Source of the DNA: Oegoconia quadripuncta
Lineage: Eukaryota; Arthropoda; Insecta; Lepidoptera; Autostichidae
Reading direction: 5' to 3'
Assembly (NCBI GenBank): GCA_949316235.1
Contig: OX438743.1
Coordinates: forward strand, 33,883,242 to 33,947,241
Length of the DNA stretch: 64,000 nt
The notes beneath the pieces are model-generated. The model was not told where the DNA came from and did not search any database. It saw only the letters and a list, made by a program, of their open reading frames with translations. Both the position numbers and the translations under genes were made by a program. Every line of letters begins with the position of its first letter. Position 1 is the stretch's first letter. This document shows positions 1 through 64,000 of the stretch, in pieces.

Positions 1-68
1 CGGGTGCAAGCGGTCTACTTCCAGCGACTTCCCGCGACCTTCATCAGACCGGTAGTCCACGTACTATT
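1..68 (-). mobile_element. RTE-type LINE ORF fragment, left part
   Basis: Read on the minus strand this gives WTTGLMKVAGSRWK followed by a stop. It resembles the C-terminal stretch of RTE-class reverse-transcriptase polyproteins common in Lepidoptera, where ...WTDDLVKVAGSRWMQ... is typical. It is cut by the window edge on the left and by a DNA transposon on the right. The same LINE resumes at 1515, so both parts were one copy before the insertion. It is a dead fragment. Confidence 0.7.
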
Positions 69-69
69 A

Positions 70-143
70 GTATAAGATCCGGCAATAGAAATATATACCC
101 TCATCTGTTATTCGACGATAACAAAATTAATATGTTAGTTAAT
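70..143 (+). repeat. Left terminal inverted repeat of the 70-1512 transposon
   Basis: It starts GTATAAGATCCGGCAATAG, and its reverse complement closes the element at 1439-1512. No mismatch was seen over 74 bases, which argues for a fairly recent insertion. Confidence 0.8.
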
Positions 144-660
144 GAATATATTAATACATTGAAAATGGGTTGCCTAGCTAAATCGCGGGCCAAACGGTTA
201 ATTAATGTAAATCCAAATTAATTGTTTTTCCATTAACTTCCCCGATTTGTTATTTATAAAAATCGACCATTATCTGAAAGAACATAACATAAGGAACTGG
301 AAAAATATAGGTTGCCTACTTTCCCTTCAGCATAACTATGGAGTTGTCATGTATAAACATGCGAGCAAGCGTTATTAATATACCCTCATCAGTTATTTAA
401 TTGATTTTTTTTTTAAATTAAACGTTATTTTATTCTCTTTCTAACAGTATAAGGTTGCCTCAGTAAAAGTTTGTCACATGCACGGTTGCTGTGATTTTAG
501 ATGTGAAGTTTTGAGCGCAAGCGCGGAGAGTGACAGAGAGCGTTGCACGCACTTCTCCATGCGACAGACAGAGACGCAGTGATGCCGGTAAGGCATGCGC
601 CAGGCAGCTGCTGAGTTAACGAGAGAGAGACATGTTCCTTTCTCTGTGTGTTAGACTTCG

Positions 661-828
661 GGAAACTTCGGTCACCTGCGGCCACTGCGCCGATTTAGCT
701 GTACGAAGAAAGCAGAGACACCAAAATGCGCAACGTGTTTGCACTTTAAAAAACCGTGCAATCATAAAACAGGTGATGCTGAATGCCCTGCCAAAAAATG
801 GCCGAAAAAAGATATATCAACACAATAG
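661..828 (+). pseudogene. LINE ORF1-like zinc-knuckle remnant
   Basis: A short open frame ending at the TAG at 826-828 encodes PKCATC, then a Cys, then HKTGDAECP. That is a C-x2-C ... C-x-H ... C pattern in a basic context (KKWPKK). Gag-like first proteins of Jockey/CR1-type LINEs end in such nucleic-acid-binding knuckles. No start codon or upstream ORF1 body is preserved. A LINE endonuclease-like piece and a LINE tail follow on the same strand, so I read it as part of one internally deleted LINE. The motif is short and could be chance. Confidence 0.4.
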
Positions 829-1071
829 ATTATGAAGGCGCCTAAGCGCGCCGGTCAGTTATCACGTATTTTTAGTCTTTATTTATTTATTTTCTTTTAC
901 TTATTCTACTTTTTTTTAATCATTATCATTATGGTTAATAATTTAATTCGTGACTTAAGACAATTTCTCTGTATCCGAGTCAAAACTGAGCGAGTTGTAA
1001 AACTGCAAACAATATCTTTCCTGCTTTAATAATACACTAACATTAATAAACAAAATATACGAATCATTTTA

Positions 1072-1166
1072 AAGAATTTTGTCAATTCTGCAACTCTCCA
1101 ACAAAGACTAGACGTAAACTGTGAAATTGTTGTTCTAACCGAGTATTGGCTGACTAAGCGTTCTAA
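1072..1166 (+). pseudogene. LINE endonuclease N-terminal remnant
   Basis: The plus-strand frame reads NSATLQQRLDVNCEIVVLTE followed by YWLTK. This resembles the first strand and catalytic-Glu segment of AP-type endonucleases of non-LTR retrotransposons, where ...DIVVLTETWL is typical. The candidate Glu is in VLTEYWL. The frame is lost just after, and the rest of the endonuclease and all of the reverse transcriptase are absent before the LINE tail begins near 1270. Confidence 0.5.
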
Positions 1167-1269
1167 CTAGACTAGGCGTGACTAAGACTAAGTAGCATTT
1201 AAGCATAGATTTACTCTGTATACCTACTTTATTTATAGATATCTAGTTTGTACCTACAGATGGTTATAT

Positions 1270-1440
1270 TATTTTAATTTATAGAAGCCCTAGCTTCGCC
1301 TGAAACACAGGATTTTCCTAGTTCAGGCACTAGTGTTACAGTTGCAATTAAGTATTATTATTTAGATTCTATGTTTCAATGTACCATTTGAATTAATAAA
1401 TATATTTGATTTGATTTGATTTGATTTGATTTGATTTGAT
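1270..1440 (+). mobile_element. LINE 3' tail with stem-loop and (TTTGA)n end
   Basis: A 3' UTR-like segment with a hairpin at 1299-1327 (stem CCTGAA/TTCAGG, inner stem AGGA/TCCT). It ends in a TTTGA/ATTTG repeat at about 1407-1440, as non-LTR elements of the Jockey/CR1 group often do. A second tail with the same two-tier fold but different stem bases lies at 20850-20970. It sits inside the TA-flanked transposon and abuts its right inverted repeat. Confidence 0.6.
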
Positions 1441-1512
1441 TAACTAACATATTAATTTTGTTATCGTCGAATAACAGATGAGGGTATATATTTCTATTGC
1501 CGGATCTTATAC
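1439..1512 (-). repeat. Right terminal inverted repeat of the 70-1512 transposon
   Basis: This is the reverse complement of 70-143, ending CCGGATCTTATAC and followed by TA. It abuts a (TTTGA)n tract that belongs to a LINE tail. Confidence 0.8.
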
Positions 1513-1514
1513 TA

Positions 1515-1725
1515 TATGCTTCGATTGTCGGTGCGTGGTCTCCAGTCTAGAACTTTAATGTCCATTCGACCATCAATCAGTTCTTCGGTCTATGTGCCCT
1601 GCCATTTCAACTTACTAAACTGGGCTATGTCGGTGACTTTCGGAGAAGGTAGTGGCTATTATTTCTAAATTAAAAATACAGATTTCTTCATTTCCGATTC
1701 GATCTCGTAGTGAAACGCCCTCTCC
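1515..1725 (-). mobile_element. RTE-type LINE ORF fragment, right part
   Basis: Continuation of the fragment at 1-68. On the minus strand it reads GVSLRDRIGNEE, VTDIAQ, KLKWQ and LDWRPRTDNRS, close to the RTE pattern ...VSLRDRIRNEEIRRRTRVTDIAQR...LKWQWAGH...LEWRPRT. It carries frameshifts and stops, including one shortly after RIGNEEI. A short AT-rich insertion lies near 1650-1680. It is decayed, with no function left. Confidence 0.75.
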
Positions 1726-2820
1726 GTAAATAACTAAGTATTTAATACAATTATTATGATTTTACCCTTCAAAATTACTGTCTATCACTTTATTTCCAAA
1801 GTATCGTTTAGGTAATTCTACAAAAATTCATATTTAGGTCCAATAGCACCCCAAGGTTCAATAAAAGAATTGGGAGACTATTATACAACCTAATACGAGA
1901 CTTTAGAGACAAATGCGAGTATTGTCGCACAAACAAAATATAAATTGAATTCCTCGCTTACCATTGACAAAATGTCTGCCTTTATTTAAGTTCAATTGTT
2001 TGTATAAAAGATAAGAGTTTTATCTTGCAGACCTCTAATGAGAATCTTCGCAATGTTTACGGGCCACGGGTCAAAGTAGCCTCAAGTTAGAAGCCTGAAA
2101 CAATCTCAACAACGCTCGTTATCTTGCGAGAAAATTGAAGTTCCCAACATTGTCATCGTAATGAAATTCTTGCAGAATAACGCGGCCTGTATTTTGTAAG
2201 CCTGTTTGTCTGGTTGAAGCCAGCAGTTTCTTCATTTATTATACAATTACGCAAGAAATAGGAACTGAGGCCTGGAGAAATTGGATTCATATGAAAAGAC
2301 GGACTAACAGCTAAATGAGTAATTTTAGGAAGCTTTACTTATACTGGATGAGTTTTTTTACCGTAAGGAAAAAAATAGAGCATAAAATATTATTTGGTAA
2401 GCGAAATAGAAGGTATTGTCATAGGTAGTTTTATTTATTTTTTTTCAAAACCATAAAATATAATAAAACGTTATGGCATTTGACGGTCGCTTTGGAGCCT
2501 ATCGCACATAATTATATCATTACATTAAATAAATTTTAAAAACGAAAATATGAGTTCCAATTAAAATTCGCATGACAGGAACCCTAGGAATCCCACCAGT
2601 CACATATTGAGGCAGGCGCGTGAGTGGATGATGGGTTTGAAAAAAAAAAATAATTACCTATGCCAATAACTTACATAAATAACACTTACCTAATGTCCTT
2701 AAACTTAAACTCATCCGGCATGTGTGAATAAAACCTCATAAAACGATAAATACTACTTAGTTAATCTTAATCCATCCACTTCTATCTACCTTCCAATTTA
2801 ATTTTATTGGTTACTTTACT
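1726..2820. other. AT-rich tract, nothing assigned
   Basis: No coding pattern, RNA gene or clear repeat seen. It includes short homopolymer runs near 2440 and 2640. Confidence 0.5.
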
Positions 2821-2824
2821 AGTT

Positions 2825-3012
2825 ATTACTAACATTATACATTTGGATGTTTGTTGCTCAGTCACGACGAAACGACTAAACCGATTTGATTGAAATAACT
2901 CAGGTAGAAAATGTGGTAGAGACAAGGGAAAAATGTTTTTTTAGGGAAAAATTATGAAAGTTACTACGCGATAAAGAAATTCGACGCGGGTAAACCGCGG
3001 GCGGAAAGCTAG
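2825..3012 (+). mobile_element. Helitron-like 3' end
   Basis: The tract runs from ...TGTTTGTTGCTCAGTCACGA through an ACGACTAAACCGATTTGATT core to GCGGGTAAACCGCGGGCGGA and then AAGCTAG|T. Lepidopteran non-autonomous Helitrons end in this GC-rich hairpin followed by CTAG, with T in the host. The 5' end is not clear. Relatives are at 15129-15330 (minus), 24700-25017 (plus) and 47630-47880. Confidence 0.65.
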
Positions 3013-3033
3013 TATAAAATACAATAATTCATT

Positions 3034-3095
3034 CCTTATTTAAAAAGAAATCTTAATTTAAATTTTGAGGGCGCCACTGGACGGAATAATCCCTC
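3034..3095 (-). mobile_element. piggyBac-like MITE, one terminal part
   Basis: The sequence ends ACGGAATAATCCCTC and then TTAA (3096-3099). It matches the right half of the complete element at 58325-58525, which is bracketed by TTAA on both sides. Only one end is present here. Confidence 0.5.
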
Positions 3096-3099
3096 TTAA

Positions 3100-4440
3100 G
3101 TGTTTGTACAAACACATCACATACACATCACCAACCTATTAAAACCTACTTACTACCTACTGGACAAAAAGTTTCTCCCATGAATTTGCCTCGCTTTCTT
3201 TGGGAGCATTTGCCATAATCGGCACGCTGAGCAGGCAGATTGGCGATCGCAGATTTGGAGCTCCGCACCAATGACGATGCTGTCAATCACAAGCTCATGC
3301 TGTTATGGTCATCGTTATACCGCCATTTGGAGACACCCACGGCAAAAGATAGGTTGGTCCTTCTCAACCACCATACGACTAACACAAGTACTACCTATTT
3401 AAAAATGAAGACTGACAGAAAGTTAAATGCTTGTGTGGTAATGAATTACTCTATCTGTAGCCAACCTGCGTAATACAGCGACCCGGCTAAGTAATATCGA
3501 TGATTGATGACCAAACTGAAAACGAGGGGTCGCTAAATTCATTTGTGAATCGATTCGTCATTTAATATTTGAATGTTAGCATTAATATCCTAATTTGATT
3601 TAGACTAAAGACGGATTCACTTAACGCTGTATCCATATATTTGCAGTGCCCTCACGGGGTGTTTGCGTTCAATTTACATCAATCAATCGAATACGCTTTA
3701 TTGTTATCATCTTATGTTTACCACATATATAAATGAATATGTTATAAATTATATGACTATGACTATGCATTCAGAAAGCTATTGCAGCCATATATTTTGT
3801 TTGAAGAAGTACACATATGTTATGTCATGATGTACTCTGACGCCCTCTGATGTCTTGCGGACTGCTCGCTTCCGATAGCATCAGAGTCCTCACCACCTCT
3901 CTGATGTATATAATACGACTCTCGAGTGTGAACGCTGGCATAAGCATGTACCGAATTCGGACGCGTATATCTTTAAAAATGAAAGACAGTTTTCTATAAT
4001 CCCTCGTAGTTTGTCTATGGTTGAACCTAATATCTTCTCTTCTTATCTACTTTATGCAGATGAGCTTACAAAAGAAATATAAGAACTTTTTCGAAATCAC
4101 TGTTTGAATCGGAATATTTGTAATTGTATTTATTTATTTATCTAAAATGTTACAAAGATTTACTTACAGGTGTCATAAAAACCTATGCAGGTGTATCCGA
4201 ACACTGTACCTATGTCATCATAGGACACTTATGCATGACATAGTGACTTTTATTATAGCTTATAAACAGTTATCCATTCATTTGATCCCCCTACACACTT
4301 TAGTAACTTATTAGTAATCTGTGCCTACACCAACTAGGTATATCATTTATTACTCTAGACGAATACAAATAAAACATTTTCGATGTCCGTTCACTCTGAA
4401 CTTGCAATGATTCAAATTCAATTCAATACTAATCACAACA
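3100..4440. other. Unassigned AT-rich region with weak LINE-tail traces
   Basis: I saw no gene. Near 3682-3715 a reversed LINE-tail signature (ATCAATCAATCG...CTTTATTGTT) is visible. At 4126-4215 an ATTT-repeat is followed by tail-like sequence, also on the minus strand. The short open frame at 3240-3473 is not recognised. Confidence 0.4.
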
Positions 4441-4446
4441 CTTTTA

Positions 4447-4752
4447 ACCGCCTCTTTAGATCAATGTGAAAAACAACATAGGGTTTACGAATCGGAGGTC
4501 GCGGGTTCAGTCCGGGGTACATGTTGGTGGTAGACCATTTTAAGTGTCCGCCTGGTTAGCTACCACCATCTTATCTAAGTATGCCGCCAAACCGCAATGT
4601 TAATAGCATTGTTGTGTTCCGGTTGTCAGAGATAAGATAGCCAGTCCCCCGAATAAGATGGGGTTTCCGGGTCAGTACGCTTCCACCTTCGGCCTCATCT
4701 TCACTTAACATCAGGTGTGATTGATGTCAAGTGTTAACCCATTGTGCATAAA
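4447..4752 (+). mobile_element. tRNA-derived SINE, family A
   Basis: The head contains a tRNA B-box-like stretch (GGTCGCGGGTTCAGTCC). It is followed by the family body with ACCACCATCTTATCTAA, AATAGCATTGTTGTGTTCCG, GATAAGATAGCCAGTCC and TTTCCGGGTCAGTACGCTTC, ending near ACATCAGGTGTGATTGATG. Other copies in the window are at 10795, 11530, 19540, 41976, 52028 and 52913. The A-box region is diverged. It is a retroposed pol III transcript, not a tRNA gene. Confidence 0.75.
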
Positions 4753-4759
4753 AAACACT

Positions 4760-5245
4760 ACACATGCATAGTGTGCAAGCAAACAAGCACGTCATAGAGT
4801 GTCATAGATACAACTGATCGCGTCATTTTAATGTGATTCCGCCTTAACACTTTTTTACATCATAGAAATGATAACACCACTAAATTCGGATGTCTGTTGA
4901 AACTAATCCGGTGGTTAAAGTACTATAGGCACTGTTAATTCTTAAATATATGTGCCAGAGTCGTAATTACAGTTTGTTAAGAAGCTTATATCCTTAATAA
5001 TAATATATGTAAGCTCAAGTTGTGAAATGAAAATTAACGCCAGTTATTAAGGTCCAAATGCTCCGAAGATACTGCGCGGGTGGGTAGGCGCGGATTAAAA
5101 TTAAAATAAATTGCTTTACACTTTAATTGTATTTCGGGATAATTTTCCGTGCTCCTGAATTCTAGAGCTGCTAGCTGACGGTATGGAGATGTGAATAAGA
5201 AGCCGTGAGTGGAGTAGTGTAGGTGACGTCCTAAAAATATTTAAT
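4760..5245. other. Unassigned stretch
   Basis: Nothing recognised in this AT-rich interval. Confidence 0.5.
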
Positions 5246-5249
5246 CTAA

Positions 5250-5345
5250 AAAAATTACGACTGCTCCGCTGAACACCCAAAGTGTGCCCCTGGTGGTAGA
5301 ACGGGTAAATTTGGTATGATCTGTAGTGCTCCTTTGGTGGTTTGG
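5250..5345 (-). repeat. Inverted-repeat partner 1 of a dispersed element
   Basis: The block CTCCGCTGAACACCCAAAG ... TGTGCCCCTGGTGGTA ... GTGCTCCTTT is repeated in opposite orientation at 5709-5850. The pair could be two ends of one diverged foldback element or two separate insertions. Confidence 0.5.
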
Positions 5346-5708
5346 TGGAGCACATCTTATGTCATTATATTTATGGTTCCACTTTATCCCTACAAAGGAT
5401 GAAACACATGATGACCATTTTATTTGCACTCGACTCTGAAGAGTACTTCAAATAAGTTATAGTTTCTCTACAATAAAATCTACTTAGAATGAAATGATTT
5501 TTTTAATTTTTTTTATTAATATAATTGTTAATTATCAATTGCTATATTTCCTTCTTTTACATGGATATAAAATACATTAAAAGAAATGGTGGCACAATTT
5601 TACTTAATGCGGGCCATCAATACTACTTGCGGAAGCGATATAAAAGTAATAATGAACAAATATTTCAAGTATTTCATCTTAGTTGTCCCTCCAATGTCTT
5701 CATAACTT

Positions 5709-5850
5709 AAAAGGAGCACGACAGGTAACTCAAAAGTTTCCCTTCTGAACCACTAAAGGGGTACAACGGAGAATTAGAATTTATCCGTCGTACCCCTGGG
5801 GGCACAGTCTGGGTGTTTAGCGGAGCAATTGTCAAAAAAATGTTCTTTAA
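5709..5850 (+). repeat. Inverted-repeat partner 2 with an internal hairpin
   Basis: Opposite-strand match of 5250-5345. It contains a short hairpin at about 5758-5796, with arms GGGGTACAACGGA and CCGTCGTACCCC, and then a second block GGGGGCACAGTCTGGGTGTT. Open frames across it are short and not recognised. Confidence 0.5.
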
Positions 5851-5984
5851 TGGTCCCTACTTTAATATTTTCACAAGAAACAATATGCTAACAGAAAGGT
5901 AACCATATGGTGGGTAGTCTATCCTTATACAAAGAAATCAGAAATTTTAACGTTATAGGAAGTCACATCACAAAAATTACGTAT

Positions 5985-6250
5985 AGTTACTGAACTAAAA
6001 AGGAGTGAAACACCCAATACGTCTTATCCCGTGGGTATTGTAAAAGACGACTAAGAGACTGCAGCAAAAACATCCACAGGCTTTCACAGTTCAACGTTGA
6101 TGGGCTCACCCCTTTATTCATGGATACATTTCTGTATATTTCGAAAACCGAATAATGGATGTTATGTCTAACAAACTTTAGTGTTTGCAACATTCAAACA
6201 CTTTAGTTTGGGATATCTCTGACCACCCCATTTGGGATACTGGTTTTTAT
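5985..6250 (+). repeat. Dispersed repeat D, copy 1
   Basis: It contains AAAAGACGACTAAGAGACT, GATGGGCTCACCCC, TTTCTGTATATTTCG and TTTGGGATATCTCTGACCAC. Copies with the same block order are at 23745-23985 and 30690-30915 (plus) and 33825-33945 (minus). The class is unknown to me. There are no terminal repeats and no protein. Confidence 0.55.
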
Positions 6251-6435
6251 GTTTGATAAATAAAGCGATGTAATTTAACCATTATTTACATTGAAAATTG
6301 ACCACGGTAGCTCTAAACGCTATTCCTATGCTGCACCATTTTTAGTGCAAATCCAATCATTGTTAAGAGTTTTATATCCTTTTCTGATCTCATCTATGTT
6401 GTTCTGTCCATTGGATCCATTGGCTACTGGTTAGC

Positions 6436-6733
6436 ATTCTCTTTTTATGTCCCTATAAAAAATATATATAAATATAAAATATCCTTGGACATGTACAGAC
6501 AGCGCCAACTAGTTCCACACTAGGCTTGTGTTGTGGATACCAGATAGTTGATACACTACACAAACTCATTTTTTTTGTAAATAAATACATATATAAATGA
6601 AAAACATCCATAACTCGGGTACACATGCCCGTATTCATCATACAAACATATGCCCCTAGCGGGATTCGAACCCGCGACCTTTTGGTATAGCAGCAGAGTT
6701 TCTAATCACTACACCAAACAGGTCGTCAACTCT
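6436..6733 (-). mobile_element. tRNA-derived SINE, family B
   Basis: On the minus strand it begins GACGACCTGTTTGGTGTAGT (A-box region). It carries the B-box in GCGGGTTCGAATCCCGCTAG and ends in an AT-rich tail with AATATTTATA-like repeats. The first ~80 bases fold like a tRNA, but the long unrelated body and multiple copies mark it as a SINE. Further copies are at 34245-34517 (minus), 49270-49563 (minus) and 29455-29665 (plus). Confidence 0.8.
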
Positions 6734-6749
6734 ATTTGGTCGACCTGGT

Positions 6750-6895
6750 TTAAACATAAACATCAAAATAAGTCTTAAGAAATACCACGTCGTCTCCATT
6801 CCTGCCTCTGTCTATTAGCTTTACTCTAAATTTCGTTAGACGTTTAAGCTGAGCTACCGCGGCGTCGTGTAATTGCTCATTTTCCTCGTCATCTC
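6750..6895 (-). CDS. Candidate terminal exon, unknown protein
   Basis: On the minus strand a pyrimidine run TGTTTTTTTCCAG immediately precedes an open frame of about 48 codons that begins GA|GAT and ends at a TAA at 6752-6750. The peptide is acidic then basic: DDEENEQLHDAAVAQLKRL, then KFRVKLIDRGRNGDDVVFLK. Its third positions are more GC-rich than the surrounding DNA, which suggests coding rather than random sequence. A phase-1 upstream intron would be needed, and no partner exon was found. An internal donor-like AGA|GTAAAG could shorten it. The family is not recognised. A SINE starts just downstream. Confidence 0.4.
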
Positions 6896-7042
6896 CTGGA
6901 AAAAAACATATTTCTACAACATAATACTTTAGGAATGGGGAAAACATGTCAAGAGAGAGGAAATAGGTAACACAAAATGTCAATAGCAAACTTATTTCTT
7001 TTTGTCTCACCTACTCGACTGTAATTACATATTAGGTCCTTA

Positions 7043-7445
7043 CCTATGAAATTGGCGTTTTGTATGAAGAATTTCATTAAGACTGTATTCTTCATACAAA
7101 CATTTTTGAAATTGTTTTGGGAACGGCAAATCCTAATTTAGCTAAACTTTTTGTGTATTATCGGATAACATTAATTTAAATATAGGCAGTCTTATTTTTT
7201 AAAAGTAACCGCTATATAAAAGTTTCTGCGAATCTAATAAATAATATGGGAAGCTCCTGAAAACAGCTGTGTTCAAGTTTTTTTTTATTATGTGATTTAG
7301 CTCAGACATTAAAAAATATATCGTGTGAAACCTTGAAAATATATTCTATTTTCCAAATAAAAAACCATATTTGGATATAGCTATAGAATCGTCGAAGTTG
7401 GTACATATTATGATTAATGAAGAAAAAAATCTCCAATTTCATAGG
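7043..7445 (+). mobile_element. Tc1/mariner-like MITE, copy 1
   Basis: A 403-bp element that begins CCTATGAAATTGGCGTTTTG, ends CCAATTTCATAGG and is flanked by TA on both sides (7041-7042, 7446-7447). Its interior is non-coding. An inverted-orientation relative at 14403-14777 shares the interior, including AAACATTTTTGAAATTG-like and GTGATTTAGCTCAGA-like stretches. Confidence 0.75.
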
Positions 7446-7447
7446 TA

Positions 7448-7795
7448 CAAAAAGTAAAAGTTTAAAAATACTTTAAAAACAAGCTTTTAATACTCCTTCA
7501 TGATTATCACATATCGTCAGATTCTCGTCATCATGTGTAATAGAAAGAGCTCATGGCAATAAAACCAACAAACCCAAATTCGAATCTTTTGCCATTTGCC
7601 ATCAGGGAGTTCCAGTCTCTACATCCCGGCTCCATCATCAAATTAGCCAGATATTGCATTGTAACCGAACTTACATAAAGTGCCAAATTTCAGCTCAATC
7701 AGATAAAGTGGTTGAAAAATGGTTTCCAAATGAAACGGACCAAAATAAAAGCTTGCAAAAACATGATTCATTCCTATTTAATATCAAATGAGGCC
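7448..7795 (+). repeat. Dispersed repeat E, copy 1
   Basis: It shares AAATACTTTAAAAACAAGC and a TTACACATGATGAC-like stretch, in reverse orientation, with 21830-22006. It also has a CAAATTTCAGCTCAATC...GAAACGGACC section. It starts right at the end of the TA-flanked MITE, so the MITE may have inserted at its edge. Class unknown. Confidence 0.45.
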
Positions 7796-7814
7796 CTGGT
7801 TAGCTATTGAATTT

Positions 7815-7905
7815 CAATTTTTATTTTCAATTGAATTCTTTATTGCACCGGAACATTACATATTTAATAGAGTACAAACGATATCTCTTCCAGCCCACCT
7901 GAAGT
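7815..7905 (-). mobile_element. LINE 3' tail fragment
   Basis: On the minus strand ...GTGCAATAAAGAATTCAATTG reads as a short-truncated LINE 3' end with an AATAAA signal. Confidence 0.45.
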
Positions 7906-7909
7906 AGGA

Positions 7910-9145
7910 AACGGAGTAAATTTGGGGTTAAGCAGCAAATTGTATGCAAAAGAAAACATAATACTACAACGAATAATAATAAAAAAAAATAATAAACTTA
8001 CATAAAATATAATGGTATAAACCAGCATACCTACCAACGAAATCACGTAACATAAAATATGTATAACACACCAAGATAAAAATAATAATATCACGAAAGA
8101 TGAGACCGGTAATGCTTTTTTAACCTTTATTCTGCAATTAATTTAATGTACTTTTATGATAGACAAGAGTCTCGTGTTTGACTATAATCTCACTTGATGA
8201 AGAATAACAATGTGAATGTAATGTAATGATGAAGTATGCATAAATGCCTATTATTGCACATCAATCGCAATATACTACAGTATGAGAATTCCTAAAGGCT
8301 GCGCTGCTTGAATATAAATTTGCAGACAAGTCATTCATTTGCAATACATAGATAAGTAGTTAAAACATAGCATAATGGATCCGTTTAACTCAGAATTTTA
8401 TTCATACTAAAACTAAAGCAGAGCATAAAAACCTCATTACTATAGCGATATCAATGAAGTGCATTCCACCTTTGCAGTAGCCGACAGGAATTGAATTAAA
8501 AAAAGTGCACTTGCAATTACTCCATTGCATTGAAATACCCCTCTCACGTTTCAATCCTTTATAGCGGCCTCTATGAATCCGAATGGAGTGCAATATGAGA
8601 TGAGAGGGCCAATAATGAAATATAAAAACAGAAATAAGCACTCCTTTCCGCGAGTACGGCCGTCGAGTACACTCCATTATTCCCATTCAGTGTGCTTTGA
8701 CGAGTGTCCTTGGTAAGCGCTTAGATTTCCCTTATTTTTGATTTAGGGAATTAGTTGCTCGATTTAGGTAGATTGAAACTTGAAAGTATTGGTAGAGTCT
8801 TTGTCTCTTAATTAGGAAAGGCTGAGATAATCAGTTTTCAGTAAAAGTTTAAAACTTCTGAGACTTATGCTACTTCTACTTACTTTAAACTACCAGGTAA
8901 CTGCCTGAATATTCCATTAGTTTTAAGAATACTGGAGTTTTTTTTTTTAAATTAATTAACATGCTGTAAGATATAGCTGCAGATTAAATCAGTCGTAGTA
9001 ATTAGTATCTACAGGAAAAGAAACAAAGTTAAAAGAAACAAATGGGCCACCCCTATTCATTGTTTCATAGGGATCACGACATGAGCAAAGCGCACTAAAA
9101 AGAAAACATACATATATCATCATCATTTTTTAGGCGAGGAAAATA
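7910..9145. other. Unassigned region
   Basis: AT-rich with homopolymer runs near 7980 and 8940. The open frames at 7864-8094 and 8402-8686 (minus) are not recognised and have no splice or codon support. Confidence 0.45.
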
Positions 9146-9151
9146 GAAATC

Positions 9152-9475
9152 GTTTTTTTTTATATGAGAGGGCGGCAAACGAGCATGCGGGTCACCTGAT
9201 GGAAAGCAATCACCGTCGCCCAACAACACCAAAAGGGTCACAAATGCGTTGCCGGCCTTTGAGGAAGGTGTAGGTTCGTTTCTTGAAGGTTCCAATGTCG
9301 TACTCGTTCGGGAATACCGCTGCAGGAAGTCCGTTCCACAGGGTGGTCGTACGTGGTAAGAAGTTTCTTGAGAAACGTACAGTGGTAGATTTCCACTCAT
9401 CCAGGTGATGTGGATGGAAATTAAATTTTCGGCGAGAAGTGAAAGTTTCCTGTGAACCCTCTACAATGTGCATAA
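9152..9475 (-). mobile_element. LINE (Jockey/CR1 group) C-terminus and 3' end
   Basis: The minus-strand frame reads [40 protein letters not shown] and [12 protein letters not shown]. This is the conserved C-terminal block of a lepidopteran LINE pol (...LWNSLP.AVFP....FK.R.YSFLKGRQR...). The 3' end reads GGTGATTGCTTTCCATCAGG ... CCCTCTCATAT and then an A-run, consistent with a 5'-truncated retrocopy. The frame from 9473 to 9210 is open. Upstream domains are missing. Confidence 0.8.
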
Positions 9476-9479
9476 AATA

Positions 9480-10020
9480 TATCAGCTAAAAAATTGATTT
9501 TCAACAAGGACTTACTTTTTTTATGCGGAACCGGAGCCCTCACCGCGGATGTATCTGCCATGTGAAGATTTAAAAAGCTAATATCCATATTTTATTCTAA
9601 AGAGTGGTGTTAATCACATTGTAACATTGGAACAACAATGAAACTGTGCGCCATTGTAGATTCAATGTATCACTGAATGGGCCAAGTGATTGTTAGGTGC
9701 ACATTAAAGGAATAAATAAAAGTAAGAACGCCTGCAACAGACCGACACGATGCTGGGCTTTATTGAGATTCTTGTTGAATATGTGAGACAGTCTTCGATG
9801 TACTGATTACATTTATACGGACATAATACGGTAATTTAGGTAGTATACGTCATTTAATGAACTTATATTGTTTCGATAAGATCATTTGATACAAATCCTC
9901 GATTTCCTCTTGAAAAGGAATGGAAGACAAAAACATTTTCAAAATGGGTTGGACATCTCGAAATGAATAGCAATAGAGATACTATACAAGTGGAATTTTG
10001 GAAATATATTTACCACATCT
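9480..10020. other. Unassigned stretch
   Basis: No repeat or coding signal recognised. Confidence 0.45.
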
Positions 10021-10026
10021 CTATTA

Positions 10027-10110
10027 TTCCCGACCCGACTGCCCCAGGAAGGGGGGTATTATTTTTCGAGTGCATGCATGTATGTAGATACCTATGTTAT
10101 CTCAAAACAT
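10027..10110 (+). repeat. Dispersed repeat P (CCCGACTGCCCCAGGAAGG), copy 1
   Basis: The start of a family whose other pieces form foldbacks at 19865-20285 and 52284-52690. Here only the first ~80 bases, with the TGCATGTATGTAG tract, are seen. The 133-codon frame at 9963-10364 runs across it and is not convincing. Confidence 0.5.
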
Positions 10111-10549
10111 ACCTACATCGTTTTATTATATATTTCTTTTTTGGACGTCCGGTGTCTGACATGATTCATGATTCATTGACATCATTCATTATCTTTCCAT
10201 GGCCATGTTTGTTGTCGGGTTATTTAATAGGTAGCAATATAAGATCAACGGCTAGAATCGATCTCGTAATTTTATTAGGTTATCAACTTAATTCTACTAC
10301 GAATCGTTTCATCAACTCACTCTATCGCACGCATAATATGCCGATAATTTTAATGGGCAAATAAATCTATCGTATACTATCAGCCGACAAAAGGTCGCTC
10401 CGCAGATTCCCCTTTTTGCTACTAAGGGTCAAGCGGGTAGGAGCAAAAACGGAAAGTGATCAGAGGCTCTCTCAATAATTGGATTGAGCATTCTTTCGGA
10501 ACAAAACCTGAAGTGTTAGGGCAGGTGTGTTTGTATTAGGCGCATGTTG

Positions 10550-10735
10550 TTTTTAACTCCTGAAGAAAATAGACGGCTATTATGTGTTTGAAAGTGTTGT
10601 GTGTCCAATCTTTGTCCGGATGTATTTCTGTAATAGTGCCGTTTTTTTTAATTAAAGATTAAACTAGAGAAAAAGTTTTAGCTATGCTTGATAGAAATCG
10701 GTTCAGCCGTTTCAAAGGCACTTAGCGTTTAACAT
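10550..10735 (+). repeat. Dispersed repeat C (GGCGTTGTGTGT... GGTTCAGC), copy 1
   Basis: It contains TTGTGTGTCCAATC, TTTTTTTAATTAAAG-AAACTAG and GATAGAAATCGGTTCAGCCG. Other copies are near 12550, 21625, 31045, 32945 and 63796. A widespread non-coding lepidopteran repeat; class uncertain. Confidence 0.45.
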
Positions 10736-10794
10736 AGTTGGCTGTATATTTGAATATACAAGTAGGTAAATAGCTCAATGTAGAAGACAGAGTT

Positions 10795-10970
10795 TTATAA
10801 AATGGAGTTCGCGGATTCAATTCGCAGTAGGATACGCGTAGGGCATTTTTAACATATCCACCTGGTCAGCTACCACCATGTTAACAAGCAGTCTGTTGAA
10901 AGCATCGTTGTTTTTTGGTCAGTGTCACAATGACTGGTTGCATGTCGCGTCTGTCACTAAGAACTAGTAC
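10795..10970 (+). mobile_element. Diverged SINE family A copy
   Basis: It has the B-box remnant GTTCGCGGATTCAATTCGCA, followed by the ACCTGGTCAGCTACCACCAT body and a shortened GCATCGTTGTT...GGTCAGTGTC segment. Confidence 0.5.
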
Positions 10971-11534
10971 TAGTAGGCAAGAAGACTATTCAAAAATTGC
11001 TATCTATTTTCTAGTATTTGGTACCTTACCTAAATAAATGACATCTATTATATATTTTGAGAAATATATAAAAAAAAATTGACCGGTCATTCTGATATCA
11101 GGATGGCTGGTGACCTCTTTATTCAGCATGAAAGGCGCAGAGTTCCTAAACGTGTGTAGTATCAATAATTGCTAGCTATTTGCTAGTTTTACAAATTAAA
11201 CTTTCAGCTACCAAGCTGAAATCTATTCTATTAATATAGCTTATTATTAAAAAAATAAAAATTTGTTCCAAGAAGTGCCTAATTAAATTATAAAAGCAAC
11301 AGTTTTTAGTACTGCCTTACCTTGTTTAGACGGTAGGCGTTCACAATAGAAAGTTATCTGATTTTTTTATGTTTTTAGGTATATTTTTTAAACCAATGTA
11401 GATAAGCTGAAATATTAATTCTAGCAATTATTGGTACTTCACACTTCTAGGACCTCTACACCTAGAAAATTTTGAAAGCAATTATTTATGAAAGGTACCA
11501 AATACTAGCAAATATCAATTCTTGTATAAACTCT

Positions 11535-11685
11535 CAGTGTCAGATGCCACCCGTCCTGACGCTAATAGTTTTTGAGATAAGACAACCAGTCGTCCAAATA
11601 CCTAGTACCTTTCACGGTTCTACCTTCGGCCTCATCTTCACCTATCTCATCTGATTGAGATCAAGATAGCCGTTGTTTAATATAT
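11535..11685 (+). mobile_element. SINE family A, 3' half
   Basis: GATAAGACAACCAGTCGTCC and TTCTACCTTCGGCCTCATCT match the second half of the family A body. The tRNA-related head is missing. Confidence 0.55.
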
Positions 11686-11692
11686 GTTGGGG

Positions 11693-12110
11693 AAACGCGG
11701 GCATTGCTAGCGACAGAGACGGTGCCAGCCTCTCATGGTATAGGGTAGCTCGGGAAATTGCAATATAATATCAATCCAATACAGGCGAGCAGGACATCAG
11801 AATGACACCAGGATTCAATAGATCGACGAAATGGTCCGCCACTGACCGATAACCTTAACTCCTTAAGTAAGGTGGTAATTACAGACCACTTACCCTCACA
11901 TAAACCTTAATATTAATTTATGATCATGAAAGCCGAGATGCTTACTGGTGAAGAGTAAACATGTGCATGATCCTTCATGCAATCCAACTTGGTCCTCGCA
12001 TGCAGTCTGTGGAATTCATCCAATCTAGTCTACAATTGCTCCTGCTCAAATTCCATATAGCTTCTTATTAAGTAACGACTCACCAGGTTCTTCTAAGCTT
12101 TGGTAATAAT
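11693..12110 (+). repeat. Unclassified dispersed repeat F, copy 1
   Basis: It begins GCGGGCATTGCTAGCGACAG and runs through TGGTATAGGGTAGCTCGGGA, ATGACACCAGGATTC and GGAATTCATCCAATCTAGTC. The same blocks occur in the same order on the minus strand at 43855-44250, so one element of about 400 bp is present twice. Translation of both copies around S-WY-A-IAI keeps similar residues, which hints at coding ancestry, but this copy has a stop. No ends or target duplication were found. Confidence 0.5.
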
Positions 12111-12549
12111 AGTAACAGTCACTCACTGTCGTTGATATGTTACGTGGTGGTACTCCTTTGACGGCTGGTAGCAAAGTGCCTCCACATTTTGATGTGCAGA
12201 CCTAATATATTGCTGTAAACGTCGTCACTGCGCCATTTCCGGTGATTCCAGCACCACCAGGTTCACTTCTTGCGCCAAACCGCGCACTCTGGTATTCATG
12301 TGACTTTTCAAATTATAAATTCCGTCGCTAATTTATCGCTATTATTACCTACCTATTATCATAAATAAAATTTATTAAACAATAACTGTTAAGAAAATTA
12401 ACTTTGTAACTCAATTGCCTAATTACAGTTTGTTTTCAAGCATTATGGGAGAAAGTCAAGTACCCGTTCGTAGGTAGCTATGTAATTAATACAACTGTCT
12501 ATGTAAGTGAAGTTTTGTATTGTTTTGTACACAAACGAAAATCATAATT

Positions 12550-12700
12550 ATTTTTTATACCCGACCAAAAACAACGGGTGTTGTGTGTTTAACGACATTG
12601 TTCTGTGTCAATAATGCGTGGACCGATTTATTTCAGATTAAACTAAGGGAAAGGATCTCAGTCATGTATGATGAAAATGGGTTTAATATTTGACTTTTAA
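12550..12700 (+). repeat. Dispersed repeat C, copy 2
   Basis: ACCCGACCAAAAACAACGGG ... TGTTGTGTGTTTAACGACAT ... TGCGTGGACCGATTT ... ATGATGAAAATGGGTT. Confidence 0.5.
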
Positions 12701-13190
12701 CACACTTGCATTGTATCTGGATGATTAACTGCTCAGCTGCGGTTAAGTAATCCATGACCCCTTTAACATCCATAACTGTCCTCAAGTACCAATTGCGGCG
12801 TTTCAATTTAAGGACGTTTGCGCCTGGTTCGGCAAAGATGGGAATTAGTCACAGTCTCTGGATCTGCTTCTTCAAAGCTTCCCAGCGCGAGGATAAGGAC
12901 TTTTTAAAACAATAAACAATTCTCTACATAGCCCGGACCAAAGTATTTGATTTTCTGTCTTTAAAGTTATCATTTGTATCCAATGCAATAAACATTATTT
13001 CATTTTCATCCTAAATTATTAATTCACAGCAAGATGTGTCCTAGTTGGATAGTACTTTAGTATTCATTTATTAGCCTATCGATAATAACAACTTTGAGGA
13101 CTGTCATAACAACACTAAACTATGATTTTCCTAATACAATGCACAAAGAAACAGAATCTCCTGACAAAAGCATATAGAACCTACCTATAC
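12700..13190. other. Unassigned stretch
   Basis: Nothing recognised. Confidence 0.45.
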
Positions 13191-13193
13191 CAT

Positions 13194-13528
13194 CTACGTC
13201 GATATCGAATATAGGAACGAAGGTGATAAAGAACAAGCTTTAAATGGTTTGCAATACAAGTCCTGTACAAATAAGCTCAAACAAGTAAATGATCTATTAA
13301 AATCATAACGTTTTACCATTCTGTAACGAAGAGACTTGTCAGTTGTCAGCCTATCAAAAAATTTGTATTCATCCCATTCCTCAGACCACCGAACAACAGG
13401 GGAACCGAACAGAGTCATCTTATTATCGCTTATTAAATTTCCTCGATACACGTACCGTGGCTGTTGTTGAGTCAATTTAACGATGGCAACTTGGAGCCAC
13501 GGCAGGGGACGGTGGAACGTTCACTCAA
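13194..13528 (-). CDS. Unrecognised open frame, about 110 codons
   Basis: A stop-to-stop frame on the minus strand reads ...LQVAIVKLTQQQPRYVYRG, then SDNKMTLFGSPVVRWSEEWD and EYKFFDRLTTDKSLRYRMVK. Its residue mix is balanced and not low-complexity, unlike most open frames nearby. There is no ATG at the start, no clear splice sites and no family I recognise. It could be an exon, a retroelement remnant or chance. Confidence 0.2.
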
Positions 13529-13529
13529 T

Positions 13530-14395
13530 TAGTTAATTTTGTTAAATATCCTTGATTGAGCAACGGACGGCAATCAGCCATGCAAATTCTCCCCCGTCAT
13601 TTCCGAGACTTCAGCGGAATAGAATTTTGCTAAATACCCGGCGTATTTAGCGGCTGAGTAAATTGTTCGTGCTGCTTACCAAATGAACTAAAATTTATCC
13701 TGTTCCTATCAGATGCTGTAAATATAACGATTATCGCTGTTTAGAACGCAATTTTAGACTACCTGCAGCCTATAGGTGTGCTTCGAGACGTCACCAATGC
13801 CTGCTTCATTAACGCTATGTTACAAGTAATAGTATGGTTGAGTATTTCCTCGAATTGGAATTCTATTCGTGGTTTTCAGTCTCAATTTATATGAATAGTT
13901 AATTCTCTGCCTGCTTTACATTCTCAGCCAGAGTTCGATATCTTTTCTGAACTTTCCTATTCTACATTGCAGCCCCAAGTTGTTTTCGAATTAAAATATC
14001 TATTTTGAATTTTCTCCAGGATAAGTTCATTGATCTCACATGAGCCACAACATAGCTGAATACGTAGACAAACCTTTGAAGAATAATTACGTAATTTTAA
14101 AATTACAAACGCACACAATGCAAACACATATCATAGAATTTTATTTTCACTATCTGTTAGTGTGCACGGCCAGCTGTGTTACCCATGCAGCAAACGTGGC
14201 GGTGTAATATAAACTCGGGTAGAGCGGCGTGTTAATGGTGGTTGGGTAAACGTTAATTTTGCCCAAAATGCTCACCCTAGCTAGAATAACAAGACCATAC
14301 AAATGCTTAATTTACTTAGAAAATAGAATATCATGTTGGAATATACACTATAGTTACCTCGTTGGCAACTTTGCGTAAAAACTTGCTAATATTGG
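13530..14395. other. Unassigned stretch
   Basis: No gene or repeat recognised. Confidence 0.4.
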
Positions 14396-14402
14396 GTCTT
14401 TA

Positions 14403-14777
14403 CCTATGAAATTGGAGATTTTTTTCTTACGATTTTCAAAGCTATTTCCAAATTTGTTTTTTATGTGGAAAATGGAATATATTTTCAAGGTTTCACATGA
14501 AATATTTTTTAATTTCTGGGCTAAATCACATAATAAAAAAAAATGTAACAGAGCTCTTTTCATGTGCTTCCCATAATCACTTCTTAGATTCGGCGAAACT
14601 TTTAAAAAGCGATTACTTTTAAAAATTAACATTGCCTATAGTTAACTTAATGTAATCCAATAATACACACAAAGTTTAGCTAAATTTGGATTTGCGTTCC
14701 CAACAAAAAATCAAAAATGTTTGTATGGAGAAAACAGTCTTAATGAAATTCTTCATACAACACGCCAATTTCAGAGG
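14403..14777 (-). mobile_element. Tc1/mariner-like MITE, copy 2
   Basis: A 375-bp relative of 7043-7445 in opposite orientation. It has ends CCTATGAAATTGGAG and CGCCAATTTCAGAGG and flanking TA at 14401-14402 and 14778-14779. The open frame 14354-14632 falls inside it and is a by-product. Confidence 0.7.
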
Positions 14778-15126
14778 TAACCTATTATAAGTAACCTAAT
14801 ATTATTATTTATTTTCCACAAGGTACACTGGTACATTTACTACCTTGAAAATTAGTCTCATATTCATCGTTCTTCCTCATTTCCAAGTATCTACCTAAAT
14901 GTAGGTTGTCAGAAAGACTATCCCAGTAGGCGTAAAACTCTCGATCATTATTAGCTAACAGACTTAATGATAATTCCTGTCACCTATTTATGATAATCAT
15001 AAATGCCGCAGCTAGTGACGCGTCATTTTAGGATTTTCCTCGATGATAACCACCATGACTATAAATTCAAAGAAAAGTATTAAGAATTACATAATATTCT
15101 TTATTAATAAAGAAATATATATAAAT

Positions 15127-15335
15127 AGTAAATTCCCGCCCGCGGCTTCGCCTGCTTGGAATAATTTTATCGCGGAAATTGGTTTATCCTTTAGCGGGAT
15201 AAAAATGTCTTAAACCAGGGTATGTTTTACCTATACAACAAATTTTATCCAAATCCGTTCATCCGTTTCGCCGTGATTGAGCAACAATCAAACAAACATC
15301 CAAACTTTGACATTTATAATATTAGATAGATATAA
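15127..15335 (-). mobile_element. Helitron-like element, minus strand
   Basis: Reverse complement of the Helitron family: 5' TCTAATATTATAAATGTCAA and TTGTTGCTCAATCACGGCGA, 3' GGCGAAGCCGCGGGCGGGAA. The terminal CTAG is mutated to TTTACTA, so the end position is approximate. Confidence 0.6.
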
Positions 15336-15439
15336 ATATTTGTTTAGATATTTTTTCTTTTCCTTATTCTTTATTTAATGAAGTCTTCACCAGCTACACT
15401 AACTTAAAGACAACTTTTTGTGGAAATATGAAAAACATT

Positions 15440-15500
15440 ATTATTATTATTAAATTCTTTATTGCACACAAAAATAAAATACAAAGAACATTTAACATAG
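15440..15500 (-). mobile_element. LINE 3' tail fragment with (AAT)n end
   Basis: On the minus strand ...TTTTTGTGTGCAATAAAGAA followed by TTTAATAATAATAAT is a truncated LINE tail. Confidence 0.5.
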
Positions 15501-15649
15501 ATGATGAAGTGTACAAAGGCGGTCTTATCGCTGATAGCGATTTCTTCCAGACAACCTCAGTTAAAGAAGAAGAAGAAGAAACATTCTTATACGTTAATAG
15601 TATAAGTATTGATTGTACAATTTTAACGAAAAATTAGACTACAGGCAGC

Positions 15650-16320
15650 AACGGCAAATAGTGGTTGGTTTCTCAAAATACTCGCTCTAGAATAACAAGA
15701 TCATACAAATACTTAATTACTTAAACAAAATGTCTGCTATAAAATTCTTGGTAGTAATGGTGTAATGTCATTATGTCCTATTTTGTAGTAAAAATATTTT
15801 ATGCAATTGTTTGCGGTGAATGGATTATTTTATAACTGACCTGTTCTCTTTTCGGTTTATTGAATGAACAGAATCACTCCCAAGCGGTCACACACGTCTA
15901 TAAAATAATATCACGGCATAAATTTAATTTAACACTGGCATGTCTGCCAAAATTCACAGTAGACTATACTACTCGTTTAAAACTGCCTAGGGAGCCCCTT
16001 TTCATTAATTAGAAACTTCATCGTGATGCCGCAGATTCGTTCCTAAAGGCAACATAATAGAGTGCTATAAATTTGCTTATCTACATCGTATCGGCGACAT
16101 TTTATTGTGACAAAAGTTTTGGGTTTACAATAAAGCGACATTGCTGGTTTGTTGTGATTTAGAGCGATACTTCGTTGTTACCAGAAAATGATGACAGCCT
16201 GTTGGCACAAATTAATTGGGCGTATTATGTTCGATGTTTTAGTTTGACAGTGATTATTTCAAAATATCATTCTCATCACAATTGACAGTTTAAGCATTCG
16301 TGACGTATTCGCTATTAGTT
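15650..16320. other. Unassigned stretch
   Basis: No feature recognised. Confidence 0.4.
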
Positions 16321-16324
16321 TATA

Positions 16325-16620
16325 ATTAGCGAAGTTAAGCTATGTCTAGCACGGTAAGTCCTTGGATGGGTGACCACTAGTGGCATTTTTAATATGAATG
16401 TTTCTGTGCTTCGGAGGGCACGTTAAATAGTCTCGGTTGTTTTCAATTGAAGACAGTCGTTGCTACAAGGTCAGCTTAAAAACATTGACTGTCAGGTGGT
16501 CATTATCTTGATACAAATCCACCAACCTACACTTTGCCCGCGTGGTGGATTATGGCACATACCCTCTCCCAATGATAGGAGGCTGTGCTCCAACAGTGGG
16601 GATGTGTAAGAATGTTCATG
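16325..16620 (+). mobile_element. 5S rRNA-derived SINE (SINE3-like), 5' truncated
   Basis: The first ~50 bases (GCGAAGTTAAGCTATGTCTA, then CTTGGATGGGTGACCACTAG) match the 3' half of animal 5S rRNA, including the box C region of its internal promoter. The 5' half of 5S is absent. The body then runs into CCGCGTGGTGGATTATGGC-like and CTGTGCTCCAACAGTGGGGA sequence and ends in a GATGATG-type tail, a 3' end shared with lepidopteran LINEs. It is not a functional 5S gene. Confidence 0.7.
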
Positions 16621-16969
16621 ATGACTGAATTGGATATTCCATCATTCGCAGTACTTAAGCAAAACCTGGTGGTGGAAAGTGGTTGATTGTGGTAGATAGA
16701 TTATATTATCAAGCATTTTTTCTACATAATCTGACGACTGCCGTATTTCTTTCTTTAATTAGTCTGAGGTCCCTTTGGTCCTTCAGTAGGTGCTGTGTCG
16801 AGTACTACTGTCGATCCTTGCTAATAGAAGTAACAGTAGGAGGAGTGTGGAGGCGGGATTATTTACGTCATATCTCCACTGCCGCACAAAAAGTTCCAAG
16901 TTCGATAACGGCTTCGCCATTTGGAAAACGAACATCTCAAATGGAAGACCTGAAACAGTCTTGATGTGT

Positions 16970-17175
16970 AGAATAATGCTCTTGAAATCGATGTGAATGG
17001 TTAGTTAATAATTCAAATCTAGTCAATACCTCTATCTGATTTATAATGCTTCTGAACTCGATGCCTGCTTCGGGGTAATAATGCCTCTAAACTCATGCCT
17101 GTGTCTGGGTAATAATGCCTCTGAACTTGATGCATGCTTCTGGGTGGGTAATAAGGCTCAAAAGTCGATGCATAA
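16970..17175 (+). repeat. Minisatellite, ~35-39 bp unit
   Basis: About five degenerate units of the form TAATAATGCCTCTGAACTCG ATGCNTGCTTCTGGG start near 16972, 17043, 17077, 17110 and 17149. The first is separated from the rest by diverged sequence. Confidence 0.6.
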
Positions 17176-17179
17176 TCGT

Positions 17180-19245
17180 TCGATAGTATTATTATCGTTC
17201 GGCCAATATTAACTCATCCTGCTCTAAGTTAGTGCTTATTTCTAACACGTCTGGAGTCTAGGCCGTATTGGATATTATAGCCCTAGATGTCGACGCCTGA
17301 ATTTCACACATAACACAGGGTATTCTAGTTTGATTTGTGTAATTATTAAATCTGATTGCAAGTTTAAAATGCCAATTTGTCCTATAAATCTTGATGGGGG
17401 TATAATAAAATAATTCCTTAATAGGCTAACTAATATCTATACAGAATTCTAGATGCTCGAATATTTATTTGTTTTGACAGATTCAAAATAAGATTTCCCG
17501 AATCCCTTTTTTACCTCTAATGAAATTTTCGCATTGGCATAATTTTATCGATATATTCGTGATTTTTTCTGATAATAGCGTTTTTCGTTTTGGACTTTCC
17601 ATGCCACAAAACATTGCCTATTTATTCAAAATCAATCATCAAGGTCTCCAAATATACCAGCCACCACACGTAGTCCTTCGAATAATTCATAGGAATAATT
17701 AATATTGAATTAGAACTTAAAATTATCTAAGGTCCCGTGTAGACAAAGATTAAAATCAGAGGGGTTGAAAATTTGCGGTGTAATACCGACGTCAGACGCC
17801 CCCGCCACTCATAAATCCCGGAAAGTTATGGAGACTATCATGACAAATTTTATGAAACCACCCTAATTTCACGATACAGTGGAAAGTCAGGGCACAAAGC
17901 TTAGGTAGTTATAACTTCGTCGTTATCTACGGTATTTCCGCAATTAATCCTATCTCCAAGATAAGGCTGTTTCAAGTTAAGGGCAGTCACTGGGGATCTA
18001 AGCAATCTTCACGGGTGACTTGTCAAAGTGAGAAAGGGTCGGAAGCTCAAGAGACTTTCAACAATGCTTGTTATCTTAGAAGAAGCCAAGAAGGTACCTA
18101 ATGATACCATTTTAAATAAATATGAGGTCAGAAGTCAATATTGGTTCCGCTTTTCTAAATGTCAAAGTCTTACGACTTTATTTTGTAGAGGTTTAATTTT
18201 TGAAAACATGATGGAGGAAACATTTATTAATAGATAATTCTTATCGAACTCTGTTAGCATGAGAAAGCGATCGCATAGATATGCGATCTATCAACTAGAC
18301 GTAGGAACAAACGAAACTATTTATTTCTTTCCTTGCAAAGTTTAATAGTTAATAGTGTGAACAGTAACACTATTAGATTGGTGTGGGGCTCTCCATAATC
18401 GCATCTGTAAAGGGATGCAAAACGCATCGCGCAAAGGAAGAGCTTGCAACTAGAGTAATAAATTTTATAGGCCCATGATCAAGTTCTATTATGACCAAAA
18501 TGTTGAGCATATTACATCTGCATCCTCCTCCATCATGTTTTTCTAAAACAGTCCTTCATACATGAAAGAATGCCAGTGCGCTGTAGTAAGACGTATAACG
18601 GCTCAATATGATGAATGCCGTTGCTACTCAGCCTTACACTATATACCCACTGAAAGAGAAAATATATGTTTTTGTTGACCTGAGCCCCGTGCTTGATTCA
18701 GAAGGACTACAGAAATGTTTAACTCTGTATGGATTGTTGCCATTCACTACAAACATCTTAGAAAACAGTTAATTCCACTATCGCGCCATCAGATGTGTTG
18801 ATCAAATTTTCTTTCTTCTTTCTTACTTTCTTCCTATTTACTATTCTTAGCGAGAACCATTAAGTACCTATATTCGCAGCCTGAACCGCACAGGCTTGGA
18901 GTTCAATAAAACGTTCCGATACGTGACGGACGCCGACAGGGGTTGCGAACATTTGCTTTTATTTCGTCGTGCAACTCGTTTAGCACATGCCGACTGACAA
19001 TCAATCTCAGTCAATATATGGGACAAAGGATCTTTGTTTCTCTGTTGTTGCCTAATGAATTTTTTTTAGTTTCCTAGTTCCTGGCCTCGCTCGCCCTGAC
19101 TGAAAAGAGAACACGGAGATTTTTTTGTACTGTGAATAGGAAGACTTCAGGGTTGTCAGACTCATAATCTGGGTTAAATAATACTTACAAAAGTTCGCTG
19201 CCGCAGATCATCTCAGTAAATAGACGTATTTGCGGCGAGCTGAGA
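17180..19245. other. Unassigned 2-kb region
   Basis: I see no convincing gene or repeat. A small ATCG/GCGATC-rich palindromic patch lies near 18265-18290 and a pyrimidine-rich run near 18807-18840. Confidence 0.4.
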
Positions 19246-19249
19246 TCTT

Positions 19250-19375
19250 CGCTCTAGAACTCTTTTCTCGAACGGCGATCGATTCTGTTTCAAATGTGAC
19301 CAGACATTGCCATTTCAGCTTACCATTTCTTTAAACTATGTCAGCAACGTTTCGTTCCCTAACAAACCATCAAAA
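19250..19375 (-). mobile_element. RTE-type LINE fragment
   Basis: TCTAGAACTCTTTTC, CGGCGATCGATTCTG, CATTGCCATTTCAGCTTACC and CTATGTCAGCAACGTTTCGT match, at moderate divergence, the antisense RTE segment seen at 1515-1640. Confidence 0.5.
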
Positions 19376-19537
19376 TTAAATTTTATAACGTACCTGAATT
19401 TTTTGTTAATTTAGAGCAAATTTATCTTTGACGTTTTAATTTGTTGTCGGGTTTTGTTTGCTCGTACCCACATTGTATTGAAAATTAGATTCGTGCACAT
19501 GGAATATAACATTTAACTATTTAAAAATTTTACCTCC

Positions 19538-19858
19538 TCCGTGACTCAATCTAAACAACATTGGGTTTATGAATCGGAAGTCGCGGGTTCGATCCCCAGC
19601 GGGGTATATGTTTAAGTACTCGGTTTGTTTGGAGGTAAGTTAAATGTCCGCCTGGCTAGCCTACCACCATCTTATCTAAATCTGCCGCCAAAGCAACAAT
19701 GTTAATAGCATTGTTGTGTTCCTGTTGTCAGAAATAAGATAGCCAGTCCCCCAAATTTGTTGGGGTTTCCGGGTCAGTACGCTTCCACCCTGCACCTCAT
19801 CTTCACGTAACATCAAGTGTGATTGTGGTCAAGTACTAACACGTCTTGCTTAAAAAAA
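19538..19858 (+). mobile_element. tRNA-derived SINE, family A, near full length
   Basis: It starts CCTCCTCCGTGACTCAATCT (A-box region) and has the B-box GTCGCGGGTTCGATCCCCAG. It has the full body and ends with CATCAAGTGTGATTGTGGTC and an A-run. It is the best-preserved head in the window. The next element (19860) begins at its A-run. Confidence 0.8.
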
Positions 19859-19859
19859 A

Positions 19860-20290
19860 ACCCGACAGCATATTTTGTATTTTGCAGATGCCATGTTGGT
19901 TTTTTACCACAAAATGTATCCTATGACATTGTAGTCATGTCAAGCCTTTTAAGCTATAGGAGGTATCATAGAAATCTACATCCTTCCTGAGGTAGTCGGG
20001 TAAAACGATCAAGAAAATGTAACAACACGCAGTATTTATTTAGGGACTCAAAATTGTACTTAATATATTTGTATTAATTTATGATTTTTAACTGACAGCC
20101 CAAGAAAGGAGTGTATTTATGAACGTATATATGTATGTCCGTTCCATTGGCGCATGCTGTAGCCTAAACGACTTGACCGATTTCGAAGAGCATAATGTCG
20201 TAAAATTGGGTTGATACCTGCAGTGTCTTTGGATACATTTTATGGTAAAAAAATCCAACATGAAAATACAAAATATGCTGTCGGGTTTTT
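19860..20290. mobile_element. Head-to-head foldback of repeat P
   Basis: Both outer ends read AACCCGACAGCATATTTTGT inward, and the arms match over at least 57 bases at the termini and further in. Each arm is a copy of repeat P in opposite orientation. Their CCCGACTGCC-like starts face each other across about 75 bases (20008-20085). A GCTT lies just outside both ends and may be a short target duplication. No protein is encoded. Confidence 0.6.
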
Positions 20291-20334
20291 TTGGCTTTTA
20301 AATATTTAAATAGTTATTTTAAATATATCTATAT

Positions 20335-20402
20335 GACTATAATAATAATAAAAATCTTTATTGCAGGAACTTGTCCCATAACAATGTACATATTGCAGGA
20401 TA
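20335..20402 (-). mobile_element. LINE 3' tail fragment with (AAT)n end
   Basis: On the minus strand ...CCTGCAATAAAGATTTTTAT then TATTATTATAG. A short 5'-truncated tail. Confidence 0.45.
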
Positions 20403-20849
20403 TTTTGTATTTACCATGTACAACTGCTTACTGTACCTATGTAGTGAATACTGGTTTTGTAGTCTTTGTACTGGTTAAGTTCACACGTCTAGTGGTTTAA
20501 CTTCGAATAATGACGGTAATTGACAATAAATAAATTATATGCGTGTATTGTTGGTCAATTAGATATCAAACCAATTTCTAACGAGAGGAAATCTGTGATG
20601 TGTACTGTAAAGTTGATTTAATTGGTATTTGTGTGTGTGTACCTATCGCAAGCTAAGAAGTGCTACGAAAACAAACGAATCATTGACATAGTTAGATGCC
20701 ATGTAGTCAACGTCCAGTATCGAAGTAAAAGTGAGTGTGACTAGTATTATATTAAAACATTTAGTTATTGCAAAATATTTAGGTACTTTACTATTTATGA
20801 AATTTATAAATTTTAAGTGTATAATTCAAATATTTACTACCTATATGCA

Positions 20850-20970
20850 TAGGGAAGGAACTGATCCTCAAGATACAGGTTTGACCTAGTTTGAGGATCA
20901 GAGTCCAAGCATTAGAATTTATAAGCACTTTAGTATTAGACTGTTACATGTAATTATTTTTTTTTTTTTG
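20850..20970 (+). mobile_element. LINE 3' tail with stem-loop
   Basis: A perfect 10-bp stem TGATCCTCAA/TTGAGGATCA (20862-20871, 20891-20900) encloses ACAGGTTTGACCTAG, which holds an inner AGGT/ACCT stem. The tail of the LINE at 1299-1327 has the same two-tier fold with different outer bases and AGGA/TCCT inside. A T-run follows at 20957. Confidence 0.55.
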
Positions 20971-21500
20971 AAAAAAAATAAACTATAAACTAAACATTAA
21001 AAATTACAATTAAATTTAAAATTTAAATTCAAATTCAAAATTTAAAAATGACAAAAAAAAAGTTCTTCCTTTTTTATTTCAATGCCAATGCCCATGTCTC
21101 ACAACTGTACGCTATTTGACTGTATATTATTTGCTCTACGGTCTGAAGTTCACCCTTTAACAAACCAACATCTAATAAAATAAACATTCCAAAAACTCCA
21201 TTGCATATATACCCACCTCTAATAACGCATTCCCCTTTCAATTTGCGTTTCTGTGATGATAAAATAAAACATTTCATTTGCTCCCTCAGGAAAAACACTG
21301 AAAATCGCCTCTGTCTGGCGGACAAAATTAAATTTCCTACACATTGATTTTCACCGGGTGGAGTAATTACTTAATTTGCCGATTAGTTTACACTGTCGTG
21401 AACGCAGCCAATGGGGGAGTAAGATTTATGGACTAATTTTATAAACGTACCAGGTACGAAGTTATTTGATTAGCGAAATAATTACACACCAAAATTAAAT
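20970..21500. other. AT-rich tract with AAATTT-type simple sequence
   Basis: Cryptic simple repeat of AAATTTAAA words at about 20995-21050. The 83-codon minus frame at 21074-21325 is not recognised. Confidence 0.45.
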
Positions 21501-21509
21501 TGGGCGTAC

Positions 21510-21620
21510 CTTTTAGGGTTCCGTATCTGAAGAGTAACGTGAAACAAGAAGAGAGAAGAAGAGAAACGGAACACATAAGGAACACTTTATTGTACTCCAA
21601 TCTGTCCGTCATGATTCCTT
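21510..21620 (+). repeat. Dispersed repeat G (AGGGTTCCGTA), copy 1
   Basis: TAGGGTTCCGTATC ... GAAACGGAACAC ... CACTTTATTG ... CTGTCCGTC. Relatives are at 35745-35870 (plus), 44780-44905 and 51795-51960 (minus). A common lepidopteran non-coding repeat; class uncertain. Confidence 0.45.
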
Positions 21621-21621
21621 T

Positions 21622-21760
21622 TTAACCCCCGATGAAAAACGACGGGTTTTATGCGTTTGACGGCGTTATATGTGGGTGTCCAATTTTTGTTCAGATGTAT
21701 CTCAGCAATGAGCGGTCTGATTTGAATGTGGTGTTTTGTACAAGCTTTTATTTAGATTGC
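21622..21760 (+). repeat. Dispersed repeat C, copy 3
   Basis: AACCCCCGATGAAAAACGAC ... GTTTGACGGCGTTATATGTG ... GCGGTCTGATTTGAATGTGG. Good match to the family start. Confidence 0.5.
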
Positions 21761-21829
21761 AATATTCGTATGTAAGTAAGGTGTGCGTTTCAAAAATGGC
21801 AAATAGTAAGATAGTCGATTTTTATTGTA

Positions 21830-22006
21830 GTGAGCACTTTTCATTACACATGATGACAAGTGTCTGAATGTGGCCAGAAGATTGCCACTAGAACCTTGAT
21901 GGAGTAAACTCCATCAAAGTTACTCGTCTTTGTACAATAACAATATGGGATAATCATAAAGGAATATTTAAAGCTTGTTTTTAAAAGTATTTATCAAAAA
22001 ATAAAC
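21830..22006 (-). repeat. Dispersed repeat E, copy 2
   Basis: Reverse-orientation match to 7448-7600, sharing ATTACACATGATGAC and GATAATCAT...GCTTGTTTTTAAAAGTATTT. Confidence 0.45.
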
Positions 22007-22293
22007 GACAATCTAGGTGTGTCATGATTTCTCTTGTTAGTTTTCCTTATTGTATGCACTTTGGTAGATCACAGTGATCCAGCTAATTCAATCATTATCT
22101 GTGTATTGAGTTTGGATAACATGAGGAAAGTTTTTAAAAACACCTCTCTTTAGCGTAGTCGAGTAAACGATACGTGAGTTGTGGATTATAAAAATATAAT
22201 AGATTGGTTATAAATTGAGACGTCGAAATATCCTTAATATTCTGAGCGAAAACCTTTTGGTCACGCAGCCAACGACACAAATTACCGTTCTGT

Positions 22294-22490
22294 CAGTTAG
22301 ATGTTCGATGTTGCACAAACATCGATGATGGCGTCGATAATGACATCGATGATGATGATTGCATTCCGTTCATAGGTGCCCCTTCGATTGTGTCCTTGGC
22401 ATCGATGTTACGATATTTCACATCATGTAATATCGATGTTAGAACATCGATTTTTTATCTCTTAACATCGATGAACATCGAACATCCCTG
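22294..22490. mobile_element. hAT-like MITE rich in ATCGATG boxes
   Basis: The right end reads CATCGAACATCCCTG, the reverse complement of a CAGGGATGTTCGATG terminus typical of hAT elements. The left end is a mutated version, CAGTTAGATGTTCGATG. Between them five ATCGATG words and several partial ones occur in both orientations. The flanking 8-mers do not match, so the boundaries are uncertain. Confidence 0.45.
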
Positions 22491-22604
22491 CAGTCAATAC
22501 AGATTGTAGATTAATGTGGGTATTAATATTTACTTTGACTTAAAAGCTTTTATTTTCAAGTTAGTACTCATTTTAGCATACATAATATATAGATAGAGAG
22601 ATTT

Positions 22605-22770
22605 TTAACCTCGTCCGCAAAGAGGGTGTGAGTAATAAATTTGAAGCTTTTGTCTTGTCTGTGTATGTTTGCGGCAGTGTAGCGCCAAAACGGCTGAACC
22701 GATAAAAAAACGTTTCATTTCGAATCGTAGTGTATTCGATATGATTTTTAGCCTTTGGTGGAAATCGAAT
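22605..22770 (+). repeat. Dispersed repeat H (CCTCGTCCGCAAAGAGGGTG)
   Basis: The consensus-like order is AACCTCGTCCGCAAAGAGGG, TGTCTGTGTATGTTTG and CGCCAAAACGGCTGAACCGA. It is a lepidopteran repeat type; only one copy was seen here. Confidence 0.4.
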
Positions 22771-22779
22771 CGGTAATTT

Positions 22780-23740
22780 TTTTTTAATTTTATTTATTTA
22801 TAGTTTATTGTACACAAATTTCCGAGATTTTAAGGTTGTTTGGTTTTATTCATTATTTGTTTGATTTCAAACTGCGTCGTAATTTCGTTTAAAATCCAGA
22901 CTTGCATTTTTAAATATTTTTTTAACCTAAGAACTTACATTGGATGTTTTTTTAATTTTTCCTATGTACTAGACTTGAACCTGAGTCGCCACTTAAAATT
23001 AGTCTGGTACACAGCCTATGTATACGTTATATGTCGTATAAATGTGTCCCGTTACGATACTCGTATCACGTATATTATAGATAGGTTATTTCTGATGTAA
23101 AACGAGACGCTTGCTGGAGCTAGCTGAATTTTTATTGCAGAACGAAATACAATTTGATTGTGATTGACGGCGTTACGCCAATTAGTTGATACTTTTAACA
23201 AAAATTCACTTTATTACACGCGTAGCTATAAAAGGTAATATTAATTATTCACAGTTCACCATACATCAAAGGCACATGAGAACCGGCATCAAATAAAAGG
23301 CGATTTTATTTTACAAACGGTGGGTTCAGATAAAAGTACCTGAGTGGTACTTGGTGCCGCGTGCCCAGTGCTGCTTTGACCAAATGACCGACCCTTAGGC
23401 TCTTGACTCTCAGCGGACTCTATTCTATGTAACATATATCTACTATGTACGTGTCTATATCTAACTATCCGAGGGTCTAAATAAGGCTAGAGATTTTGCT
23501 TCCGATTTTTGAAACGTTTAGATTTCCCGGCTCGATGCGCCGCGACTTTTCAACTAAACTTCATGATATTGGAACTAAATATAGAGTAATAGCCGAATTA
23601 TTTACAACATATAACAATAATCGTATTAGACCCTTAGAGGGTTTTATATTGTATCCAGAAAACAAACGACATTTTATTCTAGGATTTAAAAAAATATCTC
23701 CGCACACAAATTTCTCCGAAATATGTTTGGGTTTAAAATA
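22780..23740. other. Unassigned stretch
   Basis: No gene recognised. The frames at 22840-23100 and 23496-23741 (plus) lack any family signature. The second abuts repeat D. Confidence 0.4.
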
Positions 23741-23744
23741 ATAG

Positions 23745-23985
23745 AACCAACCAGTCTCTCTCGTTGGCATCGTAAAAGGTGATAAGAGACTTTCTTTTCC
23801 ACTAAAAACGTCTATAGATTTGCACGTTTTAACGGCGATGGGTTCACCCCTGTCTGTGTATTTCTGTATATTTGGTAAGGTGAATCGTAGATGTTATTTA
23901 AAACATTAAACTTTTAATATTTGGGACACCCAAACACTAGTGTTTGGGATATCTCTGACACCCTATTTGGGATGAAGGTCGAGAT
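23745..23985 (+). repeat. Dispersed repeat D, copy 2
   Basis: GGCATCGTAAAAGGTGATAA, AGACTTTCTTTTCCACT, GCACGTTTTAACGGCGATGG and TTTGGGATATCTCTGACACC match copies 1, 3 and 4. Confidence 0.6.
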
Positions 23986-24249
23986 GTTAAGTAAGCATGA
24001 ACATAAAATAGAACACTTATAACACGTTGTTATACCTACCAGTACTATAGTACAAGCGCCTCCTTTAATTTACCAATGAATCTAACAAAGTAAACTTAGT
24101 AAATAGACGTTTCCCCCTATTCTATGTATATCCGTAGTGGAAGTTTATCAGTTCGGAGCACGTTTTGCCTTGCCTGTTATAGGGAACTTCATTAACGCAC
24201 TCTATTCAGTCGAGAATTTCTGCTTAGCGACAGATTATCGCGTTAGCTA

Positions 24250-24590
24250 CTGAATTAATTCGCGAATTGAGTGTATTAAGATGTATATAATCGTTTTTTT
24301 TTTCTTAAAAATTTGTAGGATCTTAATAAGCCATAATGTTTCCATTAGGGGGTAGGCAGTGACCACAGACTTCCACTTGCAATGATTTTGATGCAACTCT
24401 TTCGCTTCATTCAATCTCATGAAATTGTTCATGGACGCTCGTAGGGTTAGGATGATCTTCACTTGACCTCTGTTTTTGACGCCTACGATTTGATCATGGT
24501 ATGTTCGCCGTGGCCTTTCCCCTCCAACACTGCCATCCATATACGACTCGTGAATCTCTTTCGTTAGTCTTGTTTTATTCATATTAGCCA
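24250..24590 (-). mobile_element. RTE-like LINE C-terminus
   Basis: The minus frame reads LTKEIHESYMDGSVGGERPR, RTYHDQI, RASMNNFMRL and CKWKSVVTAYPL. This is the C-terminal block of an RTE-like LINE (...GRGRPRRT...DQ...CKWRSVVSAYP). The same family is at 31345-31680, 38540-39880 and 40718-40895. 5' truncated and decayed. Confidence 0.75.
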
Positions 24591-24689
24591 GCGAATATTA
24601 GAGGTAGCATATTATCTTATTCTAGATTGATTTTAGCATTTTTGTATCATAATTTAAACTATCAATATTTTCAATGTCAACATCCCAAT

Positions 24690-25017
24690 AATCTAACTTT
24701 ATAATATTATAGTAATCTAACTTTATAAGTTTGTTTCTTCGTTGTTCTATTAAGGCGAAACGGATGAACGGATTTGGAAAGGTGGAACATATCCTGTATT
24801 AAAATATAGGATAATTTTTGTCACGATAAACAGAGTAGTTTCATTGTAGAAATAAGCAGAACCTGTTGTGTCGTCTCTATTATGTTGTATCTGTATGTTT
24901 TTTTCTTGTGTGCAATAAATGATAAATAAATAAATAAATAAGTAGTTCCCGCGGGATAAATAAATATAAACGCGATAAAGTTATTCCACCCAGGCGAAGC
25001 CGCGGGCGAAAAGCTAG
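24690..25017 (+). mobile_element. Helitron-like element carrying a nested LINE tail
   Basis: GCGAAACGGATGAACGGATT ... GCGATAAAGTTATTCCACCC ... GGCGAAGCCGCGGGCGAAAA and then GCTAG|T. The terminal hairpin and CTAG are intact. About 100 bases of a LINE tail interrupt it at 24841-24940. A further Helitron-like 5' start (AGTATAAATGCGAAAGTTTG) follows at once at 25023. Confidence 0.7.
24834..24947 (+). mobile_element. LINE 3' tail inserted in the Helitron, with target duplication
   Basis: AGTAGTT occurs at 24834-24840 and again at 24941-24947. Between the copies lies TTTCTTGTGTGCAATAAATG followed by (ATAA)n, a 5'-truncated LINE end. This is a clean case of target-primed insertion younger than the Helitron. 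Confidence 0.65.
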
Positions 25018-25079
25018 TATATAGTATAAATGCGAAAGTTTGGAAGTTTTTAGGGGCCGCTTGAAAACACTGACCTAAA

Positions 25080-25320
25080 TCTACTAATCCTCACTGGGCC
25101 CTCGTGTGTTCTCGCTTAAAAAGAGGCTGATGACGTAAAAACGTAACTATGTGTCGATGTTTATGTAGGCAAACCTGAACAGCGAACTGTAGTTTAGTGG
25201 CGATGACAATAAATAGTACTGCAACTACCACACGTATAATCAATACGGTTGATGTACATACAACTTCAAATAATAGATAAATAAGTACCTCCACACCCTC
25301 CCACTGCAACTCGTGTTAGC
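25080..25320 (-). repeat. Dispersed repeat J, copy 1 (partial)
   Basis: GCGAACTGTAGTTTAGTGGC GATGACAAT resembles GCAAATTGTAGGTTAGTGGC GATCACAAT at 46560-46600. Only this part is shared clearly. Confidence 0.35.
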
Positions 25321-25870
25321 CAGGATCAACAGCGGTACAGCTGAACGTCGCTTACTGAAATTAAGCGGGTCCCGAGAAAAGACTTTACGCTACCTTGGGC
25401 CCCAAATTTATTTAAGAAAGAAGAAAAAGGGGTTTAACGAAGCAAAAATATATATATTTCAACCCCCCACAAATGGGAGTGTAGCCATAGGAATGCTAAA
25501 AAAAGCCTCGTACGAGTTTAAAATTGAAAGGGAAAAGGAGGCTGAGTGATGCTCAGTCAATAATAGAAATAGAATACACCACTGACGGATAAGTAAGTTT
25601 TTGTAGAACAGAACAGCCACACAGAAAACAGTAACCCCTGACATTCACTAGGCCTAGACCTATGCACACCGAAGAACAAACTAAGCTGAAAATTTAAAAA
25701 TAATAATATCATTCCTACGGGGCCGGTCTGTGAGAGCAAAGTGCTTTCAGAGAGGGGTCACGGCGGCTGCTCCTCATCACATTAAGATTAAATTCTCTTA
25801 AAAGGATCTCTACTTGTTGGACTTGTGGCCCCGTGCATGCCCTATGAAAGATCCGGTTGTTGATTTCGAA
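25320..25870. other. Unclassified, less AT-rich segment
   Basis: Base composition is more balanced than the surroundings (for example GCTGAACGTCGCTTACTGAA, AAGCGGGTCCCGAG, ACGGGGCCGGTCTGTGAGAG, AGAGGGGTCACGGCGGCTGC). The frame at 25313-25549 (plus, 78 codons) reads ...INSGTAERRLLKLSGSREKT and has no recognised domain. It is probably a transposon remnant, but I cannot place it. Confidence 0.3.
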
Positions 25871-25874
25871 AGAG

Positions 25875-28735
25875 CAATACTTAATTATTAATCACACGCA
25901 AAAGCCAAACGGATAATACAGTCGAGTGACGTAGCTAATACAATCGAAAAAGACCTTCAGTGACTTTATTTTAGATAGATACAACAATAAAATTACATTT
26001 CCTTGTCGCAGATGTTTTCCACGATAAAGTAGTTGGGAGACAGATGCATCTGTATGCAGCAGTATCTAAACGCGGGTACATGACGACGCTCTGCACTTAA
26101 GATCGGTGGAAATACACGATGTGCATTTCTTATTGTTGAATTTCCAAGGGGAATTTCGAGGTGAAGTAGTCAGATACAGATTTCCATTGGTTTCGAGAAA
26201 GATATTTTTCAAACATTATGATACTTAAAAATAATGTGAGTATTTTATTAACTTTAAAGTTAACTTAAGTTATACGCAAGAAAATTTCTTAGTTCGTTTT
26301 ATTTTACAATTTCAGGTCGTCTTAAAGTATTATGACTACTGAATTTACGTGAAAACTAGATTTTGATATCGACTCTGATGATGACATTTCTTTGACTTTG
26401 AAATTAATTAATTTATATATTTCAAGACTTTGTTGTACACAGCATATTTTTATAGCTTATCTCTATAAGAGATCTCTTACCCGCAAATCCGTAATAATAA
26501 TAAAAATGTAGATGTACTAATCTAGACTAATCATCCTTCCAGATAAGAATCCATACATGATCTCGAAATATGAAATACCGAGTAATACGGCTCCCAAAGG
26601 TGCAACATATAAGGTAGTATTACTATACTAGATTACTAATACCTACAGATTAAAATAAACGTGGTTACTCAAAAAAGATAGTAACAAATTCTTAGTACTT
26701 TTGATTTTCTGATATTTCGATGCACAAACTTGCAAGCACCTTATTAAATAAAGCAAAATTAAGAAGATTGCATGGTTTCACCACTGCCATTACTCCAGAT
26801 TATCCATGACCATGATGCTTGCAGCAGCATTCAAATAACTGACGTTCAACAAAAATAATCGATGTAAGGCCCATTACATTGTTTCATGCATGATGCATGT
26901 TTATGTCACTGTACGCTGTCAATGGAAAATGGTATTGACTTTCGATAATTTCCCTAGTGACCTTTTTATTTATGTCTATGATGCTAGAATCTTCACAGTG
27001 GAATTTATTTGGAAATGTCAATAAAATGTACTGAAATTGTGCCAAAACGAATTAAGTTAGTACCACTGTAGTCATATTCTTTAACGTGTAAAGTAAGTAC
27101 CTTTGACTAAATAATCAACATAAAATAGCAATGTTTAAAAAACTCCAGAAAATACTTCAGGATACTGTTACTGCGCAAAGTTTTATACGTCACATCTCGA
27201 GAGAATAAGAATAGTAAGAAGTTACTTACTTGGTTTAAAATGAAATTTAAAACTAAAATTCTCGAGGTTCAAGAGTGGCAAGCACCTGAACAAACTGCAG
27301 CGAGAGTGAGGCAGGTACGGCAACGCATTGTGAACCCGAAAACATCGGGCCATTGTATAAATTTAGGTCGCCTGCATTTTAGCTTTGAACACGCTCCGTT
27401 CAATTCTATGGCGTGCATTTCGAAATATTACAAATGTCAAGATTTCAAAAGAAAATGTACTTGCTTATAGGGCTCAAAGGAAGTAGTTTATACTTTGCTT
27501 TAATGATGCTTGTATTTGTAATAGGTGCATATTATCTGCACCTTGTAATAGGTGCGTTTAAACATAATCTGCAACACTAAACCTAGATCCGGGGAGATCT
27601 GAAATATAAATTGTAATTGATTTTGGCACCACATTACAAAACTTCAGTGTATTTTTTACTTTCACTTTTAGCTTTCAAAATATAACAGAAGTCAGTCCAA
27701 CCACCATAACAAATTTAAACTAAACTATTAACATTAATCTAAATAATGTTTTGTATAAGTATTTCTAACTACTGATGAGAGAAACCTTTTGATACAAGAT
27801 GACTGCGGAGTAAGCTTTACATCACATATTTTTATTTAAATAAATAAACAGAATCTATGTGCAAGAGGCTATTAAAAATACGTGACTATTCAGACTATTT
27901 AGATGATCTCAAGCATAGTTATACAGGAACAGTTCGGCGATTAGTCAACTTATTTCCGAAATACAAATTGTAACATACAATACCTACTTATTTAGATAGA
28001 GTAAACCTTAAGTTTTTTGTTCATTTTCCAGCTAATCCCACACGATTAATTTCTATTTCATTTCTTTTTGATCCTTATGATGTTATATTAAGACCAAGTA
28101 GGAATTTATATCACTTGTGGTTTTCTCACTTAGGGCTATCGATATAGATTTCATCCCAGTCACTAATGCGCTTAAATATCTCCGAAGATATTAAGGTTTT
28201 AACAATGAAACATTATAAGAGAACAACAACGAAAGGCAATCTCGCATACCAATATAACCAATAAGCCAATTTTGGTAACAATGGTCTCGTTTCAAAATAA
28301 TAAGCAGATTAAGCACACTTCTAGACACTTTCGGCCTCTAATTGGCGGAGTGTTCAGCTTGCTCGGCCTGTTGGCAGCTAATTGGGTTATCCCGGGGTAT
28401 TACCGACGCCTACTCCCTGATACGGTGGTTAATTCGCGCCGATGTTCCTTATTCTAGCCTATTTTGTGGGGATTGTCGTTTTGGTTTTTCCTAGATCTAA
28501 TTTTGTCTGCCTAATGTTTTCAGTTGTCATTGTTATAGAGTTTATAAGTCGTTGTGGTATTTCCATTTGGGATGTTTCTGATACGAGTGGTGTTTACTAC
28601 GTACTCTTGTAAGTGCGTATGCATCACCGTACACATCTGCCAAATTTCATCAACAATGATTTAAGTTATGTGTGTTGATTTTTGTTGTTGAAACAGATTA
28701 TCCTTTTATACAAGGTCCTAACCACGATCCAAATT
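25875..28735. other. Sparse 2.9-kb region
   Basis: Mostly AT-rich and unassigned. The frame at 27240-27470 (plus) is balanced but unrecognised. A short repeated word AATAGGTGC...CTGCA(A/C) occurs at about 27520-27570. At 28272-28457 a 61-codon frame in a GC-richer patch reads RHFRPLIGGVFSLLGLLAAN and is likewise unassigned. Confidence 0.35.
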
Positions 28736-28737
28736 AT

Positions 28738-28800
28738 CATTTTCTCAGCCCCTAAACATCCCACTGCAGGGACATAAGCCTTCCCTCGTTCCAAAGTATA
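28738..28800 (-). mobile_element. LINE/SINE 3' tail fragment (CCCACTGCAGGGACATAAGCC)
   Basis: CATCCCACTGCAGGGACATA AGCCTTCCCTCG matches 60390-60425 and is the antisense of a common lepidopteran retroelement tail. Confidence 0.4.
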
Positions 28801-29454
28801 CCAAATAATAATTTTATTTATAACAATTATAATAAAAGAAACACCGAACCGCCTACAGTTTAAGTGTTACAGCAAAAAGTTGGATATTGTCTTATTATTA
28901 TAACAAAATGGTTATTATTAGGACCTTATATAATAGATATTCTTGAAATAAGCCTTCAAAGTCTCATCAAATGCCTTCAAGGTTTTACTATAATTAATGT
29001 AGGTACTGCCAAGTACAATATACCGAAAAAATTCTGAAATATGTTTAATACGTTATTTTGTATTTTATTTTGCATTTTTATAAAAATACTTTATTCTTAA
29101 CAAAGTTTACCAGTTGTAGATGATCGAAGAAGTTTACAAAAAAATTAAACTGGGGTTGGTACCACCTAGTAGGTAAGCATAAAAATACCTGTGTCAGATG
29201 GTTCCACTTTTCCATATCTATAATAATATTTATGTGTGTTTGTAAATCTGGGATGATGATGTTGATGCTATAGTGTTTCTAAGTCGTACTATTCCCTTCT
29301 GCGATTTTGGTCTCGGGTTATAGTATGGGAACTAGCAGCCACAAAGCAGGGTGAGTACAATGTGCACGAGTACGTATGTGTATTTGTTATTAAAATTTTA
29401 AAAGTCACTTACACAAAGTACCACAAAAACGAAACAGACTGACTGCTATACTAA

Positions 29455-29665
29455 AAACGTCGCGGGAACGAATCCCGCTATGGGATCATGTTTGTATGAT
29501 GATAACTGACATTTTCCGAGTTACTTATCATATGTATTACCAATAACTTGAATATTCGTGTAGTTTATCAACCATGACGTATGCATATTGCAAGCCTAGT
29601 TACTTAGCGTGGAACTAGATGGCGCTGTGTTGTCCAAGGATATTTATTTAATGATTTATCATACC
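29455..29665 (+). mobile_element. tRNA-derived SINE, family B, partial
   Basis: It starts within the B-box, GTCGCGGGAACGAATCCCGC. It continues through GTTTGTATGATGA and GGAACTAGATGGCGCTGTGT and ends GGATATTTATTTAATGATTT. The A-box half is missing. It is in sense orientation, opposite to the other family B copies. Confidence 0.6.
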
Positions 29666-29669
29666 TCAT

Positions 29670-30685
29670 TTCATTATCATAATTCTGATTTACGTTGATA
29701 TAAAAATTATAAGTTTTTTATTCTACACGATGTTCAATGTACTTAATGTTAAAATACTATTTAAATTGACTATACGTTCACTCTGTATTATTTATCAAAG
29801 ATTCTGATAGCCATACAAGAACGCTAGAATATTTTGAAGGCACGATTTCAACATAACTTCAAAAGCGAAACCGTGTTGCTTTACCTAGACGAGTACAAGA
29901 GTAGGCAACTGGCAAGATGGCCCGAGCCCGAGCGGAATACAGATTGTTTACTCAAGCAAATTGCTTTGTAAGGCTTGAGGCGGTTAAAAATGTTTCTGTA
30001 TCCGTCATGAGGAGTTGGAGCACAATCATCTTACGTCGGCGACGTTATTTAAATACGAGATATTACATTTATTCATTCAAGAATATCTTGATTTGTTGAC
30101 TTTTCGTATCGGAGGTTTTCGATTTATATACATACCATATAGAAATAACATTATTTCTCAGTTACTTATTAGTTCAAAATATCATAATGTCTTGTATTCT
30201 TAAGATCTTGCTTAGGATTACGAGTAGGTACCTAATTATTATTCAAATTTTAAACATTTTGAACGTGTGGCACTTGTAAAGAATAGGACTTACCCATATC
30301 TTCCGGTGAGTGTCGTAAAGGCGACTGTTAATGAATTAATTAGGTCGTGGACTGCATATCATAATTAAGGGTTGCTTTGAGGAGAGGTATGGACAGTGGA
30401 ACGGCTTACTTGAGTTGTTGCAGGCCGGCCGGCGGTTATCCACCTGATTCCAATTGTTGGTTGAAACAAAGATTGTCGTATTGTAGGACGCCCTATCGTA
30501 CACAGTTTACATATTATTATAGTCTTAGAACAAGGTTTTTATGGTGTTTTAATAAACTTATTGCTGCACAACTTGATATTTAAGTGAGTGAAGATTAGTC
30601 GTCTTGCCGGATAGCGGTGGTGGAGTGGGAGGGGGGTAAAACAGGATACATAGTAGGACGGAAGGACAACAAAAAGCGGGAAATT
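29670..30685. other. Unassigned stretch
   Basis: Several 60-68 codon frames lie at 29917-30583 (plus), none with a recognisable motif. A GGCCGGCCGGCGG patch is at about 30424. Confidence 0.4.
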
Positions 30686-30689
30686 AAAA

Positions 30690-30915
30690 TTTGCCTTATT
30701 GATGACTATACTTAACAGCGACTAAAGAACTTTCCACCAAAAAGCATCTATAGGTTTGCACGTTTTAACGCGATGGGCTCACGTGTCATTTGTGCATTTC
30801 TGTATATTTCGTAAGGTGAACCGTGGATGTTGTTTCAAGTAATTAAGCTCTTAATGTTTGGATCACCCAAACACCAATATTTGGGCTATCTCTGACCACT
30901 CCATTTGGAAATAAT
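30690..30915 (+). repeat. Dispersed repeat D, copy 3
   Basis: GGTTTGCACGTTTTAACGCG, ATTTCTGTATATTTCGTAAG, GATCACCCAAACACCAATAT and TCTCTGACCACTCCATTTGG. Confidence 0.6.
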
Positions 30916-31044
30916 AATAGAAACAATGCTTTTGCCTGTATGCCTAAACTACTACCGCTTCGGTAAGGGAAATCACCTGTGGAAAAAGAAGCAGCGAATA
31001 CAGTTTTAATGGGAACTGGTAGATGTAGGGTAAGGTTGCGATAG

Positions 31045-31195
31045 TTGGACCAGCGTTTGTTTGGATCACTGCTATCTATATCTCAATAATGGGCTGTCCA
31101 ATTTGAGTGCGGTTTTTTTTATATTTACGGCTAAACTAGGCATATTTGATGAAAATGGGTTCAGTAGTTTCGAAGATGCTCAATTTTTTCATACA
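31045..31195 (+). repeat. Dispersed repeat C, copy 4 (3' part)
   Basis: TATCTCAATAATGGGCTGTC, TTTGAGTGCGGTTTTTTTTA and GATGAAAATGGGTTCAGTAG. The frame at 31061-31342 runs across it and is not a gene. Confidence 0.45.
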
Positions 31196-31344
31196 GTTTC
31201 GTTGTATAGCTGGGTGATATTATTACCTGTTATGTTCGTCGAGGGTTTACAAAATGTTCAATTGATGTTATTCAGATACGTCTTAACAAAGTTCATAAAA
31301 ATTCCTCCTTTGTTAGTGTCCAAATTATATTATATTTCTTGATG

Positions 31345-31680
31345 GAAAGAATTGTGTGATTAGAGAAGTGTGGCGTAGTGAGTAAGATAGAGGTAAATTA
31401 ATGTGGTTTGGGCATATACAACGAGTGAGAGGAGATTAACGAAAGCAATATATAATGAAAGCGTGAACGGAAGGGTCGGTAAAGGTTGACCAAGAAGGAC
31501 GTACGTCAATCAAGTGACTGATAGACCTACGCACAAAAGGTCAGGTTCGTTCAACCACCAACCATGTATGAAGCATTGATGGAGAGTTATGAAGCAAAAG
31601 TAGTACGTCAGGATCGTGCAAGTGGAAATCAATAGTCGCTGCCTACCCCAACCGTAAACAGACGTGAGCATATAACCTTA
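31345..31680 (+). mobile_element. RTE-like LINE C-terminus and 3' end
   Basis: Plus-strand reading with frameshifts: LMWFGHIQRV, KAIYNESVNGRVGKG, RRTYVNQV, then KWKSIVAAYPN-like (here GCAAGTGGAAATCAATAGTC). It is the same family as 24250-24590 (minus). It stops just before another LINE begins. Confidence 0.65.
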
Positions 31681-31723
31681 TTTATACAAAATTATACTTC
31701 GCACGCCTAATGTTAAACGCCTA

Positions 31724-32203
31724 AGTTGCGTTTGCACAATCTCTCCTTTTACTATCCTTGTTTATGCTGACACTTGCTATCCAGACTTAACGGTTGAACT
31801 GCTTAATAAACTCGAACGTCTCCAAAATCTCTCCATTAGATTTATATTTGGGCTCCGAAAATACGATCACGTCTCAGAGTACAGAAGTCAGCTCAAGTGG
31901 CTTCCAATTCGTCGTCGTAAAGACCTGCACATCGTTTCACTTCTGTATTCAATACTTTTTGATCCTCGGACCCCCATTTATCTAAAGGATCAGTTCCAAT
32001 ATCTTTCCGCAACTCACACTCGCCCTCTTCGTTCTTCTGAAAACCTCCGACTGTACGTTCCTCCTAACTTGACGAAGTTTTACGGTCAATCCTTTAGATT
32101 GCAAGCTATTCGGCTATGGAACTCACTACCTGATTCAGTTAGACGTGCTCAGTCACTGAACGTATTCAAGGCTCAAGTGAAGGAGTTGTATCTAGCCCTC
32201 TAG
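31724..32203 (+). pseudogene. CR1/Jockey-group LINE C-terminal region, open frame
   Basis: An open frame of about 160 codons without ATG ends at the TAG 32201-32203. It reads VYADTCYPDLTVELLNKLER, LQNLSIRFIFGLRKYD, QLKWLPIRRRKDLHIVSLLY, RLQAIRLWNSLPDSVRRAQS and FKAQVKELYLAL. This is the conserved segment after the reverse transcriptase in CR1/Jockey-type LINEs (RR..LH..SLLYSI...P.YL, then IRLWNSLP..VR). The catalytic domain is missing because of 5' truncation. The frame is unbroken, so the copy is not very old. Confidence 0.8.
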
Positions 32204-32582
32204 CTCCTCTATCTATCCTCTTTTCGTTCCATACCCGCATTAATTACTGTGTGCTTAGTTACGTACTATTCTATTTAATTCGTATAAATTTAAATATGGG
32301 TATATATTATATGTATTATTTTTTATATATATTATGTATGTATGTTTGTATGTATTCAATTAACGAATGTATTTAAATGGTTGATCTAATTATTTTATTA
32401 AAATTTGTTTACCGCGCACGCTTCCTACATATCACGTGCGTAATGCTTCCTAACCCAAAGGTGCCTGGAAGAGATCGCTTTTAGTGGTAAGGCCTCCAAA
32501 TTGTACTATCCCGTTTTTCTTATTTATCGTTGTTATGTTTCTTATTGTTGTACAATAAAGAATATTTTGTTTGTTTGTTTGT
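32204..32582 (+). mobile_element. 3' UTR and tail of the preceding LINE
   Basis: It includes GGTGCCTGGAAGAGATCGCT, TTTAGTGGTAAGGCC and TTGTACAATAAAGAATATTT and ends in (TTTG)n. A tail-only copy of the same family is at 40998-41125. Confidence 0.75.
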
Positions 32583-32944
32583 AAAACATAAAATTTTTGA
32601 TTACCCATTTAGAAGTTTCTTACATACAGGCCCACGGCCAGATTTGGCTAAGTAATAGGGCTTTGTTTGAACCCTTAGGGTACGGATTCCTAAATATGAT
32701 AATTGTCAATTTAGTTGCCTATCGGGTATCGAGTAATGGCTTTCTTTCTCGTTAAAGCACTTCCCTGATAGCGCAAGCAAGATCCAAGTTTGCGATTGTC
32801 TTCAGAACTTCTTCATTCAGTTTATAATTAAACTTGGGTCAAGTCGTAGTTGACTTCATCGTAGTTGCACCGCTCCAGGGAACTTTGTTTGTCTGCAACT
32901 ACTGCTTTAACTACCCTTTAATTGTTTGATAGATTAATATTATT

Positions 32945-33020
32945 TTTAAAGTCAGATATTACGACTAAACGGGTGTTTTGTATTTGGCGGCATTGTGTGT
33001 GGGTCCTCGTTCAGTCTTTG
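32945..33020 (+). repeat. Dispersed repeat C, copy 5 (start only)
   Basis: TTACGACTAAACGGGTGTTT ... TTTGGCGGCATTGTGTGTGG. It is cut off by the simple repeat that follows. Confidence 0.4.
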
Positions 33021-33092
33021 AATAGAGTAGAGTAGAGTACAGAAGAGTAGAGTACAGTAGAATACAGACAGTACAGTGCAGTACAGTACAAT
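33019..33092 (+). repeat. Interrupted pentanucleotide repeat (TAGAG/TACAG)n
   Basis: About 14 five-base units shift from TAGAG to TACAG along the tract. Confidence 0.75.
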
Positions 33093-33199
33093 TAATGTTT
33101 TTTATTTTGGTATATACCATAAAGAGTTTACAAACAAAAAGCCAAATTACGACAACTTATTAGCACTATTAACTAACATTTTGATGATAAGTCTAGATA

Positions 33200-33315
33200 T
33201 TAAGATGGCACTAGCTAGGGCACGCGGTAGTGCTCTATCACCAATCAATCAAAATATGTACTACGGTGGGAATCAAACCCGGGATCTTGAAAGTCGTAAT
33301 TCGATACGTGCAACA
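33200..33315 (-). mobile_element. tRNA-like SINE fragment, third type
   Basis: On the minus strand GATCCCGGGTTTGATTCCCA is a B-box-like stretch, followed by a GGTGATAGAGCACTACCGCG-type segment. The A-box is not clear. The 91-codon frame at 33076-33351 overlaps it and is incidental. Confidence 0.4.
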
Positions 33316-33824
33316 TTGAGTCAGGTTGTAAGAGGAGGTTTAGGAGTTTAGTAGGTCTTATGGTGTTATTTAAAATTGCCATCAGTAAAAATAATAATAG
33401 GGTAATTATTCTTTTTTGCTTGCTTTTTTATAATATGGACAGCAAATGATAGGTTGTTGATGTTAAGGCTGCAAAGCTTTAACACTGCGGTGCACTAGGC
33501 TCTATGGTCGACGTTTTCCTTTGTCCGCTCTCTCTCTGTCATGTCAGCCACCGGTGTCCACGTACAAGTGTATTGTAAATAAGTCTCGCGTTTTATTTTA
33601 TCACAGGTACAGTCAGCAACACAATTAAGGTAGCAGGCTTAACTTTTATGATATTGTTTGTAGGGTCTTGGTTGGATTTTGTTATATTGTCCTTTACACC
33701 TTGATCGGTATATTTGATAGATAAATTTCAGTTAAACTTAAATAACATACATAACGTTATTCAGATCAGATTGTTAAATCGAATATATTATATAAATTAC
33801 TAAACATAACATACAGAACGTCTC

Positions 33825-33945
33825 GACATCTGGGATACCAAATGGGGTGGTCAGATATATTCCAAAGAATAGTGTTTAGGTGTTCCAAAAATTAAAACTT
33901 TAATGATTGAAACAACATCCACGATTTATAAATAAAGGCCTGCTA
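33825..33945 (-). repeat. Dispersed repeat D, copy 4 (3' half)
   Basis: The reverse complement gives GGATGTTGTTTCAATCATTA and TGGGGTGG...CATTTGGTATCC-like blocks matching the end of copies 1-3. Confidence 0.55.
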
Positions 33946-34034
33946 CCATAATTGTGTTGCCAACTGTACAATGACATTGTTATATTTGCACACTACCGAA
34001 ATTATTAGTTCAAGTAATTATTTCTTTGTATCAG

Positions 34035-34165
34035 CATCATCATATCAGCCTTATCATAATACGTCCACTGCTGGACAAAGGCCGCCCCTAAAGATCTCCA
34101 CAACGATCGATCCAGCGCTGCCCGTATCCAGCGGCTTCCCCCGATCTATTTGTATGCTTTGAATT
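34035..34165 (-). mobile_element. RTE-type LINE 3' end fragment
   Basis: CATCATCATATCAGCCTTAT, CGTCCACTGCTGGACAAAGG and CGTATCCAGCGGCTTCCCCC are the antisense of the RTE family 3' region. Confidence 0.55.
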
Positions 34166-34244
34166 TATTATGCTAAGAACCGGTGATAGCCAGTAGTACA
34201 TACAAACCTCAAATCATTATACTTTAACATGCCGCTCTTGAGTT

Positions 34245-34517
34245 AATAATAATAATAATAAATAAATATCCTTCATACATCGCCATCTAGTTCCACAGTA
34301 AGCAACTATAGGCTTGTGTTGTGGACACCAGATGGTTGATATACCACATAAATATATTTTTTTTTAAATAAATATCTACTTATTATAAATGAAAACATCC
34401 ATGACTCGGGTACACATGTCCGTATTCATCACACAAACATATGCCCCTAGCGGGATTCGAACCTGCAACCTTTTGGTATAGTGGCAGAGTTGCTAACCAC
34501 TACACCAAACAGGTCGT
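34245..34517 (-). mobile_element. tRNA-derived SINE, family B
   Basis: Head (minus): GACGACCTGTTTGGTGTAGT, then GCGGGTTC...GAATCCCGCTAG with one B-box change (AACCTGCAACC on the plus strand). The body matches 6436-6733 and 49270-49563, and the tail is (ATT)n. Confidence 0.8.
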
Positions 34518-34519
34518 CA

Positions 34520-35205
34520 AATGATTTGATTTCAGTTGCATTTAAATAATTTCGCGACTCAGACGTACTTTGATGTGGAAAAATACTATTGTATTAAAGA
34601 CAGTACTCACCTATGGTATTACCTAGGATGTACCTAAGTATCCACAAAAAATTGTAATCTTTGTGGGTAGTTAACCCATTTCCATTCTCCGCATAAAGTG
34701 GTATTTATTTAAAGAAAACTGTGGGTGAAACAATAATACCAATTTCCATTTAAAATGAATCGGTTTCTGCTATATTCAAAAATCAAAGGTTTCTCTGTTG
34801 TTTATATAAATAAAGTAAGTATACCAGAAAGTGGGGTGAGTAAAAACGCGGGGTTGTTACCTACCCATCAACGAAGCATTGCCCGAAACCGTAGCGTAGG
34901 TGGAAAAGGGTGAATGGAATAGATTTTAATTTTAGATTTGGTTCACATATATTAGCTATATTAATGTATATTTTCTTTCATCATTATGTAGAGTAAAAAC
35001 CTGCTTCAAACAGTGTATTTTATTTAAATATAAGTACAATTACATTGGCCTATAAATAAGGTAAACCCCACAATCTTTGTACAATAAGGATATTGATGAA
35101 CGAGGCGACTCGAATCTAATGATTAAAAAGTTGCACAGTTTTTTGTTGAATGTAGGTAATGATGACGAAGTACAAAATAATGACATGACACGTAGGCAGG
35201 TAGGT
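34520..35205. other. Unassigned stretch
   Basis: No feature recognised. The frame at 35077-35286 runs into the next MITE. Confidence 0.4.
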
Positions 35206-35210
35206 ACTAG

Positions 35211-35506
35211 CAGTGCCGGCCCGAGGCTAGTTTTAGGATGGAGGGAGATCCAACTATGGGGCTCCCCTAGCTTAGCTTGCCCCTAATATATCAAACGCAA
35301 ACAGTCGTGCAAGATTTTAACAACATCCTAGGTCGACTCAACTCGCCAACCAGTGGCGGCAACATTCCCTGCCACCTCTGCCACTATCCACATAAGCAAA
35401 ATATTGAAAACAGAAGAAAAATATATACTTGCGTTATTTTCCTATAAAAATGAGGCGACCGCGTGGGATTTGACGTCTGGAGCCTTCGCTCGTTTGGTCG
35501 GCCCTG
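35211..35506. mobile_element. hAT-like non-autonomous element
   Basis: The left end is CAGTGCCGGCCCGAGG and the right end is TCGGCCCTG, so both termini start CAG(T/G)GCCG(G/A)CC as in hAT elements. The flanking 8-mers GGTACTAG and GATACAGG agree at five positions. The interior of ~300 bp has no transposase. Boundaries are approximate. Confidence 0.4.
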
Positions 35507-35744
35507 GATACAGGTTCTCATAGATTATGAACATTTGAAACTTTACGACAGCAAATATTGCACAAATGCAAGACATTAAACAAAAGTGGTGAAAAGTAAA
35601 AGTTGAGTGATGTACAATTGTATTAAACTGTAATATATACTATTTATTTATACAAAGGCTAAGCTTTAAAGATAGTCGTGTAAATGATCGAAGGGCAATC
35701 GTAATAAATTCTATTCGTCTATCAACCTTAGTTTCTTAAACCTT

Positions 35745-35870
35745 TTTAGTGTTCCGTAACAAAAATGAAACAAAACGCAACACTTGGAATCACCTGCCTC
35801 GGTGTCCGTCTGTCACCTTCATTTAGAATCTACTTGACAAAGACAACTGCAGTCGGGTAGTCGTTGGAAA
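35745..35870 (+). repeat. Dispersed repeat G, copy 2
   Basis: TAGTGTTCCGTAACAAAAAT ... CGCAACACTTGGAATCACCT ... GTGTCCGTCTGTCACC. Confidence 0.45.
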
Positions 35871-35964
35871 TTGTGTCCCAAATACTTAATACCTAAATAC
35901 TTTTTCTTTCTTTCTTTCAAAACAGGCTATGAATGTAAATAAAATATTTTAAACTCATCGGGTA

Positions 35965-36217
35965 CAGGATCATTATAAATAAATAAATAAATATTTCGGA
36001 CACTTACGCCAATCATCTAGTCCCAAACTAAGCAAAGCTTGTACTAAGGATACTAGATAACGGATAAACATACATAAATATTTATATAAACATCCATGAT
36101 TCAGGAATAAATGTTCATATTCATCACACAAACATTTACCCGTCGCGGGATTCGAACCCGCAATCGTTGGTTTCGCTGACACCTGACTGACTATCCACTA
36201 CACCAATCGGTCGTCTA
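35965..36217 (-). mobile_element. tRNA-derived SINE, family B2
   Basis: Minus-strand head: GACGACCGATTGGTGTAGTG and the B-box GCGGGTTCGAATCCCGCGAC. The body differs from family B (AGTCCCAAACTAAGCAAAGC on the plus strand). The tail is (ATTT)n. A 3'-end fragment of the same subfamily is at 49985-50070 (plus). Confidence 0.75.
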
Positions 36218-36310
36218 GAGCTATTAAAGTACGATTTTCTAAACGTTATGTTATCACGTTTGTGAACACTTCTTCTTGAAAATAATCTTCCACATTGCTA
36301 ACTCCATATT

Positions 36311-36345
36311 ATCTGGGGGCACGGCCGTGCCCCCACCAAGTCGAG
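36311..36345. repeat. GC-rich perfect palindrome
   Basis: GGGGGCACGGCCGTGCCCCC at about 36315-36334, a perfect 20-base palindrome. A one-mismatch version is at about 46327-46346. Both belong to repeat sequences with CCAAG(A/T)CGAGCAAA-like flanks. Confidence 0.6.
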
Positions 36346-36389
36346 CAAAAAAGCGTCACGGCCGTACCATCCTTTTCTCGAAGCAATTC

Positions 36390-36640
36390 AGACCATTTTC
36401 GACCCCCTGTAACTTCGTTGTGGATAAAAATAGAAGACTGAAATTTTCAGTAACTATGCAGGCATTGTAAAGACACGTATATTTAAAATTTCATTCAATT
36501 TGAACCAGTATTTTTAAGAATTATAACGGGTCAAATTTCTTAATTTTGTCACTCACTGACTCACCGATCATCAAAATTCTAAGGCACTTCTAGCAGACCT
36601 AGAAGCTTCAAATTTGGAATATAAATAGTGTTTGGTGTAT
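36390..36640 (+). repeat. Unclassified repeat-like segment
   Basis: CTGAAATTTTCAGTAACTAT, AACGGGTCAAATTTCTTAAT and AAGGCACTTCTAGCAGACCT look like a dispersed lepidopteran repeat from memory. There is no second copy in this window to confirm it. Confidence 0.3.
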
Positions 36641-36739
36641 GAATCAAGGAAAAACTAAAAAATCTAGAAAAGACAGCAAAGAAAATTAAGCCCATACAGC
36701 CAAGTCTTCAGTTAATTAAATTTTTCAATATTGGCTTTA

Positions 36740-36912
36740 TTCGTAACGATGTTTTATTATTTTACGGCAAAAATTGTAACATCAAAGCCTCCCAGAAAAA
36801 CCCATACAGACAGGGAGTGGGCTCTTAGAAAAACTGTAGCTGAAGCTCAAGAAGTAGTACCGGAAAAGAGAAAACGGAAGGCTACCTACAAAAATAAGAA
36901 AAGTTCATAAGT
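36740..36912 (+). pseudogene. Basic coding-like remnant beside the palindrome
   Basis: The plus frame reads KPPRKTHTDREWALRKTVAE, AQEVVPEKRKRKATYKNKKS, then a stop at 36908-36910. A second, decayed version follows (RERALRKFVAG, then VEGTEKEKSRTVYKIQK), so the segment is a direct repeat of about 95 bases. No family is recognised. The position right against the left arm of the palindrome suggests one composite mobile element, but this is inference. Confidence 0.3.
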
Positions 36913-37026
36913 CAGAGAGAGGGCTTTAAGAAAATTCGTTGCTGGTAGATATACATATATACAATAAGTAGAAGGTACCGAAAAGGAAAAAAGTAGAACT
37001 GTCTACAAAATACAAAAAGAAATGAG

Positions 37027-37721
37027 ATCCCATCAAAAACAATACTTGTCAAAAAAACCAAGTCTCGCAACTCAGTTGTTCTGCGGTAAAAAGTTGTGAG
37101 ATCCATGTAATACCAAGTCGGTTGTTAATTTATTCAGTCTCTACTTAAACGACTTTCTGTCTTAATACGTCCAGTCTCTAAGACCACGATCGTGGTCCAT
37201 AACAATTGAAAATCAATTATGTCTGGAATCTCCGTACTCGAAGCATTAAGTTGTTACGTAATAATTAACAGCATCTTATAGTGACGCATATCAATACCAA
37301 AATTCTTTAATGTTTTATATAAATATATTGAGACTTGGCCATCGCCTGAAAAGACGTGTAAATTCAATCGCCTGATAACACATGTAAATTCAATTATTTA
37401 GTGCGATGGCCAAGTCTCGATATATTTATATAAAACATTAAAGAATTTTAATATTGATATGCGTCACTATAAGATGCTGTTAATTATTACGTAACAACTT
37501 AATGCTTCGAGTACGGAGATTCCAGACACAATTGATTTTCAATTGTTATGGACCACGATCGTGGTCTTAGAGACTGGACGTATTAACACAGAAAGTCGCT
37601 TAAGTAGAGACTGAATAAATTAACAACCGACTTGGTATTACATGGATCTCACAACTTTTTACCGCAGAACAACTGAGTTGCGAGACTTGGTTTTTTTGAC
37701 AAGTATTGTTTTTGATGGGAT
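37027..37721. repeat. 695-bp near-perfect palindrome (319-bp arms)
   Basis: Left arm 37027-37345 and right arm 37403-37721 pair base for base with no net indel and about six substitutions (about 98%). The 57-base spacer contains two copies of a (C/A)GTGTAAATTCAAT-like word. Each arm also holds the small palindrome GACCACGATCGTGGTC. A transcript of either strand would form a very long hairpin. No terminal target duplication was found, and the outer bases next to each arm do not match. A long inverted-repeat transposon, a recent inverted duplication and an assembly fold-back are all possible. Confidence 0.85.
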
Positions 37722-37729
37722 TTACTTTA

Positions 37730-38540
37730 AAAGCAATTTCAATTAATTCAAATAAAAGCAAAAAATCTTTAACATTGGAAATAATATTCGATTTACGGCA
37801 AAAGGCAAAATCTTTGTTTGGTGGATTTGATTAATATGTCGAAACTTTGTATATCGAATTTCATTTCACTAGAAACGTTTTCGAGAATCGTTGCACCTAT
37901 TTTTGTTTCACGTAATTTTCAATCCATACCTTTTTATATAATCAAACAACTGTTCACCGAAAAGCAGTTCGAATTTGTCTCAGCTTTCACACAAGAATTA
38001 GTTTATCAATTGATTGATAGATGATTTAGAAAATTTACGTTTCTTTATTATCACGAACAGCGTTTTGTCACAGCCCAATTTACTAAATAACATTCGCCTG
38101 TAAATCGGGCTTTAGCGTCGTCCAGCCTCCGTCGTTCTGACTACGCTCGGCCGCCTGCTCCTCACTGCTTGTGGGTTAGCACCGCTCCCCATTTGCGCTT
38201 CCACTTAACAAAAAACTCTCTAGGGGTAGGGCAGACAAGACCAAGTGGAAAAAGGGTGCCCTGAGTCAGTTCCGTTAGAGATTAATCTTACAATGATTCA
38301 TTCATTTGGAACTTAAACACCCAAATATTAAAGCTGGGGAAAATCCATGTACTTAGATGAATCGAACTTTCGTTGAAACGTACTACCGTTGAATGAAGTT
38401 TCGATATAAAGATAATTATCGGAACTGTTATAATATTAATTAAATTGAAGTAAACTTTTGTGCACGTTACATAAGTTTTTAATTTTTCATGCTCCAACAA
38501 ATGTTATTGTCCAACAAATGTAGGTGTGGTGCAAGCGGTG
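37730..38540. other. Unassigned stretch
   Basis: Mostly AT-rich. A GC-richer patch at about 38100-38200 (CGTCGTCCAGCCTCCGTCGT) is not recognised. Short frames at 37818-38024 and 38288-38500 lack support. Confidence 0.4.
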
Positions 38541-38544
38541 ACTG

Positions 38545-39880
38545 TGTATGAAGTGAAGACGGGCGTACAAAGTACGAAGATTGGAAAATCTGTAGGACCT
38601 GATGGTATACCAGTGGAAGTATGGAAGTTTTTAAAAGCAGATGGATGTGGCTGACTTTATTCTTCAACAAGTTGTTACAACAGGAGGTGATGCTGGAGGA
38701 ATGGTGCAACAGTTTCCTGGTGTCCATTTTTAAGAACAAGGGTGATGTACAAGACTGTAATAGCTATAGAGGAATAAAGCTCATTTCACTTAGCATGAAG
38801 ATTTGGGAGAAAGTGATTGCGAGCCAAATGAGAGAGAAGAGTAGGGTAACCCAGAACCAGTTCGGGTTTATGGCCGGTCGAGGAATAACGGACGCCACAT
38901 TCGCACTACGCCAATTGTGCTAAAAGTACAAACGTGCGCATAAAAACCTGCACATAGTGTTCATTAACCTGAAGAAAAAGTACGACCGGGTACCTAGCAA
39001 GATTCTGTGGTGAACTTTGAAAGAGAAAGATGTGCCTGAGAAGTACGTGCGGCTTGTACATTCCATGTACAGTCGAGCTGGTACAAAAGTCCGGTCGGAA
39101 GCTGGCGTTGCCGACAGGTTCGATGTGGCGGTGGGCTTACACCAGGGATCGGCTTTAAGCCCGTATCTGTTCCTCCTGATTATGGACGCACTGACATCAA
39201 ACTGGTGTATGCTGTTCGCCGACGATATAGTCCTTGTCCAGAGCAGACAAAGACTGGAGAGTGTCGGATTGAAGATCAGCAGAATGAAAAGCGAACACCT
39301 GTTCTGCAACTTTGGTGGTCCATCCAGTTTTTCCAATATAGCCTTAAGCGGGGAGTTTCTACCAACCTGCTCAAATTTCCGGTATCTAGGTTCCTTACAT
39401 CAGAAAGACGGCAACATTGACCAGGACGTGAGAAACTGGATAAATGCAGGATGGATGAAATGGCGACAGGTTTCGGGGACTGTGACCCAAGGATGCCCCT
39501 GAAACTCAAGGAGAAAATTTACAAGACCATTATAAGACTTGTCACCATGTATGAATCTGAATGTTGGGCAATGAAAGTGACGGATGAAAGTAGAATGTGA
39601 AAAAAAATGAAATGTGGCGGAGATGAGGATGCTAAGATTGATGTATTGTGTGACTAGAATGGCTAAAATCAGGAATGAGTAAATCAGAGGAAGTTTGAAA
39701 GTGGCACAAATGACAGAAAAGTTGAGGAGTAATAGACTGCGTGAGGAATGATATGTGTGTGGAAGGGGTGAGTACGGAGATGACGGCTGATAGAGGAGAG
39801 TAGAAGACGAAGGCATGTTATGCCGATCCCACCTAGAGTGGGATAAGGGCAGGAAAATTATGATATAAAATTCTGCAAAG
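38545..39880 (+). mobile_element. RTE-like LINE reverse transcriptase, decayed
   Basis: The reading starts with KIGKSVGPDGIPVEVWKFLK. After a frameshift near 38640 it continues as NSYRGIKLISLSMKIWEKVI, QNQFGFMAGRGITDATFALR, GLHQGSALSPYLFLLIMDAL and CMLFADDIVLVQSR (the catalytic FADD). It then gives LGSLHQKDGNIDQDVRNWIN and ESECWAMKVTDESRM. In-frame stops lie at 38921 and near 39011. A short deletion sits between the QGS block and FADD (LTSN-WCM). The domain order is that of RTE-type pols; the endonuclease is missing. It ends near the HLEWDKGRK block. No active enzyme is possible. Confidence 0.85.
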
Positions 39881-39884
39881 TGTT

Positions 39885-40440
39885 ACGGGAAATGAAATTC
39901 GATGAAACGATTTTCGTTAAAATAACGGATTCCGTAATTTGTAGTTTTATATTTAAATGTACCTTCCTTATTTAAACAATAAAGCGGATTTAATATGATT
40001 TGATATTACGACTTAAATTCTTCAATTTTCATATTTTACAAAGTATCGTTCCCATACACCACATATTCGTACGTAATCTATCTAGGTACTACCTTTTGGA
40101 CAATGTTGTATTTTCTCATAAAGGGAATATTTGTGAAATTTTAACCTTAACACCGTAGAAATATGATAAAAATTCGTTCGGTAAAACTGTCCCCATTAAT
40201 CGCTTGGAAGTTGTTGAAATATTAATGGGCGGGTTATGCTCAATTTCCTGGCTTTTAACGGATAACTATCGGTAACTTTGTCCTTTAAAATTTTAATTGA
40301 TTCAGCGTAAGTAGAATTAACCGAAAACGGCTACCTAAAACAACATGCTTAACGTTTATTATGCCTGGCTAGTTGATTTAGGAGATTAATTAAGCCCTAG
40401 ATCGATTCATTATCATACTAACTATAGAAAGTCCATTATT
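39885..40440. other. Unassigned stretch
   Basis: Tail-like AATAAAGCGGATTTAATATG and TGATTTGA near 39975-40010 could be the end of another LINE. Otherwise nothing recognised. Confidence 0.4.
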
Positions 40441-40444
40441 GAGT

Positions 40445-40545
40445 ACATAGGCCAGCCCCAAAGGTTTCCAGAGCGACCGGTTGTAAGCGGCCTGCATTTA
40501 GCGACTTCCCTCAACCTTTGTCGGGGCCGTCACACCATCATATCA
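40445..40545 (-). mobile_element. RTE-type LINE 3' fragment
   Basis: GCCAGCCCCAAAGGTTTCCA, GCGACCGGTTGTAAGCGGCC and TTTAGCGACTTCCCTCAACC match the antisense RTE region seen at 1-62 and 61905-62085. Confidence 0.55.
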
Positions 40546-40717
40546 TATCGATATAAGTTAATGAAATTAAATGTTCTTCTTAGCGAGTCGATGGTAAAAA
40601 CATCATATTCTTGAGGACATGAAATGTATAGTTCAGTTTAGTTATAAGTTTTTATGTACCTAAACGAATATAGTGACATAGCCAAGTGTCAAATTTCTGA
40701 AAAATATATGTGTTCAC

Positions 40718-40895
40718 ACGGCTTTCCGTTGGGGTAGGCAGAAGAGACTATTGATTTCCACTTGCAACTATCCTGACATACTACTTGTGCTTCTTCCAGT
40801 ATTCTCATCAAATGTTTGACCGCACATGACGTTTTGTGAGTACGTCAGTCACTTGATTAGCATATGTCCTTCTTGGACGACCTTTAAAAAAACTT
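40718..40895 (-). mobile_element. RTE-like LINE C-terminus fragment
   Basis: The minus-strand reading gives VCQDSCKWKSIVSSAYPNGK preceded by MRILEEAQVV. It is the same C-terminal block as 24250-24590 and 31345-31680. Confidence 0.65.
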
Positions 40896-40997
40896 TAAAA
40901 AAAAGTAAGGTTTTACAAAGCCAGATAACTGCTTTTTATGTGTTTTTGGAGTCGCTAAAAACTATATTTAATGTATAAAAATAAAAAAAATATATAT

Positions 40998-41125
40998 ACA
41001 TATAAAGAGATCGCTTTTAGTGATAAGGTCGCCAAATTGTACATTCTATTCTTACCACTTTTCTGAAACTGTACTTTCTTGTCTGTTGTGCAATAAAGTG
41101 TATTTGTATTGTATTGTATATTGTG
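40998..41125 (+). mobile_element. LINE 3' tail, same family as 32204-32582
   Basis: AGAGATCGCTTTTAGTGATA, AGGTCGCCAAATTGTAC and TTGTGCAATAAAGTGTATTT followed by (GTATT)n. Only the last ~120 bases inserted. Confidence 0.65.
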
Positions 41126-41199
41126 TAGTATTGGACTCATCAAAGGCGTACCTGAATCCTGATCAATTAAAACTTGTCGACCGTGTCGTTCCCGGGTTA

Positions 41200-41720
41200 G
41201 TAGGTTAGGTCTCTTATCGTGAGGTGTCGCAAAAGATGACTAAGCGATCGTGAGCATAACAGTTACACCAGTGATTGGCAGCGGTGTCATTGTTGTGGAG
41301 CTCCCAAAATCAGCGATTGTTAAGTGTAGGGTTGTGATTAGGGAAAATTCTCATGTCAAGTAATAGATTTTTTTGACCGTTGTTGTGTACTATAATGTTT
41401 TTAAATTTTTCTTCGAATATTTTGAATTTGCATCACAAAATTTCATCAGTATTCGTTTTAATTACATTTGAGCGTTTAACGGGTCAGAGCATTGCGAGCT
41501 ACGAGCGAACAGGAGGTGCTATGAGCGGTATCAGGGACCTTTTGTAAAATAACATTTATTAAATTTTGAGCGTTACTCGACGCGGCGTCCGTTGATTATT
41601 CCAATTTTTCGCATCGCCCGGCCCCGTTAATTGTTTTCCCAGTTCATCCAATCGCTCTTCAGTTAGCTTTACAATTTCAAAGTGTCATTTGATTCGTGAT
41701 GGATTCCGAAGTTTTTTGGC
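41200..41720. other. Unassigned stretch
   Basis: Nothing recognised. Confidence 0.4.
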
Positions 41721-41724
41721 AATT

Positions 41725-41945
41725 TCACGGTCCGTAGCGATCCCCTGATGGATTTTGTTTCAACGTGTATACCTGGAGTGTTTGAGCAGCGACTGGCTTC
41801 GATGTTTTCGTCTGCGTAGAACTTTTTTTACCGACAATGGATTGAGCGCTGGAGTTCAATAGCACCAGCAGATTGACGTAAGAGAATCGTTGTGTGGACG
41901 AACTGGGCTGTTGGGCCTGAGGACCACGATCCAATATGGAAACAG
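41725..41945 (-). pseudogene. Coding-like Ser/Gln/Thr-rich remnant
   Basis: The minus frame reads LDRGPQAQQPSSSTQRFSYV, NLLVLLNSSAQSIVGKKSST and QTKTSKPVAAQTLQVYTLKQ and ends at a stop near 41725. Its composition looks like a disordered protein segment such as a LINE ORF1. The frame continues upstream into a SINE, so the 133-codon open frame is composite. No family assigned. Confidence 0.25.
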
Positions 41946-41975
41946 CAAGAGGCTGAATTAATATACCTATGTCAA

Positions 41976-42165
41976 ACAAACGCCTCTGTGGCTCAATGTA
42001 AATAACAAAGTTTACTAAACGGCGGTCACGGTTGCGATTCCCAGCGGGGTAGGTACGTGTTTTAGTACTTTGGTATATATTTTTAAATGTGCATCTGGCC
42101 ACCATCTTATCTAAGTCTGGCGCCAAGCAGCATCGTTATTAGAATGATTGTTGTATAGGTACTAG
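41976..42165 (+). mobile_element. tRNA-derived SINE, family A, diverged
   Basis: CGCCTCTGTGGCTCAATGTA (A-box region), GTTGCGATTCCCAGCGGGGT (mutated B-box), CCACCATCTTATCTAAGTCT. The second half is missing. Confidence 0.65.
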
Positions 42166-42504
42166 TAATAATACTAGTAGGTAATAATCTAATAGAAATA
42201 AACCGATTAAGATATAGCAAGTTACTAAAGAAGAAATTAAATGAAATATAAAATAACAAACTTTGATTATAATGCACTTGAACCAAAAAATAATTATTAT
42301 CTTATTTACTAAGGCCAGCTTGTAGTCGTAACTGATATATTAGGTTTAATAAATCGCAAGATGTTAAACATCAAAATTAACTAAAGAAATCATTTTAGAG
42401 AGATGTTGAGCAGAATTTTCTTTCTTCATCAATATTTATAAAAGCTTGTCGAGTTAAGGTTTTTATAACTCACGACAATGTTACATTTACAATATAATAA
42501 GTAT

Positions 42505-42560
42505 AATCAAAATACACTTTATTGAAGAACAGAACGACAACAACATTTTACATAGAGGTA
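42505..42560 (-). mobile_element. LINE 3' tail fragment
   Basis: On the minus strand ...TCTTCAATAAAGTGTATTTT GATT reads as a short tail. Confidence 0.4.
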
Positions 42561-42784
42561 GTAATAGAGATGGTAGCTACTAATCAATATTAATAATTAC
42601 CAAATAAAAATGCAAAATGAAAACATATTTATAAATTCAACAGTTATTTCAACTTCAACTTTCAAGATTTTAATGTAAATAGCGTTAGTATACATGATAC
42701 AAACATAAATTAAAACTCCTAGCTAATCGTCCCACAATTAAAAGCTTTAAATAAAGTTTAAATTAGTTTGGATTACGGGGCAAA

Positions 42785-42907
42785 ATGTCTCAATTTATTA
42801 AACGAAAGCGTGACAAAAGCTGTAAATGCGGAATGGTCACTTTAAATCAAGGCAATTGCCACGCCTGCGGCGGTCGAAATTGTATTTTAATGTTAAATTG
42901 TGTATGA
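42785..42907 (+). CDS. Cys-rich mini open frame, doubtful
   Basis: ATG at 42785 gives about 40 residues with CKCG, CHACGG and two more Cys and then a TGA. The spacing C-x-C ... C-x2-C could bind metal but is too short to judge. No promoter or splice support. Confidence 0.12.
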   Translation: MSQFIKRKRDKSCKCGMVTLNQGNCHACGGRNCILMLNCV

Positions 42908-43011
42908 TGTTGTGTGTTATTACGTTACTTTGTTCTAGTAGAACACGGACGATTAAGATAATAGGCAATAAAATACCTAGGTAAAATTTTATTATGTATA
43001 ATTTACTAATA

Positions 43012-43508
43012 CAAGGTGCTGCCCTTGGAGCTGTATGTGGCTGAACAGGCTGAAAGTCATAAGCGCCGTAAATATGCATCTCTATCTATAAACCACGAGT
43101 TTGCGGCGCTTGCAGTGGACACATTGGGCCCTTGGTCGTCTGACATAAAAAATTGTAAAAGATTTGTGTATTAGACTGCTTCACGCCTTCAGAGAGCTGG
43201 CGCCTACTTTGCTCAGCAGCTGAGCTTATGTATTCAGCGGGGAAATGGCGCTAGCGTGCTATATGCATCTCTATCTATAAACCACGAGTTTGCGGCGCTT
43301 GCAGTGGACACATTGGGCCCTTGGTCGTCTGACATAAAAAATTGTAAAAGATTTGTGTATTTGACTGCTCCACGCCTTCAGAGAGCTGGCGCCTACTTTG
43401 CTCAGCAGCTGAGCTTATGTATTCAGCGGGGAAATGGCGCTAGCGTGCTATATACCTCACGGAAGCGAGTTGTACGGGCTTATTTTTACTATAAGATATA
43501 TTTTTATT
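43012..43508 (+). pseudogene. Retroelement pol C-terminal module with in-frame tandem duplication
   Basis: The frame reads KVLPLELYVAEQAESHKRRK, YASLSINHEFAALAVDTLGP, RAGAYFAQQLSLCIQRGNGA and SVLY, and then repeats the block from YASLS onward. The VDTLGPW ... FAQQLSLCIQRGN.ASVL pattern resembles, from memory, the C-terminal end of certain insect reverse-transcriptase polyproteins. A related remnant is at 60670-61000. The duplicated unit is 189 bp (43072-43260 and 43261-43449), exactly 63 codons. The two copies differ by only about two bases. Copy 1 has a TAG in place of Leu at about 43171. No catalytic domain is present. Confidence 0.6.
43072..43449 (+). repeat. 189-bp tandem duplication, two units
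   Basis: Unit boundaries at 43072, 43261 and about 43450. The units are nearly identical, so the duplication is recent relative to the decay of neighbouring repeats. Confidence 0.9.
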
Positions 43509-43854
43509 AAGACATAATATTAATAATTTACTTCAAATAATTTCTTGTACTGATATAATAATTTATTATTGTCTTGTAGGATGATAGACATTACGATGTA
43601 ATTACTAAGAAATCTCAGCAAACATTTGTCCCCAAATTTACGAGTATAAATTGTTGGTCGATTTTTTAAAGGATAACCTACATTTGTGTCACCTTTCACT
43701 ACAAATAGCAAAAAGATCATTGTTCCTTCCATTAAAGGGTCAGTACTAGGAAATTGCGTTATCGGAATATGATAGTTTTACATAGAAATCGTAAAGCAAT
43801 AGGAATAAAAATCAACAAGTAGCACATCATCGAGCGTGGGTGACTTTGATTACT

Positions 43855-44250
43855 TTTTACATCCGTCGAGTGGAAGGATTCGGACGGTCGTTACTTGATA
43901 AGAAGCTGATTATGGAATTTGAGCAGGAGGGATTGTAGACTGGACTGGATGAATCCCACAGATTGTACGCGAGGGGCAAGTTGGATAGCATGAGGAGCAT
44001 GCAAATGTTTACCCTGTAAACATCTCAGGTTCTATGGTCATGAATTCGTCTGTAATTGCCTCCTCACAGAGTTTAAGGTGATCGGGCCTGTGCTTTATCA
44101 GTGACAGACCGTTATCTCGTCCTAGTGTCATTCCGATATCATATTCACCTATAGTAGCTTGATATAATATCGCAATTGCCCGAGCAATACCTAAATACCA
44201 CGAGATGTCTGGCGACATCCCGGTCGCTAGCAATGCCCGCTTTCGCGATA
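43855..44250 (-). repeat. Unclassified dispersed repeat F, copy 2
   Basis: Reverse-orientation partner of 11693-12110. It includes GCGGGCATTGCTAGCGACCG and GGGATTCATCCAGTCCAGTC on the minus strand. An open frame inside (44009-44233) reads SPDISWYLGIARAIAILYQA and HRPDHLKLCEEAITDEFMTI. This is more intact than copy 1 and supports a coding origin, but the family is unknown. Confidence 0.5.
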
Positions 44251-44362
44251 TATATACTAAAAATGTGTTTAAAAATCTAAATTGGTAACCTAAATAAATG
44301 AGTTTGAATATTTACTAGATTTTATCTCACCTATATTTTTAGAATCTCCCATACTTTCACAC

Positions 44363-44596
44363 TCATCCTATTTTATTGTTAAAATTTAAAATAGCAAAAA
44401 CGTTGGTGTCGCTACTGTACGTTAGTATTAATATATACTGAGCCACAGATGTGTGTGTGAATAGCGCAAGCGCTTCGAGTGTGTGAGTAGTGCTAACTAG
44501 GACTGGAATACCGAATTTTCGCGCGCACCAGCGGCCTAACCGGCCCTTAATGATCGCGTTGATTGGTACTAAATTTTCGGATAGAATTTTTTGCAA
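44363..44596 (-). CDS. Unrecognised open frame
   Basis: The minus frame reads ENLVPINAIIKGRLGRWCAR and KFGIPVLVSTTHTLEALALF. The patch (GCGCGCACCAGCGGCCTAAC on the plus strand) is GC-richer than its surroundings. It could be an exon or a repeat remnant. No clear splice sites. Confidence 0.2.
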   Translation of the reverse strand: MQKILSENLVPINAIIKGRLGRWCARKFGIPVLVSTTHTLEALALFTHTSVAQYILILTYSSDTNVFAILNFNNKIG

Positions 44597-44779
44597 TTTC
44601 AGTGTAAATAAATAGGTACTTGATTAGATAAAAAGTTACGTTTGCAGTTGATTTATATCAATTTGTATGGAGTTTGTGACGAGGTATTCAAACTCGACCT
44701 CTTTGTCTTTTCGATGCTGTTTGGTTTTTACGTTTTTGGAATTTAAATTCACAAATTTAAAGGTGCGATAAATATGTAA

Positions 44780-44905
44780 AAATTGCGTATTTCAGCTTTA
44801 TGGCTCTAATAGTTTGCTAATAAATCGCTGTGATATGTAGGTAGACAGACAAACGAGGCGAAATTATATAAGTTCCTAGCTTGAATACGGAACCCTAACA
44901 ATCGG
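44780..44905 (-). repeat. Dispersed repeat G, copy 3
   Basis: It ends TACGGAACCCTAAC on the plus strand and carries GGTAGACAGACAAACGAGGC, an antisense CTGTCTGTC-type stretch. A further short relative follows at 44985-45065 (ATAGAACCCTAAAAACAAGG). Confidence 0.45.
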
Positions 44906-45285
44906 TACCCTGATGCGCTAATAGGTCACCGTCTGCTATGAAGTTTTTGATATCAGAGGAGCGCCAGTCTTTCTTCAGTTTCATTATAGAACCCTAAAAA
45001 CAAGGATGGATGCGTAGACAGACAAAAGCACAAAAAGTCATACCTAATCTCTTTGATCAGGTTTGTAAAAATAATTTTCTATCAAAAAAGTTCCTTGACT
45101 GATGATGAGTATTAATAGCTAAATGAAATAATTCGACACATATCGTATGAAGATTTACGCCATTGTTCTAAACGCCAATTTTTTGGGATTATAAATTTTG
45201 TTATAAATTTGCCGATATGTAACTTACTCGCCTATATAACAAGATAACATAGAAAGAAACGAGAACGATGGTATCAAAAGCTTAC

Positions 45286-45373
45286 CACACGGCGTTACAA
45301 TTGGCCGTGCGCCGGAGCAGACGGTTGCCCACATTATAGAGACTGGATCTGCGGCTGTTGACTGAATCCAGAG
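45286..45373 (-). CDS. Candidate internal exon, unknown protein
   Basis: A GC-rich island (about 58% by eye) in AT-rich DNA. The minus strand reads ALDSVNSRRSSLYNVGNRLL, RRTANCNAV and then the strong donor TGTG|GTAAGC at 45285-45280. Possible acceptors are CCAAG (start 45373) or ATTCAG (start 45361); neither has a long pyrimidine tract. Another frame (KLWIQSTAADPVSIMWATVC) is also open, so the phase is uncertain. No family recognised. Confidence 0.3.
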
Positions 45374-45739
45374 CTTGGATATTAATTTATAGCGGGACGA
45401 GTTACTTTTTGGACGCACGATAATAACTGATTACTGTCAACTTGAACAATGAATCCTTTAGAGTTAACATAAACGAATTATTTGTCACCCCTTTGTTCTC
45501 TCCCTAGAGAGCTTATTAACAAAAGCTTAATCGCCTAAATGGAGGATTCTCGTCTAGTTAATCTCTGTGAAAGGTATATTTAACGCGGGGTATAAATCTC
45601 TTCTTTTATTGTTGTATCGTAGTTTAACAAAGTGATTAAGTATGCAAAGTTATTGATTTGTATTTATTACGCGGAATACTCTCAAGAATGTTGTCATATG
45701 AGAAGGAATGCCTTCAAAGAAGTATTTTAGGAGGAAGAA

Positions 45740-45866
45740 ACAGGGTTATCTTACGTGAGTCCCGGGGTACTCAGGAATCGCAGGCAATAAAAGAGCTGAT
45801 GAACTAGCAAAATTGGGAGCTAAGGGAACACAGCACGGCCCTATGAGCCTCTCTGCGGTATTCTAA
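45740..45866 (+). pseudogene. Non-LTR retrotransposon RNase H remnant
   Basis: The frame from 45750 reads LT*VPGYSGIAGNKRADELA KLGA. This is the C-terminal RNase H signature W-VPGHSGI-GNE-AD-LA--GA found in Jockey/R1/I-type elements. The Trp is now a TGA and His is Tyr. The remainder of the domain is not visible. Confidence 0.65.
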
Positions 45867-45960
45867 GAAGCCTAATTCTCTTTACTTTAAATAACCGGTG
45901 CATCCAAGCATCTTTTAACTCTGGACAAATACGCCAGGTGTAACACATTCCAAAATACTA

Positions 45961-46228
45961 ATGCCACCAAAAACATTTCATGTAAAATGTTGCCAAGACG
46001 ACCACATAAGGTTTGCCCTGTGAAAAAGATATCAGATCTCATGTAGAGCCAAGCTTTTGAATCTACACGGCCTGACTCTACCAACCCCAACTTCAACAAA
46101 TTCTACATATCAGTAAATATGTACGGCTGGGCTGTTTCGTTACTTACTTCAGAAACTAAATATTCGCATCACCTCCAAGACGGTGCGAAATGTCTTGGCA
46201 ATATTTTACATGAAATGTTTTTGGTGGG
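45961..46228. repeat. Inverted repeat with 36-base arms
   Basis: CCACCAAAAACATTTCATGT ... TGCCAAGAC at about 45964-45999 pairs with about 46189-46226 with roughly two mismatches. It is probably the ends of a ~265-bp non-autonomous element. The frame at 45887-46099 is incidental. Confidence 0.5.
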
Positions 46229-46274
46229 ATTTCAGTTCTTTTTGTAAGTTGCTAGGCAGTCTTTTTAGTGTTTA

Positions 46275-46625
46275 TTTTTTTCTTCTTTTTTTTGGGGTGT
46301 AGGACTTCGCTTGACTCGTCTTGGCGGGGGCACTGCCGTGCCCCCAGATCAACAAGATGGCTGTCAGAGAAGTACTGATAATTAGCAGGAATAATTTATG
46401 AATCCTTGCAAAGGCAACCGCTGTTTGAGCAAACATATACACGGGGCTCCGGGACGCACGGAGGTGTAGATTTTGCCTCCTTACAGAGGAAACATACGCT
46501 GTGTGAATGCGCCCCGCTGATGCATAAACGTCATGTTCATATAATTCTTCAAAGCCGCAAATCTGAGCAGCAAATTGTAGGTTAGTGGCGATCACAATAT
46601 ATCGACAACGGGCGCAGTGTTACAG
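46275..46625 (-). repeat. Dispersed repeat J, copy 2, with GC palindrome
   Basis: It contains GTAGGACTTCGCTTGACTCG, the palindromic GGGGGCACTGCCGTGCCCCC and GCAAATTGTAGGTTAGTGGC. The 107-codon minus frame (46272-46595) spans it. That frame resembles text seen in other lepidopteran repeats, so I do not treat it as a gene. Confidence 0.4.
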
Positions 46626-46629
46626 GGCT

Positions 46630-47590
46630 CTGATGATACGATAGCTACACTTTATAAAAAATATTATTTATAAAATGTATTGCTTATAAAAGCAAAGCAG
46701 CTTGGTGTCCAGACTCAGCAGCGCCTTCTGAAAGCATTTTCAAATGTTGTTTCCAATTTCTCGCCGGGCTCGCTTCCGCTCCCATGCGCATGTAGTGGCA
46801 CGTATCTTCTGATGGGCGTAACAACGTGGCATGATTCAATAATAATTCCTCGCCTTAAAGTCGCCTTTTACTAAACTAATCTACTTGGTTTGAAATATAC
46901 TGTCAAAGGACGTACTCCTTTCCATTTGAACATAAATTATAACGGGTAGATGATATTGAAGCTATTACGGTTATAAGTTAAAACCTTAACTTTGCATTTC
47001 ATATAGACACGCTTTCCACTAAAGTTAACAGGTTTTTTTATATAGGCTAAATAAAATTGGATCATACATCTTAGTATCTTCTTAATTAATCTGGGGAAAG
47101 GTACAGTCGCCAAAAGGCCATTTACGTGTGAAAAGAAATGTGTGCGTGCTACGAGTATGTGCAATGTTAGCCCTTTTGAATCATGCAAACCTCTGTTCAC
47201 TAAACTAGGTATGCTGACTCTCCCGGACATGTATATACTGGAAATGTGTAAATTTATGAAAAAAAAATCAGAGTTGTTCAAAACAGCGCGTGAATTATAC
47301 CCATAAAGCACTAGAAACACCATAGACTAGCTTTAAGAAAGATATCCAAAGACAAAGCTTTAAAAATGTATAAAAATATGTAACAAAATACCCGAAGATC
47401 TAATACTTCTACCAATGAAACTGATGATGAAAAAATGTATTACTTGGTTGTTGTACTGAAATGTTTACAGTATTCAGGAATTTTTAGATTTTAAATTAGG
47501 TTAATTTATCTGAGACACTTGCATGCTATTGTAATTTAGCTGAATAGAGGTCAGTTATACATGTGATTTATCCTTTTTATTATTAAACTG
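46630..47590. other. Unassigned stretch
   Basis: The 128-codon minus frame at 46937-47323 has no recognisable motif. Nothing else seen. Confidence 0.35.
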
Positions 47591-47597
47591 TAATATT

Positions 47598-47629
47598 TAA
47601 TATTAGTTAGATTAGTCTAACTAATATTA
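47598..47629. repeat. Perfect 14-bp stem-loop
   Basis: TAATATTAGTTAGA, loop TTAG, TCTAACTAATATTA. It lies exactly where a Helitron-like element begins (ACTAATATTATAATTGCGAA). Confidence 0.7.
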
Positions 47630-47880
47630 TAATTGCGAAAGTTAGGATGTTTGCTGGTTTGTTTGTTTATTGCTCGATCACAGCGAAACGGATGAATGGA
47701 TTTGGATGAAATTTGGTATGTAGGTAAAACATACCCAACACGTTCACGGACACTGAACCAGACATAATACATGTTTTATTGTTATTACGTCTAGAGACGT
47801 GCAATGTCCGCCAACATGTTAACACACAGGATATTCTTTTTCCCGATAAAATGTCTAATTCCCGCGGAATAAACAAATTG
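47616..47880 (+). mobile_element. Helitron-like element, partial
   Basis: It starts TCTAACTAATATTATAATTG, then ATTGCTCGATCACAGCGAAA, GGATGAATGGATTTGGATGA and AATTCCCGCGGAATAAACAA. The GC hairpin and CTAG end are missing. Confidence 0.55.
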
Positions 47881-47945
47881 GAGCGTCGGTGGCTCTGCGG
47901 TTAAGACGCGGTCTCCCAATTTGCGAGGTCCGGGTTGTGAATGAA
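47880..47945 (+). mobile_element. tRNA-derived SINE head, fourth type
   Basis: GAGCGTCGGTGGCTCTGCGG TTAAGACGC (A-box) and GCGAGGTCCGGGTTGTGAAT (degraded B-box). The cloverleaf is incomplete and it is therefore not a tRNA gene. It begins at the truncated end of the Helitron. Confidence 0.5.
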
Positions 47946-47949
47946 CTAC

Positions 47950-49260
47950 ACATAAAATTAAGTTTGAAACCCTCCACAAAGAACTCTAAAGAGGTTTTTT
48001 TATTGGAAACATTTTGAAATATTTGTCGTCTGCTTTTATTTTAAATATTTAATTCAAAGAATTATTTCTGTTTTTAATATACAACAACGTATTTCCAGGA
48101 ACGTTTTTTCGACGTACGCTACATCCAAAACATTTAAAGGGTACATTTACCTTGAATACGCATTACATATATGTATATTACCGAAGCATTTTACTTTTAA
48201 TTTTATTTAACCTTTTTCACTGATCTGCTCAGTGATTATTCTCACTGTTTCTGCTCACTGATTTCACTCAACCCAAAATAATTAATTAAAGTGTGGCTTC
48301 GGATTCTCGCTGCAGCCTGTGGTGGGGAGATACTCTCTTGCGGCGCATCTGCTTCTCTATATGGATATCCTTAAATCGTCTTAAGGCCCAGTTTGGCCGC
48401 AGCAAATATTAACAGTGCAGGTGGGTTTCTCCGATGGTGGGGGTGATCGTTACGAGTGCGGAGACTCCCCGCAGACAATTATGCATAACCTATCATCTAG
48501 CCCGCGTCTCCTGACAGCTTTTTGTTTGACAACCTCCTTAAAGCCACAGAGTCCCGTTAGAGTAGGTAGGTTTTGATCCAATAAATTTTAAACTTGCTTC
48601 GACTCGATAAGAAGAAGAATCGATTAATTAATCAATTATTATTCATTAGTAGCTTTTTACCTCACGATTTAAAATACGACGAAATAATTTAGGAGATCAA
48701 AGCGAACAGATAAACATACATACATTGCTCGTTTTTAGATCAATTCCTTTTTTATCGAACTGATGTTATTCAACGGAGGTATGCATGAAGTGGTTAATAA
48801 GCGAGACTGCCTGATACAGCTCCCTGTCAATTTTCCCTCACTATAATTTCGTATATAGTATATTATTTGGCCACATTATGATACAGAAGCGCTCGTGTAT
48901 TCTACACTACAAGCATGCTAAAGGCTAAAATCATTTGCATATTGCGACCCCTACCAGTCCTCATATTGTGCTCATGCTCATTATACGCCAAGCAAAATTA
49001 GCCCCTAAGGTGCTCTACACCACAACTACTGCCACTTTATTATCCCTCAAACGTGCTCACTCATGCTAATTCGTATCTTTGATGTGGTTTATGGTATATG
49101 CGGGTATTAGACTGAAATTAAAATAACAGGTGGCTAATAAGACTACGTACTAATGGTTGTGTTGCAGAATTAGAAATTTGCATGCGATGATAGTTTTGCT
49201 TAGTTAGTCCACCTGCTCCCAGTATACTTTTGACTCCAATCTATACAAATACAAATGCTC
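47950..49260. other. Unassigned stretch
   Basis: No gene recognised. A slightly GC-richer patch at 48300-48580 has no frame of interest. Confidence 0.4.
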
Positions 49261-49269
49261 CAAATTTAT

Positions 49270-49563
49270 TTATGTATAAATAAATAATAAATAATAATAA
49301 ATAAATATCCTTAGACATACACACAGCGCCATCTAGTTCCACAGTAAGCAACTATATGCTTGTGTTGTGGATACCAGATGGTTGATATAATACATAAATA
49401 CATTTTTTTTTGTAAATGAATACTTATTATAAATGTAAACATTCATAACTCGGGTACACATGTCCGTATTCATCACACAAACATCTGCCCCTAGCGGGAT
49501 TCGAACCCGCAACCTTTTGGTATAGTGGTCAGAGTCGCTAACCAGTACACCAAACAGGTCATC
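49270..49563 (-). mobile_element. tRNA-derived SINE, family B
   Basis: The full head GACCTGTTTGGTGTACTGGT and B-box GCGGGTTCGAATCCCGCTAG (minus) and the family body are present, and the tail is (ATTT/AAT)n. It closely matches 34245-34517. Confidence 0.8.
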
Positions 49564-49984
49564 AAATATAACTATATCAAATATAAATGTATATAGATGT
49601 AGGTACACTAAATCGGTTTCTTTAGTTACAGATTATAAACTATTATGTAGAATAAGGTCAGTATACTTAGATATGGTTATTAGGTAATAGGAAGTGACTC
49701 TGAATTTACTTACTTAAGAACATAATCTAGAGCAGCGCTGGGTTTCAGTCACTCATTTCTCCCTAACATGCTGAGCGGGGGCTAGTTGTGGAGAGCGTTC
49801 ATAAGCATATCGCAGGGGCAAATATGAAATTGGAAAAGTAATATTTTTACACTTATTGCGTTACACACAAATAACAAATGTTTTTCTCTTCTTATTTTCG
49901 GCTAAGTAGATAACATTAGGTTTCATTCGAGTGACTAGTCTGGTTTAATGTATGCTTGCAATATATGTTTAAATTCAAATCCAT

Positions 49985-50075
49985 AGTACAAGCTTTGCTT
50001 AGTTTGGGACTAGATGATTGGTGTAAGGTCCGAAATATTTATTTATTTTATTTATTTATTTATTACTTCTACATA
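49985..50075 (+). mobile_element. SINE family B2, 3' end
   Basis: AGTACAAGCTTTGCTTAGTT, GGGACTAGATGATTGGTGTA, CCGAAATATTTATTTATTT. This is the sense orientation of the end seen at 35965-36060. Confidence 0.65.
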
Positions 50076-50107
50076 ATTCACAACTTAATTATTATTATTT
50101 TTTTATT

Positions 50108-50190
50108 ATTATTGTCCCACTGCTGGGCAAAGGCCCTCTCTGACCAGTCTAACGCAGCCAGTCTTTTGGGTACGGTACGGTACGGATCCG
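50108..50190 (-). mobile_element. LINE 3' tail fragment
   Basis: GTCCCACTGCTGGGCAAAGG CCCTCTCTG on the plus strand is the antisense of the ...CCCAGCAGTGGGAC tail shared by lepidopteran retroelements. It is preceded by (ATT)n and followed by a short (GGTAC)n run. Confidence 0.5.
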
Positions 50191-50194
50191 AACA

Positions 50195-50745
50195 CGTTTT
50201 CTACTTATCATAATCATGGAGAAAACAGAGTCTGTTTCCGTGCTTTTGTATTATTTTTTTTTTTTAATTTCTTGTAAATACCTCCTTTTTGATGTGCATA
50301 TTTATGCACATGATATTTATCATGTACCTATAGTTATTATAAATAAAGAATTACACGATTCATTCGATTTCTCGTCGTGTCGGCAAAGACGAATATGGCG
50401 CATGTTGGGTTCCGCCTTCCTAATTGATATGATTTTAAGGATTTTGCATGTAACTAACCATATCCATAAATACAATATCATTTATCCCTGTATTTGTCCC
50501 ATAGATACTGAATGAAATAAATATTGAAAATGGCAAGTTTGAAGGAAGCTTCATCTACAATTGTATCTGATCTATAATTTTGTTATTGTACCTAAAACTT
50601 GAAAGTATATGAACTGGAACAAATAAATGCTGTATCTATCATTTCTTTTTAAGATAAGAAAAATTGCATTCATGAGATTTTGAAGTAACAGCTTGAGTCG
50701 TGAATCGAATCGCCAAGAAGCTGAAAAATCATCTTTTATTTTTAT
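50195..50745. other. Unassigned stretch
   Basis: Frames at 50216-50515 and 50572-50763 are not recognised. Confidence 0.35.
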
Positions 50746-50750
50746 GGCAA

Positions 50751-50815
50751 CAATAACAATCAATATGGTCTATAGGCAAGTATGGGACTTGCCTACAGAC
50801 CATATTGATTGTTAT
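50751..50815. repeat. Hairpin with 29-bp stem, 7-base loop
   Basis: Arms AATAACAATCAATATGGTCT ATAGGCAAG and its complement differ at one position; the loop is TATGGGA. It is much longer-stemmed than chance would give and might be a short fold-back duplication or a small-RNA hairpin. Confidence 0.75.
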
Positions 50816-50819
50816 TTAG

Positions 50820-51790
50820 ACTTACAAAAGACTTTAGATTACCTATAGACTTTTAAAAGAAGACATCTATTAAAATATTGCAAAAATTTAATAGTGAACT
50901 AAAAAAACAAAGTTTTTTAAGCTTCCACGTAGGTTTTTGTAAGTGATAGTTTAATTAAAACGATGTGATTTATTCTACCCGAGGTATGTAGGTAAATAAA
51001 CAAAAGACACAAATTTTACATATGAGACCAATCTTGAAATTGTAAAAAGAAATTGGTATAATTTATTCTCAAGTATTCAGAGTTAGTCTCATAGCAAAAG
51101 TTCTACCTTTTGGCTGTCTACACAAATCCCAAATTTTTTTCGAGTTATTAAAACATCATCGTGTATCTTACCACTGTAACCTACCACTATCAAACTTTTT
51201 GAGTGTTACCAGCTTTAAAGTTTCAATTTTAAAATGCACCATTTGCTCGCCGCTCTCGACTTTTTAATCTGTTGATCAAACAGACGGAGCAGCTGACGAC
51301 AAATTTATTCTCGTACACAACGATCTTAATCTCGATGTTTGCCAGAGTTTAGTTCTTTTTTGGACTAGAGATTTTTCTGTGTTGAATTCGGAATAAGTTC
51401 TCAGCGGTTCGCGTGTGTCATGAATTGTAAAGATATGTTTTTTTGGTTGACCACAAACTTCTGTTATGAAAGCGGATCCATGATGTGGATTGCATCTAGT
51501 TTATGTGTTGTAATTTCATGTAACAAACAAAGCTATTTTTATGTTACGTTTTTGCTACAGAAACTGAGTAGTCGGTAAATATCAAGAATAGATACGATTC
51601 CCAATAATTAAATGAACTACGTTATTATGAATCATTTGGTTATCATGTTTTCAGTAGGTATTAATTATTATGTAAAATTATTTGAAAATTCTTACTACTA
51701 AATATACTATACTAAATAAAATTTATAAATATACCAAATAACTAATATACCCACTTCGTAAAGTGCTACACGTATGTACATATTTGTTTA
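50820..51790. other. Unassigned stretch
   Basis: Nothing recognised. Confidence 0.4.
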
Positions 51791-51794
51791 CTAT

Positions 51795-51960
51795 TATTGT
51801 TGCCTACGGAACCCTAACAATTTTTATTTTTACTTGTCGGCGTAATTAATGTGTAGGCATACGCATGCCAAATTACAGCTTTTAGTATTAAGAGCCTGAG
51901 GAGTTAAATCGCGGCCAAACAGACAATATAAATATATTATTAACTACGGAACCATAAAGA
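51795..51960 (-). repeat. Dispersed repeat G, copy 4
   Basis: CCTACGGAACCCTAACAATT on the plus strand, with a second CTACGGAACCATAAAG at 51946. Confidence 0.4.
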
Positions 51961-52027
51961 GCAGCACTTAGATACCCTCTATGTCAAATTTCTATACGAT
52001 GTCTATGTCAGAGGAAGCGAGATTAAC

Positions 52028-52275
52028 CGCCTCCGTGGCTCAATGTAAACAACATTGTTTACGATTCGGAGCTCGTGGGTTCGATCACCACCACCACCAT
52101 ACCATCATCCTATTTTAATTTGCCGCCAAGCAGTAATGTTAATAGCATTGTTGTGTTCCGGTTGTCAGAGATAAGATAGCCAGTCCTCCAAATGTGTTGG
52201 GGTTTCCGGGTCAGTACGCTTCTACCTTCGACCTCATCTTCACTTAACATCAGGTGTGATTGAGGTCAAGTACCA
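52028..52275 (+). mobile_element. tRNA-derived SINE, family A
   Basis: CGCCTCCGTGGCTCAATGTA (A-box region) and GGGTTCGATCACC (B-box). A (CAC)n-like insertion follows, then the full body ending CATCAGGTGTGATTGAGGTC. Repeat P follows directly. Confidence 0.75.
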
Positions 52276-52283
52276 ACCCGTTC

Positions 52284-52690
52284 TAGGCTATAGGAGATCA
52301 CGTAGAAATATACATACAAAACAGTTTTACAGCAATCGGGTAAAAAGCTGATTCTTAAAGAGATAAGTGATGTTGCTAAGATGACAACGTTCCTTGTAGG
52401 TAGGTATCTATAAAATATTATATATTACCTTGTGCCTACCGAGTAGGTCCTGTGCTACTTGATACAAAGGACATTTTGCTCTTTAGAGCACTTGATCCAA
52501 AGTGGTATTTCCATTAATTGATCAAAGACAATCATGGAAGTAGATAGATGCACAATAGTTGGCTATATTACAGTTTGTAATAAATATATGTATTATGTTA
52601 TATGAGTAGTCATATAATTTTGATTGGTGAAGATTGCTTTAAAACTGTTTTGTTTACATTTTTCTACGTGATCTCCTATAGCCTGGACGA
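52284..52690. mobile_element. Second head-to-head foldback of repeat P
   Basis: 52284-52345 and 52625-52690 are inverted copies of about 60 bases, including GGCTATAGGAGATCACGTAG AAA and AAACTGTTTTGT. Both arms are repeat P pieces facing each other across about 280 bases. A third P start (CCCGACTGACTCAGGAAGGA) is at 52828, so P pieces lie between two family A SINEs here. Confidence 0.55.
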
Positions 52691-52885
52691 CTTGTTCGAT
52701 TTGCAGTGTAAGATGTCATTCGATTCGTCTTGATTCCTAGAATATACTTCCATGCCTACGCATGAAGCTAAAAAGATTTTACCAGCCTTTTTCTTTCATA
52801 TAAGTACTAAGTACGTATCTTTTTCACCCGACTGACTCAGGAAGGAGGTTATGTATATGTATGTAGATTTTTTACGCACAACGTA
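52690..52885 (+). repeat. Repeat P continuation and new P start
   Basis: GGACGACTTGTTCGATTTGC and ATGTCATTCGATTCGTCTTG continue the right arm; a fresh CACCCGACTGACTCAGGAAG then begins at about 52826. Confidence 0.45.
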
Positions 52886-52912
52886 TTATCACTTGTTCTT
52901 AATCTCATCTGA

Positions 52913-53205
52913 CCTCCTCCGTAGAGTTTACGAATCCGAGGTCGCGTGTTCGATCCCCAGCGGGGTACATGTTTAGTACTCGGTTTGGCTGGTGGTGGGG
53001 CATTTAAATGTCCGCCCTATCACCATCTTATCCATGTCTACCGCCAAACAGCAATGTTAATTGCATTATTATGTTCCGGTTGTCACAGATAAGATAGCCA
53101 GTCCCCCTAATAAGATGGACTTTCCGGGTAAGTACGCTTCCATCTTCGGCCACAGCTTCAGGCTATCAGGTGTGATAAAAGTCAAGTGCTAATTCGTTGT
53201 ACATA
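52913..53205 (+). mobile_element. tRNA-derived SINE, family A
   Basis: It has the B-box GGTCGCGTGTTCGATCCCCA and the body CACCATCTTATCCATG, TGTTCCGGTTGTCACAGATA and TTTCCGGGTAAGTACGCTTC. The first bases are short of a complete A-box. Confidence 0.75.
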
Positions 53206-53209
53206 AAAC

Positions 53210-53885
53210 AAATCCGATATTAAACGAAGATGAGGCTGAGGGTGGAAGCTTGCTCACCAAGAACGCCATCTTTTTTGGAGGACTGGCTCTCTTATCTCTA
53301 ACAAACGGCAACCAACAATTTCCTTTAACATTGCTGCTTGGCGACAGATTTACATATGATGGTAGTATGTTACCTTCTGTAACGTAAACGGCCGACTTTG
53401 AAATGCAATGCATTACCATAATCTTCTGGTGCAAAGTGACGAGATAACCGAGCCAGTAAATACCTATTCACCCTATAGACTTTCGAACCTATCTAAACTT
53501 TTAATTGATATAAACAATAATACCTTTAGGTAACTTTATAGCGCCTGCATAATCTTACCCACCAGGTACCATCTACGTACTCGTATATTAACTAAGTAAA
53601 TATTTTTTCCTGGCTTGCAGCCAAGGCATTGTTATTTAAAATTCGTTCACAACCGCAGCACATGTTTACCAAAATAAACCCGCAACAAAATATTAAATTG
53701 TACTCAATACTGCATCAGTACACAAATTGTGGTGCATTAAGCAAATTCGCGCAAATTAGCGAGCGTATGGCTAATTTTAATATCTGAATGCAGATTTAGC
53801 CCGAAGCCTTCTGGCAACAGTTGCAGAACAATGAAAACAATTATGTTTTGCATGTTAAACTATTTCAAATTGCTTCTTGCCGTCT
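53210..53885. other. Unassigned stretch
   Basis: A SINE-like reversed piece may be present at 53225-53370 (ACGAAGATGAGGCTGAGGGT, AGGACTGGCTCTCTTATCTC): this is the reverse complement of the family A body. The rest is unassigned. Confidence 0.45.
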
Positions 53886-53894
53886 TACAGGGTA

Positions 53895-54012
53895 TAAGAG
53901 GGTTTATTCTCTACAGTGGCGCCCTCATTGAATAAATTAAGATATCTGTTTAAATATAGAATAAATAATAAAAATAGCTCTGACCTGCACACGAGAGGCT
54001 TCAAAGTTAAGT
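53895..54012 (+). mobile_element. piggyBac-like MITE, left half
   Basis: AAGAGGGTTTATTCTCTACA, GTGGCGCCCTCATTGAATAA and AGCTCTGACCTGCACACGAG match the first half of 58325-58525. The right half is lost. Confidence 0.6.
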
Positions 54013-54014
54013 AA

Positions 54015-56355
54015 TACATAAATAGCTTTAATTACGTTTATTTTCGGGAATTTTAAAAATCGCTAAAAACGTCCACTTTTTAATAACAGCAAAATTCTGG
54101 AATATAATACCTATCAAACCTATTTAGGTATTATTTATAATTAGCTTTTAAGCTACTGGAATGTAAGTCAGAGTTATTATTTTTATTTATTCGGTGTTTT
54201 TAATTTTTAAATCTAATTATATTCAAATCTATTTATCAGGCGTTAATTTTCTTTATAGTAGAAATTGTCAAAGACATGTCAGGACTAACCGTTCTCATTA
54301 TTAATGACCAATTGAAAATATGGAAAATCCCAGAAAAACTAATCAATCTAATCATATAATCCAGGTGTAAAAAGCAACTTTGTTACGTCTCTTCGAGGCG
54401 GCTGCAGATTTGCAGATTTCCATTAGGTAAGCATAGCTAAGAACGATGGCGACAACACCAGTTTTTGGCAATGAAATATATTTTAAAATCTGTTCAGCCA
54501 TACAGGCATACATGAAACATACCTCTTTTTCCCCACGACATTGTTTAGAAAAACTCTACATAATAGTTTGTTGCAACCCGGTCTTTAAGCTATTAATAAA
54601 AGATTGTGTGAGGCATGACCCAAATCTCTTTTCACTGAAATTCATGCTCCAACAGAAAGTTCGAATAAAAGAGAAGGGTCAACATACCAGCAGTAAATGA
54701 AATAAAACAACTGTTGCCAGACGTTTTTTGCTCCCATATTGACGTTGAGTTGGCATGTTCAACTAATAACGTTTGAGGAAGGTCGAAACTTGACGATAAC
54801 CGGTCAAAAGAGCCGGGCATTGTCTACAGATTGGATTTAGTGTTTGTGTAAGTTGATTTGCCAAGTTTCTTACAAACCTATCGATGGGAGAACTTGATTT
54901 TTTTCTTAGAAAATTAAATTTGATTTCAATATTTTCCTTCGAGAAAGGTTAATTTACTAAGCAATGAATATTTATAGCTCTCTGTGACTCTAAAAGTTTT
55001 TTGAAGATTTGATACTTACGTTATTATGATTTGTTTTGTCATGCAAGACATAATTAATGTAATAGAGAGTTAGGGAAAGCAATGAGTCTACGTACTTATT
55101 ACGTTATGGATGATTTTTAAAATTTCATATAAATCTCTAACGATAAACAGAGGGCGGGAGGTGTCAGTCACCTTATGTCTATTATTTTTCTCTTTATACG
55201 TGCGTTTTCGGTTGAGTCAATACCAACAGAGATTCAGATTACTTAGTTTTAGATTATTTAGAGTGTCACATATCCATCTCAGCTTTTTTAGAGAATGCCT
55301 AAATTTATCCAAAACTTACCGATTATAACGTTTTACGAAATTCTCGACCAATTTGAAATGGTACAAATGCCAGCTTGTATATTTCTATTGTGCAATAAAG
55401 CGCATTTTGTTCTAATTTCGTTTTTCATGATGAATCCTATGTCGTATAAAGCCAATAAAAATTTAAATTACAGGAGTGGTAACACACAACATTTTATGAA
55501 GGAGTAAATCCCTGGAAATCCCATGTGGTTTTCATTGAGGCTTTGTAGCTTGCCAGTTTCAGTCGTATGCGTATAATCCATGGATTTCACGAAATTACAT
55601 ACAGTCCTATAAAAAAGGGTGATAAAAGAGGATATTTTAATCTGGACCATGTTACCATAAGTTGCTTGTTAAAAATGCAGAATTGGCAATGTTATCTTAA
55701 TGTTAATGATGTCGACTTAGCTGTAGGTAATCTCTGTGTTTATTCATTTGTTTATGCATATCCCTTCCGGTAAATGAATAATACATAATTAATTTATTTG
55801 CCATAAATAAAATAGGACCAAATCTATTTAGCCATGTCCTAATATCAAGTAAATTTAGATTAAAGTATAAGCTTTATACAAACTGAATTGCATTTCTAGA
55901 TATTAAATTTAGAATTAGATATAGGTACAACTGAGTTAAAAAAATAGGTAGATCTAAACATCCATTTAGTTAATTACATTAATTAATACTAAAATGTCAG
56001 AGAAGATTAATTAATAAGTACAAGAGAACGGTGAATTTTTCAACCCATATTTAAAACAAATAAGCGTCACAAACTTGCAATATACCACACAGTAGCTATA
56101 CATTTCATATATCTTCACAAGTTGATTCAAACATGGCTTCCAGTATCCTCCCCTCTGGATAGGCAGGCACTATTGTTTAGAACAGCACTTAAAAACTAAT
56201 CCACCCTAGTACTGTTAAAACAAAGTGAGTACCTACTAAGACAGACTCTGATTGGTTGCTGAGAGCTCCCTTACAAATGTCGTGCATTGTTTTATAAGAG
56301 AATAGTTTCCCCCTAAGTTACGCTATATTACTATTACATTACAGGTGAGACAAAA
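54015..56355. other. Unassigned region with a possible LINE tail
   Basis: No gene recognised. The 84-codon frame at 54446-54700 (plus) and those at 55110-55773 have no known motif. TTCTATTGTGCAATAAAGCG at 55381-55402 looks like a truncated LINE tail. Confidence 0.35.
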
Positions 56356-56359
56356 ACCA

Positions 56360-56450
56360 GCTTTGTTTTATTTATTTATTTTTATTGAGCATACGGAACA
56401 AGTTACAGTATAATAAGGCCGAATAGTTATACATAAAACTTATAAAAGTA
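56360..56450 (-). mobile_element. LINE 3' tail fragment
   Basis: On the minus strand ...ACTTGTTCCGTATGCTCAAT followed by AAAAATAAATAAATAAA is a tail with (ATAA)n. Confidence 0.45.
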
Positions 56451-56595
56451 GACTATACTGTGAATACATATGCACAGAATGAAATATTAATATCACTAGT
56501 AGTGTAATAATCAATCTAACAGATATAATCAGTGATGAAGTTAATCTGCCTACCTATTTTTTAAAGAGTTCGTTCACACACATTGTATAAAGGGT

Positions 56596-57185
56596 TCCAC
56601 ATATCGATAAGTTAGCGAAGCGGCTCAGTTCTGCAGTGTTTACGATTAAAAAAATACGTTATTTATTCGATAGGCTGGTTTATTTCAGTTATTTCCATAG
56701 CATAATGACCTACGGCATTCTGTTGTGGGGAAATGCCGCGGACATAAATTGTATCTTTATTCTGCAGAAACGAACGGTTCGCGTGATTTACACCTGGGCC
56801 CCAGAGTGTCTCTTAGGAATAAATTTTAAGAAATTAATATATTAACATTAGCATAGCAATATGTTTACGAAAATTTAATGTATGTAAGAAAAAATCTAGA
56901 ATCGTTTAGGAAAAATAGTGCTATACATGATGTTAATACCTGATATAAAAATAAACTTGCTGTTCATGTCAGCCGTTTACACAAAGTCACTAAGTCATTT
57001 AAGGAGCAATGTATACGCTTTTATAATAAGGTTCCAGTGGACGTTCAAATTTTTCTTTTAAATAAATTCAAAACAGTCATAAAACAGACATTATTTACCA
57101 AAGGCTATTATAAAATTTCTGACTATCTGGATGATAAGCAAGCATGGACATATTCGGCGATATTCAGTCTAATTTAATTATACAA
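56596..57185 (+). mobile_element. CR1/Jockey-group LINE C-terminal region, decayed
   Basis: The reading begins DKLAKRLSSAVFTIKKIRYL and continues SIMTYGILLWGNAADINCIF and LQKRTVRVIYTWAP. After frameshifts come remnants of AVYTKSLSHL and a GYYKISDYLDDKQAW-like end (AAGGCTATTATAAAATTTCT). The same block (YG-I-WGNA--I--IF-AQK) is intact in the LINE at 58875-60000, so both are one broad family. 5' truncated; several stops. Confidence 0.75.
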
Positions 57186-57199
57186 TATAATATAATTGT

Positions 57200-58265
57200 A
57201 ACCCAAACTTATTTAAAATTGCCACCCTTGATTTTCTTGCTCGTTCTTCTCTGGGCAATCAGCTTTGTGAATGAGCAATAATGTCAATAACTTGAATAAT
57301 AAGATAAAAATGTGACGTTATCAAGTGATAATTTTTATTCTATAAAATAAATATTTTTCTGATTTAGATTTTTGATTTTGACTCGTCTTCATTGCTTCTT
57401 GATTATATCGCGAAATTCTGACTAAGTCCCATTTTTGAGCGATTTTCATCGCTAGCTACAATATAATTCCCAAGTCATTTCTGGCCTTGTTAATCTTGGA
57501 ATTTTTCCCTATTTATTGCTGTTTTTAAATCGCATCGATTGGAAATTAAAAACATACCATAAAAAACTTTAGTTAGTAGGTATCGATTTCTTTTCGACTT
57601 CATTAATTCGCAATCAATGCCCAAATAAGAAAAAAATAAAAACGAACCGCGTAGAAACTTAAGGCATGGCTCTAAACCCATAACCCTGTTCGAGGGTTGA
57701 TATCAAATCACTGATTTGAGAATTGTTTTGCCCGACTCTATGATGCCATAAGAAATTTTCAAGTAGGTATGTTGCGAGTTGACGGAGGACTAATTGCATA
57801 GCTATAGTTATCCGTAATTAATTAATACTTAAGCACCTGTCATGATTTTCGAGTGGCACTTCAATCGGTTGCCCGGCTATAATATTGCACAATTAATAAA
57901 TTAGTTTATGTAATCAATGTGAAATTTAGAACAGGCAAAATATTGACAAACGAACCGACGCGGTTCTAAAATAAGGTCGGCCATTTTGGTTAATTGATAC
58001 AGCAAGCTCCATAACCGCAATTTGATACTGCAGCGGAGGGGTTGAAAGCTATTCTCGATCTTCTGGCCAATCAGAGAACTTCGTTTCTTAAACCTTTCTA
58101 TGTGCAGTGATTCTTTTGTTTCTGAACAAAATAAGAATGCTTGCCGCTGAGAAATATGAAGCATTGAACTAAAAAGCGGATCCTATTATATAGGACACTT
58201 TATTCTTCTACTTATTTTTTTTTTACCCATACCTGTGACGCTGCACAAAATAAGAGATATGTTTT
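57200..58265. other. Unassigned stretch
   Basis: The frame at 57901-58164 (minus) is not recognised. Nothing else seen. Confidence 0.4.
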
Positions 58266-58269
58266 TAAG

Positions 58270-58310
58270 AGTACCTCCGTGGTTCAATGTAAACAATATT
58301 AATAAAATAG
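58270..58310 (+). mobile_element. SINE family A, first 40 bases only
   Basis: TACCTCCGTGGTTCAATGTA AACAATATT is the family A start. The remainder is absent, and the piggyBac-like MITE begins close by. Confidence 0.45.
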
Positions 58311-58324
58311 ACATTTTGTATTAA

Positions 58325-58525
58325 GCGGGTTTATTCCGTCAAGTGGGGTCCGCATTGAATAAATTACGATTTCTTTTTAAATACAGAATATATCAAAAAA
58401 GTCGCTCTGACCTGCACTCGAGAAGCCTAAAAGCTAATTCAGAGCGATGTTTTTGATCTATTCGGTATTTAAAAAGAAATTTTACTTTATCCAATGAATA
58501 ATGTCACTGTACGGAATAAACCCTC
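58325..58525. mobile_element. piggyBac-like MITE, complete
   Basis: A 201-bp element with TTAA at 58321-58324 and 58526-58529. Its ends are GCGGGTTTATTCCGT and ACGGAATAAACCCTC, and the arms are long and imperfect (about 90 bases, including CTTTTTAAATAC and CGCTCTGA). The TTAA target and end structure suggest a piggyBac-type donor; no transposase is present. Confidence 0.75.
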
Positions 58526-58552
58526 TTAATAGAAGGCCCAACTTCTTAATAG

Positions 58553-58874
58553 ATCAATCAATCAATCAATCAATATCATTTATTGTGAATCACAGGATTA
58601 AGGATGTTACATTAAATTATTACCGCTGTGTTCCGCCCGTAGGCATACAAGGTCAAAATAATTAGGAACTATAAATTAAAGTAAAATAAAATAAAGTAAT
58701 TACATTGCGCATTAAAAAAATCCATAAAACTGTCATAAAATTCCGAAACGTTACATTTGCATTCATTCATTAATATTACATACAATAAACTACGTACAAC
58801 ATTTATGTCAACAATTTAATAATTTATTATGATGAAACTGAATGTCAAGTAAAAGTGTCAATTATGGTATATTG
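58553..58874 (-). mobile_element. 3' UTR and (TTGA)n tail of the following LINE
   Basis: The minus strand ends ...AATAAATGATATTGATTGAT TGATTGATTGATC. The tail repeat at 58553-58576 marks the 3' end of the LINE whose frame stops at 58875. Confidence 0.7.
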
Positions 58875-60077
58875 TCAATTGTCATCTGTATCAAAAAATT
58901 CCTTAATAGAATAAAATGTCTTTTCTACAAGAAAGTCAAATAACTTTCTCCTAAATTCAGAAAACTGGGTGCATTTCTTTAAATCTGGAGAAAGTTTATT
59001 ATAAATTTTTGGGGCCATTGCAAACACACTATTTACAAATAGAGTTGTTTTGGCTGGTTTATGCTGGAGCTGGTCCTTACGTCGTGCGCTCAAAATATTA
59101 GGGAACAGTTCAGGGTGGCGTCTAATGTAAAGCGCTATCTCAAATATGTATAATGATGTCAGCGTTAATATTTTGAGATTTTTGAAGAAGGGTCTGCAGC
59201 TATCCATTCTTTTCAAGCCACAGATTGATCGTATACAGCTTTTTTGTGCTATAAATACAGTGTCAATATTTACAGCATTCCCCCAGAAAATAATTCCATA
59301 TCTTAGCCTAGCAGCAACATATCCATGGTATGCTGTAATTACGGATTTTTGGTTTACAACTTTATTCAGCATCCGTAAAGCATAAGAAAACTGACAAATT
59401 TTACCACGTATAAATTCCAAATGTGATTGCCATTTCATATTATCATCAATAAATAGTCCCAGAAACTTTGTAGTCTTTGTTTCGCGAATCTCTTTACCGT
59501 CAAAGTTAATCTTAGTACCAAGTGATTGATTTGTCCTCTGTTTAAAATTCATAATCATTGTTTTTTCTAAATTTATACGTAAATTGTTAGTTTGGAGCCA
59601 TTCAATTATACTTGCAAGACTATTACTTATTTCATTTTCATTTTGATATACAACTGTACAATCATCTGCAAATAATACCATTAGGTTCTTTATTGCCATC
59701 GGTAGGTCATTTATATATATGAGGAACAGAAGTGGCCCCAGTACGCTACCTTGGGGAACTCCGAAAGTAACAGTTCGCTGAGAAGATGTATATAATTTCT
59801 CAACTCCAGTCTTAGTACATATTCTGTTGATTTGTGTAACTTGCATTCTATTAGTAAGATAGGATTCTAGTAAATTCAAGGAATTTCCTCGCAAGCCATA
59901 CATTTCTAATTTATTCAATAATATACTGTGTTTAACATAATCAAATGCTTTTGTCATATCTAAATATAGCGCAAATACTGGTTGTCTATTGTCCATTCTA
60001 GTATAGAAGGGGAAACTCACGGTATGCGGGTCAAACTCGCACTTGAGTTTGAACCGCACACCGTGAGTTTCCCACAA
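58875..60077 (-). CDS. Reverse transcriptase of a CR1/Jockey-group LINE, 5' truncated
   Basis: An uninterrupted 400-codon frame. Residues 39-46 LDMTKAFD (motif A with the first catalytic Asp), 106-115 GVPQGSVLGP and 136-139 FADD (catalytic pair) form the palm. They are followed by the NLRINLEKTMIMNF and TKFLGLFIDDNMKWQSHLEF thumb-side motifs. The C-terminal block has YGIIFWGNAVNIDTVFIAQK and MAPKIYNKLSPDLK. The fingers and the endonuclease are missing. The first ~25 residues, including the ATG, come from an adjacent hairpin (60010-60073) and are not LINE sequence, so the true join is near 60000. The frame has no stops, which points to a recent insertion. Whether it is expressed is unknown. 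Confidence 0.85.
   Translation of the reverse strand: MWETHGVRFKLKCEFDPHTVSFPFYTRMDNRQPVFALYLDMTKAFDYVKHSILLNKLEMYGLRGNSLNLLESYLTNRMQVTQINRICTKTGVEKLYTSSQRTVTFGVPQGSVLGPLLFLIYINDLPMAIKNLMVLFADDCTVVYQNENEISNSLASIIEWLQTNNLRINLEKTMIMNFKQRTNQSLGTKINFDGKEIRETKTTKFLGLFIDDNMKWQSHLEFIRGKICQFSYALRMLNKVVNQKSVITAYHGYVAARLRYGIIFWGNAVNIDTVFIAQKSCIRSICGLKRMDSCRPFFKNLKILTLTSLYIFEIALYIRRHPELFPNILSARRKDQLQHKPAKTTLFVNSVFAMAPKIYNKLSPDLKKCTQFSEFRRKLFDFLVEKTFYSIKEFFDTDDN
60010..60073. repeat. 64-base hairpin at the LINE 5' junction
   Basis: GGGAAACTCACGGTATGCGG GTCAAACTC pairs with GAGTTTGAACCGCACACCGT GAGTTTCCC, two mismatches in 28-29 pairs. It lies exactly at the truncated end of the LINE. Confidence 0.75.
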
Positions 60078-60374
60078 ATTTGTATGTAGTCATCCATCAC
60101 GGGAATCGAGTCTCGAATTGTAAGTTTGTAACCGCTACCTTTTTTTATGTGACATAACTACAAAATAACGATTTTCTGATTTATCCTTTGCTTCTTGCCA
60201 AATTTAAATTTCAATTAAAAAATGACAATCAATGCTAATACTTAAGTGGCGTAGTCTTCGTAAATCGAGAGAGGTTATAATATCGGTTGTGTGACCGAAT
60301 ATGAAGCACTCTAGGAAGCACCACGAGAATCTGGTGTGCTTGCATTGTAAATACACACTTCTTCACGTCTTCTA

Positions 60375-60640
60375 TATCATCATCATCAGCCGGTAATCAT
60401 CCCACTACAGGGATATAGGCCTTCCCTCGTATAATGAGGGAGTATGGGCCATAAGTCCATCACGCTGGCCCAATGCGGGTTGGTGACTTGACATGCCTTT
60501 GAATTTTTATTTCTCAGGCATGCAGGTTTCCTCACGATGTTTTCCTTCACCGTTTAAGAGCAGACGGATAAATGCATACAAGTAATTAAATTAAATTTAA
60601 AAACTCATTGGTACATGGCCTTCGGCATTCGGGTGTTATA
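60375..60640 (-). mobile_element. Retroelement 3' region (CATCATCATCAGCCGG... TTTCCTCACGATG)
   Basis: CATCCCACTACAGGGATATA, GGCCCAATGCGGGTTGGTGA, AGGCATGCAGGTTTCCTCAC and GATGTTTTCCTTCACCG form a repeat that is very common in Lepidoptera. This is the antisense orientation of a LINE/SINE 3' end. Confidence 0.6.
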
Positions 60641-60684
60641 GCGGCATTCAATAACAAAGATCCAAATAAGTGTGGGATGCCACT

Positions 60685-61000
60685 TGTGTCGACACTTTTG
60701 CCCCGTCTCACATCCATGCATGGGACCCCGAGAGTGCAGCCACCGAGAATGCAGAAAATATCAAAATTAATAAATATAAGGACATGGGTTCCGAATACAT
60801 TTTTCTTGCTTTCGGAGTCGAAACTTCAGGTCCTTGAGGATCGGGCGCTATTGAATTTTTCTTAGCTCTTAGTCGAGGTCACTGATGACCCGAGAGCTGG
60901 CTGTTTTCTCGCCGCTTAAGTATCTGCTTCCAGCGAGGAAACTCTGCCAGCGTTTTAGGTACCTTGCCCCTCGGTCCCAATTTTTTACATTTTCTTTTAA
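60685..61000 (+). pseudogene. Retroelement pol C-terminal module, second remnant
   Basis: The plus frame reads VDTFAPSHIHAWDPESAATE, KYKDMGSEYIFLAFGVETSG, then PESWLFSRRLSICFQRGNSA and SVLGTLPLGPN, with stops at about 60838 and 60881-60886. The E-T-x-GP ... RRLSICFQRGN.ASVL pattern is the same module as at 43012-43508, here as a different lineage with a longer N-terminal part. It is decayed. Confidence 0.55.
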
Positions 61001-61089
61001 GTTATTTTTAAATAATATATTATGCAATGAGTACTTGTACCTAATATTAGCGCGTTCAACGGGGTATCTTACTTGTTTTTGATGCAATT

Positions 61090-61900
61090 TAAATACCTAG
61101 TTATTAAAAAATTGTGGTTATCATATTGTGGTTATAAAAATATATATTTTATTTGTTATCGCTCAAAAGGTTCACACATAGCCGAGGGGCGCTCGGCGGA
61201 GTCTCTTTTTTCTGGGCCTTGGTGGCAACAATACAAATGGTAATGGATATAAGTAAGTACATTTATAAATATTGATAAATAACAATAAAAATGTTGTAAA
61301 CAATAGTTTTATTGCTTCCCGTTTCACATCATTTAACTCGCACGTGACCAACTCGATAGATAGGGTTATCCAAATGTTTGCTTTGATTTTATGTATTTGT
61401 GTGTATTTTACGAGGGAGAGAGGTGACCCCACACGACCGTCAATTTATTGATAACTTATATTTTGTACAGTCAACCGAAGCCAGGATACGCGATAAATAT
61501 TTTGAAGACAAAATCAACCATCGGCAGAACATGAAATTTTCATAGGCAAGTCATGTGCTAAACACTGCGCGATATAATGAATACAATAAACCTAGCGCAA
61601 TAACAAGGTAAGATAATACTTCTAGCTGTAGGTAACTGTACTTGCTTTCGGCCTGCTATTTCGCCCGCGTAGAATTACTTATTGCGGACTTTTTCAGGAT
61701 GAAAGTTACCTGTGTCCTTCTCCAGGTCACAGACAATATATCTACCAAATTTCATTACGATCGGTTCAGAGCTTTTGTCGGATAGGGGTAGAAAAACCGA
61801 CAGTAGTGTCTTATAACTTTTCTCAAAGAGGGCTTGTTTGGGATAATAATGAACTTTGGTATTTTGCTACTACCACCTCGTGTCTGTCGCACAGTTAATA
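61090..61900. other. Unassigned stretch
   Basis: A GC-richer patch at 61170-61210 (GCCGAGGGGCGCTCGGCGGA) is not placed. Nothing else recognised. Confidence 0.4.
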
Positions 61901-61904
61901 TTAT

Positions 61905-62085
61905 CATCATCATTTCAGTCACAGGACGATCAGTGCTGAACATAGGCGTCCTCATAGCTTTTCAGAGCGACCAGTTAGCAGCGGTCTCCATCCAGCGCTT
62001 CCGTGACATTAATTACTTGTGGGTGGACACGTTTTACGCTGTGCTTGTCGATGCATGGTCGCCAGTCATTTTGTATGGAGATGTT
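61905..62085 (-). mobile_element. RTE-type LINE 3' end fragment
   Basis: The minus strand gives DWRPCIDKHSVKRVHP, then SYEDAYVQH and NDDD, matching the RTE end ...EWRPRTGKRSVGRP...GEAYVQQ... On the plus strand it imitates an exon (LWVDTFYAVLVDAWSPVILY) ending at a donor-like AG|GTAAAT. The homology shows that to be chance. Confidence 0.65.
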
Positions 62086-62207
62086 AGAACAGGTAAATTA
62101 AATAATCAATTGTGTAGTTAACGAAGGTGAATAAAGTGAAAATATGTTCAACTATTGGCTCTATCCTACAAGCCTGGAGCTTTTTATATACGCGAGATTA
62201 CCGTGAG

Positions 62208-62386
62208 TTACGCTCTGATAGAAACTAGCGCGATTTTCTTGATATAGTGGAAATAATTCAAATTCATTGCATCCGATGATAGTTTTCCTTCACCATGAAT
62301 GTTTTCAATGATTCGAATCGTCACAGGATGTCGCCATCCATCTAAAGGGCAGATTGTCTTTTTCTCAAATATCCTTTTCTCGATAT
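62208..62386 (-). CDS. Possible exon, unknown protein
   Basis: On the minus strand TTTTGTGCTCCCAG precedes a frame reading HIEKRIFEKKTICPLDGWRH, PVTIRIIENIHGEGKLSSDA and MNLNYFHYIKKIALVSI. The acceptor-like sequence and the balanced residues are the only support. There is no clear donor and no family. It is opposite in strand to the exon at 63443. Confidence 0.25.
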
Positions 62387-62399
62387 GTCCTGGGAGCAC

Positions 62400-62975
62400 A
62401 AAAGCAATTAATTATATGCACAGCATTCTTTGTAACACACTTTAATATTGACCAATATTTGCAATAACGATTGAGAATCTTATTATAATGGCAGATAATT
62501 AATGTACATTCCAGAGCAAATAAATTATGTTCTATCCAATTCTACCTCTGTCTCTTTGTAAATGTCGTCTCATAAAATGTCCTGTTCTCAAAATCAGTTC
62601 GACTGTACTTACCTATATTTGTTATGTATATTCGCGTATATTTTCGCCAGTTGCAAACCGTTTTCATTCTGAATAAATAAATAATAATAATTTTTTGTTC
62701 GAATTTTCTGAAGATCTGATAATTTCTTCGGTGATAGAGAGCAGAACCTTACTGAACACGGCTGTTATCAATTATTGGCGGTTCAATTATCTATAACTTA
62801 TAAGTTGTAATGTCGATCTTATCTTCGAGATTTTGCATATCATAGTTGATTGAGTAAAGGTAGTCTACGATTCGGGCCCATTGCATTTACAAACACGAAT
62901 TTTTTTCAATGTTTTTTATTGAAACGTTCATTAAATCCGTACATAAAATTATGAAAAAAGCATGATTGATGAATG
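62400..62975. other. Unassigned stretch
   Basis: Nothing recognised; an AATAAATAAT run lies at 62675. Confidence 0.4.
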
Positions 62976-62981
62976 AAAGCA

Positions 62982-63024
62982 TGATAAAAGTCTATTACCT
63001 ACTAAAGGTAATAGACTTTTATCA
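62982..63024. repeat. Perfect 19-bp hairpin
   Basis: TGATAAAAGTCTATTACCT, loop ACTAA, AGGTAATAGACTTTTATCA. No mismatch. Confidence 0.75.
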
Positions 63025-63442
63025 ATGAAGTTAATCTTGTTCCGCTGACGGTAGGAGGCACTCCTATAACAACACTATGCAGTAGTAATATCTGTTTCAA
63101 GCTCCTTTGCCAATGGTTGTCTGAAAGACATAGCGAGCGATAAGAATGATTTTGCACATCTATAAATTGTATATCTATATATTTTTCATTTGTGTACAAC
63201 AAAAAATGTTTCTTAATATTCTTTTATAACAACTAGAAAGATCTTTCAAAAACTTTCCCTTGATCGAATTTCTAAACCTTGATTATCATTCTCGCAACCA
63301 CACGAACCGTATTTTGAACTCATAATTTTATTATTTGAGTCCAGTCAGAACTCGAATCGCACACCTTCGTGACTTAAAGGCGGATCAAATCTCACCATAC
63401 AGCCAATAAGATAATTAATAAAACACTTTATTTACTTTCCAG

Positions 63443-63518
63443 ACATTGCTTTTGTCAAGGAATCGCACGAAGAAGATGATTTCTTCGGCCATATCCAATA
63501 TTTCGACAAAACAGTTAC
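63443..63518 (+). CDS. Candidate internal exon, unknown protein
   Basis: Flanked by a textbook acceptor (TTTATTTACTTTCCAG) and donor (AC|GTAAGT). It is 76 bases long. In the best frame (phase 1 in, phase 2 out) it reads IAFVKESHEEDDFFGHIQYF and then DKTV, acidic and aromatic and unlike nearby random frames. A second frame is also free of stops (TLLLSRNRTKKM...), so the phase is not certain. No partner exon was found within the window; one apparent upstream partner at 62010-62091 proved to be LINE sequence. I do not recognise the protein. Confidence 0.5.
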
Positions 63519-63795
63519 GTAAGTTGCGTTGCTATGTAACCCGCATATTGTTGGCAGTATCGTAACTCGTAATATACGAGAATTATAGTCGGTTCATCGG
63601 ATATTTTGTTTAGTTTGTGACGGTTAGTTTACAACTCTGGGGGCTGTTTGCTGTGTCTATGGCGTGAATAAATAATTTGTGGTCCCTTGTTAAATATTAA
63701 AATGTTGGGAGTCGGGGCGTACAGACGAGCGATTGAGTTTGACGATTAGACGAATTAGAAAACAAATAGATAAAGGTTGATGATGATATCTATGA

Positions 63796-63840
63796 TTTTA
63801 ACCCCTGACAAAAAACAATGGCTGTTATGACTTTGCGGCG

Positions 63841-63883
<43 letters not shown>

Positions 63884-64000
63884 CTGTGATTGTCCGCACA
63901 TATCTTAGTAACGCGTGGTCCGATTTCAGTGCGGTTTTTTGTAAGAGTATTAAAGAATGAAAGAGACAGGTTCTTAGCAATGTTTAAACCGTATAGAAAA
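63796..64000 (+). repeat. Dispersed repeat C, copy 6, with expanded (TG)n
   Basis: AACCCCTGACAAAAAACAAT ... TTGCGGCGTTG, then about 19-20 TG units at 63842-63881, then ACGCGTGGTCCGATTTCAGT GCGGTTTTTTGT. In other copies the TG stretch is only a few units long, so the microsatellite grew inside the repeat. Confidence 0.65.

Follow-up and report, generated by a model that had tools for sequence, protein, structure and literature searches.

A near-perfect palindrome with 319-bp arms that appears to lie within a 1.4-kb Helitron-like element in a 64-kb window of moth DNA

Palindrome structure

The window analysed here is the whole 64-kb stretch of DNA, and all positions refer to it. It contains a palindrome whose two arms, at 37027-37345 and 37403-37721, are each 319 bp long and pair at a constant coordinate sum of 74748 in self-alignment. 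The arms differ at 6 of 319 positions (98.1% identity; five transitions and one transversion) and contain no indels relative to each other, confirming the anatomy proposed in an earlier note on this DNA (319 bp, ~98% identity, six substitutions, no indel and the same coordinate sum). They enclose a 57-nt spacer (37346-37402, no strand assigned), which overlaps a 26-bp unit present in 2.1 copies at 37341-37394. A perfect 16-bp palindrome, also without strand, is found within the arm at 37182-37197 and again at 37551-37566. The predicted RNA fold of 37020-37728 has a free energy of −556.4 kcal/mol, compared with a mean of −141.6 kcal/mol in shuffled sequences (s.d. 6, n = 20). Among inverted repeats with arms no more than 3 kb apart, this is the longest in the window; the inverted pair at 7040-7392 and 14429-14780, a dispersed repeat whose copies lie 7 kb apart, is longer (355 bp) but less well matched (87% identity).

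No target duplication at the palindrome edges is convincing. Of the many offsets tried, the one with the best symmetric match gave the 5-bp AAAAG (37015-37019 and 37729-37733), whose left copy sits in sequence common to a second element described below. The earlier note had likewise reported that a target duplication was absent.

A shorter relative of the surrounding element

The palindrome looks like part of a 1.4-kb Helitron-like element rather than a free-standing inverted repeat, a context that the earlier note overlooked. This element (element A) spans 36311-37722 on the minus strand, with its 5′ tip at ~37720-37722 and its 3′ end at ~36311; these ends are approximate, being drawn from two copies. 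The second copy is a short relative (element B) at 45960-46349 on the plus strand, which carries inverted repeats of 40 bp (38/40 identical): the first forms its 5′ tip (45960-45999), and the second lies internally towards the 3′ end (46192-46231). The internal repeat is followed by a tail of 118 bp, ending in a hairpin block with the hairpin at 46326-46345.

Self-comparison of the 64-kb window by blastn with short words found three blocks that are collinear and in one orientation between A and B. The first joins the tip of A to B 45960-45987 (22/28 identical, E = 0.028) and is weak alone. The second pairs A 36998-37053 (minus strand, read from 37053 to 36998) with B 46204-46260 (46/57 identical, E = 7e-10), scoring 58 against a best of 35 in 500 shuffles, and the third pairs A 36311-36345 (minus strand, read from 36345 to 36311) with B 46315-46349 (32/35 identical, E = 7e-10), with a score of 56, where the highest of 500 shuffles reached 22. 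The second block includes the 3′ subterminal repeat and runs ~30 bp past the left edge of the palindrome, and therefore this edge is not an element end. On the right side the match between A and B stops at the palindrome edge, which we take as the 5′ end of element A. The palindrome had been said to have no recognised terminal signature; B has the same ends and likewise carries a hairpin-bearing 3′ tail on one side, and that statement does not hold.

Read in its own orientation (minus strand), element A begins with a 5′ arm at 37403-37721, in which the 5′ repeat is enlarged to 319 bp and whose tip is the part matched by B. Beyond the spacer follows a 3′ arm at 37027-37345, also on the minus strand, which contains the 3′ subterminal repeat and which, as polarity comparison with the flanks of B suggests, duplicates the 5′ arm in inverted orientation. 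The same repeats are thus 40 bp in B and about eight times as long, 319 bp, in A, where little space is left between them. The remainder is a 716-bp 3′ tail (36311-37026, minus strand), present on one side only. The tail carries blocks common with B at both ends and is without a match to B in between. A degenerate tandem duplication without assigned strand occupies ~36794-37019 of the tail, with a unit of ~110-120 bp and 64% identity over 126 columns (score of 29, compared with at most 24 in 1,000 shuffles).

The 3′ terminal block of A (36311-36345) consists of a GACTTGG box, a 20-bp GC hairpin (36315-36334) and AGAT. When the pattern of the GC hairpin was allowed up to three mismatches, it occurred at two places in the 64 kb, one in A and one in B, and in none of 100 shuffles. 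The fold of the A hairpin was equalled or beaten by 6 of 200 shuffles, and that of the B hairpin was equalled by 5 of 200. The box (CCAAGTC/GACTTGG) occurs nine times in the window, eight of them in element A and five of these eight independent of mirror copying; shuffles of A contain a mean of 0.12 and a maximum of one (n = 200). In A it is found next to the hairpin and within the repeats, and the 5′ arm carries it at the inner end as part of an inverted exact 10-mer. This 10-mer, CCAAGTCTCG / CGAGACTTGG, brackets each arm, to an extent reached by 3 of 2,000 shuffles. At the inner end of the 3′ arm, the box-bearing 10-mer carries one of the six mismatches between the arms.

Coding capacity was not detected in A. 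A Pfam search of six frames in or next to the element gave no family above cut-off; a PF22389 hit in these frames (E = 0.079, 13.8 bits against a cut-off of 27) was taken as chance. A search with a 75-aa frame across the 3′ hairpin gave no protein homologues.

Classification as a Helitron-like element

Elements A and B are likely to be non-autonomous Helitron-like elements of the Helitron2/Helentron/DINE-1/HINE type. The inverted repeats of both are placed asymmetrically, with one copy at the 5′ tip and the other set inward from the 3′ end, and both have a hairpin near the 3′ end, sharing the hairpin plus AGAT. In the available part of PMC3627910, Helitron2 is laid out in this way, with asymmetric terminal inverted repeats of which the 3′ one lies upstream of a hairpin, and that group usually lacks a target duplication; none at the palindrome edges is convincing here. 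The available text of PMC4067079 describes HINE/DINE-1 elements as non-autonomous Helentrons whose subterminal-repeat layout is like that of B. They resemble A and B in being non-coding and in having inverted repeats near the 5′ end and internally on the 3′ side, a 3′ palindrome and optional tandem repeats.

The fit is incomplete in the length of the repeats and their distance from the 3′ end, in the ends, in the target and in the 5′ hairpin; A is therefore filed here as what looks like a Helitron-like variant, with no subgroup fixed. In mite families of HINE/DINE-1, the same partial text gives repeats of 12-15 bp, compared with 40 bp in B and 319 bp in A, and places the 3′ repeat 38-60 bp from the 3′ end, compared with 118 bp in B and 716 bp in A (PMC4067079). 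It also gives a T-rich target, which is not seen in A or B; at its ends, each copy is readable as an insertion between A and T instead of at TT. The Helitron2 group, as far as its description in PMC3627910 is available, has repeats of 8-15 bp plus a 5′ hairpin. A 5′ hairpin with the 5′ repeat is not convincing in our elements: the fold of B was matched by 36 of 200 shuffles, and that of A (−1.9 kcal/mol), for which 1 of 200 shuffles was as good, is in a different register. A small hairpin seen by eye in the 5′ repeats of A and B is not the predicted fold of A and was not relied on. The ends of canonical Helitrons (Helitron1) were not found, as the 5′ end can be read as TC in A and TG in B and the shared 3′ end, CCCCCAGAT, is without CTRR.

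Lepidopteran Hel-2 Helitrons, in the accessible portion of their description, share with A and B the probable host order and likewise have a 3′ hairpin and inverted repeats in subterminal position, and A has a possible 5′-TC start; their 3′ CTRR is absent here (PMC4344730). Hel-2 was likened by description (PMC4344730), and Lep1 by name only. A further parallel in arrangement is with composite Helitron2-type elements of Fusarium oxysporum, which, according to the section of PMC5148889 available, resemble A in having duplicated 5′ ends and a single 3′ end. They differ from A in that their duplicated 5′ sequence is short (<200 bp), whereas that of A is inverted and reaches the 3′ repeat (PMC5148889).

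Origin of the long arms

Comparison with the flanks of B suggests which end of the element was duplicated. Beyond the 40-bp repeat, the arm of A matches the 5′ inner flank of B with a local score of 19, which none of 2,000 shuffles of B and none of 2,000 shuffles of A equalled. This flank was the best of 6,242 windows on both strands with A left out, by a small margin over the best unrelated window (score of 17). The 3′ inner flank of B gave no match to the arm in either orientation: when it was reverse-complemented, 1,733 and 1,626 of 2,000 shuffles were as good, and in the other orientation 1,094 and 1,015 of 2,000 were. In a wider comparison of 37066-37345 with all of the B interior under stricter scoring, 8 of 300 shuffles were as good, compared with 300 of 300 in the other orientation. 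Because the arms match the 5′ but not the 3′ inner flank of B, the 3′ arm is the likely duplicate; the arms are thus probably 5′-end sequence, with the 3′ arm an inverted copy of the 5′ end, a reading drawn from two copies. An inverted duplication had been among the origins suggested in the earlier note, and this is borne out.

The best overall explanation, which we hold with about even confidence, is that the palindrome forms the body of a rolling-circle element, 1.4 kb long, that underwent a fold-back enlargement. The step itself, in which synthesis folds back and then re-enters at the 3′ repeat, has no direct trace in the sequence and is favoured tentatively, with confidence falling a little short of even. 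A nascent or displaced single strand would fold back at the present spacer and use its own 5′ half as a template as far as the 5′ tip. This would create a 3′ end equal to the normal 3′ repeat, which could then pair with the true 3′ repeat and re-enter the template, after which synthesis would end with the normal tail and hairpin. Fold-back copying of this kind would leave two equally long arms, one bounded by the 5′ tip and the other by the 3′ repeat, and a tail on one side only, as observed. Such a copy could presumably still move in trans via a RepHel protein, and the single strand of the element, or a transcript of it, would form one long hairpin. Models for human inverted copy number variants also exist (PMC10766186).

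The main rival to fold-back synthesis, credible but somewhat unlikely, is that an element inserted in opposite orientation into another copy of itself, losing the inner termini and keeping the outer ends, with gene conversion or recent age keeping the arms alike. Self-insertion has been proposed for the Fusarium Helitron2-type elements with several 5′ termini and a single 3′ terminus, in the part of that report available (PMC5148889), and the 10-mer CCAAGTCTCG / CGAGACTTGG brackets the arms as if the two bodies had been cut where the 3′ repeat starts. It requires, however, an insertion and then a deletion so exact and symmetric that the arms show no indel relative to each other and match in length to the base. 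A different rival sets the bounds of the element at the palindrome edges and treats it as a cut-and-paste foldback or MITE-type element. Foldback-type transposons consist largely of very long inverted repeats and have symmetric ends and target duplications. Near-perfect long inverted repeats and the lack of coding capacity in A would suit such an element, but A has a one-sided tail with a hairpin; its repeats do not form both ends, since homology to B continues for ~30 bp past the left edge, and the hairpin block is found 680 bp beyond it. With no convincing target duplication either, we regard this reading as most improbable.

The structure could also be a hairpin-RNA locus retained because its siRNAs would act against some target, a role that would be compatible with fold-back enlargement of a rolling-circle element. 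The predicted RNA fold is nearly perfect across the 319 bp, and the moth T. ni has both hairpin- and transposon-derived siRNAs. In that moth, however, 20.7-52.4% of the siRNAs map to transposons and <4.6% of the others to predicted hairpins (PMC5844692), and a transposon already explains the structure; selection for such a locus is very unlikely, and siRNA production is a possible consequence of the structure, not its reason. Least credible is a fold-back artefact of the assembly, as raised in the earlier note, or of the library. One edge of the palindrome corresponds to the 5′ end of a related, independent element and the other continues into homology with the 3′ tail of B. The arms flank a distinct spacer and differ by six substitutions (five transitions) and no indels.

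Within a Helitron-like element, repeats such as those of A, ending at the 5′ tip and the 3′ repeat, would be the fossil of a replication or recombination event. Their length sets A apart: published repeats across these types, as given in the partially available sources, are ~8-16 bp long, with 20-60 bp between them and the 3′ end, whereas the repeats of A are 319 bp long. In the literature covered, at the level of titles and abstract openings and mostly outside subscription journals, no Helitron with such arms was described. If further copies share the junction, A would belong to a mobile family, and rolling-circle transposition would tolerate long self-complementarity; such a family would give a concrete example of how short end repeats could grow into hairpin loci able to feed RNA silencing. 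A broader and unlikely proposal is that of a foldback rolling-circle, Helitron-like lineage, in which snap-back copying of the 5′ end, re-entering at the 3′ repeat, would turn short end repeats into a whole-body palindrome; the element would spread as a single strand complementary to itself and feed its own hairpin siRNAs.

Other features of the window

Searches with wider scope gave few matches. The 64-kb window contains no match to Rfam at the gathering score and no tRNA genes. Annotated plasmid records gave no match, and 13 annotated phage records gave short matches only (E = 0.06-0.7), which were set aside. Four exact patterns from A and B had zero matches each in viral contigs, and one B pattern matched 23 bases of a single bacterial contig (L001) among genome contigs, which was taken as chance.

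Several other repeats and frames are present. A reverse-transcriptase frame of ~403-404 aa lies at 58875-60089 on the minus strand (PF00078, E = 2.3e-26). The frame at 58875-60086 has 6,236 protein matches, and among the 120 listed all six with a species name are from moths (Manduca sexta and Mythimna separata twice each, Heliothis virescens and 'Phthorimaea ope'); the frame is related to retrotransposon proteins of moths, which makes a lepidopteran origin of the window probable. A shorter PF00078 frame occupies 39014-39502. Inverted repeats of 79 bp (99% identity, 1,289 bp apart) at 68-1514 start with TAGTATAAGATCC and have TA-containing flanks, possibly marking a small terminal-inverted-repeat transposon. 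A self-complementary sequence of ~220 bp (74%) at 58316-58534 has kin at 53895-54010 and 3031-3099 and constitutes a MITE-like family. A dispersed repeat at 36084-36215, with related copies at 6581-6727, 34393-34518 and 49433-49563, resembles a tRNA-derived SINE. A tandem duplication with a 189-bp unit (98% identity) is found at 43072-43453, and a near-perfect hairpin with 30-bp arms (97% identity) and a 5-nt loop at 50752-50816.
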